Shown one piece after another: positions 1-42,237 of a stretch of DNA of 42,237 nt (within the stretch, counting starts at the first letter, position 1; each line of letters starts with the position of its first letter). The DNA comes from a bacterium. Lineage in GTDB: Bacteria; Sysuimicrobiota; Sysuimicrobiia; Sysuimicrobiales; Segetimicrobiaceae. The translations under genes and the position numbers were made by a program. The stretch spans positions 1-42,237 of the forward strand of contig DATGHU010000003.1 of assembly GCA_035307765.1 (NCBI GenBank). Direction: 5' to 3'. The notes beneath the pieces were generated by a model that had not been told where the DNA came from, made no database searches, and was given only the letters and a program-made list of their open reading frames with translations.

Positions 1-134
1 CCACCGTTGCCCTGACCACCGTTGCCCTGACCACCGTTGCCCTGACCACCGTTGCCCTGACCACCGTTGCCCTGACCACCGTTGCCTTGCCCTCCGTTGC
101 CCTGACCACCGTTGCCTTGCCCTCCGTTGCCCTG
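1..134 (-). repeat. 15-bp tandem repeat encoding QGNGG
   Basis: About nine head-to-tail copies of a 15-base unit (plus strand ccaccgttgccctga, with a cctccgttgccttgc variant) run to the window edge. The unit is a multiple of three and the variants are mostly synonymous, so the array is a coding minisatellite likely to change length by slippage without frameshift. Confidence 0.9.
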
Positions 135-275
135 GGCGCCGTGACCCTCTCCTGAACTTGCGTAAACAATTTCAGCGCCCTTGATACTCAAAAATCCATT
201 GTATGAGAAGAAGAGCGTGGGCAAGGCTAAAACAGCAATTGCACTTGCGATCTTTACAAGCCAAATCCGACTCAT
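1..275 (-). CDS. Secreted QGNGG-repeat protein, partial (C-terminus outside window)
   Basis: The gene reads leftward from ATG at 275-273, with a strong ribosome site AAGGAGG about 8 bases upstream, and runs off the window, so only about 91 residues are seen. Residues 1-40 look like a signal peptide: charged start MSRIWLVK, hydrophobic core AIAVLALP, and a probable signal peptidase site at VYA/SS. The visible mature part is nearly all QGNGG pentapeptides. The N-terminus aligns with the peptide encoded at 11205-11432 and with the broken copy at 41875: R-x-W near the start, an ALP/AMP-like helix end, then V-Y/Q-A. Function is unknown. The low-complexity, uncharged repeat suggests a secreted or surface structural role, which is inference. 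The gene is divergent from the HTH/sigma operon. Confidence is high that it is a real gene and low for any function. Confidence 0.8.
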   Translation of the reverse strand, partial: MSRIWLVKIASAIAVLALPTLFFSYNGFLSIKGAEIVYASSGEGHGAQGNGGQGNGGQGNGGQGNGGQGNGGQGNGGQGNGGQGNGGQGNG

Positions 276-597
276 TTTGCGTTCCTCCTTACGAAAGATA
301 GGCATCTGTACCCATTGGTGCCTTCGACTCTCCCGCTCTCCCGCGTGCTCCACCCCACTTTCCACCCGTCCAGTTGCGGCGTTACCCTAATGTGTGGTTC
401 TATCAGGAGTTCGTTACGCAAGATCCTTCAATCGATATTCAAATTCGTTCTTCCGAATGACCGGTTTCCGATGAGTTCCGTGTAACGAAAACCGAGATTT
501 GGGCACATATTGATGTCGAGGCGGATGCCTGAACAAAGGATGCGAAGTTGCGGTACATACGGGATAACAGAAAGTGAGGGCAAGTAATTGTCTAGAG
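276..597. other. Divergent intergenic region
   Basis: About 320 bases between the leftward secreted-repeat gene and the rightward HTH/sigma operon. It is clearly less GC-rich than its surroundings towards 380-590. It must hold both promoters, but I see no confident -35/-10 pair and no convincing open frame. Confidence 0.5.
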
Positions 598-605
598 AAG
601 GAGGG
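598..605 (+). promoter_or_regulatory. Ribosome binding site fixing a TTG start
   Basis: AAGGAGGG lies 9 bases before TTG at 615. The longer frame opening with TTG at 588 has only a weak site, so the HTH gene most likely starts at 615. Confidence 0.65.
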
Positions 606-614
606 AGAGACTCA

Positions 615-839
615 TTGCCTCAAGCGCAGCGGGACGGTCCTCCGCACCCGATAGTAGAGGAGCTCAAGCGTTTGTGCGAGGAGCGAAAACTGAGCCAATC
701 GTTTCTAGCTATGAGGCTTCAGGTGAGCGCGTCGCATCTTAATCGAGTCATTGGCTGTAGAGCTCAACCGAGCTCTGCGCTCCTCGAGCGCATTACCAAC
801 CTGTTGCGCGCCGAGAACGGGAGGGCCAGAGTCCGTTAG
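615..839 (+). CDS. Small XRE/Cro-type helix-turn-helix regulator
   Basis: A 74-residue protein that is almost entirely one lambda-repressor-like HTH. Residues around 13-65 give helix 1 (IVEELKRLCEERKLSQ), then SQSFLAMRLQVS and the recognition segment SASHLNRVI, then a closing helix LLERITNLL. Single-domain proteins of this size usually bind short operators as dimers. I chose TTG 615 for its AAGGAGGG site; TTG 588 would add nine residues. The gene is the first of an apparent operon with an ECF sigma factor 25 bases downstream, so it may autoregulate the operon or control sigma availability (inference). No effector domain is present, so any signal must act through a partner or by protein level. 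Confidence 0.75.
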   Translation: MPQAQRDGPPHPIVEELKRLCEERKLSQSFLAMRLQVSASHLNRVIGCRAQPSSALLERITNLLRAENGRARVR

Positions 840-864
840 CCCGGCAAGGAGAATACTGGCGGAA

Positions 865-1398
865 GTGAGAGCGCGAGTGGACGCAGAGCAGTTTGCGCGT
901 ATTTACGATACCCACTACTCTCGGGTATTTCGATACCTTCTAGGGCGGACACGCAATCCGCACGATGCCGAAGAGCTCGCCGCTGACGTTTTCGCCACCG
1001 CCCTGGAGTCGCTGGAGCGTGGAGCCGAGCCTCGACAGATCGGCAGCTGGATTGTAGGGATCGCGGATCACCTGGCGTCGCGGTTCTTCCGGGAACGGAT
1101 GACAGAGGTCGAACACGCCGAGACGTCGCTCGGCGAAGAGGAGGATCCCGAGGAACTTGCGCTCGGTCAATTGGACAGCCAGGCGCTCTGGCAGTGCTTC
1201 GATACCCTGAGTCCGGAGTACCGGCGAATCCTGCTCCTGCGGGTCGTGGCCGGGTTGAGTGCGCGAGAGGTCGCGGAAAGCATGCGCAAAACCGAAGGGG
1301 CGATTCGAGTGCTGCAGTTCCGGGCACTGAAAGCACTTCGGAAGAGCTGGATGGAGGCGGAGCGGGACGATGGACGATCACGAACAACGCGCCCATGA
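865..1398 (+). CDS. ECF-family RNA polymerase sigma factor
   Basis: About 177 residues from GTG 865. Region 2 spans roughly residues 5-70: FARIYDTHYSRVFRYLLGR, then the acidic DAEELAADVFATALE segment that contacts core polymerase and the -10. Region 4 is at about 110-165: LSPEYRRILLLRVVAGLSA, then an HTH ending in ALKALRKSW. A short acidic linker (GEEEDPEEL) joins them. No sigma region 1 or 3 is present, as expected for ECF sigmas. The ribosome site AAGGAG (846-851) is rather far from GTG 865, so the exact start is uncertain. The stop overlaps the next gene by 29 bases, the usual coupling of an ECF sigma to its anti-sigma. The target promoter is unknown; the secreted protein gene at 2038 is the nearest candidate. 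Confidence 0.88.
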   Translation: MRARVDAEQFARIYDTHYSRVFRYLLGRTRNPHDAEELAADVFATALESLERGAEPRQIGSWIVGIADHLASRFFRERMTEVEHAETSLGEEEDPEELALGQLDSQALWQCFDTLSPEYRRILLLRVVAGLSAREVAESMRKTEGAIRVLQFRALKALRKSWMEAERDDGRSRTTRP

Positions 1399-1993
1399 AA
1401 GGCATTTAGAGCTTTTGTTAAAGAAGTTGCTCGGAGAAGTCACCGACGAGCAATTCGAGACGTCCGGCGCAGACGCCGAGTCACTTGAGGTGCTCGAGCT
1501 GCGGGATACAGCTCGGCGGTTGCGGGCGGCTGTTCAGTGGGTGCCGCTCCCGGCAGGACGAAACGCTGTGCGGAGAGCTCTTCTAACCACGGTGCAGCGA
1601 GACCGCCGGGGTCCCGCTCCTCTTCGCCAAACACGCGGATGGCAGGTGTGGGTGGGAGTCGCTGCGGCGGTGGTATTGGGGATGTGGGGGATCGGGGCTG
1701 GTCTGACGTGGGGCGGGCGTTCCCCCGCAAGCCCGTGGTACGGCGCACGGGTGGCGCTTGAAGAGCTCGAAGTGGCGCTGATCCCGGATCGGCTGGACAA
1801 GGGGGAGATGTTGCTCAAGACCACGCGGGCGAGAATCGCGGAAGTGCAAGCGATGGCGGAGGCGGGAGATTCACTGGGGCTGCGCCGTGCCGCCAACGCC
1901 CTGGACAGTGAAGCCGGGTGGCTGCACGCGATCATGACCACCCTTTCCGCGACGGACCGAGACCGTTTCACGCGGGATCTCAAGCACATTTGA
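1370..1993 (+). CDS. DUF5667-like membrane protein, putative anti-sigma factor
   Basis: 207 residues. The N-terminal ~95 residues are cytosolic and charged, beginning with helix ERHLELLLKKLLGEVTDEQF. One transmembrane helix lies at about 100-122 (VWVGVAAAVVLGMWGIGAGL). The external C-terminal half is helical (LEELEVALIPDRLDKGEMLL, then ARIAEVQAMAEAGD), resembling the DUF5667 domain often found beside ECF sigmas. No zinc HxxxCxxC anti-sigma motif is visible, so this is not a classical ZAS protein. Overlap with the sigma gene and single-pass topology support a role in holding the sigma at the membrane and releasing it on an envelope signal. Architecture and context are seen; the anti-sigma function is inferred. 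Confidence 0.7.
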   Translation: MDDHEQRAHERHLELLLKKLLGEVTDEQFETSGADAESLEVLELRDTARRLRAAVQWVPLPAGRNAVRRALLTTVQRDRRGPAPLRQTRGWQVWVGVAAAVVLGMWGIGAGLTWGGRSPASPWYGARVALEELEVALIPDRLDKGEMLLKTTRARIAEVQAMAEAGDSLGLRRAANALDSEAGWLHAIMTTLSATDRDRFTRDLKHI

Positions 1994-2037
1994 TGCCCGG
2001 TCGCCTGCCGAACATGGCAAGGCTAGGAGGAACAGGG

Positions 2038-2793
2038 ATGCGTTGGATGCTGGGCTTGGTGTGGGTTTCGGTGTTGGTCCTTAGCGGGGTTGCCCCCGGA
2101 TGGACGGCTCAACCAGACTACTCGCTCAATTATCAGTTTTCTGAGGTGCAGCCTCCGGCAAGTCCGGGTGCCATAACGCAAAACGCCGGGAGTGTGGGGG
2201 GACTGCATTCCGTCCTTTCGCTGACCGGTAGCGTCCTGCCTGGGTGTTCAGGGGGCGCCGGGTGTGGATCTTTTGCCGTGTCAGTCGCGGGACTTGGGAC
2301 TTCGCCGAGCGGACAGTTTGGGCAGTTGCGAGGGACGTTTGCCTGTGGCAGCGGTGAGTGCGCCATGACGCTCACCGGCGGCACCGGGGTTTTTAGCAAA
2401 GTGGATGCCAGTGAATTTACTTTGAGTTCCACGGGTCGCTCCAATGGGTTGCTGAGCACGTCGATCATCAACCACGGCGCTTGGGTGTCAACAGTCGCGC
2501 GGGCAGCAGCGGTGCTCAAGGCGGAGGGGCAACTTCCGGCCGGGCTTACGGTGGGGGATCTTGTGAGCCAGGCTGCTCAAAATGAGAAGGAATTGCAGCA
2601 AACGTCTCAACAGCAGGGTCAAAGCGGAGGCAGCAAAGGTAATGGGAAGGGCAATTCTGGCCCCGGCAACGGGAGCGGGAGTGGCAACGGGAGCGGGAGT
2701 GGCAACGGGAACGGGAGTGGCAACGGGAATGGGAGTGGCAACGGGAACGGGAGTGGCAACGGGAACGGGGGTGGCGGAGGTCGAGGGCATTAA
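2038..2793 (+). CDS. Secreted NHGAWVS-motif protein with Gly/Asn/Ser-rich tail
   Basis: 251 residues from ATG 2038, with TAGGAGG 8-14 bases upstream. A signal peptide covers residues 1-24, probably cut after GWTA. The middle (about 25-180) is rich in small and beta-forming residues and carries two cysteine pairs (GCSGGAGCG and CGSGEC). It ends with NHGAWVSTVARAA followed by a short helix. The last ~55 residues are GNGSGS/GNG repeats. The product at 6515-7228 shares the layout: signal peptide, a Cys-containing middle, NHGAWVSSV and a GNGGG tail. It lies 44 bases after the anti-sigma-like gene in the same direction, so it is probably co-transcribed and a target or sensor of that sigma system. 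No enzymatic motif is visible; a surface or matrix role is a guess. Confidence 0.75.
   Translation: MRWMLGLVWVSVLVLSGVAPGWTAQPDYSLNYQFSEVQPPASPGAITQNAGSVGGLHSVLSLTGSVLPGCSGGAGCGSFAVSVAGLGTSPSGQFGQLRGTFACGSGECAMTLTGGTGVFSKVDASEFTLSSTGRSNGLLSTSIINHGAWVSTVARAAAVLKAEGQLPAGLTVGDLVSQAAQNEKELQQTSQQQGQSGGSKGNGKGNSGPGNGSGSGNGSGSGNGNGSGNGNGSGNGNGSGNGNGGGGGRGH
2665..2775 (+). repeat. Coding repeat, GNGSGS / GNG units
   Basis: Imperfect 12- and 18-base repeats of ggcaacgggagcgggagt type encode the Gly-Asn-Ser tail of the secreted protein. All unit lengths are multiples of three. Confidence 0.85.
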
Positions 2794-2896
2794 TTGAAGT
2801 CTTCCGCGTTAGTCGCTGCCCCGACATATATAAGCGGAGATCGGCGCGCCGACCCGAACGGGCCGGCGTCATGGCGTCTAAATTAAGTCCGGGCTC

Positions 2897-3736
2897 TCAG
2901 TCGAAAGCGAGGGACGTCGAGAGCTCCCGGTTCGCGTCGATCTGCGCCTTCAGGTCCGCGATCTTCTGCTCCGCGGTGGCAATGGCATCGGCGCCAGCGA
3001 TGAAGCGGCTCGGAGGCGGCTCCTGGCTCGCAATCGTGATGAGCGCGCGCGCGAGCTTCGCAGGGTCCCCGGATTGCTGGCCGTTCTGGGCTTTCCAGTA
3101 CTCGACGAGGGGCCCTCTGCGTTCGTCGTAGTCGGCGATGGACGGCTCGGCATAGTTCGTCGATTGCTGCGTGAGGAGTTCCGTGCGGAAGAATCCCGGA
3201 TTGACGATCGTCGTATTGATGCCAAACGGTGCGACCTCGGCATGCAGCGACTCCATCCACCCCTCAAGGCCGAACTTCGACGCGGCGTAAGCCGTCACGA
3301 AGTCGTAACCGGCGGCGAGGCCCGCTGCCGAAGAGATCGAGATGATGTGCCCCGAGCGCTGCTTGCGCATCACCGGAAGGACCGCGCGCGTGACGTTCAT
3401 CGGGCCAATGAGGCTCGTCGCCAATTGCCGATCGAACTGCTCCGGCGTCAACTCCTCGAAGTAGCCGGCGTAGAAGCTCGCCGCGTTGTTTACCAGCACG
3501 TCGATGCGACCAAACCGGTCGACTGCGGCCTTTACAGCCGTTTTGGCATCGGCACGGCTCGTGACGTCTAGCTTGACGGGCAACAAGTCGTTCGACTGTC
3601 CCAGGGCCTTCGATACGAGGGCGGTGTCCCGGCCAGTGGCCACGACGGCATACCCGACCGCCAGGGCCGCCTTGGCGAAATCGGCACCCATGCCCCGGCT
3701 CGCTCCGGTGATGAACCAGACCTTCTTGTTATTCAC
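2897..3736 (-). CDS. Short-chain dehydrogenase/reductase (SDR)
   Basis: 279 residues from GTG 3736. Classical SDR signatures are in order: cofactor loop TGASRGMG (10-17), D57 in the LDVTS strand, NNAA (83-86), catalytic Ser near 135-136, and YAASK with Tyr150 and Lys154. Arg after the second strand (ATGRD) suggests NADP(H). The C-terminal third is longer than in minimal SDRs, as in the broad DltE/retinol-dehydrogenase-like group whose substrates vary. The start overlaps the stop of the upstream F420-reductase-like gene by four bases (GTGA), so the two are translationally coupled. With the aldo-keto reductase remnant upstream, this was once a three-oxidoreductase operon. Substrate is unknown. 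Confidence 0.88.
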   Translation of the reverse strand: MNNKKVWFITGASRGMGADFAKAALAVGYAVVATGRDTALVSKALGQSNDLLPVKLDVTSRADAKTAVKAAVDRFGRIDVLVNNAASFYAGYFEELTPEQFDRQLATSLIGPMNVTRAVLPVMRKQRSGHIISISSAAGLAAGYDFVTAYAASKFGLEGWMESLHAEVAPFGINTTIVNPGFFRTELLTQQSTNYAEPSIADYDERRGPLVEYWKAQNGQQSGDPAKLARALITIASQEPPPSRFIAGADAIATAEQKIADLKAQIDANRELSTSLAFD

Positions 3737-4407
3737 GACATCTCCATCCTCTCTGAGGCGCGAGACTTGAAACGCTCGATGCGGTACGCGATCTCGGGTC
3801 CGTTGTCCCCCTCGTACGCGAGTTGCGCCATCGCCAGGGCGAACGGCTCCAGGTATCTCGCGATTCGCAGCGATCCAGCATCCACGGGTTCAAAGCCGAC
3901 GTCACGAATCAACGTCGCTGCGATGTCTTTCGCGGCCTGGTCATTGCCGCAGTACATGAGGCTCGGCCGGCGCCGCGTCCGTCGCTTTGCGGCGAACACG
4001 CCGAACAAGACCTCACTCGGGACGGTGCTGAACGCCGACACGACGTGGGCTTTTCGAACCTTCCGGGCCAACACCTCCGCACCTGATGACGTGCGAGTGA
4101 CGGCCAGCCCGGTGTCGTCCGCGTTCATCGGGAGCGAGCAGCTGACGATCACTTTGCCGGAGAGATCGCCGGCCCGCTTCAACACGTCGTTGACCCGCGA
4201 CCAATGCACGGCCAGCAACAGTAAGTCAGCGTCGCTGGCGGCGTCAGCCGGCGTCCCGGCGCGTGCATTTCCTTGTGCTTCGCGCGCTAGCCGTTTCAGC
4301 TTTCGCCCGCTCCGAGCGTAGCTGAATACGACGTCATGTCCGGCGCGCGCGAAGATCGTTCCGAGCTTGCCGCCCATCAACCCCGAACCAAGGATGCCAA
4401 TGCGCAT
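3733..4407 (-). CDS. NADPH-dependent F420-reductase-like protein
   Basis: About 224 residues. It starts MRIGILGSGLMGGKLG, the Rossmann GxGxxG loop at the extreme N-terminus, followed by a strand ending VVFSYARSGRK whose Ser/Arg favour NADPH. The second half has the LLLLAVHWSRVNDVL and GKVIVSCSLP segments typical of the F420_oxidored (pfam03807) group, then a helical C-terminus. I prefer ATG 4407, because the Rossmann strand then begins at residue 2; TTG 4413 would add two residues and overlap the preceding stop. Many members of this family do not use F420 at all, so the name describes fold, not cofactor. It is coupled to the SDR downstream and to the truncated aldo-keto reductase upstream. 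Confidence 0.8.
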   Translation of the reverse strand: MRIGILGSGLMGGKLGTIFARAGHDVVFSYARSGRKLKRLAREAQGNARAGTPADAASDADLLLLAVHWSRVNDVLKRAGDLSGKVIVSCSLPMNADDTGLAVTRTSSGAEVLARKVRKAHVVSAFSTVPSEVLFGVFAAKRRTRRRPSLMYCGNDQAAKDIAATLIRDVGFEPVDAGSLRIARYLEPFALAMAQLAYEGDNGPEIAYRIERFKSRASERMEMS

Positions 4408-4409
4408 CT

Positions 4410-4546
4410 TCAACCTGCCCGTTCAACGATCTGCATCTGCATTTCATTCATGCGGCCGCCGTGAACCTTGAGTTTGGAGAACTCGGCTTCGAGGTCGCTC
4501 AGATCCTCAGGCGTCAGCTGAACGTCGAGCGCACTCTCATCAACTG
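4410..4546 (-). pseudogene. Aldo/keto reductase 3' remnant cut by IS1380 element
   Basis: About 45 codons remain, reading VDESALDVQLTPEDLSDLE and ending HGGRMNEMQMQIVERAG. This is the usual C-terminal end of an aldo/keto reductase (the '-ALDV-LTPEDL-' helix and tail). The frame is open right up to the left end of the IS element at 4547, where AKR similarity stops. On the other side of the element (6186 onward) I find no AKR sequence in any frame, so the rest of the gene was deleted or moved rather than simply split. The stop overlaps the following oxidoreductase start, showing it belonged to that operon. Confidence 0.7.
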
Positions 4547-4562
4547 GGATTTCCGGTTTGGC
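4547..4562 (+). repeat. IS1380 left terminal inverted repeat
   Basis: GGATTTCCGGTTTGGC; matches the reverse complement of the right end at 15 of 16 positions. Confidence 0.8.
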
Positions 4563-4753
4563 ACTTGCATTCCTTCGTCGGTGGAACCCGGTTCGTTCTT
4601 TGCCACCGGAGCCCTCTCCGGCGGTCCCACGAAAGCCGGTTTGTGCTATCCTGAGACCCTCCACACTCGGCACAGCCGCACTGACGGCCGATTTACCGGT
4701 CACCACTCCGACCTCCGGTCCTGGCCGTTCGATTGGTAGCAACAAAGGCGCTG

Positions 4754-6082
4754 CTATCCCGCCGGCACCGACAGTGTCGTAAGCCGCTGCACGATCGCCC
4801 CGAACAGTCGTCGCGTGAGGTGCCCTTCCGCCAGCAGCAGCCAGTAGTATCGGGCGTGTTTCACGAGCCGGCCACCCGTCTGCATCAGCCGCTGCTGCAG
4901 ACTCGTCAGCGACCAACTGTCGATCCGCTTCAGCAACCCGAGCCGCCGCCAGAGGTTCCCCAGATTGTACGCAATGATGCTCAGCCACAACCGCACCTCA
5001 TTCGCCCGGAACCGGTGGCAACTCAATCGCGTCATCTTCACTGCCTGTTTGCCCTCCTTGATCCACTGCTCCGCCGTCCCGCGTTTATTGTGGAACCGCA
5101 CCACCGCCCGGCTGTCTGTCGCCAAGGTCGTCACGATGAAGCCCACTCGAGGAAACAGTTCCCCGCAGTGGAACTCGATCTTCGCCACTACGCGCCGCGC
5201 GATCTTCCAACTAGCGGCCTGGTACCGAAAGCTCGTGAACCGCACCACCGGCTTGTGACTGGGGCGCCCGACCGGCCGCGTGAGCAGTTCCGCGATGGCC
5301 CGCTCCAAGATGTCGTTGGAGGAGATGCGGATGGCGTACGTTGCGTTCCGCGTCTCCAGGGCTTCGTAGAGCTCCGGCTTGGCAAAACCGGCATCGGCCC
5401 GGACGACTACGTCCTTGCCCGGCCGCTGCTGCCGCTCGAGCTCGGGCAGCAGCACCTGGTCCCACTCCTCGGCGCTGTGGACGTTGCCCGGTCGCAGCTT
5501 TGCCGCCAGACAGTCGCCCTCCCGATTGAACAGCAGCAGCGGATGGTAGCAGGTCGACGCAAAGTGCCCGTTGTAGGCGCTCTGCTCCTGCTGGCCGTAA
5601 ACAGGGATCTCCGTACTATCGAGATCGAGCACCACCCGCTGCGGGGTGTCCACGGGGTCTACCCGTGCGATCAGCTCCCGATTGAGCGCGGCCAGCCCGG
5701 CCAGATTCTCATCTTGGGTCAACAACTCCGTCTCGAAGGAGTGCGCCCGGGACGTTAGGGCGGCCCCGCGCTCCCAACGCTGCTCCGACCCGATCAGCCG
5801 GAAGGTCGGATCCCGGGAGAGGCGTTCAGCATCATTCACGTCCTCGTACCCCGCCAATCGGCGGGAGACCGATTGCCGGACCAGGTCAGCGAGCGGGAAC
5901 TGGGTGTTCGAGCCTCGCGGATCGGTCAAGTGCTGTGTGATGAGGGTGCTGAAGCCCAACCGCTCGTCCAGTTCGCGGACGAGGATCAGGCCACCATCGG
6001 AGGTGACCCGCGACCCCTGGAACTCGATCTTCAACGCGGTGTTGAACGAGAGCTGAAAGGGCTGGTGTTGGGCTTCACCCAT
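4754..6082 (-). CDS. IS1380-family DDE transposase
   Basis: 442 residues from ATG 6082 (GGAGAGG about 10 bases upstream); an in-frame start at 6106 would add eight residues outside the conserved part. The N-terminal region reads SRVTSDGGLILVRELDERLG, typical of the family. The catalytic triad is visible: Asp in VVLDLDSTEIPVYG, Asp in VVVRADAGFAKPEL, and Glu in RGTAEQWIKEGK. The C-terminus has the usual RFRANEVRLWLSIIAYNLG helix. Length is full and there is no frameshift, so the element may still be active. The coding strand runs away from the right inverted repeat, the normal arrangement. Confidence 0.93.
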   Translation of the reverse strand: MGEAQHQPFQLSFNTALKIEFQGSRVTSDGGLILVRELDERLGFSTLITQHLTDPRGSNTQFPLADLVRQSVSRRLAGYEDVNDAERLSRDPTFRLIGSEQRWERGAALTSRAHSFETELLTQDENLAGLAALNRELIARVDPVDTPQRVVLDLDSTEIPVYGQQEQSAYNGHFASTCYHPLLLFNREGDCLAAKLRPGNVHSAEEWDQVLLPELERQQRPGKDVVVRADAGFAKPELYEALETRNATYAIRISSNDILERAIAELLTRPVGRPSHKPVVRFTSFRYQAASWKIARRVVAKIEFHCGELFPRVGFIVTTLATDSRAVVRFHNKRGTAEQWIKEGKQAVKMTRLSCHRFRANEVRLWLSIIAYNLGNLWRRLGLLKRIDSWSLTSLQQRLMQTGGRLVKHARYYWLLLAEGHLTRRLFGAIVQRLTTLSVPAG

Positions 6083-6169
6083 TGGGTATGCACCTCTCCA
6101 GCGCAAGCATCGCGCTCAAACCCGTATCAATAAAGACATTCGACGTGTCCGCGAGGTTCTCAGTGCGCA

Positions 6170-6185
6170 GCCAAATCGGAAATCC
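6170..6185 (-). repeat. IS1380 right terminal inverted repeat
   Basis: Read on the minus strand this is GGATTTCCGATTTGGC, one mismatch from the left end. Confidence 0.8.
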
Positions 6186-6514
6186 GGGTTAATACAGAGG
6201 GTCGCTGCCTTGCCGAAGATGTTTGTTAGCGTGACGCTACAGACGATCTGCCGGGCGGGATTGTCGAAAAAGGAAGCCGATAAGCCACAATGCGTCGCGA
6301 CGACGTTCTGCGGAAGAGAGTATCTCCTCTGGGCGCCTCCTGACGCAAGAGGTGGTGGCAGTATGACGACCTATTTTCTTCCCATCCATAGAGCTTTCTC
6401 AGAAGATTGTTCGTCGCAAAATCATCCAAACGAATGAGCCTTGAGCCATGCACTCGGGGTATTTACATCTTGAAGGTTTTGTTTATCGTTCGACTTGGAT
6501 GACGGAGGGGTTCC
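6186..6514. other. Intergenic flank of the IS element
   Basis: About 330 bases of lower GC between the IS right end and the secreted-protein gene. Short frames on both strands show no recognisable product or good ribosome site. It must contain the promoter for the gene at 6515; TTGAAG at 6469-6474 is a possible -35, but I see no matching -10. Confidence 0.45.
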
Positions 6515-7228
6515 ATGCGACAGCTTCTGGTAATCGCCACATTGGTTTTGAGCCTCGCAGGTCCTAGTCTGGCGGTCTCAAATGCGGCTTTGCCCTACGA
6601 TCTTAAACTATCCGGGCCACTCGGACTGCTCCCGGGAAAAGCGCACGTGCTGTCGGGTAGCTCATTCGGTGGGGTCCCGGTCACGGGGACCATCACCGGG
6701 ACTTCTACCGCGGGTTCGTTCAACCTGTATACAGACGGGAAGCTATTTGCCTCAGGCACGTATTCATGTGCCTCCGCATGCACCTTCACTGGAACGATAG
6801 CAGGGAAGAGCGTTAGCGGCATGAGCCTCACTTCGTCTACGTCGTCGTTGCATCACTCATCTTTGACGGTCACTGGACTCGCCACCGCAAGTGCGTTTTC
6901 GAACCATGGGGCGTGGGTTTCTTCTGTCTCCCACTGGGCGAACGCAAATCTGCCTGCCGTCCAGCGGGGTCGGGTGGTCTCCGGCGCGGCCAAGATTGAA
7001 GGGCCTCTTGCTTCTGGAAAAACTGATCCAGCTCATGGGCGGAGTCAAGCCAAGGGGCAGGACGAGGACAAGGGGAAAACCAACGACAGTGACAACGCCA
7101 TCGGGAACACGAACGGCGGCAGCGACGACGATGGACATGGAAACCACGGGGGTAGCGGAAACAGCGGAGGTAACGGGAACGGCGGGGGTAACGGGAACGG
7201 CGGGGGGAGCGATCACGGCAAGCCGTAG
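6515..7228 (+). CDS. Secreted NHGAWVS-motif protein with Gly/Asn-rich tail (paralogue)
   Basis: 237 residues from ATG 6515, with CGGAGGGG 5-12 bases before it. The signal peptide covers about residues 1-21 (LLVIATLVLSLAGPSLAVS). The middle is Ser/Thr/Gly-rich and beta-like with one Cys pair (CASAC). It is followed by SNHGAWVSSVSHWANAN, shared with the protein at 2038-2793, a charged linker (KGQDEDKGKTNDSDNA), and a tail of NGGG/GNGGG units. Same layout, different tail chemistry: low-complexity tails seem to evolve fast while the NHGAWVS segment is held. No enzymatic motif is visible. A strong terminator follows, so it is probably a single-gene unit. Being next to an IS element, it may lie on exchanged DNA. 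Confidence 0.72.
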   Translation: MRQLLVIATLVLSLAGPSLAVSNAALPYDLKLSGPLGLLPGKAHVLSGSSFGGVPVTGTITGTSTAGSFNLYTDGKLFASGTYSCASACTFTGTIAGKSVSGMSLTSSTSSLHHSSLTVTGLATASAFSNHGAWVSSVSHWANANLPAVQRGRVVSGAAKIEGPLASGKTDPAHGRSQAKGQDEDKGKTNDSDNAIGNTNGGSDDDGHGNHGGSGNSGGNGNGGGNGNGGGSDHGKP

Positions 7229-7253
7229 GGATCGGAACATTTCGAGTACGGGA

Positions 7254-7293
7254 AGAGGGGATAGGAGGAGGGGTCCTATCTCCTCTTACTTTT
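7254..7293 (+). terminator. Rho-independent terminator
   Basis: A 13-bp stem (7254-7266 with 7274-7286, one G-U pair) and 7-base loop are followed by a T-rich tract tacttttgg. It lies 26 bases after the stop of the secreted-protein gene. Confidence 0.85.
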
Positions 7294-7674
7294 GGTCGAC
7301 ACGGCAAGGTTTAACTGAACGTATGCGTGTTCTAGCGGTCGCCCTGCTCAGCATATGACGTGTCCAATTCCAAAGAAGGCGGAGCACAAAAATTTTCACT
7401 GCTGGCTCTCCCCGTGCGATGCCGCAAAGCGTAGCTGTGTTGCCCGTACCAGAATCTCAACACTCAGCTGGGCTGATCTATTGCAATTCGCTGCGCAGGG
7501 GAATGCTGACGTCTAGGGCGGCGGGAAGCGGGGCATCACTTGGGGGGAGTAGAGGGGCCGGAGAGACGGACGGCTGGGCGCGATTAGCCGTTCGATCTCC
7601 GCTATGTCCGCGCTGAGGCCTTGCATGGAATTTCGGCATCAGGGGGACGTTTCGTCGCAGCCCAGGAGGACCAG
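7294..7674. other. Leader region of the first prepilin operon
   Basis: About 380 bases with no convincing gene. It must hold the promoter of the prepilin operon. Several GC-rich stretches could fold, but I could not fit them to a known riboswitch. AGGAGGA at 7664-7670 is the ribosome site of the next gene. Confidence 0.45.
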
Positions 7675-8271
7675 GTGCGTCCGATTCACCGAAGGTACCG
7701 CAGGGGATATCTTGCGTTCCGTCGTCCCATGCGCACCCAACGCGGATTCTCAATCCTTGAAGTCACCATTGCCCTTGTGATAGTGGCGGTCGTCATCACA
7801 GCCGCGTGGGGGTGGCAAGGTTCATTGATCACACGCCGCTTACAGAATGCTACATACCTGCTGGAAGGAGATCTCCGCTGGGCCCAGCAGATGGCAGTTT
7901 CAAATGCCGGGAACGGTCCGCAGGTCGAACTATGTTTTCGGGCAGACGGATACGACCTGTATTCGACCGTATATGGGGGAGGAGATGTTCTGAACATCAA
8001 CCCGGCCAGCTACACGGCTACTGCCGGGTCGCGATTCAAAAGTGTCAATAGCGGACAAGAGTATGCGCTTGGGATCCAGATCACTCCGCCGAGCCAGGGG
8101 ACGATTCCCTGCACCATCGACCCCACCCGCGTGGCCATTGCCTTCCTGTCCTCGGGGCAGCCCCTCTTCGCCGATACGAACTCCCACGCGATTACCCTGA
8201 CCCTTCGAGGGCGGTCGTACCTGATTACCATTCAACCATATACGGGCCTGGCGACGGTGAGCGCCCAATGA
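7675..8271 (+). CDS. Prepilin-like protein, FimT/GspH type
   Basis: 198 residues from GTG 7675, chosen because AGGAGG (7664-7669) stands 5 bases upstream; ATG 7729 would remove 18 residues but has no ribosome site. A long basic leader ends in the prepilin peptidase site RTQRG/FSILEVTIAL, with Glu at +5 of the mature protein, followed by a 20-residue hydrophobic helix. The rest is a beta-rich globular domain with two cysteines (VELCF, TIPCTI). FimT/GspH proteins are minor pilins that prime pilus assembly in the inner membrane. It is the first gene of a four-gene prepilin operon, coupled to the next gene by an ATGA overlap. An assembly ATPase is absent locally; the machine may be that at 31-38 kb. 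Confidence 0.85.
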   Translation: MRPIHRRYRRGYLAFRRPMRTQRGFSILEVTIALVIVAVVITAAWGWQGSLITRRLQNATYLLEGDLRWAQQMAVSNAGNGPQVELCFRADGYDLYSTVYGGGDVLNINPASYTATAGSRFKSVNSGQEYALGIQITPPSQGTIPCTIDPTRVAIAFLSSGQPLFADTNSHAITLTLRGRSYLITIQPYTGLATVSAQ

Positions 8272-8828
8272 CACCGCGTGGAGACCGCGGATACCAGTTC
8301 CGGGCGGTGCGCATGCGTGTGGGCGGGTTCTCGACGCTGGAAGTGCTCGTTGCGCTCTCCCTGATGGCCGTGGTATCGCTGGTGTCGCTGGCCTATACAT
8401 CGAGCGTGCGGACATTCAGCACCGTGGCACTGGGACTGATCGGAGAGCATTCCCCGGCGGGCCAGCAAATGGCTGCGCGACTGCGTACGGTAGGCAGCGA
8501 GTGGATTCAAGCTCAAATGGAGTACGCTCGGCAATTGGGGTACGAAGGGTTGTGCGCATCGTCCAACTGCACTTTTTACACTCCCTTCACGGATTGTTCC
8601 GGAGCAACGCCTCAAAGCCCACCACTATCGGAGGGCCCGGCTCAACCGCCTGAACTGCCCTATGCTCGAATTGTCGTGACCTGGGATCCAAACACCCCGG
8701 TCGATTCCAGCACCAATCCGGCGACGAACTATCTGCAACTTATTGAAGTGGACCTTTATCGGTCCCAAGCAGACTGTCAGGCTCAGACATCGTTCATGAC
8801 CGGGTACACATCGGTGAGCATCCGATGA
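8268..8828 (+). CDS. Prepilin-like protein, PilV/GspI-like
   Basis: 186 residues, start ATG 8268 overlapping the previous stop (ATGA). The leader of about 20 residues ends at the prepilin peptidase site RVGG/FSTLEVLVALSLMAVV, with Glu at +5. The globular part holds Cys residues (GLCASSNCTFYTPFTDCSG and a later DCQAQ), probably disulfides after export. The C-terminal segment NYLQLIEVDLYRSQADC resembles the end of PilV-type minor pilins. Order in the operon (FimT, PilV, PilW, PilX) is the common minor-pilin order, which supports the assignment more than sequence does. An overlap with the next gene (ATGA at 8825) indicates coupled translation. Confidence 0.8.
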   Translation: MTPRGDRGYQFRAVRMRVGGFSTLEVLVALSLMAVVSLVSLAYTSSVRTFSTVALGLIGEHSPAGQQMAARLRTVGSEWIQAQMEYARQLGYEGLCASSNCTFYTPFTDCSGATPQSPPLSEGPAQPPELPYARIVVTWDPNTPVDSSTNPATNYLQLIEVDLYRSQADCQAQTSFMTGYTSVSIR

Positions 8829-9466
8829 TCCGCGGCCCAGTCAACGCCATGCGGGATGGGCAACAAGGGACAACGCTGATGGATGTTTTGGCGGCGCTGA
8901 TGCTTTTGGGCGTTATGGCTTTGGGGGTTTTCTTGGCGTTTCGGGCCAATCTGACAACCTGGCTGACCATCCAGCAATATGCCGAAGAACAACAGAACGG
9001 CCGTGTTGTCGTGAACAGGCTGGCGCGCGGTCTCCGAATGCTCGGCTACAATTACACCCCATCGGCCACAAGCCCGGCCGTCATCTATGGGGGGCCCAAC
9101 GAAGTGGACTTCTTCGCGGACCTCGATAATACCGGAACCCCGCAGTGCTACCGGTTCTATTTGAACGGTGGCATCGTCTACCAGGCAAAGGTCACCGGGT
9201 CCGGATGCAATGCCACGATTACGTCCGCAGTTGGACAGCCGTTGACCGCAGCGAGCGAAGCCAAGGTGCTGACCTTCACCGAACTCGACTTTTCATATTG
9301 GAGCGCCGCGGATCTTGGAGGTGGGCAATTGACCGACAACCCGCTGACGATCAATGACCGCAGTCTGATCCGCCGGGTCGCGATTACGGTGCGGGTAAAG
9401 GGGCTGTCGACCAGTGAAAACCCAGTTACGATCACGACCCAAACCGTCGTGCGGCAAGGTGGGTAG
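8825..9466 (+). CDS. Prepilin-like protein, PilW/GspJ-like with variant site
   Basis: 213 residues from ATG 8825. The N-terminus shows GQQG/TTLMDVLAALMLLGVMAL: a prepilin-type Gly then hydrophobic helix, but with Thr at +1 and Asp rather than Glu at +5. This resembles atypical minor pilins, and whether the peptidase cleaves or methylates it normally is open. The globular domain has EEQQNGRVVVNRLARGLRMLG, the helix typical of PilW/GspJ, then beta-rich sequence with two cysteines (PQCYRF and GSGCNAT). Its 3' end lies just before the PilX-like gene, TTG 9471. Role: minor pilin in a priming complex, inferred from family and operon order. Confidence 0.8.
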   Translation: MIRGPVNAMRDGQQGTTLMDVLAALMLLGVMALGVFLAFRANLTTWLTIQQYAEEQQNGRVVVNRLARGLRMLGYNYTPSATSPAVIYGGPNEVDFFADLDNTGTPQCYRFYLNGGIVYQAKVTGSGCNATITSAVGQPLTAASEAKVLTFTELDFSYWSAADLGGGQLTDNPLTINDRSLIRRVAITVRVKGLSTSENPVTITTQTVVRQGG

Positions 9467-9470
9467 GTCC

Positions 9471-11102
9471 TTGTCCCAACCGCGGCGTTCGCCGAAATGG
9501 GAGCGGTTCCACTCTGAGTCTGGCATAGCCATGCTCTTGGCGATCGCCTTCATGCTCATTACGGCGCTTATCGTCGTGGCGATTTCAAACCTCACGATCT
9601 CCGAATTGGGCGCTTCCCGAACCCTCGATAAGGGAACCCAGGCGTTCACGATTGCCGACGGTGCGGTGGAGCGGGCGGTCGCCGTGCTTCGTCTTGACAA
9701 GGATTGGAGCGTCAAGGTCGGTGCGACCCAAAATATCGATACGAATGGGGTAAATTTCAAGCCGCTCGTGGATCAGTTTCAACCCGGGGGCGGAAACGCT
9801 GTGGGGCAGGGGTTTCCGGCGGGGAACCCCATCGGAACCTACAGCATCGAGGTTCGGGAAGCCGCGGTAGACCCCACCAACAACATTTGGGTCCGCACGT
9901 TGGGCACATATGGTGGGGTATCTCGGTCACTTGAGGTGGAGCTCCATCGATTGACCCCCGCGGATTTTTCTACGTACTCCGCAGGTACGTACTCCGCCCT
10001 GAAGGGAGGAGGCGGCAATGTCACGATTCACGGGTCAGCGTATTTCTACTCGGACCTCCTGATTAAAGCCGTTCAAACCGGGTTCTACAACGACCGGGCG
10101 ATCAATATTGGCGACCCCGCGCCGTACACAAACCAGCTCTTTGTAAGAGGAACGCTCGACATGTCCAAAGGCAACGCGTCCATCGGGACTTCCTCGCAGC
10201 CAATGTGGGGAGTCCATGCGACGCACATCAACAACATGTCCAAGAACGTCTACACCGACGAGCTGGACAATGTGGTCCCAGTGATCTCGTACCCGAACGT
10301 CGCCGGCTACATCGCCTGCCTGACGGGTCAGCCAGGGTGTCCTGCGGGCGTGACCGCGACATCTCCCGGGAATGCTTTGTCGACCACAACCGGGCCAATG
10401 GTGATCTGCACCGGGGTAAGTCAGCCCTCGACCACTACCGACCTGACCTTCAGCGGAACCTATTTCTACGTCCCAACACAGGGGAATGCCAACTGCGCTG
10501 CCGCTCCACCGACGGTGTCGGCGTACATGCTGCTTTGGGATCCCTCTAAAACCGTCCCGTTGACGCTGAATAGCAGCCAGGCGGGGACGCCGCTTCTCGT
10601 GCCTGGGGTGATCACCACTCAGCAGGCGGTCACTTACACCGGGAAGGGCACCTTGGTCGCCGCAAATATCAACGGCCAAACCAATGCCCTGGATACAAGC
10701 AACGGGGGACAGATCCTGGCCCAAAATCCCGCCAGCGGCACGGGCGATATTCTCGGCTGCGGATATACAAATTCGAGCAGCATGCCGACGACAGACCTCT
10801 TGGGGTTCATCGTTGGTGGTAGCGCCACGATGCAGGGAAATAGCACAAAGTGCAATCAGGAACAGGATGTCGCCCTTGTGGTAGGGGAAACACCCAGCAC
10901 CAATATGTTTACATCAACGAAGAACGTACAGATTTTCGGTATGGTCGTGACAGAGCAGTTAGACACTACGCAAAACCCGGACTTTTGGCAGGTGCCCGGG
11001 TTGCAGCAGGCTCTTCCCACACCGATGTTGCAAGTGCTTTCGGCTACGGGTGCCCAGCCCGTTACGATCGTGCGCTGGCACGAACTTACGCCGCAAGAAT
11101 AA
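9471..11102 (+). CDS. Large PilX-like pilus-assembly protein
   Basis: About 543 residues if TTG 9471 is used (AAGGTGGGTAGG just upstream); GTG 9459 and GTG 9414 are in-frame alternatives. It begins with a basic stretch, then SESGIAMLLAIAFMLITALI, a PilX-type membrane helix without a standard prepilin Glu, then ISELGASRTLDKGTQAFTIADGAVERA, typical of PilX N-terminal regions. The remaining ~400 residues are beta-rich and much larger than usual for PilX (150-200 residues). The part around GGGGNVTIHGSAYFYSD resembles stacked-strand, polymer-forming repeats, and several Cys occur (GYIACLTGQPGCPAG, GCGYTNS). A large exported domain of this kind could be an adhesin at the pilus tip, as in PilY1-like systems; that is inference. 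Confidence 0.78.
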   Translation: MSQPRRSPKWERFHSESGIAMLLAIAFMLITALIVVAISNLTISELGASRTLDKGTQAFTIADGAVERAVAVLRLDKDWSVKVGATQNIDTNGVNFKPLVDQFQPGGGNAVGQGFPAGNPIGTYSIEVREAAVDPTNNIWVRTLGTYGGVSRSLEVELHRLTPADFSTYSAGTYSALKGGGGNVTIHGSAYFYSDLLIKAVQTGFYNDRAINIGDPAPYTNQLFVRGTLDMSKGNASIGTSSQPMWGVHATHINNMSKNVYTDELDNVVPVISYPNVAGYIACLTGQPGCPAGVTATSPGNALSTTTGPMVICTGVSQPSTTTDLTFSGTYFYVPTQGNANCAAAPPTVSAYMLLWDPSKTVPLTLNSSQAGTPLLVPGVITTQQAVTYTGKGTLVAANINGQTNALDTSNGGQILAQNPASGTGDILGCGYTNSSSMPTTDLLGFIVGGSATMQGNSTKCNQEQDVALVVGETPSTNMFTSTKNVQIFGMVVTEQLDTTQNPDFWQVPGLQQALPTPMLQVLSATGAQPVTIVRWHELTPQE

Positions 11103-11139
11103 GGGCTGCGACGCGTCGACCGTCAGGGGAGTAATCAAG

Positions 11140-11181
11140 CCAGGAAAAACCTACGGGCGCTCCTCTGGGGGCGCCCGTAGG
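11140..11181 (-). terminator. Rho-independent terminator (minus strand)
   Basis: An 11-bp perfect stem (11150-11160 with 11171-11181) and 10-base loop. Read on the minus strand it is followed by gtttttcctg, so it ends the peptide gene at 11205-11432. It may also stop transcripts of the prepilin operon on the plus strand, although no T-run follows on that side. Confidence 0.85.
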
Positions 11182-11204
11182 GAGAATCTCCTTCCGGTTA
11201 CCGA

Positions 11205-11432
11205 CTACTCAATGATTGGACAGTCTCCGGAGTCGATCTTATCGTTTCCGCCGGCCCCCAAAAACATCTCGCCCGTGTGGCAGTTGCTGTGCTCATCTCC
11301 GTTGGAATCATCGGCCTGGACGATGCCGATCCCCTTGCCACCGAACGAGAAACTGCCGTAGGAGAAGCCAATTGCCGGCATCGCCACTACTGCCATGACC
11401 CCCAACATCCGTGCCAACCAAACTCTCCGCAT
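11205..11432 (-). CDS. Short secreted peptide, DDSNGD-HSNCH family
   Basis: 75 residues from ATG 11432, with GGGAGG 6 bases upstream and its own terminator downstream. An N-terminal signal of about 40 residues (MRRVWLARMLGVMAVVAMP, then FSYGSF) ends in VQA. Cleavage there would release a ~35-residue acidic peptide: DDSNGDEHSNCHTGEMFLGA, then GGNDKIDSGDCPIIE. It has two Cys, probably disulfide-bonded outside the cell. The GAGGNDKIDSGD stretch recalls a single calcium-binding RTX-type turn. The copy at 41875 shares ADDSNGD-x-HSNCH-x-G and the signal region; the partial gene at 1-275 shares the signal region. Function is unknown; signalling peptide, metal binder or toxin are all possible. It is convergent to the prepilin operon. 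Confidence 0.78.
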   Translation of the reverse strand: MRRVWLARMLGVMAVVAMPAIGFSYGSFSFGGKGIGIVQADDSNGDEHSNCHTGEMFLGAGGNDKIDSGDCPIIE

Positions 11433-11858
11433 CGCATACCTCCCGCGCCGCGCCCTACGAATCGGGTTGACCCACCGTCGCTGATCCCGCTCTGCCGTCA
11501 TGCGTCGCTGGATTGCGCCGGCGCCACGATGGGCGCGCCAATGTGTGTGGCTCCTTAATCTATGCCCCGAGAACTTCCAACACAGATCCCCCTGATGCTC
11601 ACACCTTGCTGTCCCGGAGCGCGATTGAACCTCGCAAAAACATCCTTCCCGATCTTGAACAGTTGTTCGACGCCACAATGGGAGGGCATTTGCCCCCCTG
11701 CACCCTCCTGATGGCAGATTTCCTGCTGCGGGGGCCTGTGGAGCGCTGGATAAGCAACGCTGGGATCTGCGTGGACGAACACCGCCCGCGTTCTATCTTG
11801 GGCGGGCCGTGAGATCAGAAGCTCACGTTTACACCTGTCGCTCGCCGCTCGGATAATC
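11433..11858. other. Intergenic region upstream of the peptide gene and downstream of paaD
   Basis: About 425 bases. It must hold the promoter for the peptide gene (minus strand). Short frames here lack recognisable domains. A 6-bp hairpin (CGTGAG/CTCACG, about 11809-11828) lies just past paaD and may be a weak terminator without T-run. Nothing else seen. Confidence 0.4.
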
Positions 11859-12347
11859 CTATGATGCGGTGACGGGTTGTCCTGTGGGGGGCTTGAACCG
11901 TTCGAAGGGATTGCGGCAGGACCGGCAGAGATAGGTGGCCCGGCACAGCGTCGGGCCGAACAAGCTGTCGAGCGCCACGTCTGCTGACCCGCAGTATGGG
12001 CAGGTCGGAGGCTCGCTGAACCAGCACCTCGGCACGGCAAGACCGTACGCCGCCAGACGCTCCCGCCCGCGGGAAGTCATTCGGTCCAACGACCACGGTT
12101 CATCGTAGGTATACTCGACGGTCGCCTCCCGCACGCCGGGGAGGGCGCCGAGCGCCCCACGAACCCGCGCGCGGATCACATCAAGCGCCGGGCACCCCGT
12201 CCAGGTCGGCACGAGCCGTACGGCGACGCGATCGCCTGTCACCCGGACCTCTTGGACGAGCCCCAAGTCTGTGATCGCGATCGGCAGCTCGGGATCCTCG
12301 ATGCTACCGAGGATTCCCCAGACCGCATCTTCCAGTATCGTGGTCAC
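11859..12347 (-). CDS. paaD: Phenylacetate-CoA oxygenase accessory protein PaaD
   Basis: 162 residues from GTG 12347, with GGAGG 7 bases upstream, overlapping the paaC stop by four bases (GTGA). The N-terminal half is a DUF59/MIP18-type domain: VWGILGSIEDPELPIAITDL, then VRLVPTWTGCPALDVIRARV with the conserved Cys. The C-terminal third is a zinc-ribbon-like module: PTCPYCGSADV and CRATYLCRSCRNPFERF, four cysteines in two CxxC pairs. This is the usual PaaD layout. PaaD is thought to help assemble or repair the Fe-S centre of the reductase PaaE in the phenylacetyl-CoA epoxidase. It is the last gene of paaABCD; paaE is not in the window. Confidence 0.92.
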   Translation of the reverse strand: MTTILEDAVWGILGSIEDPELPIAITDLGLVQEVRVTGDRVAVRLVPTWTGCPALDVIRARVRGALGALPGVREATVEYTYDEPWSLDRMTSRGRERLAAYGLAVPRCWFSEPPTCPYCGSADVALDSLFGPTLCRATYLCRSCRNPFERFKPPTGQPVTAS

Positions 12348-13126
12348 CAGCGTGCCTCCGGGTCGGACCGCCGTACTTCCGTCAGGTGCGCATGAAGCCG
12401 GTCGAAGTCGGGGGTGTGCCTCCCCTGCCGCCCTCCCGTCCTCGGCGGCGAGGCGGGGACGATTAAGCCGCACGCCTCGATCACGGGGCACACCTCGGCT
12501 TCCCAGCGCTGCCGCTGGGCATCCGGCCCCGCCTTGAGGATTCCCGTGGCGAGAAGCTGCGCATCGATCTCAGTGGCTTCGAAGAGGCCGAGGGCGTCCG
12601 GCCACAGGGCTTCGAGGGCCGTCTGCACCCGGGTGTGACCTTCGTCGCTGCCGCGGCTCATGCGGGTGAGCCAGGCGTCGGCGAATAGGGCGTGATACTG
12701 CTCCTCGCGCAGCAGCGCCTTCGCCAGGCCCGCCACGGGCTCTTGGCCCGATACGCTGACCCACTGGAGCCGCGCAGCCTCGTATCGTTCGTAGAGGACG
12801 AGGCGGAGGATGCTGGACTCCCAGCCGCCGTTCTCCCGCTCGGTGAGGATCGCATTGAGGTACTGTGCGGGAGCCCGCCCGAAGGCAAGGTGGTCTCCTC
12901 CGCCCTCCTCGCCGTCACTGATCTGTCCGTAGAAGGCTCGCGCGTGCCCGATTTCCTCCTGGGCGATGCTGCTCATCGCCACGTCGCTCTCGATGTCAGG
13001 GCCGAAGCCCGTCCATTCGGAGTGCCGGTGGCCGATGACCAGCTCATCATCGGCCGCCCTCAGAAGCGACTCGCGAAATGCCGCCCGAATCGCGGGATCG
13101 GCGATCGCGGCCAGGGTGCCGCCCAC
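12344..13126 (-). CDS. paaC: Phenylacetyl-CoA epoxidase subunit PaaC
   Basis: 260 residues from GTG 13126, directly abutting the paaB stop. It is the structural partner of PaaA in the epoxidase core, with a ferritin-like helical bundle. Visible segments are LVIGHRHSEWTGFGPDIES, MSSIAQEEIGHARAFYGQI, LVLYERYEAARLQWV and KALLREEQYHALFADAW. Two ExxH motifs (EEIGH and EEQYH) are present. From memory, the E. coli PaaC lacks the first and binds no metal, so this copy may keep a diiron site or simply an older sequence. The tail (RTGGRQGRHTPDFDRLHAHL) is the normal PaaC C-terminus. It is coupled to paaD by GTGA. Confidence 0.93.
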   Translation of the reverse strand: MGGTLAAIADPAIRAAFRESLLRAADDELVIGHRHSEWTGFGPDIESDVAMSSIAQEEIGHARAFYGQISDGEEGGGDHLAFGRAPAQYLNAILTERENGGWESSILRLVLYERYEAARLQWVSVSGQEPVAGLAKALLREEQYHALFADAWLTRMSRGSDEGHTRVQTALEALWPDALGLFEATEIDAQLLATGILKAGPDAQRQRWEAEVCPVIEACGLIVPASPPRTGGRQGRHTPDFDRLHAHLTEVRRSDPEARW

Positions 13127-13501
13127 CTACTGATCCTCGTCGCGGTGCGACAGGCGCCAGGCGCTTCCGTAGACCTGCTGCTGTTTGCGGTAGGAGCCGC
13201 CGAAACGGTAGCTCTTGTCGGTCGCCGAGTCGAACATATGGACGGCCGAGGCGGTTGTTGCGTGGATCTCGTCTGCCCGCACCACCCAGAGGTTCACGCA
13301 CGGATCCCGGCGCGTGTAGTTCTCCTTGGCGACGACGAGGGCCATCTCCGCATCGGGGGCGTGCACATCGCCGACGTGGACGTGGGGGTCCCGCGTGCGC
13401 GCTTGGAGGAACACCGCCCACACGTCGTGCGGCGCGTCCAGGCGTCGCTCCCAGATCGCATCTCGCTCGGCCGCGGTTTCCGCCCTTCGCTCCGTGGTCA
13501 T
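13127..13501 (-). CDS. paaB: Phenylacetyl-CoA epoxidase subunit PaaB
   Basis: 124 residues from ATG 13501, overlapping the paaA stop (ATGA). The typical PaaB core is VWAVFLQARTRDPHVHVGDV, then DAEMALVVAKENYTRRDPC and SVNLWVVRADEI-like strand (here CVNLWVVRADEIHA), ending DKSYRFGGSYRKQQQVYG. PaaB is a small bridging subunit of the PaaABCE complex that ties PaaAC heterodimers together and has no catalytic residues. Longer in-frame starts exist upstream, but they would read through the paaA coding region and lack family similarity. Length is slightly above the E. coli protein because of an N-terminal arm (TTERRAETAAERDAIW). Confidence 0.93.
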   Translation of the reverse strand: MTTERRAETAAERDAIWERRLDAPHDVWAVFLQARTRDPHVHVGDVHAPDAEMALVVAKENYTRRDPCVNLWVVRADEIHATTASAVHMFDSATDKSYRFGGSYRKQQQVYGSAWRLSHRDEDQ

Positions 13502-14439
13502 GCCGCGGCCGCCCATCGGCTGACTGCTTCCCGGATCCAGGCGTGCTGGCGATAGAATTGTTGCCGGAGCCCGAGGCGTTCCGCGCTCTTCGGCCCGCCG
13601 TTGCGGCCCACCCGTTTCAGTTCCTCCCAGTCGGGCTCGGTGTAGACGTACCGCTCCTCCGCCTCTACCCAACGCAGGTGGGGGTCGGGGACTTCGAGCC
13701 CGTACTCGAGGATGATCGGAATAAAGCGACGCAGGAACTGCTGGCGGAGTTCTTCGTTGGACTTAACCTTGATCCGCCAGGCCAGCATCTTCGCGGTGTG
13801 GGGTGAGACCCGATCGGGCATCCCGAAGAAATGCATGATCGGGGTCCACCACCGCCGCAACGCGTCCTGCAACATTGCCCGCTGCCGGGGGGTGCCCTCC
13901 GCAAGCGATCGCCATACGTCGAGGCCGAGCTGGATGTGGAAATCTTCCTCATAGCAGATCCGTTTCAGCACCCGCGAATACGGCGCGTAGGAGCAGGACC
14001 GCAACGCCCCCTGCGTCTGCATCGCCGCGCCGTCTACGAAAACCTGGATGATCGCGACATCCGCCCAGGTCTCCGCGGGATAATGGAAGACGTTGTGGAA
14101 GCGGGCACGACCGGCGACCAGCTCCGCGATCATCTCCTCGCGGGTGCCTCCCAGGGTTTCCGCGACCCGATACAGGAGCATCCCGTGGCCGACTTCGTCC
14201 TGCACCTTCGCCGTGAGCGCCATTTTCCGGGCCAAGGTCGGAGCCCGCGGGATCCATTCCCGCTCGGGGAGCGCCCCCATGATCTCGGAGTTCGCGTGCA
14301 TCTGGATCAGGCGCCTGGCTTCGAACCGGTATTCCTCCGGTATCCACTCCCCGGCTTCGATTTGATCTCCCGCCGCAATCCGTTCGGTGAAGCGGGCGAG
14401 GAGCACCGGATCGTCTTGGGTGTCTGGGCGCGTGTCCAC
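13498..14439 (-). CDS. paaA: Phenylacetyl-CoA 1,2-epoxidase catalytic subunit PaaA
   Basis: 313 residues from GTG 14439, with TAGGTGA 8 bases upstream. It catalyses ring 1,2-epoxidation of phenylacetyl-CoA using O2 at a diiron centre fed by PaaE. Ferritin-like ligand motifs are visible: E52 in HANSEIMGALPERE, E82xxH85 in KVQDEVGHGMLLY, and E165xxH168 in RICYEEDFHIQLG. HANSEIMGALPE and the tail WEELKRVGRNGGPKSAER are family hallmarks. It is the first gene of paaABCD, whose cistrons overlap or abut. A sigma-A-like promoter lies 57-85 bases upstream. Genes for phenylacetate-CoA ligase (PaaK), PaaE and downstream ring opening are not in the window and would have to be elsewhere. Confidence 0.95.
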   Translation of the reverse strand: MDTRPDTQDDPVLLARFTERIAAGDQIEAGEWIPEEYRFEARRLIQMHANSEIMGALPEREWIPRAPTLARKMALTAKVQDEVGHGMLLYRVAETLGGTREEMIAELVAGRARFHNVFHYPAETWADVAIIQVFVDGAAMQTQGALRSCSYAPYSRVLKRICYEEDFHIQLGLDVWRSLAEGTPRQRAMLQDALRRWWTPIMHFFGMPDRVSPHTAKMLAWRIKVKSNEELRQQFLRRFIPIILEYGLEVPDPHLRWVEAEERYVYTEPDWEELKRVGRNGGPKSAERLGLRQQFYRQHAWIREAVSRWAAAA

Positions 14440-14453
14440 GGTGGGTCACCTAC

Positions 14454-14493
14454 ATGTGACAGTTTTTGTGCGATCGGTCAATTCTCGTCACAT
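14454..14493. promoter_or_regulatory. Possible operator, ATGTGAC...GTCACAT inverted repeat
   Basis: Perfect 7-bp inverted repeat arms at 14454-14460 and 14487-14493, between the -10 and the paaA start. Such a site could bind a TetR- or GntR-type phenylacetate repressor downstream of the promoter, but no regulator gene is adjacent. The wide 26-base gap makes it tentative. Confidence 0.35.
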
Positions 14494-14495
14494 AT

Positions 14496-14524
14496 AGTAT
14501 CCGCGCCACTGAGGGATCTGTCAA
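14496..14524 (-). promoter_or_regulatory. Housekeeping-type promoter of paaABCD
   Basis: Minus strand: TTGACA (-35, 14524-14519), 17-base spacer, GATACT (-10, 14501-14496), leading into paaA about 57 bases on. The -35 is a perfect match and the -10 matches at four of six positions. TACTAT two bases further is an alternative -10. Confidence 0.7.
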
Positions 14525-14545
14525 TCGACAAAATGTCAGGGTAGG

Positions 14546-15106
14546 TCAATCGCCGTACTTTTCCCGGAGCCGCTTGGAAAGGCGGAGCATCAACTGCATC
14601 CGTTCGAACTGGCCGGCCCATTCCGCCGTCACCGCCGAGAGCAGCGCGGGGCCCGGCGGGACGATCCCCGTGGGGCACGCCGGGCCGAGCCGGTCGGCGG
14701 CCATCTGCCGGTAGGTTGCCAGGGTGCGGTCGCCGTACCGGCCGCACTCGTGGTCGTCTTCGCTCAGGAAGATCACTGCCGGGACGCGCCGGCCGGCGTT
14801 CATCGACAAGGCATCCTGCGCGGCGGGCTGAACGTCCCGATCGACGAATCGCAGGCCGATCTTGGGATTCTGCTCGGCGATGCGCGCCAGGATGGGGCAC
14901 TGGTTCACGCAGTCGCCGCACCAAGCGCCGGCGACGCACAGCACGCGCATCTCACGGACGAAACCGGCAAGCAGCTCTCGGTGCTCGCCGGTCAGGCTGA
15001 CGCTGTCGTAGACGGCCTGCCAGCGCTTCTGCTGATCCGGGGTGGCATGCTTCGCGAGGAAATCGCGGTAGCTCAGACCTTCGGCAAAGACCTTGCCCCA
15101 TTCCAT
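14546..15106 (-). CDS. Thioredoxin-fold protein (Thioredoxin_9-like)
   Basis: 186 residues from ATG 15106. A thioredoxin-like core has the redox motif WCGDC in VLCVAGAWCGDCVNQCPIL (about residues 55-75), followed by strand LRFVDRDVQ and the cis-Pro region GRRVPAVIFLSED. An N-terminal helical arm and a C-terminal helical segment (LMLRLSKRLREKYGD) flank it. No signal peptide is present, so it acts in the cytosol. Proteins of this kind reduce or carry thiols; the partner is unknown. It precedes paaA on the same strand, but the paa promoter lies just downstream of its stop, so the two need not be one transcript. A link to the oxygen-using epoxidase (thiol protection) is speculative. Confidence 0.8.
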   Translation of the reverse strand: MEWGKVFAEGLSYRDFLAKHATPDQQKRWQAVYDSVSLTGEHRELLAGFVREMRVLCVAGAWCGDCVNQCPILARIAEQNPKIGLRFVDRDVQPAAQDALSMNAGRRVPAVIFLSEDDHECGRYGDRTLATYRQMAADRLGPACPTGIVPPGPALLSAVTAEWAGQFERMQLMLRLSKRLREKYGD

Positions 15107-15258
15107 CAGTTGAGCCCCCTCTCCACCGGGCGTGATCTGATATGGTCGAACGCCGACGATCGTTGCCCAATTTCCCCTGCCCGCCCTCGCCGGTGAGCGG
15201 AGCTGGGCGAGGGCGCCTGGTCGAGGAGAGGGTGGTGCGTGCCCCGAATCCCTTTCGC

Positions 15259-16392
15259 ATGAAAATCGCCTCGATCGTCTGCACGCCGCTGGCGGCGACC
15301 CCGCCTCGGCCGGTGCAGTTTTCCATCGGCACCTTCTCGACGTTCTATGCGGCGCTTGTGGAAGTCCGCACCGATGGTGGGCTGGTGGGTGTCGGAGAGT
15401 GCATCGTCCGCCGCGCTCCGGAGGTCGTGACCACGATCGTGGACCGTCTGCTGGCGCCTCCGCTCATCGGTCGTGACCCCTGGGACGTGGAGGGCCTCTG
15501 GGATGACATGCTCACCCTGCTTCGACGGTGGGGGCATTCACGCGGGTTCGTGGTCGAAGCGATGAGCGGGATCGACATCGCGCTGTGGGACCTGCTCGCC
15601 CGATCCGTGGACAAGCCCCTCTACAAGTTCCTCGGGGGGGCGGGGCGCGACCGGGTGCGGTGTTACGTCTCCAAGGTGTATTTTGACGAAATCCCCAGGA
15701 TGGCGGACGAAGCCCGGAAACTCGTCGCCGCGGGACACACCGCGATCAAGGTGCAGCTGGGATGGCCGTCGGCCCGCGGCGGTCACCACGCCGACGTGCA
15801 GACCGTGCGCGCGATCCGCGAGGCGGTCGGCCCCCGGGTGGAGATCATGCTCGACGCCAACGGCGCGTATGACGTCGGCACCGCCGTCCGCGTGGGGCGC
15901 CAATTGGAAGAGTTCAACGTCGCCTGGTTGGAGGAGCCGGTGCCGGCGGACGATCTAGAGGGGTACGCCCACCTTCGGCGCTCGGTGCGGATTCCGCTCG
16001 CTGCGGGGGAGACGGAGTTCGGTCTGTACGGATTCCGCGATCTCATCGCGCGCGGGTGCGTGGACGTCCTCCAACCCGAGGTCGCGCGAATCGGCGGCGT
16101 GACCGCCGCGCGGCGGTTGTGGGCGCTCGCCCACGCCCACAACCTGTTGTATGCGCCCCACACGGGGTTCAGCGGCGGCGTCGCCCATCTCGCTTCCCTC
16201 CACCTCGCCGCGGCCGCCCCCAACTTCTATACCTATGAGTACATGGGTACCGCTTACATTCAGAATCCGCTCCGGGACATCTTTACGGTCCCCTTCCCCG
16301 CCCCGCAAGACGGGCTTATTGCCCTCCCTCAGGCACCCGGGCTGGGGTTGGACGTCGACCGCGAGGCGATTCGACGCTACGCGATGCGCTAA
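15259..16392 (+). CDS. Enolase-superfamily enzyme (mandelate racemase/muconate lactonizing type)
   Basis: 377 residues from ATG 15259 (MKIASIVCTPL, the normal family start); GTG 15235 has the better ribosome site GAGGAGAGG and would add eight residues. The N-terminal capping domain runs to about residue 125 (GECIVRRAPE, GIDIALWDLLARS). The barrel follows with metal ligands: Asp in VEIMLDANGAYD, Glu in VAWLEEPVPADD, and Glu in PLAAGETEFG. The late motifs QPEVARIGGVT and APHTGFSGGV place the conserved His. A second-strand AIKVQLGW segment holds the expected Lys position. Such enzymes remove an alpha proton from a carboxylate (acid-sugar dehydration, racemisation). The substrate cannot be told. 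It is divergent from the thioredoxin-like gene and convergent with the DUF971 gene. Confidence 0.87.
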   Translation: MKIASIVCTPLAATPPRPVQFSIGTFSTFYAALVEVRTDGGLVGVGECIVRRAPEVVTTIVDRLLAPPLIGRDPWDVEGLWDDMLTLLRRWGHSRGFVVEAMSGIDIALWDLLARSVDKPLYKFLGGAGRDRVRCYVSKVYFDEIPRMADEARKLVAAGHTAIKVQLGWPSARGGHHADVQTVRAIREAVGPRVEIMLDANGAYDVGTAVRVGRQLEEFNVAWLEEPVPADDLEGYAHLRRSVRIPLAAGETEFGLYGFRDLIARGCVDVLQPEVARIGGVTAARRLWALAHAHNLLYAPHTGFSGGVAHLASLHLAAAAPNFYTYEYMGTAYIQNPLRDIFTVPFPAPQDGLIALPQAPGLGLDVDREAIRRYAMR

Positions 16393-16431
16393 CCAATACG
16401 ATGGTTCGACGTGGAGCGACGCCCGCGTGCA

Positions 16432-16767
16432 TCACCGCGCGCCGGCACGGCTCCGCGCGCACGTATCGCACTCGCAGATCTCGCGCAGAAACTTGAAAGT
16501 GTAGATGCCCGTGAGGTGACCATCCGACCACGTGAATTTGAGGGCGTACGCCCCGACCCGCCCGATCTCTTTGGGGTGGATGCCATCGGAGACCTTGGAG
16601 GGATCGAGGCGCTGTTCCCCGGTCCACTCATCGACACACAGCGCACACGGGCACCGCTCCCGCAGCAAACGGAAGGCGTGTCGGCTGCGGTGCCCGTCGT
16701 CCCAGGCCATGACGAGCACGCCGGGAGGCTCTTGGGCGATCTCCAGCGGGACCGGTGTGCGCGCCAC
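16432..16767 (-). CDS. DUF971 domain protein
   Basis: 111 residues. A single DUF971 domain (the N-terminal domain of gamma-butyrobetaine hydroxylase, found alone in many bacteria) has HAFRLLRERCPCALCVDEWT (CPCxxC), then ALKFTWSDGHLTGIYTFKFL and CECDTCA near the end. Four cysteines in two clusters suggest metal or Fe-S binding; stand-alone members have been tied to Fe-S protein maturation. The CDGSH gene follows on its 5' side on the same strand, and a 2Fe-2S molybdenum hydroxylase lies divergent, so an Fe-S context is plausible. Biochemical role is unproven. The stop lies 40 bases from that of the convergent enolase-family gene. Confidence 0.85.
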   Translation of the reverse strand: MARTPVPLEIAQEPPGVLVMAWDDGHRSRHAFRLLRERCPCALCVDEWTGEQRLDPSKVSDGIHPKEIGRVGAYALKFTWSDGHLTGIYTFKFLREICECDTCARSRAGAR

Positions 16768-16824
16768 TCACATCACCGCGGGTCCGTGAAGGAACGAGGG
16801 GTGGGCGGGCGGCCTCACCGGCCG

Positions 16825-17037
16825 CTACGCTCCTTTGACCGCGCGATTGGCGGCCTTGAAGCCGACTTTACTATGCGTGCCGTCGCAGAAGGGCTTGTTG
16901 ATGGACCCGCCACACCGGCACAGGGCGACCGTTTCTTTCAGAATCTCCCAGGTCTTCCCGTCTGGGTCGATGATCTTCGCCGGGCCCTTAACGAGGTACG
17001 GTCCGTTGTCGAGCGGGGTAATCGTTGCCTCTGCCAT
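16825..17037 (-). CDS. CDGSH-type iron-sulfur protein
   Basis: 70 residues from ATG 17037, with GGGAGGG 8 bases upstream. A longer in-frame start at 17130 lacks such a site. The C-terminal half has the CDGSH motif CRCGGSINKPFCDGTHSKVG: three Cys and one His that ligate a 2Fe-2S cluster. The N-terminal half, ITPLDNGPYLVKGPAKIIDP, is the common bacterial preamble for these proteins. They handle redox or transfer iron-sulfur clusters and are redox-labile through the His ligand. It sits on the minus strand next to DUF971, and divergent from the Fe-S subunit of a molybdenum hydroxylase. Joint function is inferred only from neighbourhood. Confidence 0.92.
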   Translation of the reverse strand: MAEATITPLDNGPYLVKGPAKIIDPDGKTWEILKETVALCRCGGSINKPFCDGTHSKVGFKAANRAVKGA

Positions 17038-17240
17038 TGGCAGTACCCTCCCTTCGATCTTGGACAGATCACGCGATGCGGTTTGTCTCGTTCTTCTGGC
17101 GAAACGCTCGCTGGGGTGCATCAATTCCAAATCTCTGTGCGTGCACGACCGCCCGCTCCCACTGGTTGCCCGCAGGACCGGAGCCCCGAGGAGCCGAATC
17201 CTGCACGTCGTTCCACGTGACAGTCAGATTGGAGGATACC

Positions 17241-17750
17241 GTGAATCCAGAAGCGCCGCCCACAGCAGGGACGCATCGCATTCACCTGAGCGTGAACGGT
17301 CGATCGCACGACGCCGTCGTGGCCCCGCGCCGCACCTTGTTGCATCTGTTGCGCGAAGACCTACACTTGACCGGCACCAAAGAGGGATGTTCGGTCGGGA
17401 CGTGTGGGGCGTGCACGGTGCTGGTTGATGGGAAGGCGATGCTCTCCTGCATGCTCCTGGCCGTTCAAGCGCACGGCCGGTCCGTGGAGACTGTGGAGGG
17501 CGTGGCTCAGCAAGAGGAGGCGGATCCGCTCCTGGCCGCCTTTATCGCGCACGATGCGTTTCAGTGTGGGTTCTGCACGCCGGGTCAGATCATGGCGCTG
17601 CGGGGGCTGTTTCGCCAACGGCCCAAGGCCTCGGCAGAGGAGATCCGGCGGGCGGTGGAAGGCAATGTCTGCCGCTGCGGGGCCCACCTGCGGGTCCAGG
17701 CTGCGGCGCTGGAGGTGGCCGGGCGGGTCGGTGCCGGCAAAAGCGGGTGA
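17241..17750 (+). CDS. Molybdenum hydroxylase 2Fe-2S subunit (XdhC/CoxS type)
   Basis: 169 residues from GTG 17241, with GGAGG 5 bases upstream; earlier in-frame starts lack a ribosome site. The plant-ferredoxin-like domain has KEGCSVGTCGACTVLVDGK and a later LSC (cluster II ligands). The C-terminal helical domain has FQCGFCTPGQIM and NVCRCGA (cluster I). It passes electrons from the molybdopterin subunit encoded 40 bases downstream to an FAD subunit or other acceptor. No FAD-binding subunit gene (CoxM type) lies in this operon, so the acceptor is unclear. No Tat signal is visible on this chain; the complex is probably cytosolic. The gene is divergent from the CDGSH gene, about 200 bases apart. 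Confidence 0.92.
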   Translation: MNPEAPPTAGTHRIHLSVNGRSHDAVVAPRRTLLHLLREDLHLTGTKEGCSVGTCGACTVLVDGKAMLSCMLLAVQAHGRSVETVEGVAQQEEADPLLAAFIAHDAFQCGFCTPGQIMALRGLFRQRPKASAEEIRRAVEGNVCRCGAHLRVQAAALEVAGRVGAGKSG

Positions 17751-17789
17751 GGTATGGCGGTTATCGCAGAAGAGCACGTGGAGGGGTAA

Positions 17790-20093
17790 ATGCCGCGGAT
17801 CATCAAGCAAAAGATCGAATTTGAGGGACGGGTCGAAGAGCGCGAGGTCGTTATCGAGGGGGATGACCTTCCCATCTGGACGGCGGATGAGCCGTTCACC
17901 GTTGTGGGCACGCCGGTCACGCGGGTCGACGGCCAGGAACGGGTGAGCGGCGCCGCCCGATATACCGTGGATCTCTATCCTCCGGGGATGCTCCATGGAG
18001 CCGTTCTGCGCAGTCCCCACGCGCACGCGCGCGTGGTGCGGCTGGACACCGCGAAGGCCGAGCGGTTCCCTGGAGTGCGCGCGGTGCTCTCCCACCTCAA
18101 CGCCCCCAAGATTCGCTGGTACAATGGGGCGAGCTGGCTCTTTGATCCCGAGCTGCGGTATGTCGGCGACGAGATCGCCGCCGTCTTTGCCGATGACGCG
18201 GAGGCCGCGCGTGACGCGCTGGATCTGATCGAGATCGACTACGAAGTGCTCCCGCACGTGATCGACGCCGAGGCGGCGATCCGGCCGGGGGCGGTGCTCG
18301 TGCACCCCAGCGGGAACATCCTTGACGGCGCCCCGGAGCGCTATGAGCGCGGGAACGTCGCGCAGGCTCTCGATCGCGCCGACGCCACGGTCGACCTCAC
18401 CGTTCATACCCCGGATCAGCTGCATCACAGCATGGAGACCCACGGCTCCCTGGTCGAGTGGTCCGGCGATCGCCTGACGATCTGGGATTCCACGCAGCAT
18501 ATCTTCGGGGTCCGTCGGCAGCTCGCCGGCGCCCTGAAGATCCCCATGGACACGGTCCGTGTGGTCAGTCCGTTCATGGGTGGAGGGTTCGGCAGCAAGA
18601 ACGGCGCCGGGAAGTACACGGTGATCGCGGCGCTAGCGGCGCGCCTGGCCGGGCGGCCGGCCCGCCTCTTCTACACGCGAATCGAGGAGAGCGAAGCCGC
18701 GGGAAAGCGCCCCCGCAGCATTCAAAAGATCCGGTTGGGCGCTCGCCGCGATGGGACGCTCACGGCAATCGATTACTGGGGGCTATCGAACGTCGGGGCC
18801 TACCGCGCGGTCACGACGCCGCTCAGCGGCCCGGCTAAGGAACTGTACGCCTGCCCCAACGTCCGGACGGACACCGCCTCCGTGTTCACCCACACCGGGC
18901 CCGCGGCGGCGTTCCGGGCTCCAGGGTACGTGGAGGCTACCGTCGCGCTCGAGTGCGCGGTGGAGGCGCTCGCGGACCAACTCGGGCTGGATCCGGTGGA
19001 GGTGCGCGTGCGGAACCATGCCGACGAGGATCAGGTGCAGCGACGTCCGTATTCGAGCAAGTTTCTGCGGGAGGCCTATCGGCTCGGCGCGCGGTCGATC
19101 GGGTGGGAGCGCCGGAGGCCGACCCCGGCCGGACCGACCCTCGACGGGACGAAGCGCCGGGGAATCGGCATGGCCGGTCAGCTTTGGGGGGGGGCGGGCT
19201 CGCCGCCGGCGTACGCGGAGATCCGGCTGAACGTCGATGGGACGGCGGAGATTCGGATTGGAACCCAGGATATCGGAACGGGCGCCAAAACGGCCCTCAC
19301 CCAGATCGCCGCCGAAGTGCTTAGTTTGCCGGTTGGTCGGGTGCGTCTCATCCTCGGGGATACGGACCTTCCCTACAGCCCGCTGTCCGCGGGCAGCCAA
19401 ACGATCGCGTCGTGTGGTCCCGCCGTGCGCATGGCGGCGGATGAGGTGCGCAGGCATCTGCTCGATGCCGCGGCTTCGGTGCTCGAGGCGGCCCCCAACG
19501 ATATCCGGCTGCAGGCCGGGGAGCTGCACGTCGCGGGGGTTCCCGATCGAAAGATCTCGATCTCCGAGCTGACCGGCCGCATGGGGAACTTTACCATCGC
19601 CGGGCGCGGGTTCCGGGGCGCCAACCCAAGTGACGTGACGATCCGCACCTGGGGTGCCCAATTTGCCGAGGTCGAGGTGGACACCGAGACGGGGGAAGTG
19701 ACCGTCCTCAAAATCGCCGCCTGCCACGACGTCGGTCGGGTGATCAACCCTTTGCAATTCGAGAGCCAGATCCAGGGGGGCGTGATTCAGGGGTTGGGGT
19801 TCGCTCTCAGTGAGGATCACGCCACCGACCCCGAGACCGGTACCGTGCTGGACGTGGGGTTCGACGGCTATGCGGTGCCTCGGGTCTCGATGATTCCGGA
19901 AATCGAATCACTGGCGGTCAATATTCCTGACCCCGTGGCGAACAATCTGGGGGTGAAGGGGGTTGGTGAGCCGCCGATCATTCCCACCGCGGCCGCGATC
20001 GCCAACGCCGTCGCCAACGCCCTGGGGGTCCGGATCACGGACCTGCCGATTACCCCGATGAAGGTTCTGCGTGCGCTCGGGCGAGTCGGGTAA
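17790..20093 (+). CDS. Molybdenum hydroxylase large (molybdopterin) subunit
   Basis: 767 residues from ATG 17790, with GGAGGGG 4 bases upstream. It follows the xanthine dehydrogenase/aldehyde oxidase layout. The a/b hammerhead domain (residues ~45-150) has VSGAARYTVDLYPPGMLHG. The Mo-cofactor domains carry VVSPFMGGGFGSKNGAGK, HTGPAAAFRAPGYVEAT, GTQDIGTGAKTALTQIAAEV, and near the end GVGEPPIIPTAAAI with the base-catalyst Glu. The loop reading AFRAPG, not AYxCSFR, argues against a form I CO dehydrogenase. A 40-residue N-terminal arm (PRIIKQKIEFEGRVEEREVV) is unusual. Substrate is unknown (purine, aldehyde or aromatic acid). With the small subunit it forms a two-subunit enzyme lacking a local FAD chain. 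Confidence 0.93.
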   Translation: MPRIIKQKIEFEGRVEEREVVIEGDDLPIWTADEPFTVVGTPVTRVDGQERVSGAARYTVDLYPPGMLHGAVLRSPHAHARVVRLDTAKAERFPGVRAVLSHLNAPKIRWYNGASWLFDPELRYVGDEIAAVFADDAEAARDALDLIEIDYEVLPHVIDAEAAIRPGAVLVHPSGNILDGAPERYERGNVAQALDRADATVDLTVHTPDQLHHSMETHGSLVEWSGDRLTIWDSTQHIFGVRRQLAGALKIPMDTVRVVSPFMGGGFGSKNGAGKYTVIAALAARLAGRPARLFYTRIEESEAAGKRPRSIQKIRLGARRDGTLTAIDYWGLSNVGAYRAVTTPLSGPAKELYACPNVRTDTASVFTHTGPAAAFRAPGYVEATVALECAVEALADQLGLDPVEVRVRNHADEDQVQRRPYSSKFLREAYRLGARSIGWERRRPTPAGPTLDGTKRRGIGMAGQLWGGAGSPPAYAEIRLNVDGTAEIRIGTQDIGTGAKTALTQIAAEVLSLPVGRVRLILGDTDLPYSPLSAGSQTIASCGPAVRMAADEVRRHLLDAAASVLEAAPNDIRLQAGELHVAGVPDRKISISELTGRMGNFTIAGRGFRGANPSDVTIRTWGAQFAEVEVDTETGEVTVLKIAACHDVGRVINPLQFESQIQGGVIQGLGFALSEDHATDPETGTVLDVGFDGYAVPRVSMIPEIESLAVNIPDPVANNLGVKGVGEPPIIPTAAAIANAVANALGVRITDLPITPMKVLRALGRVG

Positions 20094-20246
20094 CCCCCAT
20101 GCCTCATCCCTGACAGAGGGCGGTTGCGGAGGCACCACTCGCGCCGGCGGAATCGGCATGGAAACCCTGGGGTCCTCGGGTGTATATCGCTCTCCCCCCG
20201 GGGCGCATCCCACGATCGTCCTCAGCGCGGCCTTGGAATGGAAGAT

Positions 20247-20585
20247 TTACTTGAGGTACTCCTCTCGAACTGGGTAGAAAACTTCCGCCAGTATCACGCG
20301 GTCCTTACCGGTGCGCAATCCGTGGGCGGTGCCGCCGGGGATCGCGTACATGTCTCCCGGCCTCAGCGTGCGCTTTTCGTCCGCGATCCAGAACTCAAGC
20401 TCGCCCTCAACGACCAAGCCGAGTTGTTCGTGAGGGTGGGAATGGGTCGGGACCTCGATGGTCGGGGCCAACTCCGCGTGCATGAGCATCGCCTGTTGAC
20501 CGGCGAGGGGTTTGATGGTCACACCCTTCATGATTTCCTTGCCGGGCAGCGTCCTGACTGATGTAAACACGTGCTTCCCGTTCAT
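20247..20585 (-). CDS. Single-domain cupin
   Basis: 112 residues from ATG 20585. Cupin motif 1 is VPTHSHPHEQLGLVVEGELE (His-x-His and Glu metal ligands, followed by Gly), and motif 2 is LRPGDMYAIPGGTAHGL (last His ligand). Length and single domain match the small metal-binding cupins that act as auxiliary or sugar/organic-acid-modifying proteins. An in-frame ATG at 20648 would add 21 residues with no similarity; ATG 20585 has a G-rich stretch (GCGGGGGG) upstream. It is convergent with the molybdenum hydroxylase operon, 150 bases apart. No function can be assigned beyond metal-dependent small-molecule binding. Confidence 0.85.
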   Translation of the reverse strand: MNGKHVFTSVRTLPGKEIMKGVTIKPLAGQQAMLMHAELAPTIEVPTHSHPHEQLGLVVEGELEFWIADEKRTLRPGDMYAIPGGTAHGLRTGKDRVILAEVFYPVREEYLK

Positions 20586-21048
20586 GCGATCCCCCCGCTT
20601 CCCTGCCGGGCTGGTCTTTTGGCGCCAAGCTGACTCCTGCAAAAACACCGCCGGAGGAAGCCCACGGGGCTTTCGAGGGAAGGTAAGAGGTTACCTTTCT
20701 TCCTTTCGCCTTCGATCTTTCGCCGCGGGAGGATTTCCTGTTCTGTGCCCAGCAGGGGGGGCACTTTCCTGTAGCCATGGTGCTTACATTCTTCACCGTC
20801 TGGGAGGCTCAGTACTTGGGGGGCTTGTCGTGAAAGTTCCCGTGGTGTGCATGTTGGGTCCCCATGAAAGCCCGTTTCTCAAATGTGGAGAGACGATCCG
20901 CGACGGCTCCTTCTGGACCTGAACTCGCGGTTGCGCAGCCTATGTCGATAATTTCCCTCCGGACGTCATTGCTTGCGGCGGTGGTGGCGATCGTCTCCCA
21001 ACGGCATCCTCGATCGCGATCCTGGAAAGCCTCAGGGCTGCACGAGCG
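20586..21048. other. Intergenic region between cupin and polymerase-like gene
   Basis: About 460 bases with no convincing gene; frames on the plus strand show no domain and no good ribosome site. Small hairpins occur, such as GGTAA/TTACC near 20683-20696 and AAGCCC/GGGCTT near 20657-20671. They lie in what would be the cupin 5' leader on the minus strand. Nothing matches a riboswitch I know. Confidence 0.4.
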
Positions 21049-22992
21049 TCAGGGGAGCCCCGTCTCAAGCTTGTGGAGAAGACGGCCGGCCCCCACCATC
21101 TCCGCTTGGGTCTCCAGGTACCGGGCGTCGTGCCCTTCGTGACTCTCGATCGACCGCAACTCGAGCGGATACAGCCGAATCGCCTCCCGCAGCGGCGGGA
21201 TGGCCTCCTGGCGGTCGCCTCCGCCGACGAGCGCCTCCCCCAGCCACATCCGGTAAGCGGGGGCGTAGGGGTCGAGGACGATCGCCTGTCGGAGGGCGGC
21301 AGCGGCTTCGGCGTAGCGCCCTTCGGCCTGCCGCAGGCGGCCGAGGGCGGCCCGCGGGTAGGCCTCCCAGGGATCCAAGCGTGCGGCCCGCTCGTAGAGG
21401 TCGGCCGCCTGCTCCCTCCCTGTCCACCACGGTCCCATCGCCGAATCGATGCGGCGCAGGTAGAGATCGGCCAGGAGATCGCCGCAGTACGGTGGGATGA
21501 TTCCGTTGAGCGGATCGGCGGTCATCGCGGCGCTGAAGAGGCGTACCGCCTCCGCGTACCCCCCGGCTTGCACCTGCGCGGTCGCCTCCGCGTGCAGGCG
21601 CGTGGCCTGTTCGATCGAGGGAAGGAGCGGAGGCAGTTCGACAAGGACGATCAGCAGGGGGAGCGCGAGTAACCGCTGCCAGAATCGCAGAGGGGGGCGG
21701 TCGTGCGATTCGTGGGCGGCCACCGCGGCGGTGAAAGCGATCAGCATGACGCTGTTCGAGATGACAAAGAGCGTCGAGTCCACCATGCTCGTCGTCCCGA
21801 CCGCCGCGGCCGTGGCAGTCCAGGTCCCAAGCCAGATGCGCGCCTCGGCGTCGCCCCGGCGGAACCGGGAAGCCATCCGCCCAAGACCCCACAGGATCGC
21901 GCACCACAGGATGAGGAGCCCGATCACGCCCGTTTCAGCGAGGAGCTCGAGGTAATCGTTGTGCGCCGACCCAGGAACCCGCAGCGCGGCGTAGGTCGTC
22001 ATTACCCCCGGCGGCCGGTACCGCGAATAGACCGAATTGAATGTGCCGATGCCCGTCCCCCAGACCCTGTGCGCCTCCCAGACCCGCACGGCCGTGCGCC
22101 AGATGAAGAGGCGGCTCGTCGCCGTGTCCTGCGGGTCGAGCGTGACGCTCTCGGCCCGCAGCCCCACCGCGGGGAACCGCAGCGTCATCAAACCGGCCAC
22201 GGCCACGATGACGATCAGCACCGGCCACGCGCGCCGCCGGACCGGCCACAGCAGCCAGCCGGCGCTGAGGACGAACACCACCAGGCCGGCGTACGCGCCG
22301 CGCGAGTAGGTGAGCGGGAGCGCGCCGACCGCAAGGGCCAGCGTCAGGCCCGGGAGCAGGCGGGCCCGGCCGGGAAGGTCCATGGCGAGCAGCGCCGACA
22401 CCCCGATGCCGATGAGGAGGAATTCCCCCAGGACGTTGGGATTTGCGAGCGTGCCGTGGATGCGGGTGTGGATCACCGCGGCGAAGGCTCGGCTGAGCCA
22501 GTAGGCCGGAGTCTGCTCGCCGCTCACGAACTGCCCGAGGCCGATTCCCGCCTCCGCCGTCGCGATCAGCGCGAGCCCCACGAGGAGGGCCCGCGTTTTG
22601 GCGCGGTCGGTGAGGCTGATGGTGATCGCGAGGGCGAGGACGACGGCCGGAACGAGAAAGAAGATCTCATCGCGGGTAGCGTAGATATCGGTCGTCCGCG
22701 CCAGCGAGACCAAGCACACGGCGGTAACGGCCGCGAGCCCCCCGATCAGCGGGGCCGGCAGCGCCCTGCCGCCGAGAAGCCACCGCGCGAGCGCGGCGGC
22801 GCCGATGAGGAGCGCGGCCCGCTCGTCATCCGCCAGGAGGCGGCGGTGCCCACCGAAGCCCGCCGCCGGCATCAAGGTGAGCCCCTCGAGTGCGATCTTC
22901 GCGCACAGGACCAACACCGCCACCAGGATCGCCCAGTCGAGGGCCCGGCCGATCCTGTCCCAGGTCCGGGGAAGGGCTATCGACCCAGCCAT
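21049..22992 (-). CDS. O-antigen ligase/polymerase-family membrane protein with TPR tail
   Basis: 647 residues from ATG 22992, a start that overlaps the SDR stop by 16 bases; longer in-frame starts would run back through the SDR gene. The N-terminal ~450 residues have about ten to twelve transmembrane helices and the Wzy_C signatures GTLANPNVLGEFLLIGIG, LTYSRGAYAGLVVFVL and the external loop segment RVWGTGIGTFNSVYSRYRPP followed by GSAHNDYLELLAETG (conserved His). The C-terminal ~180 residues are TPR-like (GGYAEAVRLFSAAMTADPLN; AEGRYAEAAAALRQAIVLDP). Such proteins ligate or polymerise lipid-linked glycans at the outer face of the membrane, or glycosylate pilins. Pilin glycosylation is a tempting but unproven link to the two pilin clusters. 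Confidence 0.85.
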   Translation of the reverse strand: MAGSIALPRTWDRIGRALDWAILVAVLVLCAKIALEGLTLMPAAGFGGHRRLLADDERAALLIGAAALARWLLGGRALPAPLIGGLAAVTAVCLVSLARTTDIYATRDEIFFLVPAVVLALAITISLTDRAKTRALLVGLALIATAEAGIGLGQFVSGEQTPAYWLSRAFAAVIHTRIHGTLANPNVLGEFLLIGIGVSALLAMDLPGRARLLPGLTLALAVGALPLTYSRGAYAGLVVFVLSAGWLLWPVRRRAWPVLIVIVAVAGLMTLRFPAVGLRAESVTLDPQDTATSRLFIWRTAVRVWEAHRVWGTGIGTFNSVYSRYRPPGVMTTYAALRVPGSAHNDYLELLAETGVIGLLILWCAILWGLGRMASRFRRGDAEARIWLGTWTATAAAVGTTSMVDSTLFVISNSVMLIAFTAAVAAHESHDRPPLRFWQRLLALPLLIVLVELPPLLPSIEQATRLHAEATAQVQAGGYAEAVRLFSAAMTADPLNGIIPPYCGDLLADLYLRRIDSAMGPWWTGREQAADLYERAARLDPWEAYPRAALGRLRQAEGRYAEAAAALRQAIVLDPYAPAYRMWLGEALVGGGDRQEAIPPLREAIRLYPLELRSIESHEGHDARYLETQAEMVGAGRLLHKLETGLP

Positions 22993-23741
22993 CCACCGTC
23001 GACGGCGAGGAGGGTGCCGTGCACGTAGTCGGAGGCGGCGGATGCGAGGAACACCGCCGCGCCTCCCAGGTCTTCGGGCCGCCCCCACCGCCCCGCCGGG
23101 ATCCGCGCGAGGATCGCCGGGTTTCGAGTGGTGTCCTCACGAAGGAGGCGGGTCAGATCGGTGGCGATATATCCCGGCGCGATCGCGTTCACATTGATGC
23201 CGTGCGCCGCCCACTCATTGGCGAGCGCTTTGGTCAGTTGTCCGACCGCGCCCTTGGTGGCCGTGTACGGGCTGACCAGAATCCCGCCCTCGAAGCTCAT
23301 CAATGAGGCCACGTTGATGATTTTCCCGCGTCCGCGGGGCAGCATCTCCCTCGCCGCCGCCTGGCAGAGGCGGAATACCGCACTGAGGTTCACCTGGATT
23401 ACTCGGTGCCAGTCGTTGGGGGCGACGTCGATCGCGGGCCCGCGCGCGGCGATGCCGGCGTTGTTGACCAGGATGTCGAGCCGCCCCGCGGCGGCGAGCG
23501 CGCGGGGAATGACCGTTTCGACTTGCGCCGGGTCGGCGAGGTCGGCGGGAACTTGGTGACACCGCCGCCCCATCCGTTCCAGATCATGAGCGAGCGCCTC
23601 GGCGGGCTCGCGGTTTACCGCGACGATGTCCGCGCCGGCGCCTCCCAGCGCTGCGGCGATGCCGCGGCCGATCCCGCGGCTGGCTCCCGTGACCACCGCG
23701 ACCTGTCCTTCGAGGGAAAATGCCTTGCTGGTGTCGGCCAT
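22977..23741 (-). CDS. SDR-family oxidoreductase (KduD/gluconate-dehydrogenase-like)
   Basis: 254 residues from ATG 23741, with GGGAGGG about 5 bases upstream. Motifs: TGASRGIG (18-25), NNAG (93-96), Ser146, and YTATK with Tyr159 and Lys163. The C-terminus (GYIATDLT, then RWGRPEDLGGAAVFLASAAS and VDGGWLGR) is typical of classical SDRs such as 2-deoxy-D-gluconate 3-dehydrogenase and 3-oxoacyl reductases. Because a sugar ABC operon starts 139 bases away in the opposite direction, a sugar-acid substrate is a reasonable guess. The shared divergent region could allow one regulator to control both. Its stop overlaps the start of the polymerase-like gene. Confidence 0.9.
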   Translation of the reverse strand: MADTSKAFSLEGQVAVVTGASRGIGRGIAAALGGAGADIVAVNREPAEALAHDLERMGRRCHQVPADLADPAQVETVIPRALAAAGRLDILVNNAGIAARGPAIDVAPNDWHRVIQVNLSAVFRLCQAAAREMLPRGRGKIINVASLMSFEGGILVSPYTATKGAVGQLTKALANEWAAHGINVNAIAPGYIATDLTRLLREDTTRNPAILARIPAGRWGRPEDLGGAAVFLASAASDYVHGTLLAVDGGWLGR

Positions 23742-23880
23742 CGTTCCCTCCCCTTTCCACGTTCTCGTTCCTTCTCTTCGAAGCGATCGACGGCCGATCC
23801 CTCCGCCGCGGCCCCCGGTGCGCAGGAGGGCGGTGCGCGCGTGGCGAACGGGCACAGCACTGTCGCAGAGGAGTCGGACC

Positions 23881-25122
23881 ATGAAACGCAGCCTCGTCGC
23901 CCTCGTGATGGTCCTCCTGCTCACCTCCGGTGTCCGGGCCGCGGGCCCCCAGGCCCGGATCGAGTTCTGGACGATTTCCCTCCAGCCGTACTTCACGAAT
24001 TATATCCAAGGGTTGATCGACGTCTACGAGCGAGCCCATCCTGAGATCTCCGTTCACTGGATCGATGTCCCCGCCCAGGCGATCGAGCAAAAACTCCTCG
24101 CCGCCGTCGCCGGGGGGGTCAGCCCCGACGTCGTGAACCTCAACACCGAAGGCACGCTTCGGATGGCCGAGGCGCATGCGCTCGTGGACGTCGACGCCGC
24201 CGTGCCCGCGGCCGCGCGCGCCCTCTACTTCCCGAACATCTGGGACTCTACGCGGTACGAAGGGAAGGTCTACGGGATTCCGTGGTACGTCGTCCCCAAC
24301 GTCCTCGCCTACAACCGCAGCCTGTTTCATCGGGCCGGACTGGATCCGGCACACCCGCCGGGATCCGAGGACGCGTTCATTCAAGCGGCGACGACGATCA
24401 AGGAACGCACGGGCATCTACGGGTTCATGCCCAACGTCGACGGGATTCGGTTCCTGAAGATCTTTCAGGAGGACGGCCTGCCGATCCTCAGCCCCGACCG
24501 TCGGCGCGCCGTCTTTGACAGCCCGGCGCACGCGCAGCTGCTCGCGACGTACGTCGCCCTGTTCAAGCGGGACCTCTTCCCCACGGACACCCTGCAGCGC
24601 GGCTACGTGGGGGCGACCGAGCGCTACGCGGCCGGGCAGCTCGCCATGCTCACGACGGGCCCGCAGTTTCTTCTGCGCGTGCGCAGCGACAGCCCGGACG
24701 TTTACCGCGATACCGCGGTGGCGCCCTATCCGCTGGGCCGCGCCCATGTCCTGGACCTCCCCACGATGGAACTGACGGTACCCCTGGCCAGCCGGCACCG
24801 GCGAGAGGCGGTGGAGTTCGGGCTGTACGCGACGAACGATCGCAACCAGCTCGCCTTCAGCCACCTCGTCGTGATCTTCCCCTCCACCCGGGCGGCGGCC
24901 GCGGACCCATTTTTCACGCATGCCGGCGCCAGCCCGGAGGATCGCGCCCGGGTGATCGCGGCGAGCGAGCTGGGCTTCGCCAGGGATCTCACGGTGGTCG
25001 TGCCGCACAGCGACGAATTGTTTCGGGTGTTCCGGGAGGCGGTGGAGCAGGCGTTCTATGGCCGGATGACGCCGCGGCAGGCGCTGGACTGGGCGGTCAT
25101 GGAGTGGAACGGCCGACTCTAG
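23881..25122 (+). CDS. ABC-transporter sugar-binding protein
   Basis: 413 residues from ATG 23881, with GAGGAG upstream. A signal peptide is at 1-20 (RSLVALVMVLLLTSGVRA) with no lipobox Cys, so it is either a free periplasmic protein or anchored otherwise. The mature part is a family 1 solute-binding protein: RIEFWTISLQPYFTNYIQGL, VSPDVVNLNTEGTLRMAEA, YGIPWYVVPNVLAYNRSLF and AAGQLAMLTTGPQFLLR are typical of maltose/oligosaccharide-type receptors. It is the first gene of an operon with two permeases and, further down, DUF4127, GNAT and a hexosaminidase. A glycan or amino-sugar ligand is inferred from that company. No ATPase gene is in the operon. Confidence 0.92.
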   Translation: MKRSLVALVMVLLLTSGVRAAGPQARIEFWTISLQPYFTNYIQGLIDVYERAHPEISVHWIDVPAQAIEQKLLAAVAGGVSPDVVNLNTEGTLRMAEAHALVDVDAAVPAAARALYFPNIWDSTRYEGKVYGIPWYVVPNVLAYNRSLFHRAGLDPAHPPGSEDAFIQAATTIKERTGIYGFMPNVDGIRFLKIFQEDGLPILSPDRRRAVFDSPAHAQLLATYVALFKRDLFPTDTLQRGYVGATERYAAGQLAMLTTGPQFLLRVRSDSPDVYRDTAVAPYPLGRAHVLDLPTMELTVPLASRHRREAVEFGLYATNDRNQLAFSHLVVIFPSTRAAAADPFFTHAGASPEDRARVIAASELGFARDLTVVVPHSDELFRVFREAVEQAFYGRMTPRQALDWAVMEWNGRL

Positions 25123-26015
25123 GGCCGGCGCTCCCGGCTCGTGCGGGCGGCCGACGCACCCTCACGGCGTATCTGTTCCTTCTGCCGGCGCTCCTGCTGC
25201 TGGGGACGTTCACGTTCTATCCGGTGATCTTTGGCACCGGGTTGAGCCTCTTCGACTACAACATCATCAGCCCGCCCCGGTTCGTGGGGCTCGCCAATTT
25301 CCACCAGCTCGCAACCGATCGGTACTTCTGGATCGCCCTGTGGAACAGCATCAAGTATCTCGCGGTGGTCCCGGTGCTCCAAGGGTGCGCGATCCTGCTC
25401 GCGCTGTGGGTGCACCGCTCGGCTCGGGGAATTGCCTGGCTGCGCGCCGCCTACTACCTGCCGGTGGTCACCTCGATCGTGGTGGTCGGAATTCTCTGGC
25501 GGTGGATGTACGACGACGCGGGGCTCGTGAACTTCGTGCTCCTCCGCCTGCGGCTGGTGGCCTCCCCGATCCACTGGCTGTCGGATCCCGCGATCGCCCT
25601 CTACGCCGTGATGTTCGTCACGCTCTGGAAGGGGTTGGGCTACTACATGGTCATCTACCTCGCCGGGCTCGAGGCCATCCCACCGGGGTACGCCGAAGCC
25701 GCCGCGATCGACGGAGCCACCGCCCTGCAACAACTGCGGCGCGTGACGCTGCCGCTGCTCCGGCCGAGCATTCTGCTCGCGACCACGCTTTCGGGAATCT
25801 CCGCCCTCCGCGTGTTTGAGGAGGTGTACGTCATGACCGGCGGCGGGCCGATTTACTCGACGTATACGATGTTCTACTACATGTTCGATCAGGCGTTTGG
25901 CGCCCTCCACCTTGGCTACGCGGCCGCGCTGGGGGTGGTCCTGGCCGTGGTGACGGTGGCCCTCTCCGTCGTCAACTTCCGCCTGCTGCGCGAAGGAGGG
26001 CTCTCGTATTACTGA
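25104..26015 (+). CDS. ABC sugar permease, MalF type
   Basis: 303 residues from GTG 25104, overlapping the binding-protein gene by 19 bases. Six transmembrane helices, the first being LTAYLFLLPALLLLGTFTFY. FVGLANFHQLATD is the usual periplasmic segment after helix 1. The EAA loop that contacts the ATPase is at EAAAIDGATALQQLRRVTLPLL, about residues 200-221. MTGGGPIYSTYTM is another hallmark of this class. It forms a heterodimer with the permease encoded 52 bases downstream. The ATPase must come from elsewhere, as in systems served by a shared MsiK/MsmX-type ATPase. Confidence 0.93.
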   Translation: MERPTLGPALPARAGGRRTLTAYLFLLPALLLLGTFTFYPVIFGTGLSLFDYNIISPPRFVGLANFHQLATDRYFWIALWNSIKYLAVVPVLQGCAILLALWVHRSARGIAWLRAAYYLPVVTSIVVVGILWRWMYDDAGLVNFVLLRLRLVASPIHWLSDPAIALYAVMFVTLWKGLGYYMVIYLAGLEAIPPGYAEAAAIDGATALQQLRRVTLPLLRPSILLATTLSGISALRVFEEVYVMTGGGPIYSTYTMFYYMFDQAFGALHLGYAAALGVVLAVVTVALSVVNFRLLREGGLSYY

Positions 26016-26067
26016 TCCTGGAGCCGCGCTCAGGGCGGGCGTTCGGCCGCATCCGCGGGGCCGCCGG

Positions 26068-26880
26068 ATGCGGGTCGGGGCGCTCGCCCAGGCCCTGGCG
26101 CTGGGCTTGCTCGCCGTGGCGACGACGTTCCCGTTCCTCTGGCTTCTGGCAACGTCGCTGCGCAGCACGGGGACGGTCTTCGCCTTCCCGCCGGTGCTGA
26201 TCCCGCGCCCCCCCACCCTTGCCAACTTCGCCGGCGTATGGGCGACGATGCCGCTCGCCCGATTCTTCGCCAACACCGTCTACATCACCGGGGTGGGCAT
26301 CTTGCTGACGCTCGCCGTGAGCGCGCTGGCCGGGTACCCGTTGGCGCGGATGCGGTTCCCCGGGCGGGACCTCATCTTCTACGCCATCGTGGGGAGCCTG
26401 ATGCTGCCGCAGCATGTGGGCCTCATCCTGAACTTCGTGACCTTGATCCGGCTCCACCTGGTGGACACCTATGCGGCCGTCTACCTGCCGAGCGCGGCGA
26501 GCGTGTTCGGGATCTTCCTGCTCCGGCAGGCGTACCTGACGATCCCGGCGGAGATCGAAGATGCCGCGCGGATCGACGGCGCGGGCGAGCTCCGGCTGTG
26601 GGGACAGATCATGCTCCCCCTCGTCGCGCCGGCGCTCGCCACGCTGGCGATCATCGAATTCTCGGGCTACTGGAACTCGTTCCTCTGGCCCCTGATCGTG
26701 CTGAAGTCCCCCGACAAGTACCCGCTCGCCGTTGGGCTCCTCTACCTCTCCGGCTTGTTCGCCACCAATACCCGGTACATCGCGGCGGGCGCGGTCATCA
26801 TGACCCTGCCGATGATCGTGGTGTTCCTGCTGCTCCAGCGGTACTTCCTGCGCGGCATTACGGTGGGGGCGCTGAAGTGA
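26068..26880 (+). CDS. ABC sugar permease, MalG type
   Basis: 270 residues from ATG 26068. Six predicted helices, the first AQALALGLLAVATTFPFLWL. The family segment PPTLANFAGVWATMPLARFF and the EAA loop EIEDAARIDGAGELRLWGQ (about residues 168-186), followed by IMLPLVAP, are clear. The C-terminus ends QRYFLRGITVGALK, the standard MalG-type ending. No strong ribosome site precedes the chosen ATG, and the 52 bases before it have no better start, so the N-terminus may be a few residues longer. The stop overlaps a GTG start for the DUF4127 gene (GTGA). Confidence 0.92.
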   Translation: MRVGALAQALALGLLAVATTFPFLWLLATSLRSTGTVFAFPPVLIPRPPTLANFAGVWATMPLARFFANTVYITGVGILLTLAVSALAGYPLARMRFPGRDLIFYAIVGSLMLPQHVGLILNFVTLIRLHLVDTYAAVYLPSAASVFGIFLLRQAYLTIPAEIEDAARIDGAGELRLWGQIMLPLVAPALATLAIIEFSGYWNSFLWPLIVLKSPDKYPLAVGLLYLSGLFATNTRYIAAGAVIMTLPMIVVFLLLQRYFLRGITVGALK

Positions 26881-28367
26881 GCCCCGCGATGCGGATCGCG
26901 TTTCTGCCGATCGACGAGCGGCCGATCACCCGCAGGGCGTTCCTTGCCCTCGCCGGGATCGCTGGGGTTGAGGTCACCACCCCGCCGCCCGCCCTGCTCG
27001 GCGCCCGCCGGCAGCCCGCCGACGTCGAAGCCCTCTGGCGCTGGGTCCAGACCGAGGCCGTGGACGCGGATGTGTTAATCGGCTCGGCGGAGCTCCTGAT
27101 CTATGGCGGGCTCGTCCCGTCGCGGATCGGACACGAGACGCTCGACCGGTGCCTTGGGCTGGCCGCTCGGTTCGCGGACGCGCGGCACCGAGCGCCGCAT
27201 CGGCGCCTCCTGCTGGGCGCCAGTCTCCTGCGGCTCCCGTCCACGCCGGATGCCACCGAGGAGCCGACGTACTGGGAGGAGTATGGCCCCCAGATCTTCG
27301 CGTACAGCTATCACGCCGACCGGTTTGCGCAGACCGAGGATCGATCCTCGCAGGAGCTGGCCCGAGCCGCCCAAGCTACCGTTCCCCCGCAGATTCTGGG
27401 GGACGTGCTCGCCCGCCGCGCCAGGAACCTCACGATCCTCCTCGCCCTCGTCGATCAGGCGGCGCGGGGAGAGTTGGACGCCCTGCTCATCGGTCAGGAT
27501 GATGCCGCGGAGTTCGGGCTGACCCGCCGGGATCTCCGAGCGGTCGAGACCTCGATCGCCGAGCGGGGAGCCGGGTCGAGGGCGTGGGTGACGTACGGGA
27601 CCGATGAGTTGGCGGTCCGGCTCCTGGCGCGGACGTGGCTCGCCGCCCACCGGCGGACCCCCGGCGTGCGGGTGATCTATGCGTACCGAGAAAACCGCGA
27701 CGCGATTCCGCGCTACGAGGGTCAGGCGCTCGATCGCACCGTGACCTCGCACATCGCCACCATCGGCGCGCGCCGGGTGGGCGAGGGGGAGGAGTTGACC
27801 CTTTTTGTCAACAATCCGCCGCAGGCGCAGGAGGAGGCCCCGCTCCAGCAACCGTATGACGGGGCGGCCCTCGCGCCGTTCGTGGACGCGCTGGCCGCCG
27901 CGTCGGCGCGCGGGGACCCCCTGGCCATCGCCGACGTCCGGTACAGCAACGGCGCGGACCGGACATTTGTGCAGCGCGTGCTCGACGCCCCTCGCGCCTA
28001 CGGGACCCTGGCCTACGGCGGGTGGAACACCGCGAGCAATACGCTGGGGATGGTGCTCGCCCAAGCGCTCCTGCCCGAGGGGCCGGCGTGCCAGGCGTTC
28101 ACCATCGAACGGTTCCTGGACGATTGGGCCTACCAGGCCGGAGTCCGCCAGCGCCTTGCCGCGGAGGTGGTCCCCCGCTATCCCGGGGCCGCCCCGACGC
28201 ACCTGGGCCCGGCGGCCGAGGCGTGCGCGGAGGCGGCGCGCGCCTGGCTGGAACGCGAGTACGTCCCGGCGCTCGCGAGGTGTTTCGGGCGCCGGATCGC
28301 CGTGGCGGCGGTGGGGTTTCCCTGGGACCGTTTATTCGAAGTCTCGCTCGATGTCATCGTCACGTGA
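26877..28367 (+). CDS. DUF4127 family protein
   Basis: 496 residues from GTG 26877, which overlaps the permease stop; ATG 26889 would drop four residues. The whole chain is one DUF4127 domain: MRIAFLPIDERPITRRAFLA at the start, ADVLIGSAELLIYGGLVPSR, LLIGQDDAAEFGL, YGTDELAVRLLAR, ADVRYSNGADRTF and YGGWNTASNTLGMVLAQAL. These blocks of Asp, Glu and Asn in loops look like an active site, but no reaction is known to me for the family. DUF4127 genes often stand next to sugar ABC importers and GH3 hexosaminidases, as here, pointing to glycan or amino-sugar breakdown. It has no signal peptide, so it acts in the cytosol on imported material. It is coupled to the GNAT gene by GTGA. Confidence 0.88.
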   Translation: MSPAMRIAFLPIDERPITRRAFLALAGIAGVEVTTPPPALLGARRQPADVEALWRWVQTEAVDADVLIGSAELLIYGGLVPSRIGHETLDRCLGLAARFADARHRAPHRRLLLGASLLRLPSTPDATEEPTYWEEYGPQIFAYSYHADRFAQTEDRSSQELARAAQATVPPQILGDVLARRARNLTILLALVDQAARGELDALLIGQDDAAEFGLTRRDLRAVETSIAERGAGSRAWVTYGTDELAVRLLARTWLAAHRRTPGVRVIYAYRENRDAIPRYEGQALDRTVTSHIATIGARRVGEGEELTLFVNNPPQAQEEAPLQQPYDGAALAPFVDALAAASARGDPLAIADVRYSNGADRTFVQRVLDAPRAYGTLAYGGWNTASNTLGMVLAQALLPEGPACQAFTIERFLDDWAYQAGVRQRLAAEVVPRYPGAAPTHLGPAAEACAEAARAWLEREYVPALARCFGRRIAVAAVGFPWDRLFEVSLDVIVT

Positions 28368-29368
28368 GCGCCGGGGAACGCTTCGAGGTCATCCCCTACC
28401 GCGCGGAGGCACTTCCCCAGGTGATCGCGGTGTGGAACGCCGCGCTCGGCGAGTCGTTCCGACTCCGCGAGGCCCTCTTCGTGCAGAATACGCTCCGCGA
28501 TCCCCACTTCGATCCCGCCGGGTGCTGGGTGGCCCGGGCTCCGGTCGAGGGCGCGGTGATCGGGGTGGGGCTGGCGAAGGTCGCCCGCGAGCCGCTGGGG
28601 GCCGACGGCCTCCTGCCGGATCGCGGTTGGGTCAGCGCGCTCGTCGTACATCCCGCCTGGCAGCGCCGCCGGATCGGACGGCGTTTGCTGGCGGCCGCCG
28701 AGTCCTACCTCGCTGCCCACGGCCGGCGGCGCGTCTTGCTCGGAAGCGATCCTGGGCATTTCTTTCCCGGGGTTCCCGGCACGGGCCCGGCGCTCGCCTT
28801 CTTTGCCGGGGCCGGGTACCGGCTTGAGGGGGATGCCTATGATCTACACAGGCGGATCGGCGAGTACACCACGCCCCTCGCGGTGGCCGCGGCGGTGGCC
28901 GCTCACCCGCAGCTGGAGATCCGACCGCTCCGGGCCGGGGAGGAGTCCCGGCTGCTGGCGTTTTTGGGCGACGCCTTCCCCGGCCGCTGGCGGTATACGA
29001 TGGACCGCGCGCTCACGGCGGGGATGCCGATCCGAGACGTGATGGGAGTCGTGCGCGCGGGCGCGGTCTCCGGATTCGCTCAGCTCTTCCACCCCGCGTC
29101 CCGGTGGATCGGGCCCAGCATCGCCTGGCCGCTCGACCGGGCGGCCCGGGCCGGCGGGCTCGGCCCGATGGGGCTGGCTCCCGCCCTCCGGGGCCGCGGG
29201 CTGGGGCTCGCGCTCGTCGATCGGGCGATCCTGCACCTTCGGGCGCTCGGCATCGAGGAGATGATCATCGACTGGACGGGCCTCACCGAATTCTACGGGC
29301 GGCTGGGATTCGTCCCGCTGCGGCACTACCGACATGGGGAGAAGACCTTGCAGGTGGAGGAGGCGTGA
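28364..29368 (+). CDS. Tandem GNAT N-acetyltransferase
   Basis: 334 residues from GTG 28364, overlapping the DUF4127 stop by four bases. The first GNAT domain (about 1-165) has the acetyl-CoA motif VSALVVHPAWQRRRIGRRLL (R/Q-x-x-G-x-G/A region) and GYRLEGDAYDLHRRIG at its end. The second (about 180-330) has APALRGRGLGLALVDRAILH and ends with DWTGLTEFYGRLGFVPLRHY, a clear C-terminal GNAT strand. Two-domain GNATs of this kind may acetylate amino groups of sugars or antibiotics. In an operon with an amino-sugar hexosaminidase, acetylation of an amino sugar is a sensible guess. TGATG overlap with the next gene shows coupling. Confidence 0.87.
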   Translation: MSAGERFEVIPYRAEALPQVIAVWNAALGESFRLREALFVQNTLRDPHFDPAGCWVARAPVEGAVIGVGLAKVAREPLGADGLLPDRGWVSALVVHPAWQRRRIGRRLLAAAESYLAAHGRRRVLLGSDPGHFFPGVPGTGPALAFFAGAGYRLEGDAYDLHRRIGEYTTPLAVAAAVAAHPQLEIRPLRAGEESRLLAFLGDAFPGRWRYTMDRALTAGMPIRDVMGVVRAGAVSGFAQLFHPASRWIGPSIAWPLDRAARAGGLGPMGLAPALRGRGLGLALVDRAILHLRALGIEEMIIDWTGLTEFYGRLGFVPLRHYRHGEKTLQVEEA

Positions 29369-30888
29369 TGGCTGACCGCGACTTGGTGGGGCAGCTCTTC
29401 ATGGTCGACTTCGACGGATTTGCCCCCTCCGAAGGGATCGAGCGGCTGGTGACGGTGGGGGGGGTTGGCGGCGTCATCCTGTTTGACAAGAACGTCCAGG
29501 ACGCCGAGCAGGTCGCAGCGCTCACCAATGCACTTCAGGGGGTGGCGGCGGCGGCCGGGTGCTCCCCCCTGCTGGTGGGCGTCGATCAGGAAGGCGGTCC
29601 GGTCGTCCGGCTGCGCGGGACCCACTTTCCGAGCGCGATGGCCTTCGGAGCCGCGGGGAGCGAAGCACTGGTGGCCGCCGCCGCCGAGGTCACGGCCCGA
29701 GAGTTGAGGGCGGTCGGGATTCACCTGAACTTCGCCCCCGTCCTGGATGTCAACAGCAACCCCGCCAACCCGGTGATCGGCGTGCGTTCGTACGGAGAGG
29801 ATCCGGCCCTGGTGGGGCGATTGGGGGTTCGGGCGGCGACGGCGATGCAGGCCGGCGGGGTGCTGGCGGCGGGAAAGCATTTCCCCGGCCACGGAGACAC
29901 GGCCCTGGACTCCCATCTGGCATTGCCCGCGGTCACGCACTCGCGCGCGCGCCTCGAGGCGGTGGAACTGCGGCCGTTTCGCGAGGCGATTCGCGCGGGG
30001 GTGGCGGCCGTGATGACGGCGCATATCGTGTACCCGGCGGTCGACCCCGAGCGCCCGGCCACCCTGTCTCCGGCAGTGATCGCTGTGCTGAGAGATGACC
30101 TGGGATTTGCCGGGCTGGTGGTAAGCGATTCGATGCGGATGCGCGCGATCGCCGATCACCTGTCCCCGGGAGAAGCGGCGGTGCGGGCCGTGCTCGCCGG
30201 GGTCGATCTGATCCTCGCCTGCGGCCCCGCGGAAGCCCAGTGGGAGGCGCTGGAGGCTGTCCGCGCCGCGGCCGCTGCAGGACGCATCCCGGCGACGCGG
30301 ATCGCCGCGGCCGCCCAGCGGGTGCTCGCCGCAAAACAGCGCCTCAGACTTCCCGAGCGCGCGCTGGTCGGGGCCGCCGACGTGCGCTTCCGGGTGGGCC
30401 TTCCCGAGGATCGGCTCCTCGCCGACCGCGTCGCGCGGGCTGCGGCGACGCTCGTCCGGGATCATCGGGGGCTCCTGCCCCTTCCCGCGGGGCCGGTCGC
30501 GGTCGCCGCGGGGGCGGCGCCGCGCAGCACCATCGAGCAGCTGGCGGAGGCCATCCGCGCCACCGGCCGGACGGCCCCCATCGCTATCCTCGACGAGCCG
30601 GATATCTCCGCGTGGACGGGCCCCTTGGTGGTCCCCTTGGGTGACCTTCCCGGTGACCGGTATTCGCCCGCCGCCGTGGCGGCGATCCACCACAGGGCCC
30701 TCGGACCGCATCCGACGGTGGCGGTTGCCACCGGGGTCCCCTATCCGCTCGGCGGATTCCCGGCGCAGGCGGCCTGTCTGGCTGTGTACGGCGCGGACCC
30801 TTCTTCCCTCAGAGCGGCGGCCGCCGTGCTGGTCGGAGCCGGCTCCGCCGGGGGGAATCTCCCGGTGACCGTGGCGGACCACACTTAG
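29368..30888 (+). CDS. nagZ: GH3-family beta-N-acetylhexosaminidase (NagZ-like)
   Basis: 506 residues from ATG 29368, with GGAGGAGG upstream. The TIM barrel runs over about residues 1-330: VGGVILFDKNVQD, VGVDQEGGPVVRL, LNFAPVLDVNSNPANPVIG, and the NagZ signature KHFPGHGDTALDSHLALP with the His/Asp acid-base dyad. The nucleophile Asp is in GLVVSDSMRMRAI. A C-terminal ~170 residue domain (VARAAATLVRDHRGLLPLPA onwards) is present, as in two-domain Gram-positive NagZ. It lacks a signal peptide, so it should act on imported disaccharides such as GlcNAc-anhMurNAc. It closes the ABC-DUF4127-GNAT operon. Some GH3 enzymes of this type are phosphorylases; this cannot be told by eye. Confidence 0.9.
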   Translation: MADRDLVGQLFMVDFDGFAPSEGIERLVTVGGVGGVILFDKNVQDAEQVAALTNALQGVAAAAGCSPLLVGVDQEGGPVVRLRGTHFPSAMAFGAAGSEALVAAAAEVTARELRAVGIHLNFAPVLDVNSNPANPVIGVRSYGEDPALVGRLGVRAATAMQAGGVLAAGKHFPGHGDTALDSHLALPAVTHSRARLEAVELRPFREAIRAGVAAVMTAHIVYPAVDPERPATLSPAVIAVLRDDLGFAGLVVSDSMRMRAIADHLSPGEAAVRAVLAGVDLILACGPAEAQWEALEAVRAAAAAGRIPATRIAAAAQRVLAAKQRLRLPERALVGAADVRFRVGLPEDRLLADRVARAAATLVRDHRGLLPLPAGPVAVAAGAAPRSTIEQLAEAIRATGRTAPIAILDEPDISAWTGPLVVPLGDLPGDRYSPAAVAAIHHRALGPHPTVAVATGVPYPLGGFPAQAACLAVYGADPSSLRAAAAVLVGAGSAGGNLPVTVADHT

Positions 30889-30901
30889 AGCGGAGCGGCG
30901 G

Positions 30902-30924
30902 CGCCCGATCGGGCCTATCGGGCG
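30902..30924 (+). terminator. Hairpin after the sugar operon
   Basis: 8-bp perfect stem (30902-30909 with 30917-30924), 7-base loop, 14 bases after the hexosaminidase stop. No T-run follows, so termination may be inefficient or Rho-aided. Confidence 0.4.
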
Positions 30925-31209
30925 AGGTCTGAAATTCCCCCAAATTGTGCACTATCCTAGGTGAACCTTGCCGATTTAAGACGAGCACGGATAGGCCGCT
31001 TTGCGCACGGCGGCGATTTGGGAGGGGTATGGTGGTGAGGATCCTCCACGGCGCGGGCGATATCGCGCGGAGCGGGGAGAGTCATGCGAGACAGCGATCG
31101 TGGGCCACGTGGTGCAAATGATAGGTAGTTCCAGCGTGCGAAATCCCCTGCCGAGCGTCCGCATCCTCTGGGGGATGACACGCCGGGCCCGCTCATTTCA
31201 GGTCCGCCG
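30925..31209. other. Promoter region of the main pilus operon
   Basis: About 285 bases between the sugar operon and pilB. Locally AT-richer around 30930-30980. No confident promoter and no gene seen. One frame (31001-31234) has no ribosome site or known domain. Confidence 0.4.
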
Positions 31210-33129
31210 GTGCGGATGGGGTCTCCGGGGATGAAGATGTCTCCCACGGGCACCCCCCTGCATCACCGATTGTTGGGGATCATCAACGAGAATTCCAAGA
31301 AGGGCGGCGATGTCACCGCCGCGTGGCTGGCCGGCTTGCTCTCGGCCCCGCTGGCGGAAGTGGAAGCGGACCTCAAGGCGCTGGTGGCGCTGGGAAACGT
31401 CATTCAGGTCCCGAGCGAAAACGGCGAGGCGCACTACGCCGTCGCCCCCAGGCGCCGGTTTCTCGGGGAGCTCCTGGTCGAACTGGGGCTGTTGACCGCC
31501 GCGCAGCTGCAGGAGGCGCTGGCCGAGCAGGCCCGAACGGGCGAACGGCTCGGTGCCATTCTGCTGGCGCGGCGATACGTCGCCAAGCAGGACCTCGGCA
31601 GGACGCTGGAGCTGCAGCACGGCATCCCCTATGTCAATCTCTCCGCCCAAGCCATCGACGAGCAGTTGGTGCGAAGCCTGCCGGAACGGTTGCTGATGGA
31701 TCACAAGGTCGTGCCGTTTGCCCGCCGCGGCGACGAGATCGACCTGGCGATGCTCGACCCCACGGACATCCTGGCGAGCGATGCCGTGGGACGGTACCTG
31801 AAGGGGCACGTGCGGACGTTTCTGATCACGGAAGACGACTTCGCCTGGGCGGTGAGCAAGTTCTTCGACGTGAGCCGGAAAGTCGGCGAGAGCCTCGTCG
31901 AATTTTCCGCGCCCGATCGCGAGGAGACCGAAACGCTGACGGTCTCGGTCGCGGATACCTACAACGATCCCCCGGTCGTCAGGGTCGTCAATACGGTGCT
32001 CAACGACGCCGTCCGGATCGGGGCCACCGACATCCACATCGAACCGGAAGCCGATGACACCCGGATTCGGGTCCGTGTGGATGGGATGCTGATGGACAAA
32101 GCGAGCCTTCCCCGTTCCATCGGGGACGCGGTGGCCTCCCGGCTGAAGGTGCTCGCCGGCATGGACATCGCCGAGCGCGTCCGACCCCAGGACGGACGGA
32201 TGCAGTTTCGGGTTGAGGATCGCGAGTACGACATGCGGATCGCCACCCTGGGGACGACGTTCGGGGAGCGCACGGCGATCCGGTTGCTCAGCACCCGAAA
32301 CGTCCTGGTCGGCCTCGATCGGCTCGGATTGTTCCCGGAGCAGCAGGAGTTGCTGGTGGAATTCATGGCGGCGCGCTACGGGATGGTCCTGGTGACCGGC
32401 CCCACGGGCAGCGGGAAGACGACGACCCTCTACGCGTCGCTGAGCCACATCAATCAACCGTCGAGAAACATCATGACGATCGAGGACCCGGTGGAGTATC
32501 GGTTGCGGGGGATCACCCAGATCCAGGTCCGCGAGAAAGCGGGGGTGACTTTTGGGATGGGCCTCCGGGCCATGTTGCGGCATGATCCCGACGTGGTGAT
32601 GGTGGGGGAAGTCCGGGACTCGGAGACGGCATCGATTGCCGTGCACGCCGCCCTGACCGGGCACCTGGTCTTGAGCACCCTGCACACCAATAGCGCGGCC
32701 GGCGCTATGGTGCGGCTCTTGGACATGGGTATCGAGCCGTACCTCCTGACCTCATCGCTGATGGCGGTGATCGGGCAGCGGCTGGTGCGGATCCTGTGTA
32801 AGGCCTGCAAGCGCCAATATCGCGCCCGAGAGGAGGATCTCTTGACGCTCGGGTTCGCGACCGATGCCGACGTGGCCCTGTACGAGCGCGTGGGGTGCCC
32901 GGAATGCGGCGGGTTGGGCTACAAGGGGCGGACCGGCGTGTACGAGATCATTCGGCTGACCGACACCGTCCGCGACCTCGTGCAGCAGCGGAAGCCCGAA
33001 GTCGAGTTGATGAACGCCGCCCGGGCCGACGGGACGCAAATGCTGTGGGAGGTGGGGGTGCGAAAGGTCCTCGACGGTGTCACGACCGTCGAGGAGATGC
33101 AGCGGCTGATATCGTCCGAGATGCACTGA
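31210..33129 (+). CDS. pilB: Type IV pilus assembly ATPase PilB (GspE family)
   Basis: 639 residues from GTG 31210, or 632 from ATG 31231 (GGATGGGG upstream); the start is not settled. The N-terminal ~70 residues are a winged-helix-like stretch. Residues ~80-200 form the GspE N-terminal (MshEN-like) domain: RRFLGELLVELGLLTAAQLQ. The ATPase core has Walker A GPTGSGKTTTLYASL (about 396-410), Asp box DIHIEPEADDTRIRVRVDG, Walker B RHDPDVVMVGEVRDSETA, and His box GHLVLSTLHTNSA. A zinc site, CKACKRQY and CPECGGLGYKGR, follows. It powers pilin extrusion by the PilC platform encoded next. A retraction ATPase (PilT) is not seen in the window. Confidence 0.95.
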   Translation: MRMGSPGMKMSPTGTPLHHRLLGIINENSKKGGDVTAAWLAGLLSAPLAEVEADLKALVALGNVIQVPSENGEAHYAVAPRRRFLGELLVELGLLTAAQLQEALAEQARTGERLGAILLARRYVAKQDLGRTLELQHGIPYVNLSAQAIDEQLVRSLPERLLMDHKVVPFARRGDEIDLAMLDPTDILASDAVGRYLKGHVRTFLITEDDFAWAVSKFFDVSRKVGESLVEFSAPDREETETLTVSVADTYNDPPVVRVVNTVLNDAVRIGATDIHIEPEADDTRIRVRVDGMLMDKASLPRSIGDAVASRLKVLAGMDIAERVRPQDGRMQFRVEDREYDMRIATLGTTFGERTAIRLLSTRNVLVGLDRLGLFPEQQELLVEFMAARYGMVLVTGPTGSGKTTTLYASLSHINQPSRNIMTIEDPVEYRLRGITQIQVREKAGVTFGMGLRAMLRHDPDVVMVGEVRDSETASIAVHAALTGHLVLSTLHTNSAAGAMVRLLDMGIEPYLLTSSLMAVIGQRLVRILCKACKRQYRAREEDLLTLGFATDADVALYERVGCPECGGLGYKGRTGVYEIIRLTDTVRDLVQQRKPEVELMNAARADGTQMLWEVGVRKVLDGVTTVEEMQRLISSEMH

Positions 33130-33133
33130 CCCG

Positions 33134-34336
33134 ATGCCGACCTTCGAATATGCCGGTCGCGACGTGCGGGGCGGCCTCGTCCGGGGACGGGTCGAGGCGG
33201 ACGACGATTTGCAGGCTCGGGCGCAACTTCGTCGGGACGGATACTTCGTCACCGCGCTGCGCGAGTCGGTCTGGGCCCCGCGGCACGGGACGGGCGTGCG
33301 CAATCGGGCCGAAGTGGCGATGTTCACGCACGACCTGGCGATGCTGCTCGAGGCCGGGCTGCCCCTCCTCCAGGCCATCGAGGTCATGGGCGAGCACTCC
33401 GCGGACCGGCGGATGGAGGACGTCCTGCAGCAGCTCACCGTCGACATCCGCGAGGGGAAGAAATTCTCGACGGCGCTGGCGCGGCATCCCGATCTGTTCT
33501 CCCCCATGTACGTGGGACTCGTCAGCAACGGCGAGATGGGCGGGAGAATGGGCATCGCGCTGGAGCGGTTGGCGGGGTTCCTGGAACGGGATCTCATCTT
33601 CCGGCAGAAGGTGCGGGACTCCCTCATCTACCCGGGGCTCGTGCTCGCGATGGCGGGAGTTGTCCTGACCGTGTTCATCGTCTACATCATCCCGGCGTTC
33701 GACCGTGTCTACCGGCACGCCGGGAGTTCGTTGCCCCCGCTGACGAGAGCGCTGCTCGCCTGGAGCTCGGTGGTCCGGGCCAGCCTCCCCGTGCTGGTGC
33801 CGACGGCGATCGTGGTGCTGGCGGTGCCCCCGGTCCGCCAGGTGGTCTGGACGGCCCTGGCCGGCCCCCTGCAGCGGCTGGTGCTCCGGGTGCCTCATGC
33901 CGGGCGGCTCGCCCACACCGCGATGCTGGGCCGATTTGCGCACGCCATGTCCATGATGCTGGCCAGCGGCGTCCCGCTCCTGTCGGCGCTGGACGTCGCG
34001 GGCGAGGCCGTTGGGGCCGGAGAGTTTCGCCCGGTGCTGAGGACGCTGAGGGAGACGGTGGTCGAGGGCCAGCGCCTGACCACCGCGATGCGGAAGACCC
34101 AGTGGTTTACGCCGATGTTCATTCGGATGACCAGCATCGGGGAAGAAACGGGCCAGTTGGACGTCATGATGACACGCGCGGCAACCGTGCTGGACCGGGA
34201 ATTCGACGTGCGCATGCGGCGGTTCCTCGCCCTGCTGGAGCCGGCCCTGACCCTGGTGGTCGGCGCCGTGGTCGGGGTGATCCTGCTGGCCCTGTATCTG
34301 CCGATCTTCGGGTTGGGGAAGGCGCTCATGCATTGA
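33134..34336 (+). CDS. pilC: Type IV pilus platform protein PilC (GspF family)
   Basis: 400 residues from ATG 33134, four bases after pilB. Typical start PTFEYAGRDVRGGLVRGRVE, then two GspF repeats. The first has VAMFTHDLAMLLEAGLPLLQAIEVM and VRDSLIYPGLVLAMAGVVLT with a transmembrane helix. The second has LGRFAHAMSMMLASGVPLLSALDVA and RFLALLEPALTLVVGAVVGV with the last helix. A middle membrane stretch lies near VLVPTAIVVLAVPPV. The protein sits in the inner membrane above PilB and feeds pilins into the growing fibre. Its gene is followed by the major pilin 50 bases on. PilM, N, O and Q genes are absent from the window. Confidence 0.94.
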   Translation: MPTFEYAGRDVRGGLVRGRVEADDDLQARAQLRRDGYFVTALRESVWAPRHGTGVRNRAEVAMFTHDLAMLLEAGLPLLQAIEVMGEHSADRRMEDVLQQLTVDIREGKKFSTALARHPDLFSPMYVGLVSNGEMGGRMGIALERLAGFLERDLIFRQKVRDSLIYPGLVLAMAGVVLTVFIVYIIPAFDRVYRHAGSSLPPLTRALLAWSSVVRASLPVLVPTAIVVLAVPPVRQVVWTALAGPLQRLVLRVPHAGRLAHTAMLGRFAHAMSMMLASGVPLLSALDVAGEAVGAGEFRPVLRTLRETVVEGQRLTTAMRKTQWFTPMFIRMTSIGEETGQLDVMMTRAATVLDREFDVRMRRFLALLEPALTLVVGAVVGVILLALYLPIFGLGKALMH

Positions 34337-34386
34337 GATTTTGGGCATATCACCGATCTATGGGAGAGCCCGAAAGGATGGGTCGT

Positions 34387-34737
34387 ATGCGGACGGTGCG
34401 GAGCGAAAACGGCTTTACGTTCATGGAAGTGCTGGCGGTCGTGATGTTGCTGGGGATCCTGGCGCTGGTGGCGCTGCCGAACTACTTCGGCACCCAGGCG
34501 GGGGCCCAGCAGGCGGTGCGCAAGTCGAACGTCGAGGCGATCAACACGGCGATCGCCCTCTACCAGTACAACAACAGCGGGGCGTGCCCCGGGCAAGCCG
34601 GCCAGCCGGCGTTCAACGCCTTCATGGGCAATGTGGTGTACTTCCCGGACGGGCAGCCACTCGATCCCACCGCGAGCCCGCCGTCCAGCGCGTCGTTCAA
34701 CACCAACTACAGCAGCGTGACGTGCCGCACCAAGTAG
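34387..34737 (+). CDS. Major type IV pilin, copy 1
   Basis: 116 residues from ATG 34387, with AAAGG 9 bases upstream; ATG 34378 and 34360 are in-frame alternatives. A short basic leader MRTVRSENG is cut before FTFMEVLAVVMLLGILALVALPN, a perfect prepilin site with Glu5. The mature protein is only 107 residues: helix SNVEAINTAIALYQYNN, then a short D-region bounded by two Cys (GACPGQ and VTCRTK) with PDGQPLDP between them. This is the small G-type-pilin-like architecture of Gram-positive and deep-branching bacteria. Copy 2, 45 bases downstream, differs at only 7 of the 107 mature residues. A small hairpin follows the stop. Confidence 0.92.
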   Translation: MRTVRSENGFTFMEVLAVVMLLGILALVALPNYFGTQAGAQQAVRKSNVEAINTAIALYQYNNSGACPGQAGQPAFNAFMGNVVYFPDGQPLDPTASPPSSASFNTNYSSVTCRTK

Positions 34738-34755
34738 GTCCGCGGAAGCCGGACC
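34737..34755 (+). terminator. Small hairpin between the two pilin genes
   Basis: 6-bp stem GGTCCG/CGGACC with 7-base loop, starting at the last base of the first pilin stop codon, without a T-run. It could stabilise or attenuate the upstream pilin message, a known way of raising major pilin over downstream genes. Confidence 0.3.
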
Positions 34756-34782
34756 GGTGAGGGGATGAGGGAGGTGACAGAT

Positions 34783-35133
34783 ATGAAGCGCGTGTCAGGG
34801 GAAGGCGGGTTTACGTTCATGGAGGTGCTGGCGGTCGTGATGCTGCTGGGGATCCTGGCGCTGGTGGCGCTGCCGAACTACTTCGGCACCCAGGCGGGGG
34901 CCCAGCAGGCGGTGCGGCAGTCCAACGTCGAGGCGATCAACACGGCGCTGGCGCTGTACCAGTACAACAACAGCGGGGCGTGCCCGGGGCAAGCCGGCCA
35001 GCCGAACTTCAACGCCTTTATGTCCAATGTGGTGTACTTCCCGGACGGGCAGCCGCTCGATCCCACCGCGAGCCCGCCGTCCAGCGCACCGTTCAACACC
35101 AACTACAACAACGTGACGTGCAGGACGAAGTGA
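34783..35133 (+). CDS. Major type IV pilin, copy 2
   Basis: 116 residues from ATG 34783, with a strong site GAGGGAGGTGA 5 bases upstream, better than that of copy 1. Leader MKRVSGEGG, then FTFMEVLAVVMLLGILALVA as in copy 1. The mature protein is identical to copy 1 except for seven substitutions (for example Lys/Gln in the helix, Ala/Asn, Gly/Ser and three in the C-terminal loop), most of them in the exposed half. The tandem pair arose by duplication. Nucleotide identity is also very high through the helix region, suggesting recent duplication or ongoing gene conversion. The two may co-polymerise, or one may be a variant exposed under some condition. Confidence 0.92.
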   Translation: MKRVSGEGGFTFMEVLAVVMLLGILALVALPNYFGTQAGAQQAVRQSNVEAINTALALYQYNNSGACPGQAGQPNFNAFMSNVVYFPDGQPLDPTASPPSSAPFNTNYNNVTCRTK

Positions 35134-35220
35134 GGCCCACGGCGAGTGCAGCAGAGGCGGTGCGGAGGGGTCCCATGCCGGGTTGATGGCATCGGCGTGA
35201 CGCCAGGGGGTCCCACCCTC

Positions 35221-35667
35221 ATGGCGGCTCGATCCGGTGTGCGGGGATTCACGCTCACCGAAATCCTGGTTGTGACGGGCCTGCTCGCGGTCCTGCTCTT
35301 GGCCACGCTCCCCAATCTCGCCGTCCCGGACGCCGTCCCGACCGCGCAGGCCGCCCGCCAAGTGGCCGCCGACATGGGACTGGCCCGACGTCTGGCGATC
35401 GCCGACCACGTGAACTACCTCGTCACGTTCGCCCCGGCGGCTGGCCCCTACTCTTCGTACACCGTGGCGCCTCAGGGCGGCCCCCCCGATCCGGACTTCC
35501 CCAAGCCCCTCCCCGCCGGGGTGGTGATCACCGGCACCCAGCAGGTCACCTTTGCCCCATCCGGCGCCGCCACGGCACCCGCTGCGCTTGCCTTCGCCAA
35601 AGGCGCCGCCGCCGCCCAAGTGCAGGTCGCCTCCGCGACCGGATTCGTCCAGGAGACCGGTCCGTGA
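35221..35667 (+). CDS. Prepilin-like protein, FimT/GspH type
   Basis: 148 residues from ATG 35221, with AGGGGG about 10 bases upstream. Prepilin site GVRG/FTLTEILVVTGLLAVLLL, with Glu at +5 and the usual hydrophobic helix. Next is AARQVAADMGLARRLAIADH, the helix typical of FimT/GspH, then a short Pro- and Ala-rich beta domain. There are no cysteines, unlike the FimT-like protein of the first cluster. It is the first minor pilin of the main operon, coupled to the following gene by GTGA. It should help start fibre assembly at the membrane. Confidence 0.86.
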   Translation: MAARSGVRGFTLTEILVVTGLLAVLLLATLPNLAVPDAVPTAQAARQVAADMGLARRLAIADHVNYLVTFAPAAGPYSSYTVAPQGGPPDPDFPKPLPAGVVITGTQQVTFAPSGAATAPAALAFAKGAAAAQVQVASATGFVQETGP

Positions 35668-36077
35668 ACCGCGAGGCGGGGTTCAGCCTGATCGAGGTGC
35701 TCGTCGCCACCCTGATACTCGGGTTGTCGATCGTCCCGTTGATGCAGCTGTTTCCGGGACTCGTGAACACCGCTCAGGATGACGAGATCACGACGCGGCT
35801 CGGCACCGTGGCCGCGAGGCAAATGGAGGCGGTCACGACCAGCCTGCACGCCAACATCACAAGCTTGGGCTTCGGGACGAGCTCCGCCGCTTGCGCCGAT
35901 CTCCCGCAGTGCCTTGTGCAGTCGACGATCACGAGCGAGGCCTCGAGCGCCACGCCGGGGGTCGGACAGTTGGTCGACGTCCGGGTCATTGCCTGCGCGG
36001 ATGCGAACGGCAACAATACCTGCGACCCCGGCGAACGCCAAGTCGAGTACGATGCCAAGATTACCTCGCGGCCGTAG
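35664..36077 (+). CDS. Prepilin-like protein, PilV/GspI type
   Basis: 137 residues from GTG 35664, overlapping the preceding stop. Leader MNREAG, then FSLIEVLVATLILGLSIVPL, a canonical prepilin site and the PilV/GspI-like helix with Pro at about position 24. The globular part has four Cys (ACADLPQC, VIACADANGNNTC), probably two disulfides. The DANGNNTCDPGERQVEYD stretch is rich in Asp/Asn and could bind calcium, as the D-x-N-G-N loop suggests. The following gene starts 26 bases before this one stops, in another frame. A minor pilin role is inferred from family and position. Confidence 0.86.
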   Translation: MNREAGFSLIEVLVATLILGLSIVPLMQLFPGLVNTAQDDEITTRLGTVAARQMEAVTTSLHANITSLGFGTSSAACADLPQCLVQSTITSEASSATPGVGQLVDVRVIACADANGNNTCDPGERQVEYDAKITSRP

Positions 36078-37542
36078 CCTCCCCCGAGACGCCGGCGCCA
36101 CCCTCGCCGAGCTGCTCGTTGTGGTTATGCTCCTGGCGCTGATCGTGGGGGCCCTCTACCCGCTGCTCTATAGCGGCCAGCAGGCCCAGGGCTACGCCGG
36201 CCGCCGCCAGGAGCTGATCCAGAGTGGTCGGGTCGCCCTCGACAAGCTCCTCCGCGAGCTGCGCGCGGCGGAGTCCTTCCGTACGCTGACCCCCGGAGAC
36301 ATCAGTTTCACCCTGAACTGGGGCGACGGCTCGGACGCCGCGCCGACGGTGGAATATGCGCTCAACGGCGCGACGCATAACCTCGAGTATCGGTGGCGCG
36401 CGGACTACGATTACCGCGCGCAGATCACCGTGCACGCAGCGAGCACGGTGACGACCCCGTATGCGGCCTCGGTCACCTTCAACCATGCGGCCCTGGTCCT
36501 GGCGGGCAAGAGTTTGGCCAGCGGAGACGACGTCCGCGTGCGGTATTGGAATGGCAGCACGATGGTCGAGTTGGACCGGCTGGTCGATCCGACCTCGGCC
36601 TGGAACAGCGCCACGACGACGGTGTGGTTTGCGCTGCAGGCCCCCATCGCGAGCGGCAAAACCGACGGCAACTACTACCTCTACTACGGCAATCTTGCCG
36701 ATGCGAACCCGCCCGCAAACGGCGCGAACATCTTTCTCGACTACCAGGATGGGACCACGCTCGACGGGTGGACCCGGCGCGATGCGAATCCCGGGGCGTA
36801 TTCGACGTCCGCGGCGAACGGGTTCATCTTTCAGACGGCGGCCGGGACGGGCTTTCGAGAACTCACCAAGAACGTCCCCCACGGCGACGTGGAGATCTTC
36901 TGGGGGTTCTCGAGCGCAGTGACCGACGCACGCGACGGTCTCGACGCCGGGGTGAGCGCCCGCCTTGCCGACGATGGGCACGGGTATCGCCTGACCGTGG
37001 GCGATCAGAACAATACCAGGCTGCGCATCGACTACTGGGCCGGTTGGAGCGGCGGCGGGGGGACCATCAAGAGTGTCGTGGCGCCGCTCGTTCCCGGGGG
37101 GCGCTATTTCGGGCGATTCTACCTGGTTGGATCCACCCTGCAGGCGAAGTTCTGGGCGGCGGGGCTCCCCGAGCCGCCGGGGTGGACCCTCGCGGCGATC
37201 GACGGGCGCAGGGCCAACGGAAACCACTACGGTCTGCTGGATGGCAATAAGGCCCCGGAGAACCACACGCACTCCACCGTGATCATCCGGCCGCGGGTCC
37301 CGGTCGACCCGACCACGACGCTCGGCCCGGAAACCTCGGGCACCCGCCCCGACGCCCTGGTCCCGCTGGCGGGGCCCTTCCGGTCGCTGGCGGTGGCGTG
37401 CTTCGACGCGAAGGATCTCTCTATCCCCTGCGCCCCAACGACGCCCGTCCGGACCGTCCAGGCGACGCTCGTGGTGATGGATCCGACCGGGCAGGTGCCC
37501 GATCTCACGCTGACCGGCCAGGCCTTTCGGAGAAGCCCATGA
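36052..37542 (+). CDS. Prepilin (PilW/GspJ-like) fused to DUF2341/lectin-like domain
   Basis: 496 residues from ATG 36052. The leader MPRLPRGRSLPRDAG precedes ATLAELLVVVMLLALIVGAL: prepilin Gly, Glu at +5, hydrophobic helix, then SGRVALDKLLRELRAAESF as in PilW/GspJ. Instead of ending at ~200 residues, the chain carries a DUF2341-like module at about 110-225 (YRAQITVHAAS, VRVRYWNGSTMVELDRLVD, NYYLYYGNLADANPP). A concanavalin-like beta stretch follows at ~225-410 (LDYQDGTTLDGWTRRD, VSARLADDGHGYRLTVGD, GRFYLVGSTLQAKFWAAG). Minor pilins of this layout could place a carbohydrate-binding or adhesive head at the pilus tip. The tail (VRTVQATLVVMD) returns to PilW-like sequence, so the module is an insertion. 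Confidence 0.85.
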   Translation: MPRLPRGRSLPRDAGATLAELLVVVMLLALIVGALYPLLYSGQQAQGYAGRRQELIQSGRVALDKLLRELRAAESFRTLTPGDISFTLNWGDGSDAAPTVEYALNGATHNLEYRWRADYDYRAQITVHAASTVTTPYAASVTFNHAALVLAGKSLASGDDVRVRYWNGSTMVELDRLVDPTSAWNSATTTVWFALQAPIASGKTDGNYYLYYGNLADANPPANGANIFLDYQDGTTLDGWTRRDANPGAYSTSAANGFIFQTAAGTGFRELTKNVPHGDVEIFWGFSSAVTDARDGLDAGVSARLADDGHGYRLTVGDQNNTRLRIDYWAGWSGGGGTIKSVVAPLVPGGRYFGRFYLVGSTLQAKFWAAGLPEPPGWTLAAIDGRRANGNHYGLLDGNKAPENHTHSTVIIRPRVPVDPTTTLGPETSGTRPDALVPLAGPFRSLAVACFDAKDLSIPCAPTTPVRTVQATLVVMDPTGQVPDLTLTGQAFRRSP

Positions 37543-38072
37543 TCCCTTCCGCGGCTCACACCTCCCGGCTGTCTGCGTGGGCCGCCTCGGCCGGGCGGGA
37601 AGACGGGCTCGCGCTCCCTCTGGCGATGGTCGTGGTGCTGATCCTGTCCGCCCTCATGCTGGGGCTTGCGCAAACGACGCTCTCCGAGATCAACACCGCG
37701 CTCCCCACCGATCGAGATGTGCGGGCGAACTATCTGGCGCAGGCCGCGCTCGAGGATCAGCTCTACCGGTTGAAGGCAAACAAGGATGCGGGGGCTATCC
37801 CCCCCACGAACTATCCGGTCACGGCGGGGCAGGAGACCTGGTACCGCACCACCCTCACCTGCCTCCTGAACTGCGCGACGAACTTCGAGACCCGGCGCTG
37901 GCAGATCGTGGCGACCGGGGAGATTCACGCGCCGGGATCCGCAACCGTCCTGCAGGATCGGGCCGTTCGTGCCGTGGTGGAGATTCATTACGGCGGCAGC
38001 GGCGGGTCGTTGTACCAGTTTCCGAACCCCGGGGGGGTGCTGATCCTCCGCTGGGAAGAGGTCTACCCGTAA
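37539..38072 (+). CDS. PilX-like pilus-assembly protein
   Basis: 177 residues from ATG 37539, overlapping the previous stop (ATGA). A 20-residue leader, then REDGLALPLAMVVVLILSAL (membrane helix without the classical prepilin Glu), then LGLAQTTLSEINTALPTDRD and ANYLAQAALEDQLYRLKAN, the usual PilX pattern. Normal length for the family, with two Cys (LTCLLNCATN). It is the smaller counterpart of the 543-residue PilX-like protein of the first cluster. The last gene of the main pilus operon, it ends 46 bases before the convergent mrfB stop. Confidence 0.83.
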   Translation: MIPSAAHTSRLSAWAASAGREDGLALPLAMVVVLILSALMLGLAQTTLSEINTALPTDRDVRANYLAQAALEDQLYRLKANKDAGAIPPTNYPVTAGQETWYRTTLTCLLNCATNFETRRWQIVATGEIHAPGSATVLQDRAVRAVVEIHYGGSGGSLYQFPNPGGVLILRWEEVYP

Positions 38073-38083
38073 CGACTTCGATC

Positions 38084-38119
38084 GATCGCGGCCGCGAGGG
38101 TCACGCGGCCCGCGACGAT
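38084..38119. terminator. GC-rich hairpin between convergent operons
   Basis: An imperfect 10-bp stem (about 38087-38096 with 38104-38114, one bulged C) lies between the PilX-like and mrfB stops. It has no T-run on either side but could stop both converging transcripts. Confidence 0.35.
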
Positions 38120-39333
38120 CAGGCCTCCTGGTGAATGGGGCGGCCGGCGAGCCGCTCGATCTTCCGCCGGAGGAGCGCGACGAGGTCGGGGGGCCGTGAG
38201 ATGCCATGCCCCTGACTCTCGAGCGTGGCGTGCAGGGCTTCCGCCGCAGCGGCGAGCGCTCCCGCCCGGTCACCGGCGCGCTCTCGGGCTCGGGTCACCT
38301 CAAGCAGGAGACGCGCTCGGTAACGGTCCGGCGCCCTCCACGCGAGGCGTTCCTGCTCCCACCGCTCGTGAACCCGCTCGGTCTCACCGAGCAGGCGATA
38401 CTGCCGCACACACCGCCTAAGGATCCGCCACCGGTCGCGGAAGTCTTGGGGCGTTCCCAGCGCCCGCTCGAAGCAGGACACCGCTTGCCGGGGCTTTCCC
38501 CGCCGGGCGAGGAGGACCCCCGCACCCTCCCAGTCGATCGGGCGGTGAGATCCCGAGGGATCGCGCAAGACCTGCGCCACCGCCGCGTGGAGGCCGATGA
38601 GGGCAAGCAGATCCGCCCGGTTGTGTGCGAGGACCGGCTCGAGCGCGCCGCGCTCGGCGGTCCGGAGGTAGTGGACGTACAGGCCGGGGATCTCCCATCC
38701 CGGGATATCGCCTTCTCGGGGCGCACCCAGAATTTCGGTCTCCAGCGCGCCGAGGCGGTGCGTCCCCAAGACCCGGTGCCACAACCGTCGGGCGGTGTGG
38801 ATGAGATCGGTGTGGACATCGACGGTGACCCCACGGAGGCGGTTGAGGATGAACCGGGCTTCGAGCATCGGCCAGTCGAATCGCTGGCCGTTGAAGGTGA
38901 CGAGGTGTCGGGTGCGGGCGAGCCGCTCCTGCAGTCCGGTGAGGAAGCGCCCCTCCGCACTCAGTCGGCGGAGGAGGATCTGCTCGACCACGAGCGAGGC
39001 CCCCTGGAGCGACGCCAGCCCGACCAGGAAGACATAGGTCCCCGTGCCGCCGGCGAGGCCGGTGGTTTCGGTGTCCAGCCAGAGGGTCTGCGCGGGGTCG
39101 CAGCCGTCGTGCTCGTCGATGGCGCCAAAGTATTCCCCGAGGGCGCCGGACCCGTGGCGGTGGGCGAGCGAAAACCGCGCCCGGATGACCTCGACCCCCT
39201 CCCCCTCCCCCGACGGCGGCGGAACGCGGGGCCGCGTCGCCGGCCGGGTCGGCCCGAGGGCGCTCAGGCGCCTGAGCTTTTCCCGCACGCCGGAACCCGC
39301 TCCCGAGGAAGCGGCAGGGTCAGGCGGGCACAC
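38119..39333 (-). CDS. mrfB: MrfB-like DEDD exonuclease (YprB, RNase H-like domain)
   Basis: 404 residues from GTG 39333, starting 14 bases inside mrfA. The RNase_H_2 domain spans about 80-260 with DEDDh residues visible: D87 and E89 in LWLDTETTGLAGG, D153 in FNGQRFDWPML, and H237-N-x-x-D241 in LAHNRADLLALIG. A C-terminal helical part (about 262-390; RGKPRQAVSCFERAL) is TPR-like, as in the Bacillus subtilis protein. MrfB acts with helicase MrfA in a mitomycin C lesion repair route separate from UvrABC (Burby and Simmons). The gene order mrfA-mrfB and the overlap match that pair. An N-terminal arm of ~45 residues rich in Pro/Arg is not conserved. Confidence 0.9.
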   Translation of the reverse strand: MCPPDPAASSGAGSGVREKLRRLSALGPTRPATRPRVPPPSGEGEGVEVIRARFSLAHRHGSGALGEYFGAIDEHDGCDPAQTLWLDTETTGLAGGTGTYVFLVGLASLQGASLVVEQILLRRLSAEGRFLTGLQERLARTRHLVTFNGQRFDWPMLEARFILNRLRGVTVDVHTDLIHTARRLWHRVLGTHRLGALETEILGAPREGDIPGWEIPGLYVHYLRTAERGALEPVLAHNRADLLALIGLHAAVAQVLRDPSGSHRPIDWEGAGVLLARRGKPRQAVSCFERALGTPQDFRDRWRILRRCVRQYRLLGETERVHERWEQERLAWRAPDRYRARLLLEVTRARERAGDRAGALAAAAEALHATLESQGHGISRPPDLVALLRRKIERLAGRPIHQEA

Positions 39334-41575
39334 AGGCGTTTTTGAGCAGGTGCAGCGTGTGCTGCTTTCCGCGGGGTCCGATCTCGAGCACCGGCCCGAC
39401 GCACGAGGGGCATCCTTCGCCGCATCCGCAGGCCGTGACCAGCGAGGTCGCCGCGGCGATGAGGTCGGTGCGCAACGCGAACAGGCGCTCCGCTTGGCCG
39501 ACGCCGCCTGGCACCCGTTCGAACAACGTCACCGTCGGCTCGCCGGTGTGCGGGGACCGGATTTCGACGACCGAGCCGAGATCGCGGGGGTCGGACATGA
39601 GGTACAGCGGTGCGACGTTGGAGAGCGCGTGGGCGAGGCCCAACAGGGCGCTCTGAACCTCATCCGGCTGGAGTCCCGGGGTGCGCGCGGGCGCGAACGT
39701 CCACCAGGCCCCGGTGGTATGCAGCGTGGTTTCCGGCAGGTGGATTGTGCCGAAGCCGACGTTTTCGTGCGTGGTGAGCTTGAGCTTCTTGTAGATCGTC
39801 GGGCGGAATGTCACGACCACCTCGCCGTGGGCCGCCCCCGGGGCTTCGGCGAACTCTTCCAGCACCCGGATGTCCACGGCGGTCTGGGCGTCGGTGTAGT
39901 AGTCGACGTTCACCCGCCGGACGTAGGCCTTGCGTTCCTCCCAGTCCAGACGGTCGACGTGATGTTGCTGCCCGAGGTGAAGATAGATGGCGTCCTCGTG
40001 CACGAACGCCGGCGCCGCTGCGAGATCGACCTCCCCGATGACCCGCGGTGCCGGATCGGTCACGTCGATGATCACGACATTCTCGGTGGACGCGCTCCGC
40101 AGGCTGACCTCCTCGGCCGGATACGCTTCTGCGACATAGTGCCAGGCGTCTTCATCGTGGTGCAGGACGCGCTCGTCCTCGAGGTAGGCGAGAATCTCGG
40201 GGAGCGTGCTCGGGCCAAACGCTTCCCCATCGCGGACCGGCAGTTCGAACGCGGCACACTTGAGGTGGCTGGTGAGGATGAGCAGGTTGTCGGGGTTCGT
40301 GCGGGCCTCCTCCACGGGGTGCGCGAAGAGATAGTCGGGGTGGGTGACGATAAACTGATCCAGCGCGGCGCTTGACCCCACGAGGATGGCGAGGGCGAGG
40401 TCGCCCCGTCGTCCGGCCCGTCCCATCTGCTGCCAGGTGCTGGCGATCGTGCCCGGGTACCCCACCAGGATGGCCGCGCTCAGTTGGCCGATGTCGATCC
40501 CCAGTTCGAGCGCGTTGGTCGCGGCGACGGCGCGCACCGTGCCCTCACGCAATCCCGCCTCGATCCGGCGGCGTTCGCTCGGCAAGTACCCGCCGCGGTA
40601 TCCACAGATCGTCCCGGGATCCAGGCCGCGCCGGGCGGCGTCCGTTTGCAGGTAGGTCGTCAGCAGCTCCACGCTGAGCCGAGTCCGACCGAAGAAGATG
40701 GTCTGGACCCGGCCGGCCAGGAGGTCCCCGGCCAGCGCCACCGCCTCCCGGACGGCGTCCCGCCGGATGCCCAGGGCCTGGTTCACGACCGGCGGGTTGT
40801 AGAGGCCGATCGCTCGAGGCCCGACCGGGGCCCCGCTTTTGTCGATCAGCGTGACCGACCGGCCGATCAGGCGTTCGGCGTGCTCCCGCGGATTGCCGAT
40901 GGTCGCCGAGCAGCAGATGAACTGAGGGGTGCTCCCGTAGAACTGGCAAATCCGCAGGAGCCGACGGATGACGTTGGCGAGATGCGATCCGAACACGCCC
41001 CGGTAGTGGTGCAGTTCGTCCAGGACGACGTACCGCAGGTTCTCGAAAAGGCGGAGCCACTTCGTGTGGTGCGGCAGGATCGCCGTGTGCAGCATGTCCG
41101 GGTTCGTGACCACGATGTGGCCGGCCGCCCGGATCGTTCGGCGAGCGTCCGGCGGCGTGTCCCCGTCGTAGGTGTACGTCCGGAGGTCCACGCCGAGGGC
41201 GGCGATGATCTCATGGAGATCATCCACCTGATCGCCCGACAACGCCTTGGTCGGGAACAGGTAGAGCGCTCGGGTGTCTTCGCGTTTGAGCATCGCATCG
41301 ACGACCGGGAGATTGTAGCAGAGCGTCTTGCCCGAAGCCGTCGGGGTGACCACGACGATGTCGGCACCCTGAACCACCGCCTGGTACGCCTCGGCTTGAT
41401 GGGAGTACAGCTGCTGGATCCCCCGCTGGTGAAGGCCTTGCCTGAGGCGGGGATCGAGATCCTGGGGAAACTCCGCCAGGCGGGCCGCAACCGCCGGGAA
41501 GGTGTGCCACGCCGTGAACTGGGGGGCAAATCGGGGCCGCGTTTGAAGGGCTGTGAGGGTTTGCTCCAGGTTCAT
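39320..41575 (-). CDS. mrfA: MrfA-like DEAD/DEAH-box DNA helicase (YprA)
   Basis: 751 residues from ATG 41575, with GGAGG 6 bases upstream. Helicase motifs in order: SHQAEAYQAV (Q-like), TPTASGKT (motif I, 77-84), LDELHHYRG (motif II, DELH 185-188), CCSATIGNPREHA (III), VRAVAATNALELGIDIG (V), and STWQQMGRAGRRG (VI). The last ~100 residues hold the MrfA zinc-binding domain (DUF1998-like), with the Cys cluster CGCGEGCPSC near 716-725. In B. subtilis this ATPase remodels DNA at mitomycin adducts and cross-links together with MrfB. A perfect LexA box stands 24 bases upstream. Full length, no damaged motif. Confidence 0.94.
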   Translation of the reverse strand: MNLEQTLTALQTRPRFAPQFTAWHTFPAVAARLAEFPQDLDPRLRQGLHQRGIQQLYSHQAEAYQAVVQGADIVVVTPTASGKTLCYNLPVVDAMLKREDTRALYLFPTKALSGDQVDDLHEIIAALGVDLRTYTYDGDTPPDARRTIRAAGHIVVTNPDMLHTAILPHHTKWLRLFENLRYVVLDELHHYRGVFGSHLANVIRRLLRICQFYGSTPQFICCSATIGNPREHAERLIGRSVTLIDKSGAPVGPRAIGLYNPPVVNQALGIRRDAVREAVALAGDLLAGRVQTIFFGRTRLSVELLTTYLQTDAARRGLDPGTICGYRGGYLPSERRRIEAGLREGTVRAVAATNALELGIDIGQLSAAILVGYPGTIASTWQQMGRAGRRGDLALAILVGSSAALDQFIVTHPDYLFAHPVEEARTNPDNLLILTSHLKCAAFELPVRDGEAFGPSTLPEILAYLEDERVLHHDEDAWHYVAEAYPAEEVSLRSASTENVVIIDVTDPAPRVIGEVDLAAAPAFVHEDAIYLHLGQQHHVDRLDWEERKAYVRRVNVDYYTDAQTAVDIRVLEEFAEAPGAAHGEVVVTFRPTIYKKLKLTTHENVGFGTIHLPETTLHTTGAWWTFAPARTPGLQPDEVQSALLGLAHALSNVAPLYLMSDPRDLGSVVEIRSPHTGEPTVTLFERVPGGVGQAERLFALRTDLIAAATSLVTACGCGEGCPSCVGPVLEIGPRGKQHTLHLLKNACVPA

Positions 41576-41598
41576 CGTCTGCCTCCGTCCTCCGAGTT

Positions 41599-41612
41599 CG
41601 AACATATGTTCG
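41599..41612 (-). promoter_or_regulatory. LexA (SOS) box upstream of mrfAB
   Basis: CGAACATATGTTCG is a perfect 14-bp palindrome matching the Gram-positive LexA consensus CGAAC-N4-GTTCG in both arms. It lies 24 bases before the mrfA start codon, just upstream of its ribosome site, where a bound repressor would block transcription. Confidence 0.8.
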
Positions 41613-41874
41613 CGCCCATCCACGGATGATCCTGCCGCAGTGTGCGTCATTTCCCGAGGGGCATGCGAGAATCGACGCGGCGTCATTTTGGGCGCCGCCG
41701 CAAAGGCGCACCCGCCGTCACTCCGGCTCTTGGGGCACTCTAAGGGGCAATACAGGCGAGCGCGCTCGAAGACGCACACCCAGAGAGATCCAGGGGCTCC
41801 CTAGACGAGGCCGAAGCCGACGAACCTGGACAGCCTTCCCCGGGCGGCCGTGCGCGCGATAAGGAGGCAAGGAG
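41613..41874. other. Divergent intergenic region, mrfA / peptide copy 3
   Basis: About 260 bases. It holds the mrfAB promoter (no clear -35/-10 read by eye next to the LexA box) and the leader of the broken peptide gene, including AAGGAGG at about 41861. No other gene seen. Confidence 0.45.
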
Positions 41875-42111
41875 ATGGGTGGTCGGATGTGGGTGGCACG
41901 GCTCGCGGGCGTGATCGCGATCGCAGCGTTACCGGGGCTTGGCTTTTTGCAGGGAACCCTCTGATTCGGGAGGAACAGCGGCAGCACCGTGTACGCGGAC
42001 GATTCCAACGGTGACATTCACAGCAACTGTCATAAAGGGTCGAAGACGCGCGGCGCGGTGGGAACGACAAAGGTGGCGGCGATTGCGGGGGGACTAACTA
42101 GTTCGCCATGA
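41875..42111 (+). pseudogene. Third copy of the small secreted peptide, with in-frame TGA
   Basis: From ATG 41875 (strong AAGGAGG upstream) the frame reads MGGRMWVARLAGVIAIAALP, then GLGFLQGTL, and meets TGA at 41962-41964. Without a frame change it continues FGRNSGSTVYADDSNGDIHS, NCHKG and on to TGA at 42109-42111. The part after the stop carries the family motif DDSNGD-x-HSNCH-x-G, and the part before it the signal region shared with the gene at 11205-11432. The TGA stands where the intact copy has Ser, so a one-base change (TCA to TGA) explains it. Beyond HSNCH the sequence has drifted and the second Cys is lost. I call it a pseudogene. Readthrough is conceivable but unsupported. Confidence 0.72.
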
Positions 42112-42129
42112 AAAATGCAGCTCGAACAA

Positions 42130-42193
42130 CGGATCTGGTACAGATCCGGTAGCGGGCTGAAGGGATGAGCGGGTCCTTTCGCCCGAAACTACC
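42130..42193. repeat. Two adjacent strong hairpins
   Basis: The first is an 8-bp perfect stem with 3-base loop (42130-42137 with 42141-42148). The second is a long stem, 42148-42165 with 42174-42193: five, five and seven pairs with a small internal loop and one bulge. It reaches the transposase stop codon. It may be an IS end structure, a terminator for the leftward gene, or a structured RNA. Confidence 0.6.
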
Positions 42194-42237
42194 GCGTCGC
42201 ACCGATCGTCACCATTCGATCCAGATTGTAGGTCAGA
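42189..42237 (-). CDS. Transposase C-terminal fragment (runs off the window)
   Basis: Only the last 15 codons and stop are inside the window: LTYNLDRMVTIGATR. A hydrophobic '-YNL-RM-' ending is usual for the last helix of IS5/IS1182-like DDE transposases. The gene reads leftward from beyond the right edge. With hairpins immediately after its stop, it probably marks the end of an insertion sequence, placed only about 80 bases from the broken peptide gene. The family cannot be set from so little sequence. Confidence 0.45.
   Translation of the reverse strand, partial: LTYNLDRMVTIGATR

Follow-up and report, generated by a model that had tools for sequence, protein, structure and literature searches.

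Is the mrfA-mrfB gene pair of this bacterium under the control of LexA? MrfAB, which was described only recently, repairs mitomycin lesions independently of UvrABC; B. subtilis offers a genetic model, and we know of no prior SOS assignment of mrfAB. The 42,237-nucleotide stretch of DNA analysed here (the window) contains both genes and, just upstream of mrfA, a palindrome that resembles an SOS box. We consider below the locus itself, the LexA proteins and boxes of the genome and its phylum, and the conservation of the box within and beyond that phylum.

The mrfA-mrfB locus

The sequence CGAACATATGTTCG at positions 41599–41612 was found by direct reading to be a perfect palindrome. The mrfA start codon ATG occupies positions 41575–41573 of the minus strand; 23 bases separate it from the box, whose near edge is 24 nt from the A of the ATG. 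The preliminary description had reported an exact palindromic box at this distance from mrfA, and its reading was confirmed. A second exact CGAAC-N4-GTTCG was not found in a scan of the whole 42 kb window. The features of the locus are as follows.

41599–41612, no strand assigned: candidate LexA operator (SOS box) CGAACATATGTTCG, an exact match with arms conserved in orthologous mrfA promoters
41589–41593, minus strand: additional GGAGG between the box and the mrfA ATG, read from the sequence
41582–41586, minus strand: likely ribosome-binding site GGAGG, 6 nt 5' of the mrfA ATG, predicted from the sequence
39320–41575, minus strand: mrfA, yprA-type SF2 DNA helicase, 751 aa, assigned from Pfam and PDB 6znp
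38119–39333, minus strand: mrfB, DEDDh-type exonuclease, 404 aa, GTG start, assigned from Pfam RNase_H_2 and PDB 8un9

MrfA includes the Pfam domains DEAD, Helicase_C, WHD_HRQ1, and MZB (MrfA Zn-binding), with DEAD, Helicase_C, and MZB scoring above the cut-offs, and aligns with PDB 6znp (deposited as YprA) over residues 17–745 (857.9 bits, E 5.5e-257). Four cysteine residues (C716, C718, C722, and C725; CGCGEGCPSC) of the C-terminal MZB/DUF1998 region are nearly invariant in the alignment. MrfB, which contains the Pfam domain RNase_H_2, matches PDB 8un9, “Exonuclease MrfB” (E 4.1e-30), and the alignment spans the DTET motif, the aspartate of NG-FDWP, and HN-x2-D, that is to say, the DEDDh core of an RNase H-like fold. 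These structural and domain matches bear out the gene names mrfA and mrfB that had been given from the sequence alone.

The two genes share 14 nt, at the stop of mrfA and the start of mrfB; therefore, they most likely form one operon, of which mrfB is the second gene. The order is kept elsewhere: mrfB is located downstream of mrfA in all 24 loci of the window's phylum that could be assessed, and directly 3' of mrfA at every assessable locus of the phylum, Chloroflexota, and Bacillaceae sets. No clear sigma-70 promoter was found in the sequence around the box, so the geometry by which LexA would repress mrfA is one that we infer.

The score of MrfA against NCBIfam TIGR03817 (helicase/secretion neighborhood putative DEAH-box helicase) was 649 bits, below the curated cut-off of 874, and generic control through nearness to secretion genes was rejected on this score. 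Genes for a T2SSE/PilB ATPase, a T2SSF-like protein, and pseudopilin-like proteins lie on the plus strand of the window (31210–38072), convergent with mrfAB; 2 pilin-like open reading frames (ORFs) among them (34102–34737 and 34765–35133) appear by eye to be near-duplicates.

LexA paralogues and operator classes

The genome to which the window belongs (G000) encodes 2 full-length LexA proteins, on contigs C13 and C44; both have the DNA-binding domain of LexA together with an S24 peptidase domain, and both match solved LexA structures. The corresponding loci are C13:37044–37235 (L012) and C44:137614–137805 (L013). The preliminary description had proposed 3 checks, all of which gave a positive answer: (i) the search for LexA yielded the 2 full paralogues, so that its counter-case, a genome without a LexA of the matching class, does not apply; (ii) boxes precede both lexA1 and lexA2; and (iii) a genome scan placed the motif class before recA, dinB, and ruvC. 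It had also spoken of a Gram-positive-type LexA, which is correct as to the class of operator; however, the bacterium is a member of a small phylum of its own, and Chloroflexota use this class as well.

Exact CGAAC-N4-GTTCG occurs at 11 sites in the 3.82 Mb genome, compared with 3 for a reversed, non-complemented control, and at 295 sites compared with 74 for the reversed control when the counts of all 43 genomes in the phylum sample (43 species, one order) are added up. Reading of the 11 sites revealed exact boxes preceding mrfA, dinB (IMS domains), ruvC (RuvC), and the genes of an HhH/MutY-like glycosylase and a radical-SAM protein. Another exact box (C5:27794–27807, L002), which is the identical 14-mer CGAACATATGTTCG, is located between the genes of a GAF-domain protein and an ArsR-type HTH regulator. 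The other 5 sites resemble background, several of them lying within coding sequence; L007 and L008 (inside coding sequence) and L011 (at the start of trxA) were set aside as such. The one-base variant CGAAC-N4-GTTTG adds lexA1, recA, and dnaB. As judged from these sites, the box-bearing gene set of the genome is a recognisable SOS regulon.

Some further sites deserve description. CGAACGTATGTTCG precedes the gene of the radical-SAM protein (C8:14225–14238, L004), which by eye is spore-photoproduct-lyase-like, and this gene is a candidate further member of the SOS set. At C34:107647–107660 (L049), CGAACATATGTTTG precedes the gene of a protein of 215 aa that has no match in Pfam; the next ORF, also uncharacterised, resembles by eye the N-terminal part of a B-family DNA polymerase, and the 2 ORFs possibly form an uncharacterised SOS cassette. 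The same 14-mer lies immediately 5' of dnaB (C44:119149–119162, L050), where an intein-like insertion downstream of the SVGKC motif apparently breaks the frame. CGAACAACTGTTTG (C50:43312–43325, L052) is located upstream of the type IV pilus gene pilM and could be a chance occurrence.

LexA was found in 42 of the 43 phylum genomes, most of which have 2 full-length copies, and the recognition-helix sequence STVHxHL is common to LexA1 and LexA2. The LexA and RecA genes of the phylum, used as positive controls, are preceded by boxes with no more than 1 mismatch in 34 of 41 cases for lexA1, 33 of 34 for lexA2, and 30 of 38 for recA. These boxes fall into distinct forms. Most recA and lexA1 boxes are asymmetric (CGAAC-N4-GTTTG), and the lexA2 boxes are CGTAC- or CGAAC-N4-GTTCG, usually paired, nearly all of which keep GTTCG. 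The symmetric box was found before none of 38 recA genes and none of 41 lexA1 genes, whereas it precedes 24 of 27 mrfA genes. The box of recA has changed to CAAAC-N4-GTTTG in family f4 (L278, L285, L286, L287, and L291–L293) and in genome G017 of family f7 (L330), and these recA operators may be an example of LexA operator drift; the f4 lexA1 sites keep a GAAC-N4-GTTTG-like form and the f4 lexA2 boxes keep GTTCG.

The split between symmetric and asymmetric boxes can mean either that a single LexA binds the two forms with different affinity or that LexA1 and LexA2 divide the work. In the strict form of the latter, the mrfA box would serve LexA2 only, and 2 circuits would exist, one in which LexA1 acts on lexA1 and recA through the GTTTG half site, and one in which LexA2 acts on lexA2, mrfAB, and perhaps dinB and ruvC through the symmetric GTTCG form or CGTAC-N4-GTTCG. 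Such an arrangement agrees with the 2 full-length copies in most of the 42 LexA-positive genomes, with the distribution of the symmetric box over recA, lexA1, and mrfA, with the near constancy of GTTCG before lexA2, and with the move of the f4 and G017 recA boxes to CAAAC-N4-GTTTG while the f4 lexA2 boxes stay as they are. However, the box types interchange at mrfA itself: a congener (L016) has CGAACATACGTTTG, which is of the GTTTG type, before mrfA, and the roles of LexA1 and LexA2 would therefore overlap. Moreover, the 2 proteins share their recognition helix, and asymmetry could simply tune the affinity for a single LexA. We regard 2 separate circuits as rather unlikely. If the affinity for one LexA is graded instead, a stronger mrfA box would imply tighter repression. 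In either case, the symmetric boxes of mrfA and the asymmetric boxes of recA and lexA1 offer a test of whether the SOS response is divided between 2 LexA paralogues.

Conservation of the mrfA box within and beyond the phylum

Sufficient upstream sequence was available for 27 mrfA orthologues of the window's phylum, in which the box was sought within 150 bp. In addition to the 24 loci with an exact box, 2 more are reached when 1 mismatch is allowed (26 of 27), and the background in the same set was 0 for the reversed pattern and 0.07 for shuffles. In an alignment of the promoters anchored at the box, the information content was 1.95 bits at each of the ten arm positions, 0.36 at the inner four positions, and 0.26 in the flanks. 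The position and the arms of the box are kept across families at 63–86% protein identity, and the flanks are nearly random; the mrfA promoter sequence thus appears scrambled apart from the 2 half sites. Because of its conservation at the orthologous position, the mrfA box stands far above chance. There is one clear loss, in G014 of family f4 (L040), where mrfA has only CGAACACATATACG, with 2 mismatches. A diverged MrfA paralogue (44% identical; C34:176963–179134, L053), which is present in most phylum genomes, served as a negative control, and a box was found before 0 of 12 of its genes in the phylum.

Outside the phylum, a box with no more than 1 mismatch is present at 28 of 29 mrfA loci of one Chloroflexota class (20 exact), usually near −30, and mrfB is downstream at 28 mrfA loci. 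In the Bacillaceae sample, all 30 mrfA loci have CGAAC-N4-ATTCG (1 mismatch) at −56 to −58, directly followed by a TAnAAT −10-like element. Across phyla, the distance from the box to the mrfA start is typically −28 to −60. A site with no more than 2 mismatches is present in 26 of the 30 Bacillales genomes closest to the MrfA chain of B. subtilis, compared with 0.66 in shuffles; the usual site is CAAACAAATATTCG, which is placed similarly to the other mrfA boxes. One of these genomes encodes an MrfA 97% identical to the PDB chain; its only box is this two-mismatch form, which by our reading takes up the 17 bp that separate a −35-like TAGCCA from a −10-like TAAACT. A box with no more than 1 mismatch was found at only 18 of 80 named mrfA loci of other groups; the box is absent or weak in most of the named Paenibacillaceae, Clostridia, Calditrichota, and Atribacterota loci, and most of the Paenibacillaceae and Clostridia loci have none. 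Control through the mrfA box is, on this distribution, apparently widespread, not universal.

The same distribution bears on 2 further readings. The box could be real and yet control a divergent upstream gene, not mrfAB, as the contig stops 625 bases upstream of the box and the neighbour is partly seen. However, the start of mrfA is 24 nt away, the box tracks mrfA across phyla, typically at −28 to −60, and a convincing ORF just upstream of the box was not seen in the window; we hold this reading to be very improbable. That the palindrome matches by chance or serves an unrelated regulator, as might be suspected from the approximately 3 exact matches per 3.8 Mb that the reversed control predicts and from the genomic exact sites set aside above, several of them within coding sequence (L007, L008, and L011), is extremely improbable and was rejected by phylogenetic footprinting, given the conserved arms and position amid nearly random flanks and the same motif class before recA and lexA of the same genomes.

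Proposed SOS control and comparison with known systems

We consider it highly likely that LexA controls mrfAB in this organism, and mrfAB is very probably induced by the SOS response here and in at least 2 other large bacterial groups. LexA would bind the mrfA box, repress the operon, and permit its induction by damage, in the following manner. In undamaged cells, a LexA dimer would sit on the box and block the transcription of mrfA-mrfB. Upon DNA damage, RecA filaments would bring about the self-cleavage of LexA, by which the operator would be cleared, and the helicase MrfA and the exonuclease MrfB would then be produced together and remove bulky or mitomycin-type lesions. LexA control of mrfAB is probably ancestral in the window's phylum and would also exist in Chloroflexota and Bacillaceae. 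The proposal of SOS control in the preliminary description is thus supported by the conservation of the box and by the presence of LexA, but the control would not be peculiar to this organism, since boxes occur in Chloroflexota and Bacillaceae and, in degenerate form, in the B. subtilis group.

A wider reading, to which we give somewhat less than an even chance, is that the SOS control of mrfAB has an ancient origin and extends over several phyla, including B. subtilis, where a conserved degenerate CAAAC-N4-ATTCG box between the −35-like and −10-like elements of the mrfA promoter would have gone unrecognised, and that the symmetric boxes of mrfAB in the window's phylum form a tighter operator class, separate from that of recA and lexA1 and possibly served by the second LexA.

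The conserved LexA box would place mrfAB in the SOS regulon over a wide bacterial range and would explain how the helicase–exonuclease pair could stay off until needed; the proposed control is directly testable in B. subtilis. The preliminary description knew of no such assignment for B. subtilis, and in keeping with this, a full-text literature search yielded no SOS assignment for mrfA/yprA, a result that is provisional because the paper defining the primary B. subtilis regulon list lies outside the search. Neither SOS nor LexA is mentioned in the B. subtilis MrfAB papers PMC11194089 and PMC12458937, and MrfA is absent from a large review of B. subtilis fork repair (PMC10804225). The kind of operator is already known from LexA operons; what is provisionally new is mrfAB as a broadly conserved SOS operon.

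The closest known systems are the following. (i) The Firmicutes LexA motif TACGAACATATGTTCGTA has the same 14-mer as its core (PMC2248561), and the B. subtilis LexA consensus is CGAAC-N4-GTTCG (PMC4551915); the operators of the Bacillota LexA (DinR), or Cheo box (CGAAC-N4-GTTCG / CGAACRNRYGTTYC), accordingly share their 14-mer core with the box described here (PMC2248561, PMC4551915). As in Bacillota, the box is promoter-proximal, boxes of the same class precede lexA and recA, and LexA has an S24 domain; unlike in Bacillota, the box is located on mrfAB, in another phylum, and there are 2 LexA paralogues instead of one. (ii) The gene order is that of the B. subtilis mitomycin repair operon mrfA-mrfB (yprA-yprB), with 6znp matched over nearly its full length and 8un9 matched as well, whereas the near-B. 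subtilis genome with the 97% identical MrfA has the two-mismatch CAAACAAATATTCG in place of the exact box of the window. (iii) Two lexA genes are present in Leptospira interrogans (PMC3789691) and, as cited in that paper, in Pseudomonas putida and Xanthomonas. The organism of the window resembles these bacteria in having 2 full LexA paralogues; unlike in two-lexA bacteria of the Leptospira interrogans type, both operator classes here are variants of one Cheo-type motif, throughout the phylum.
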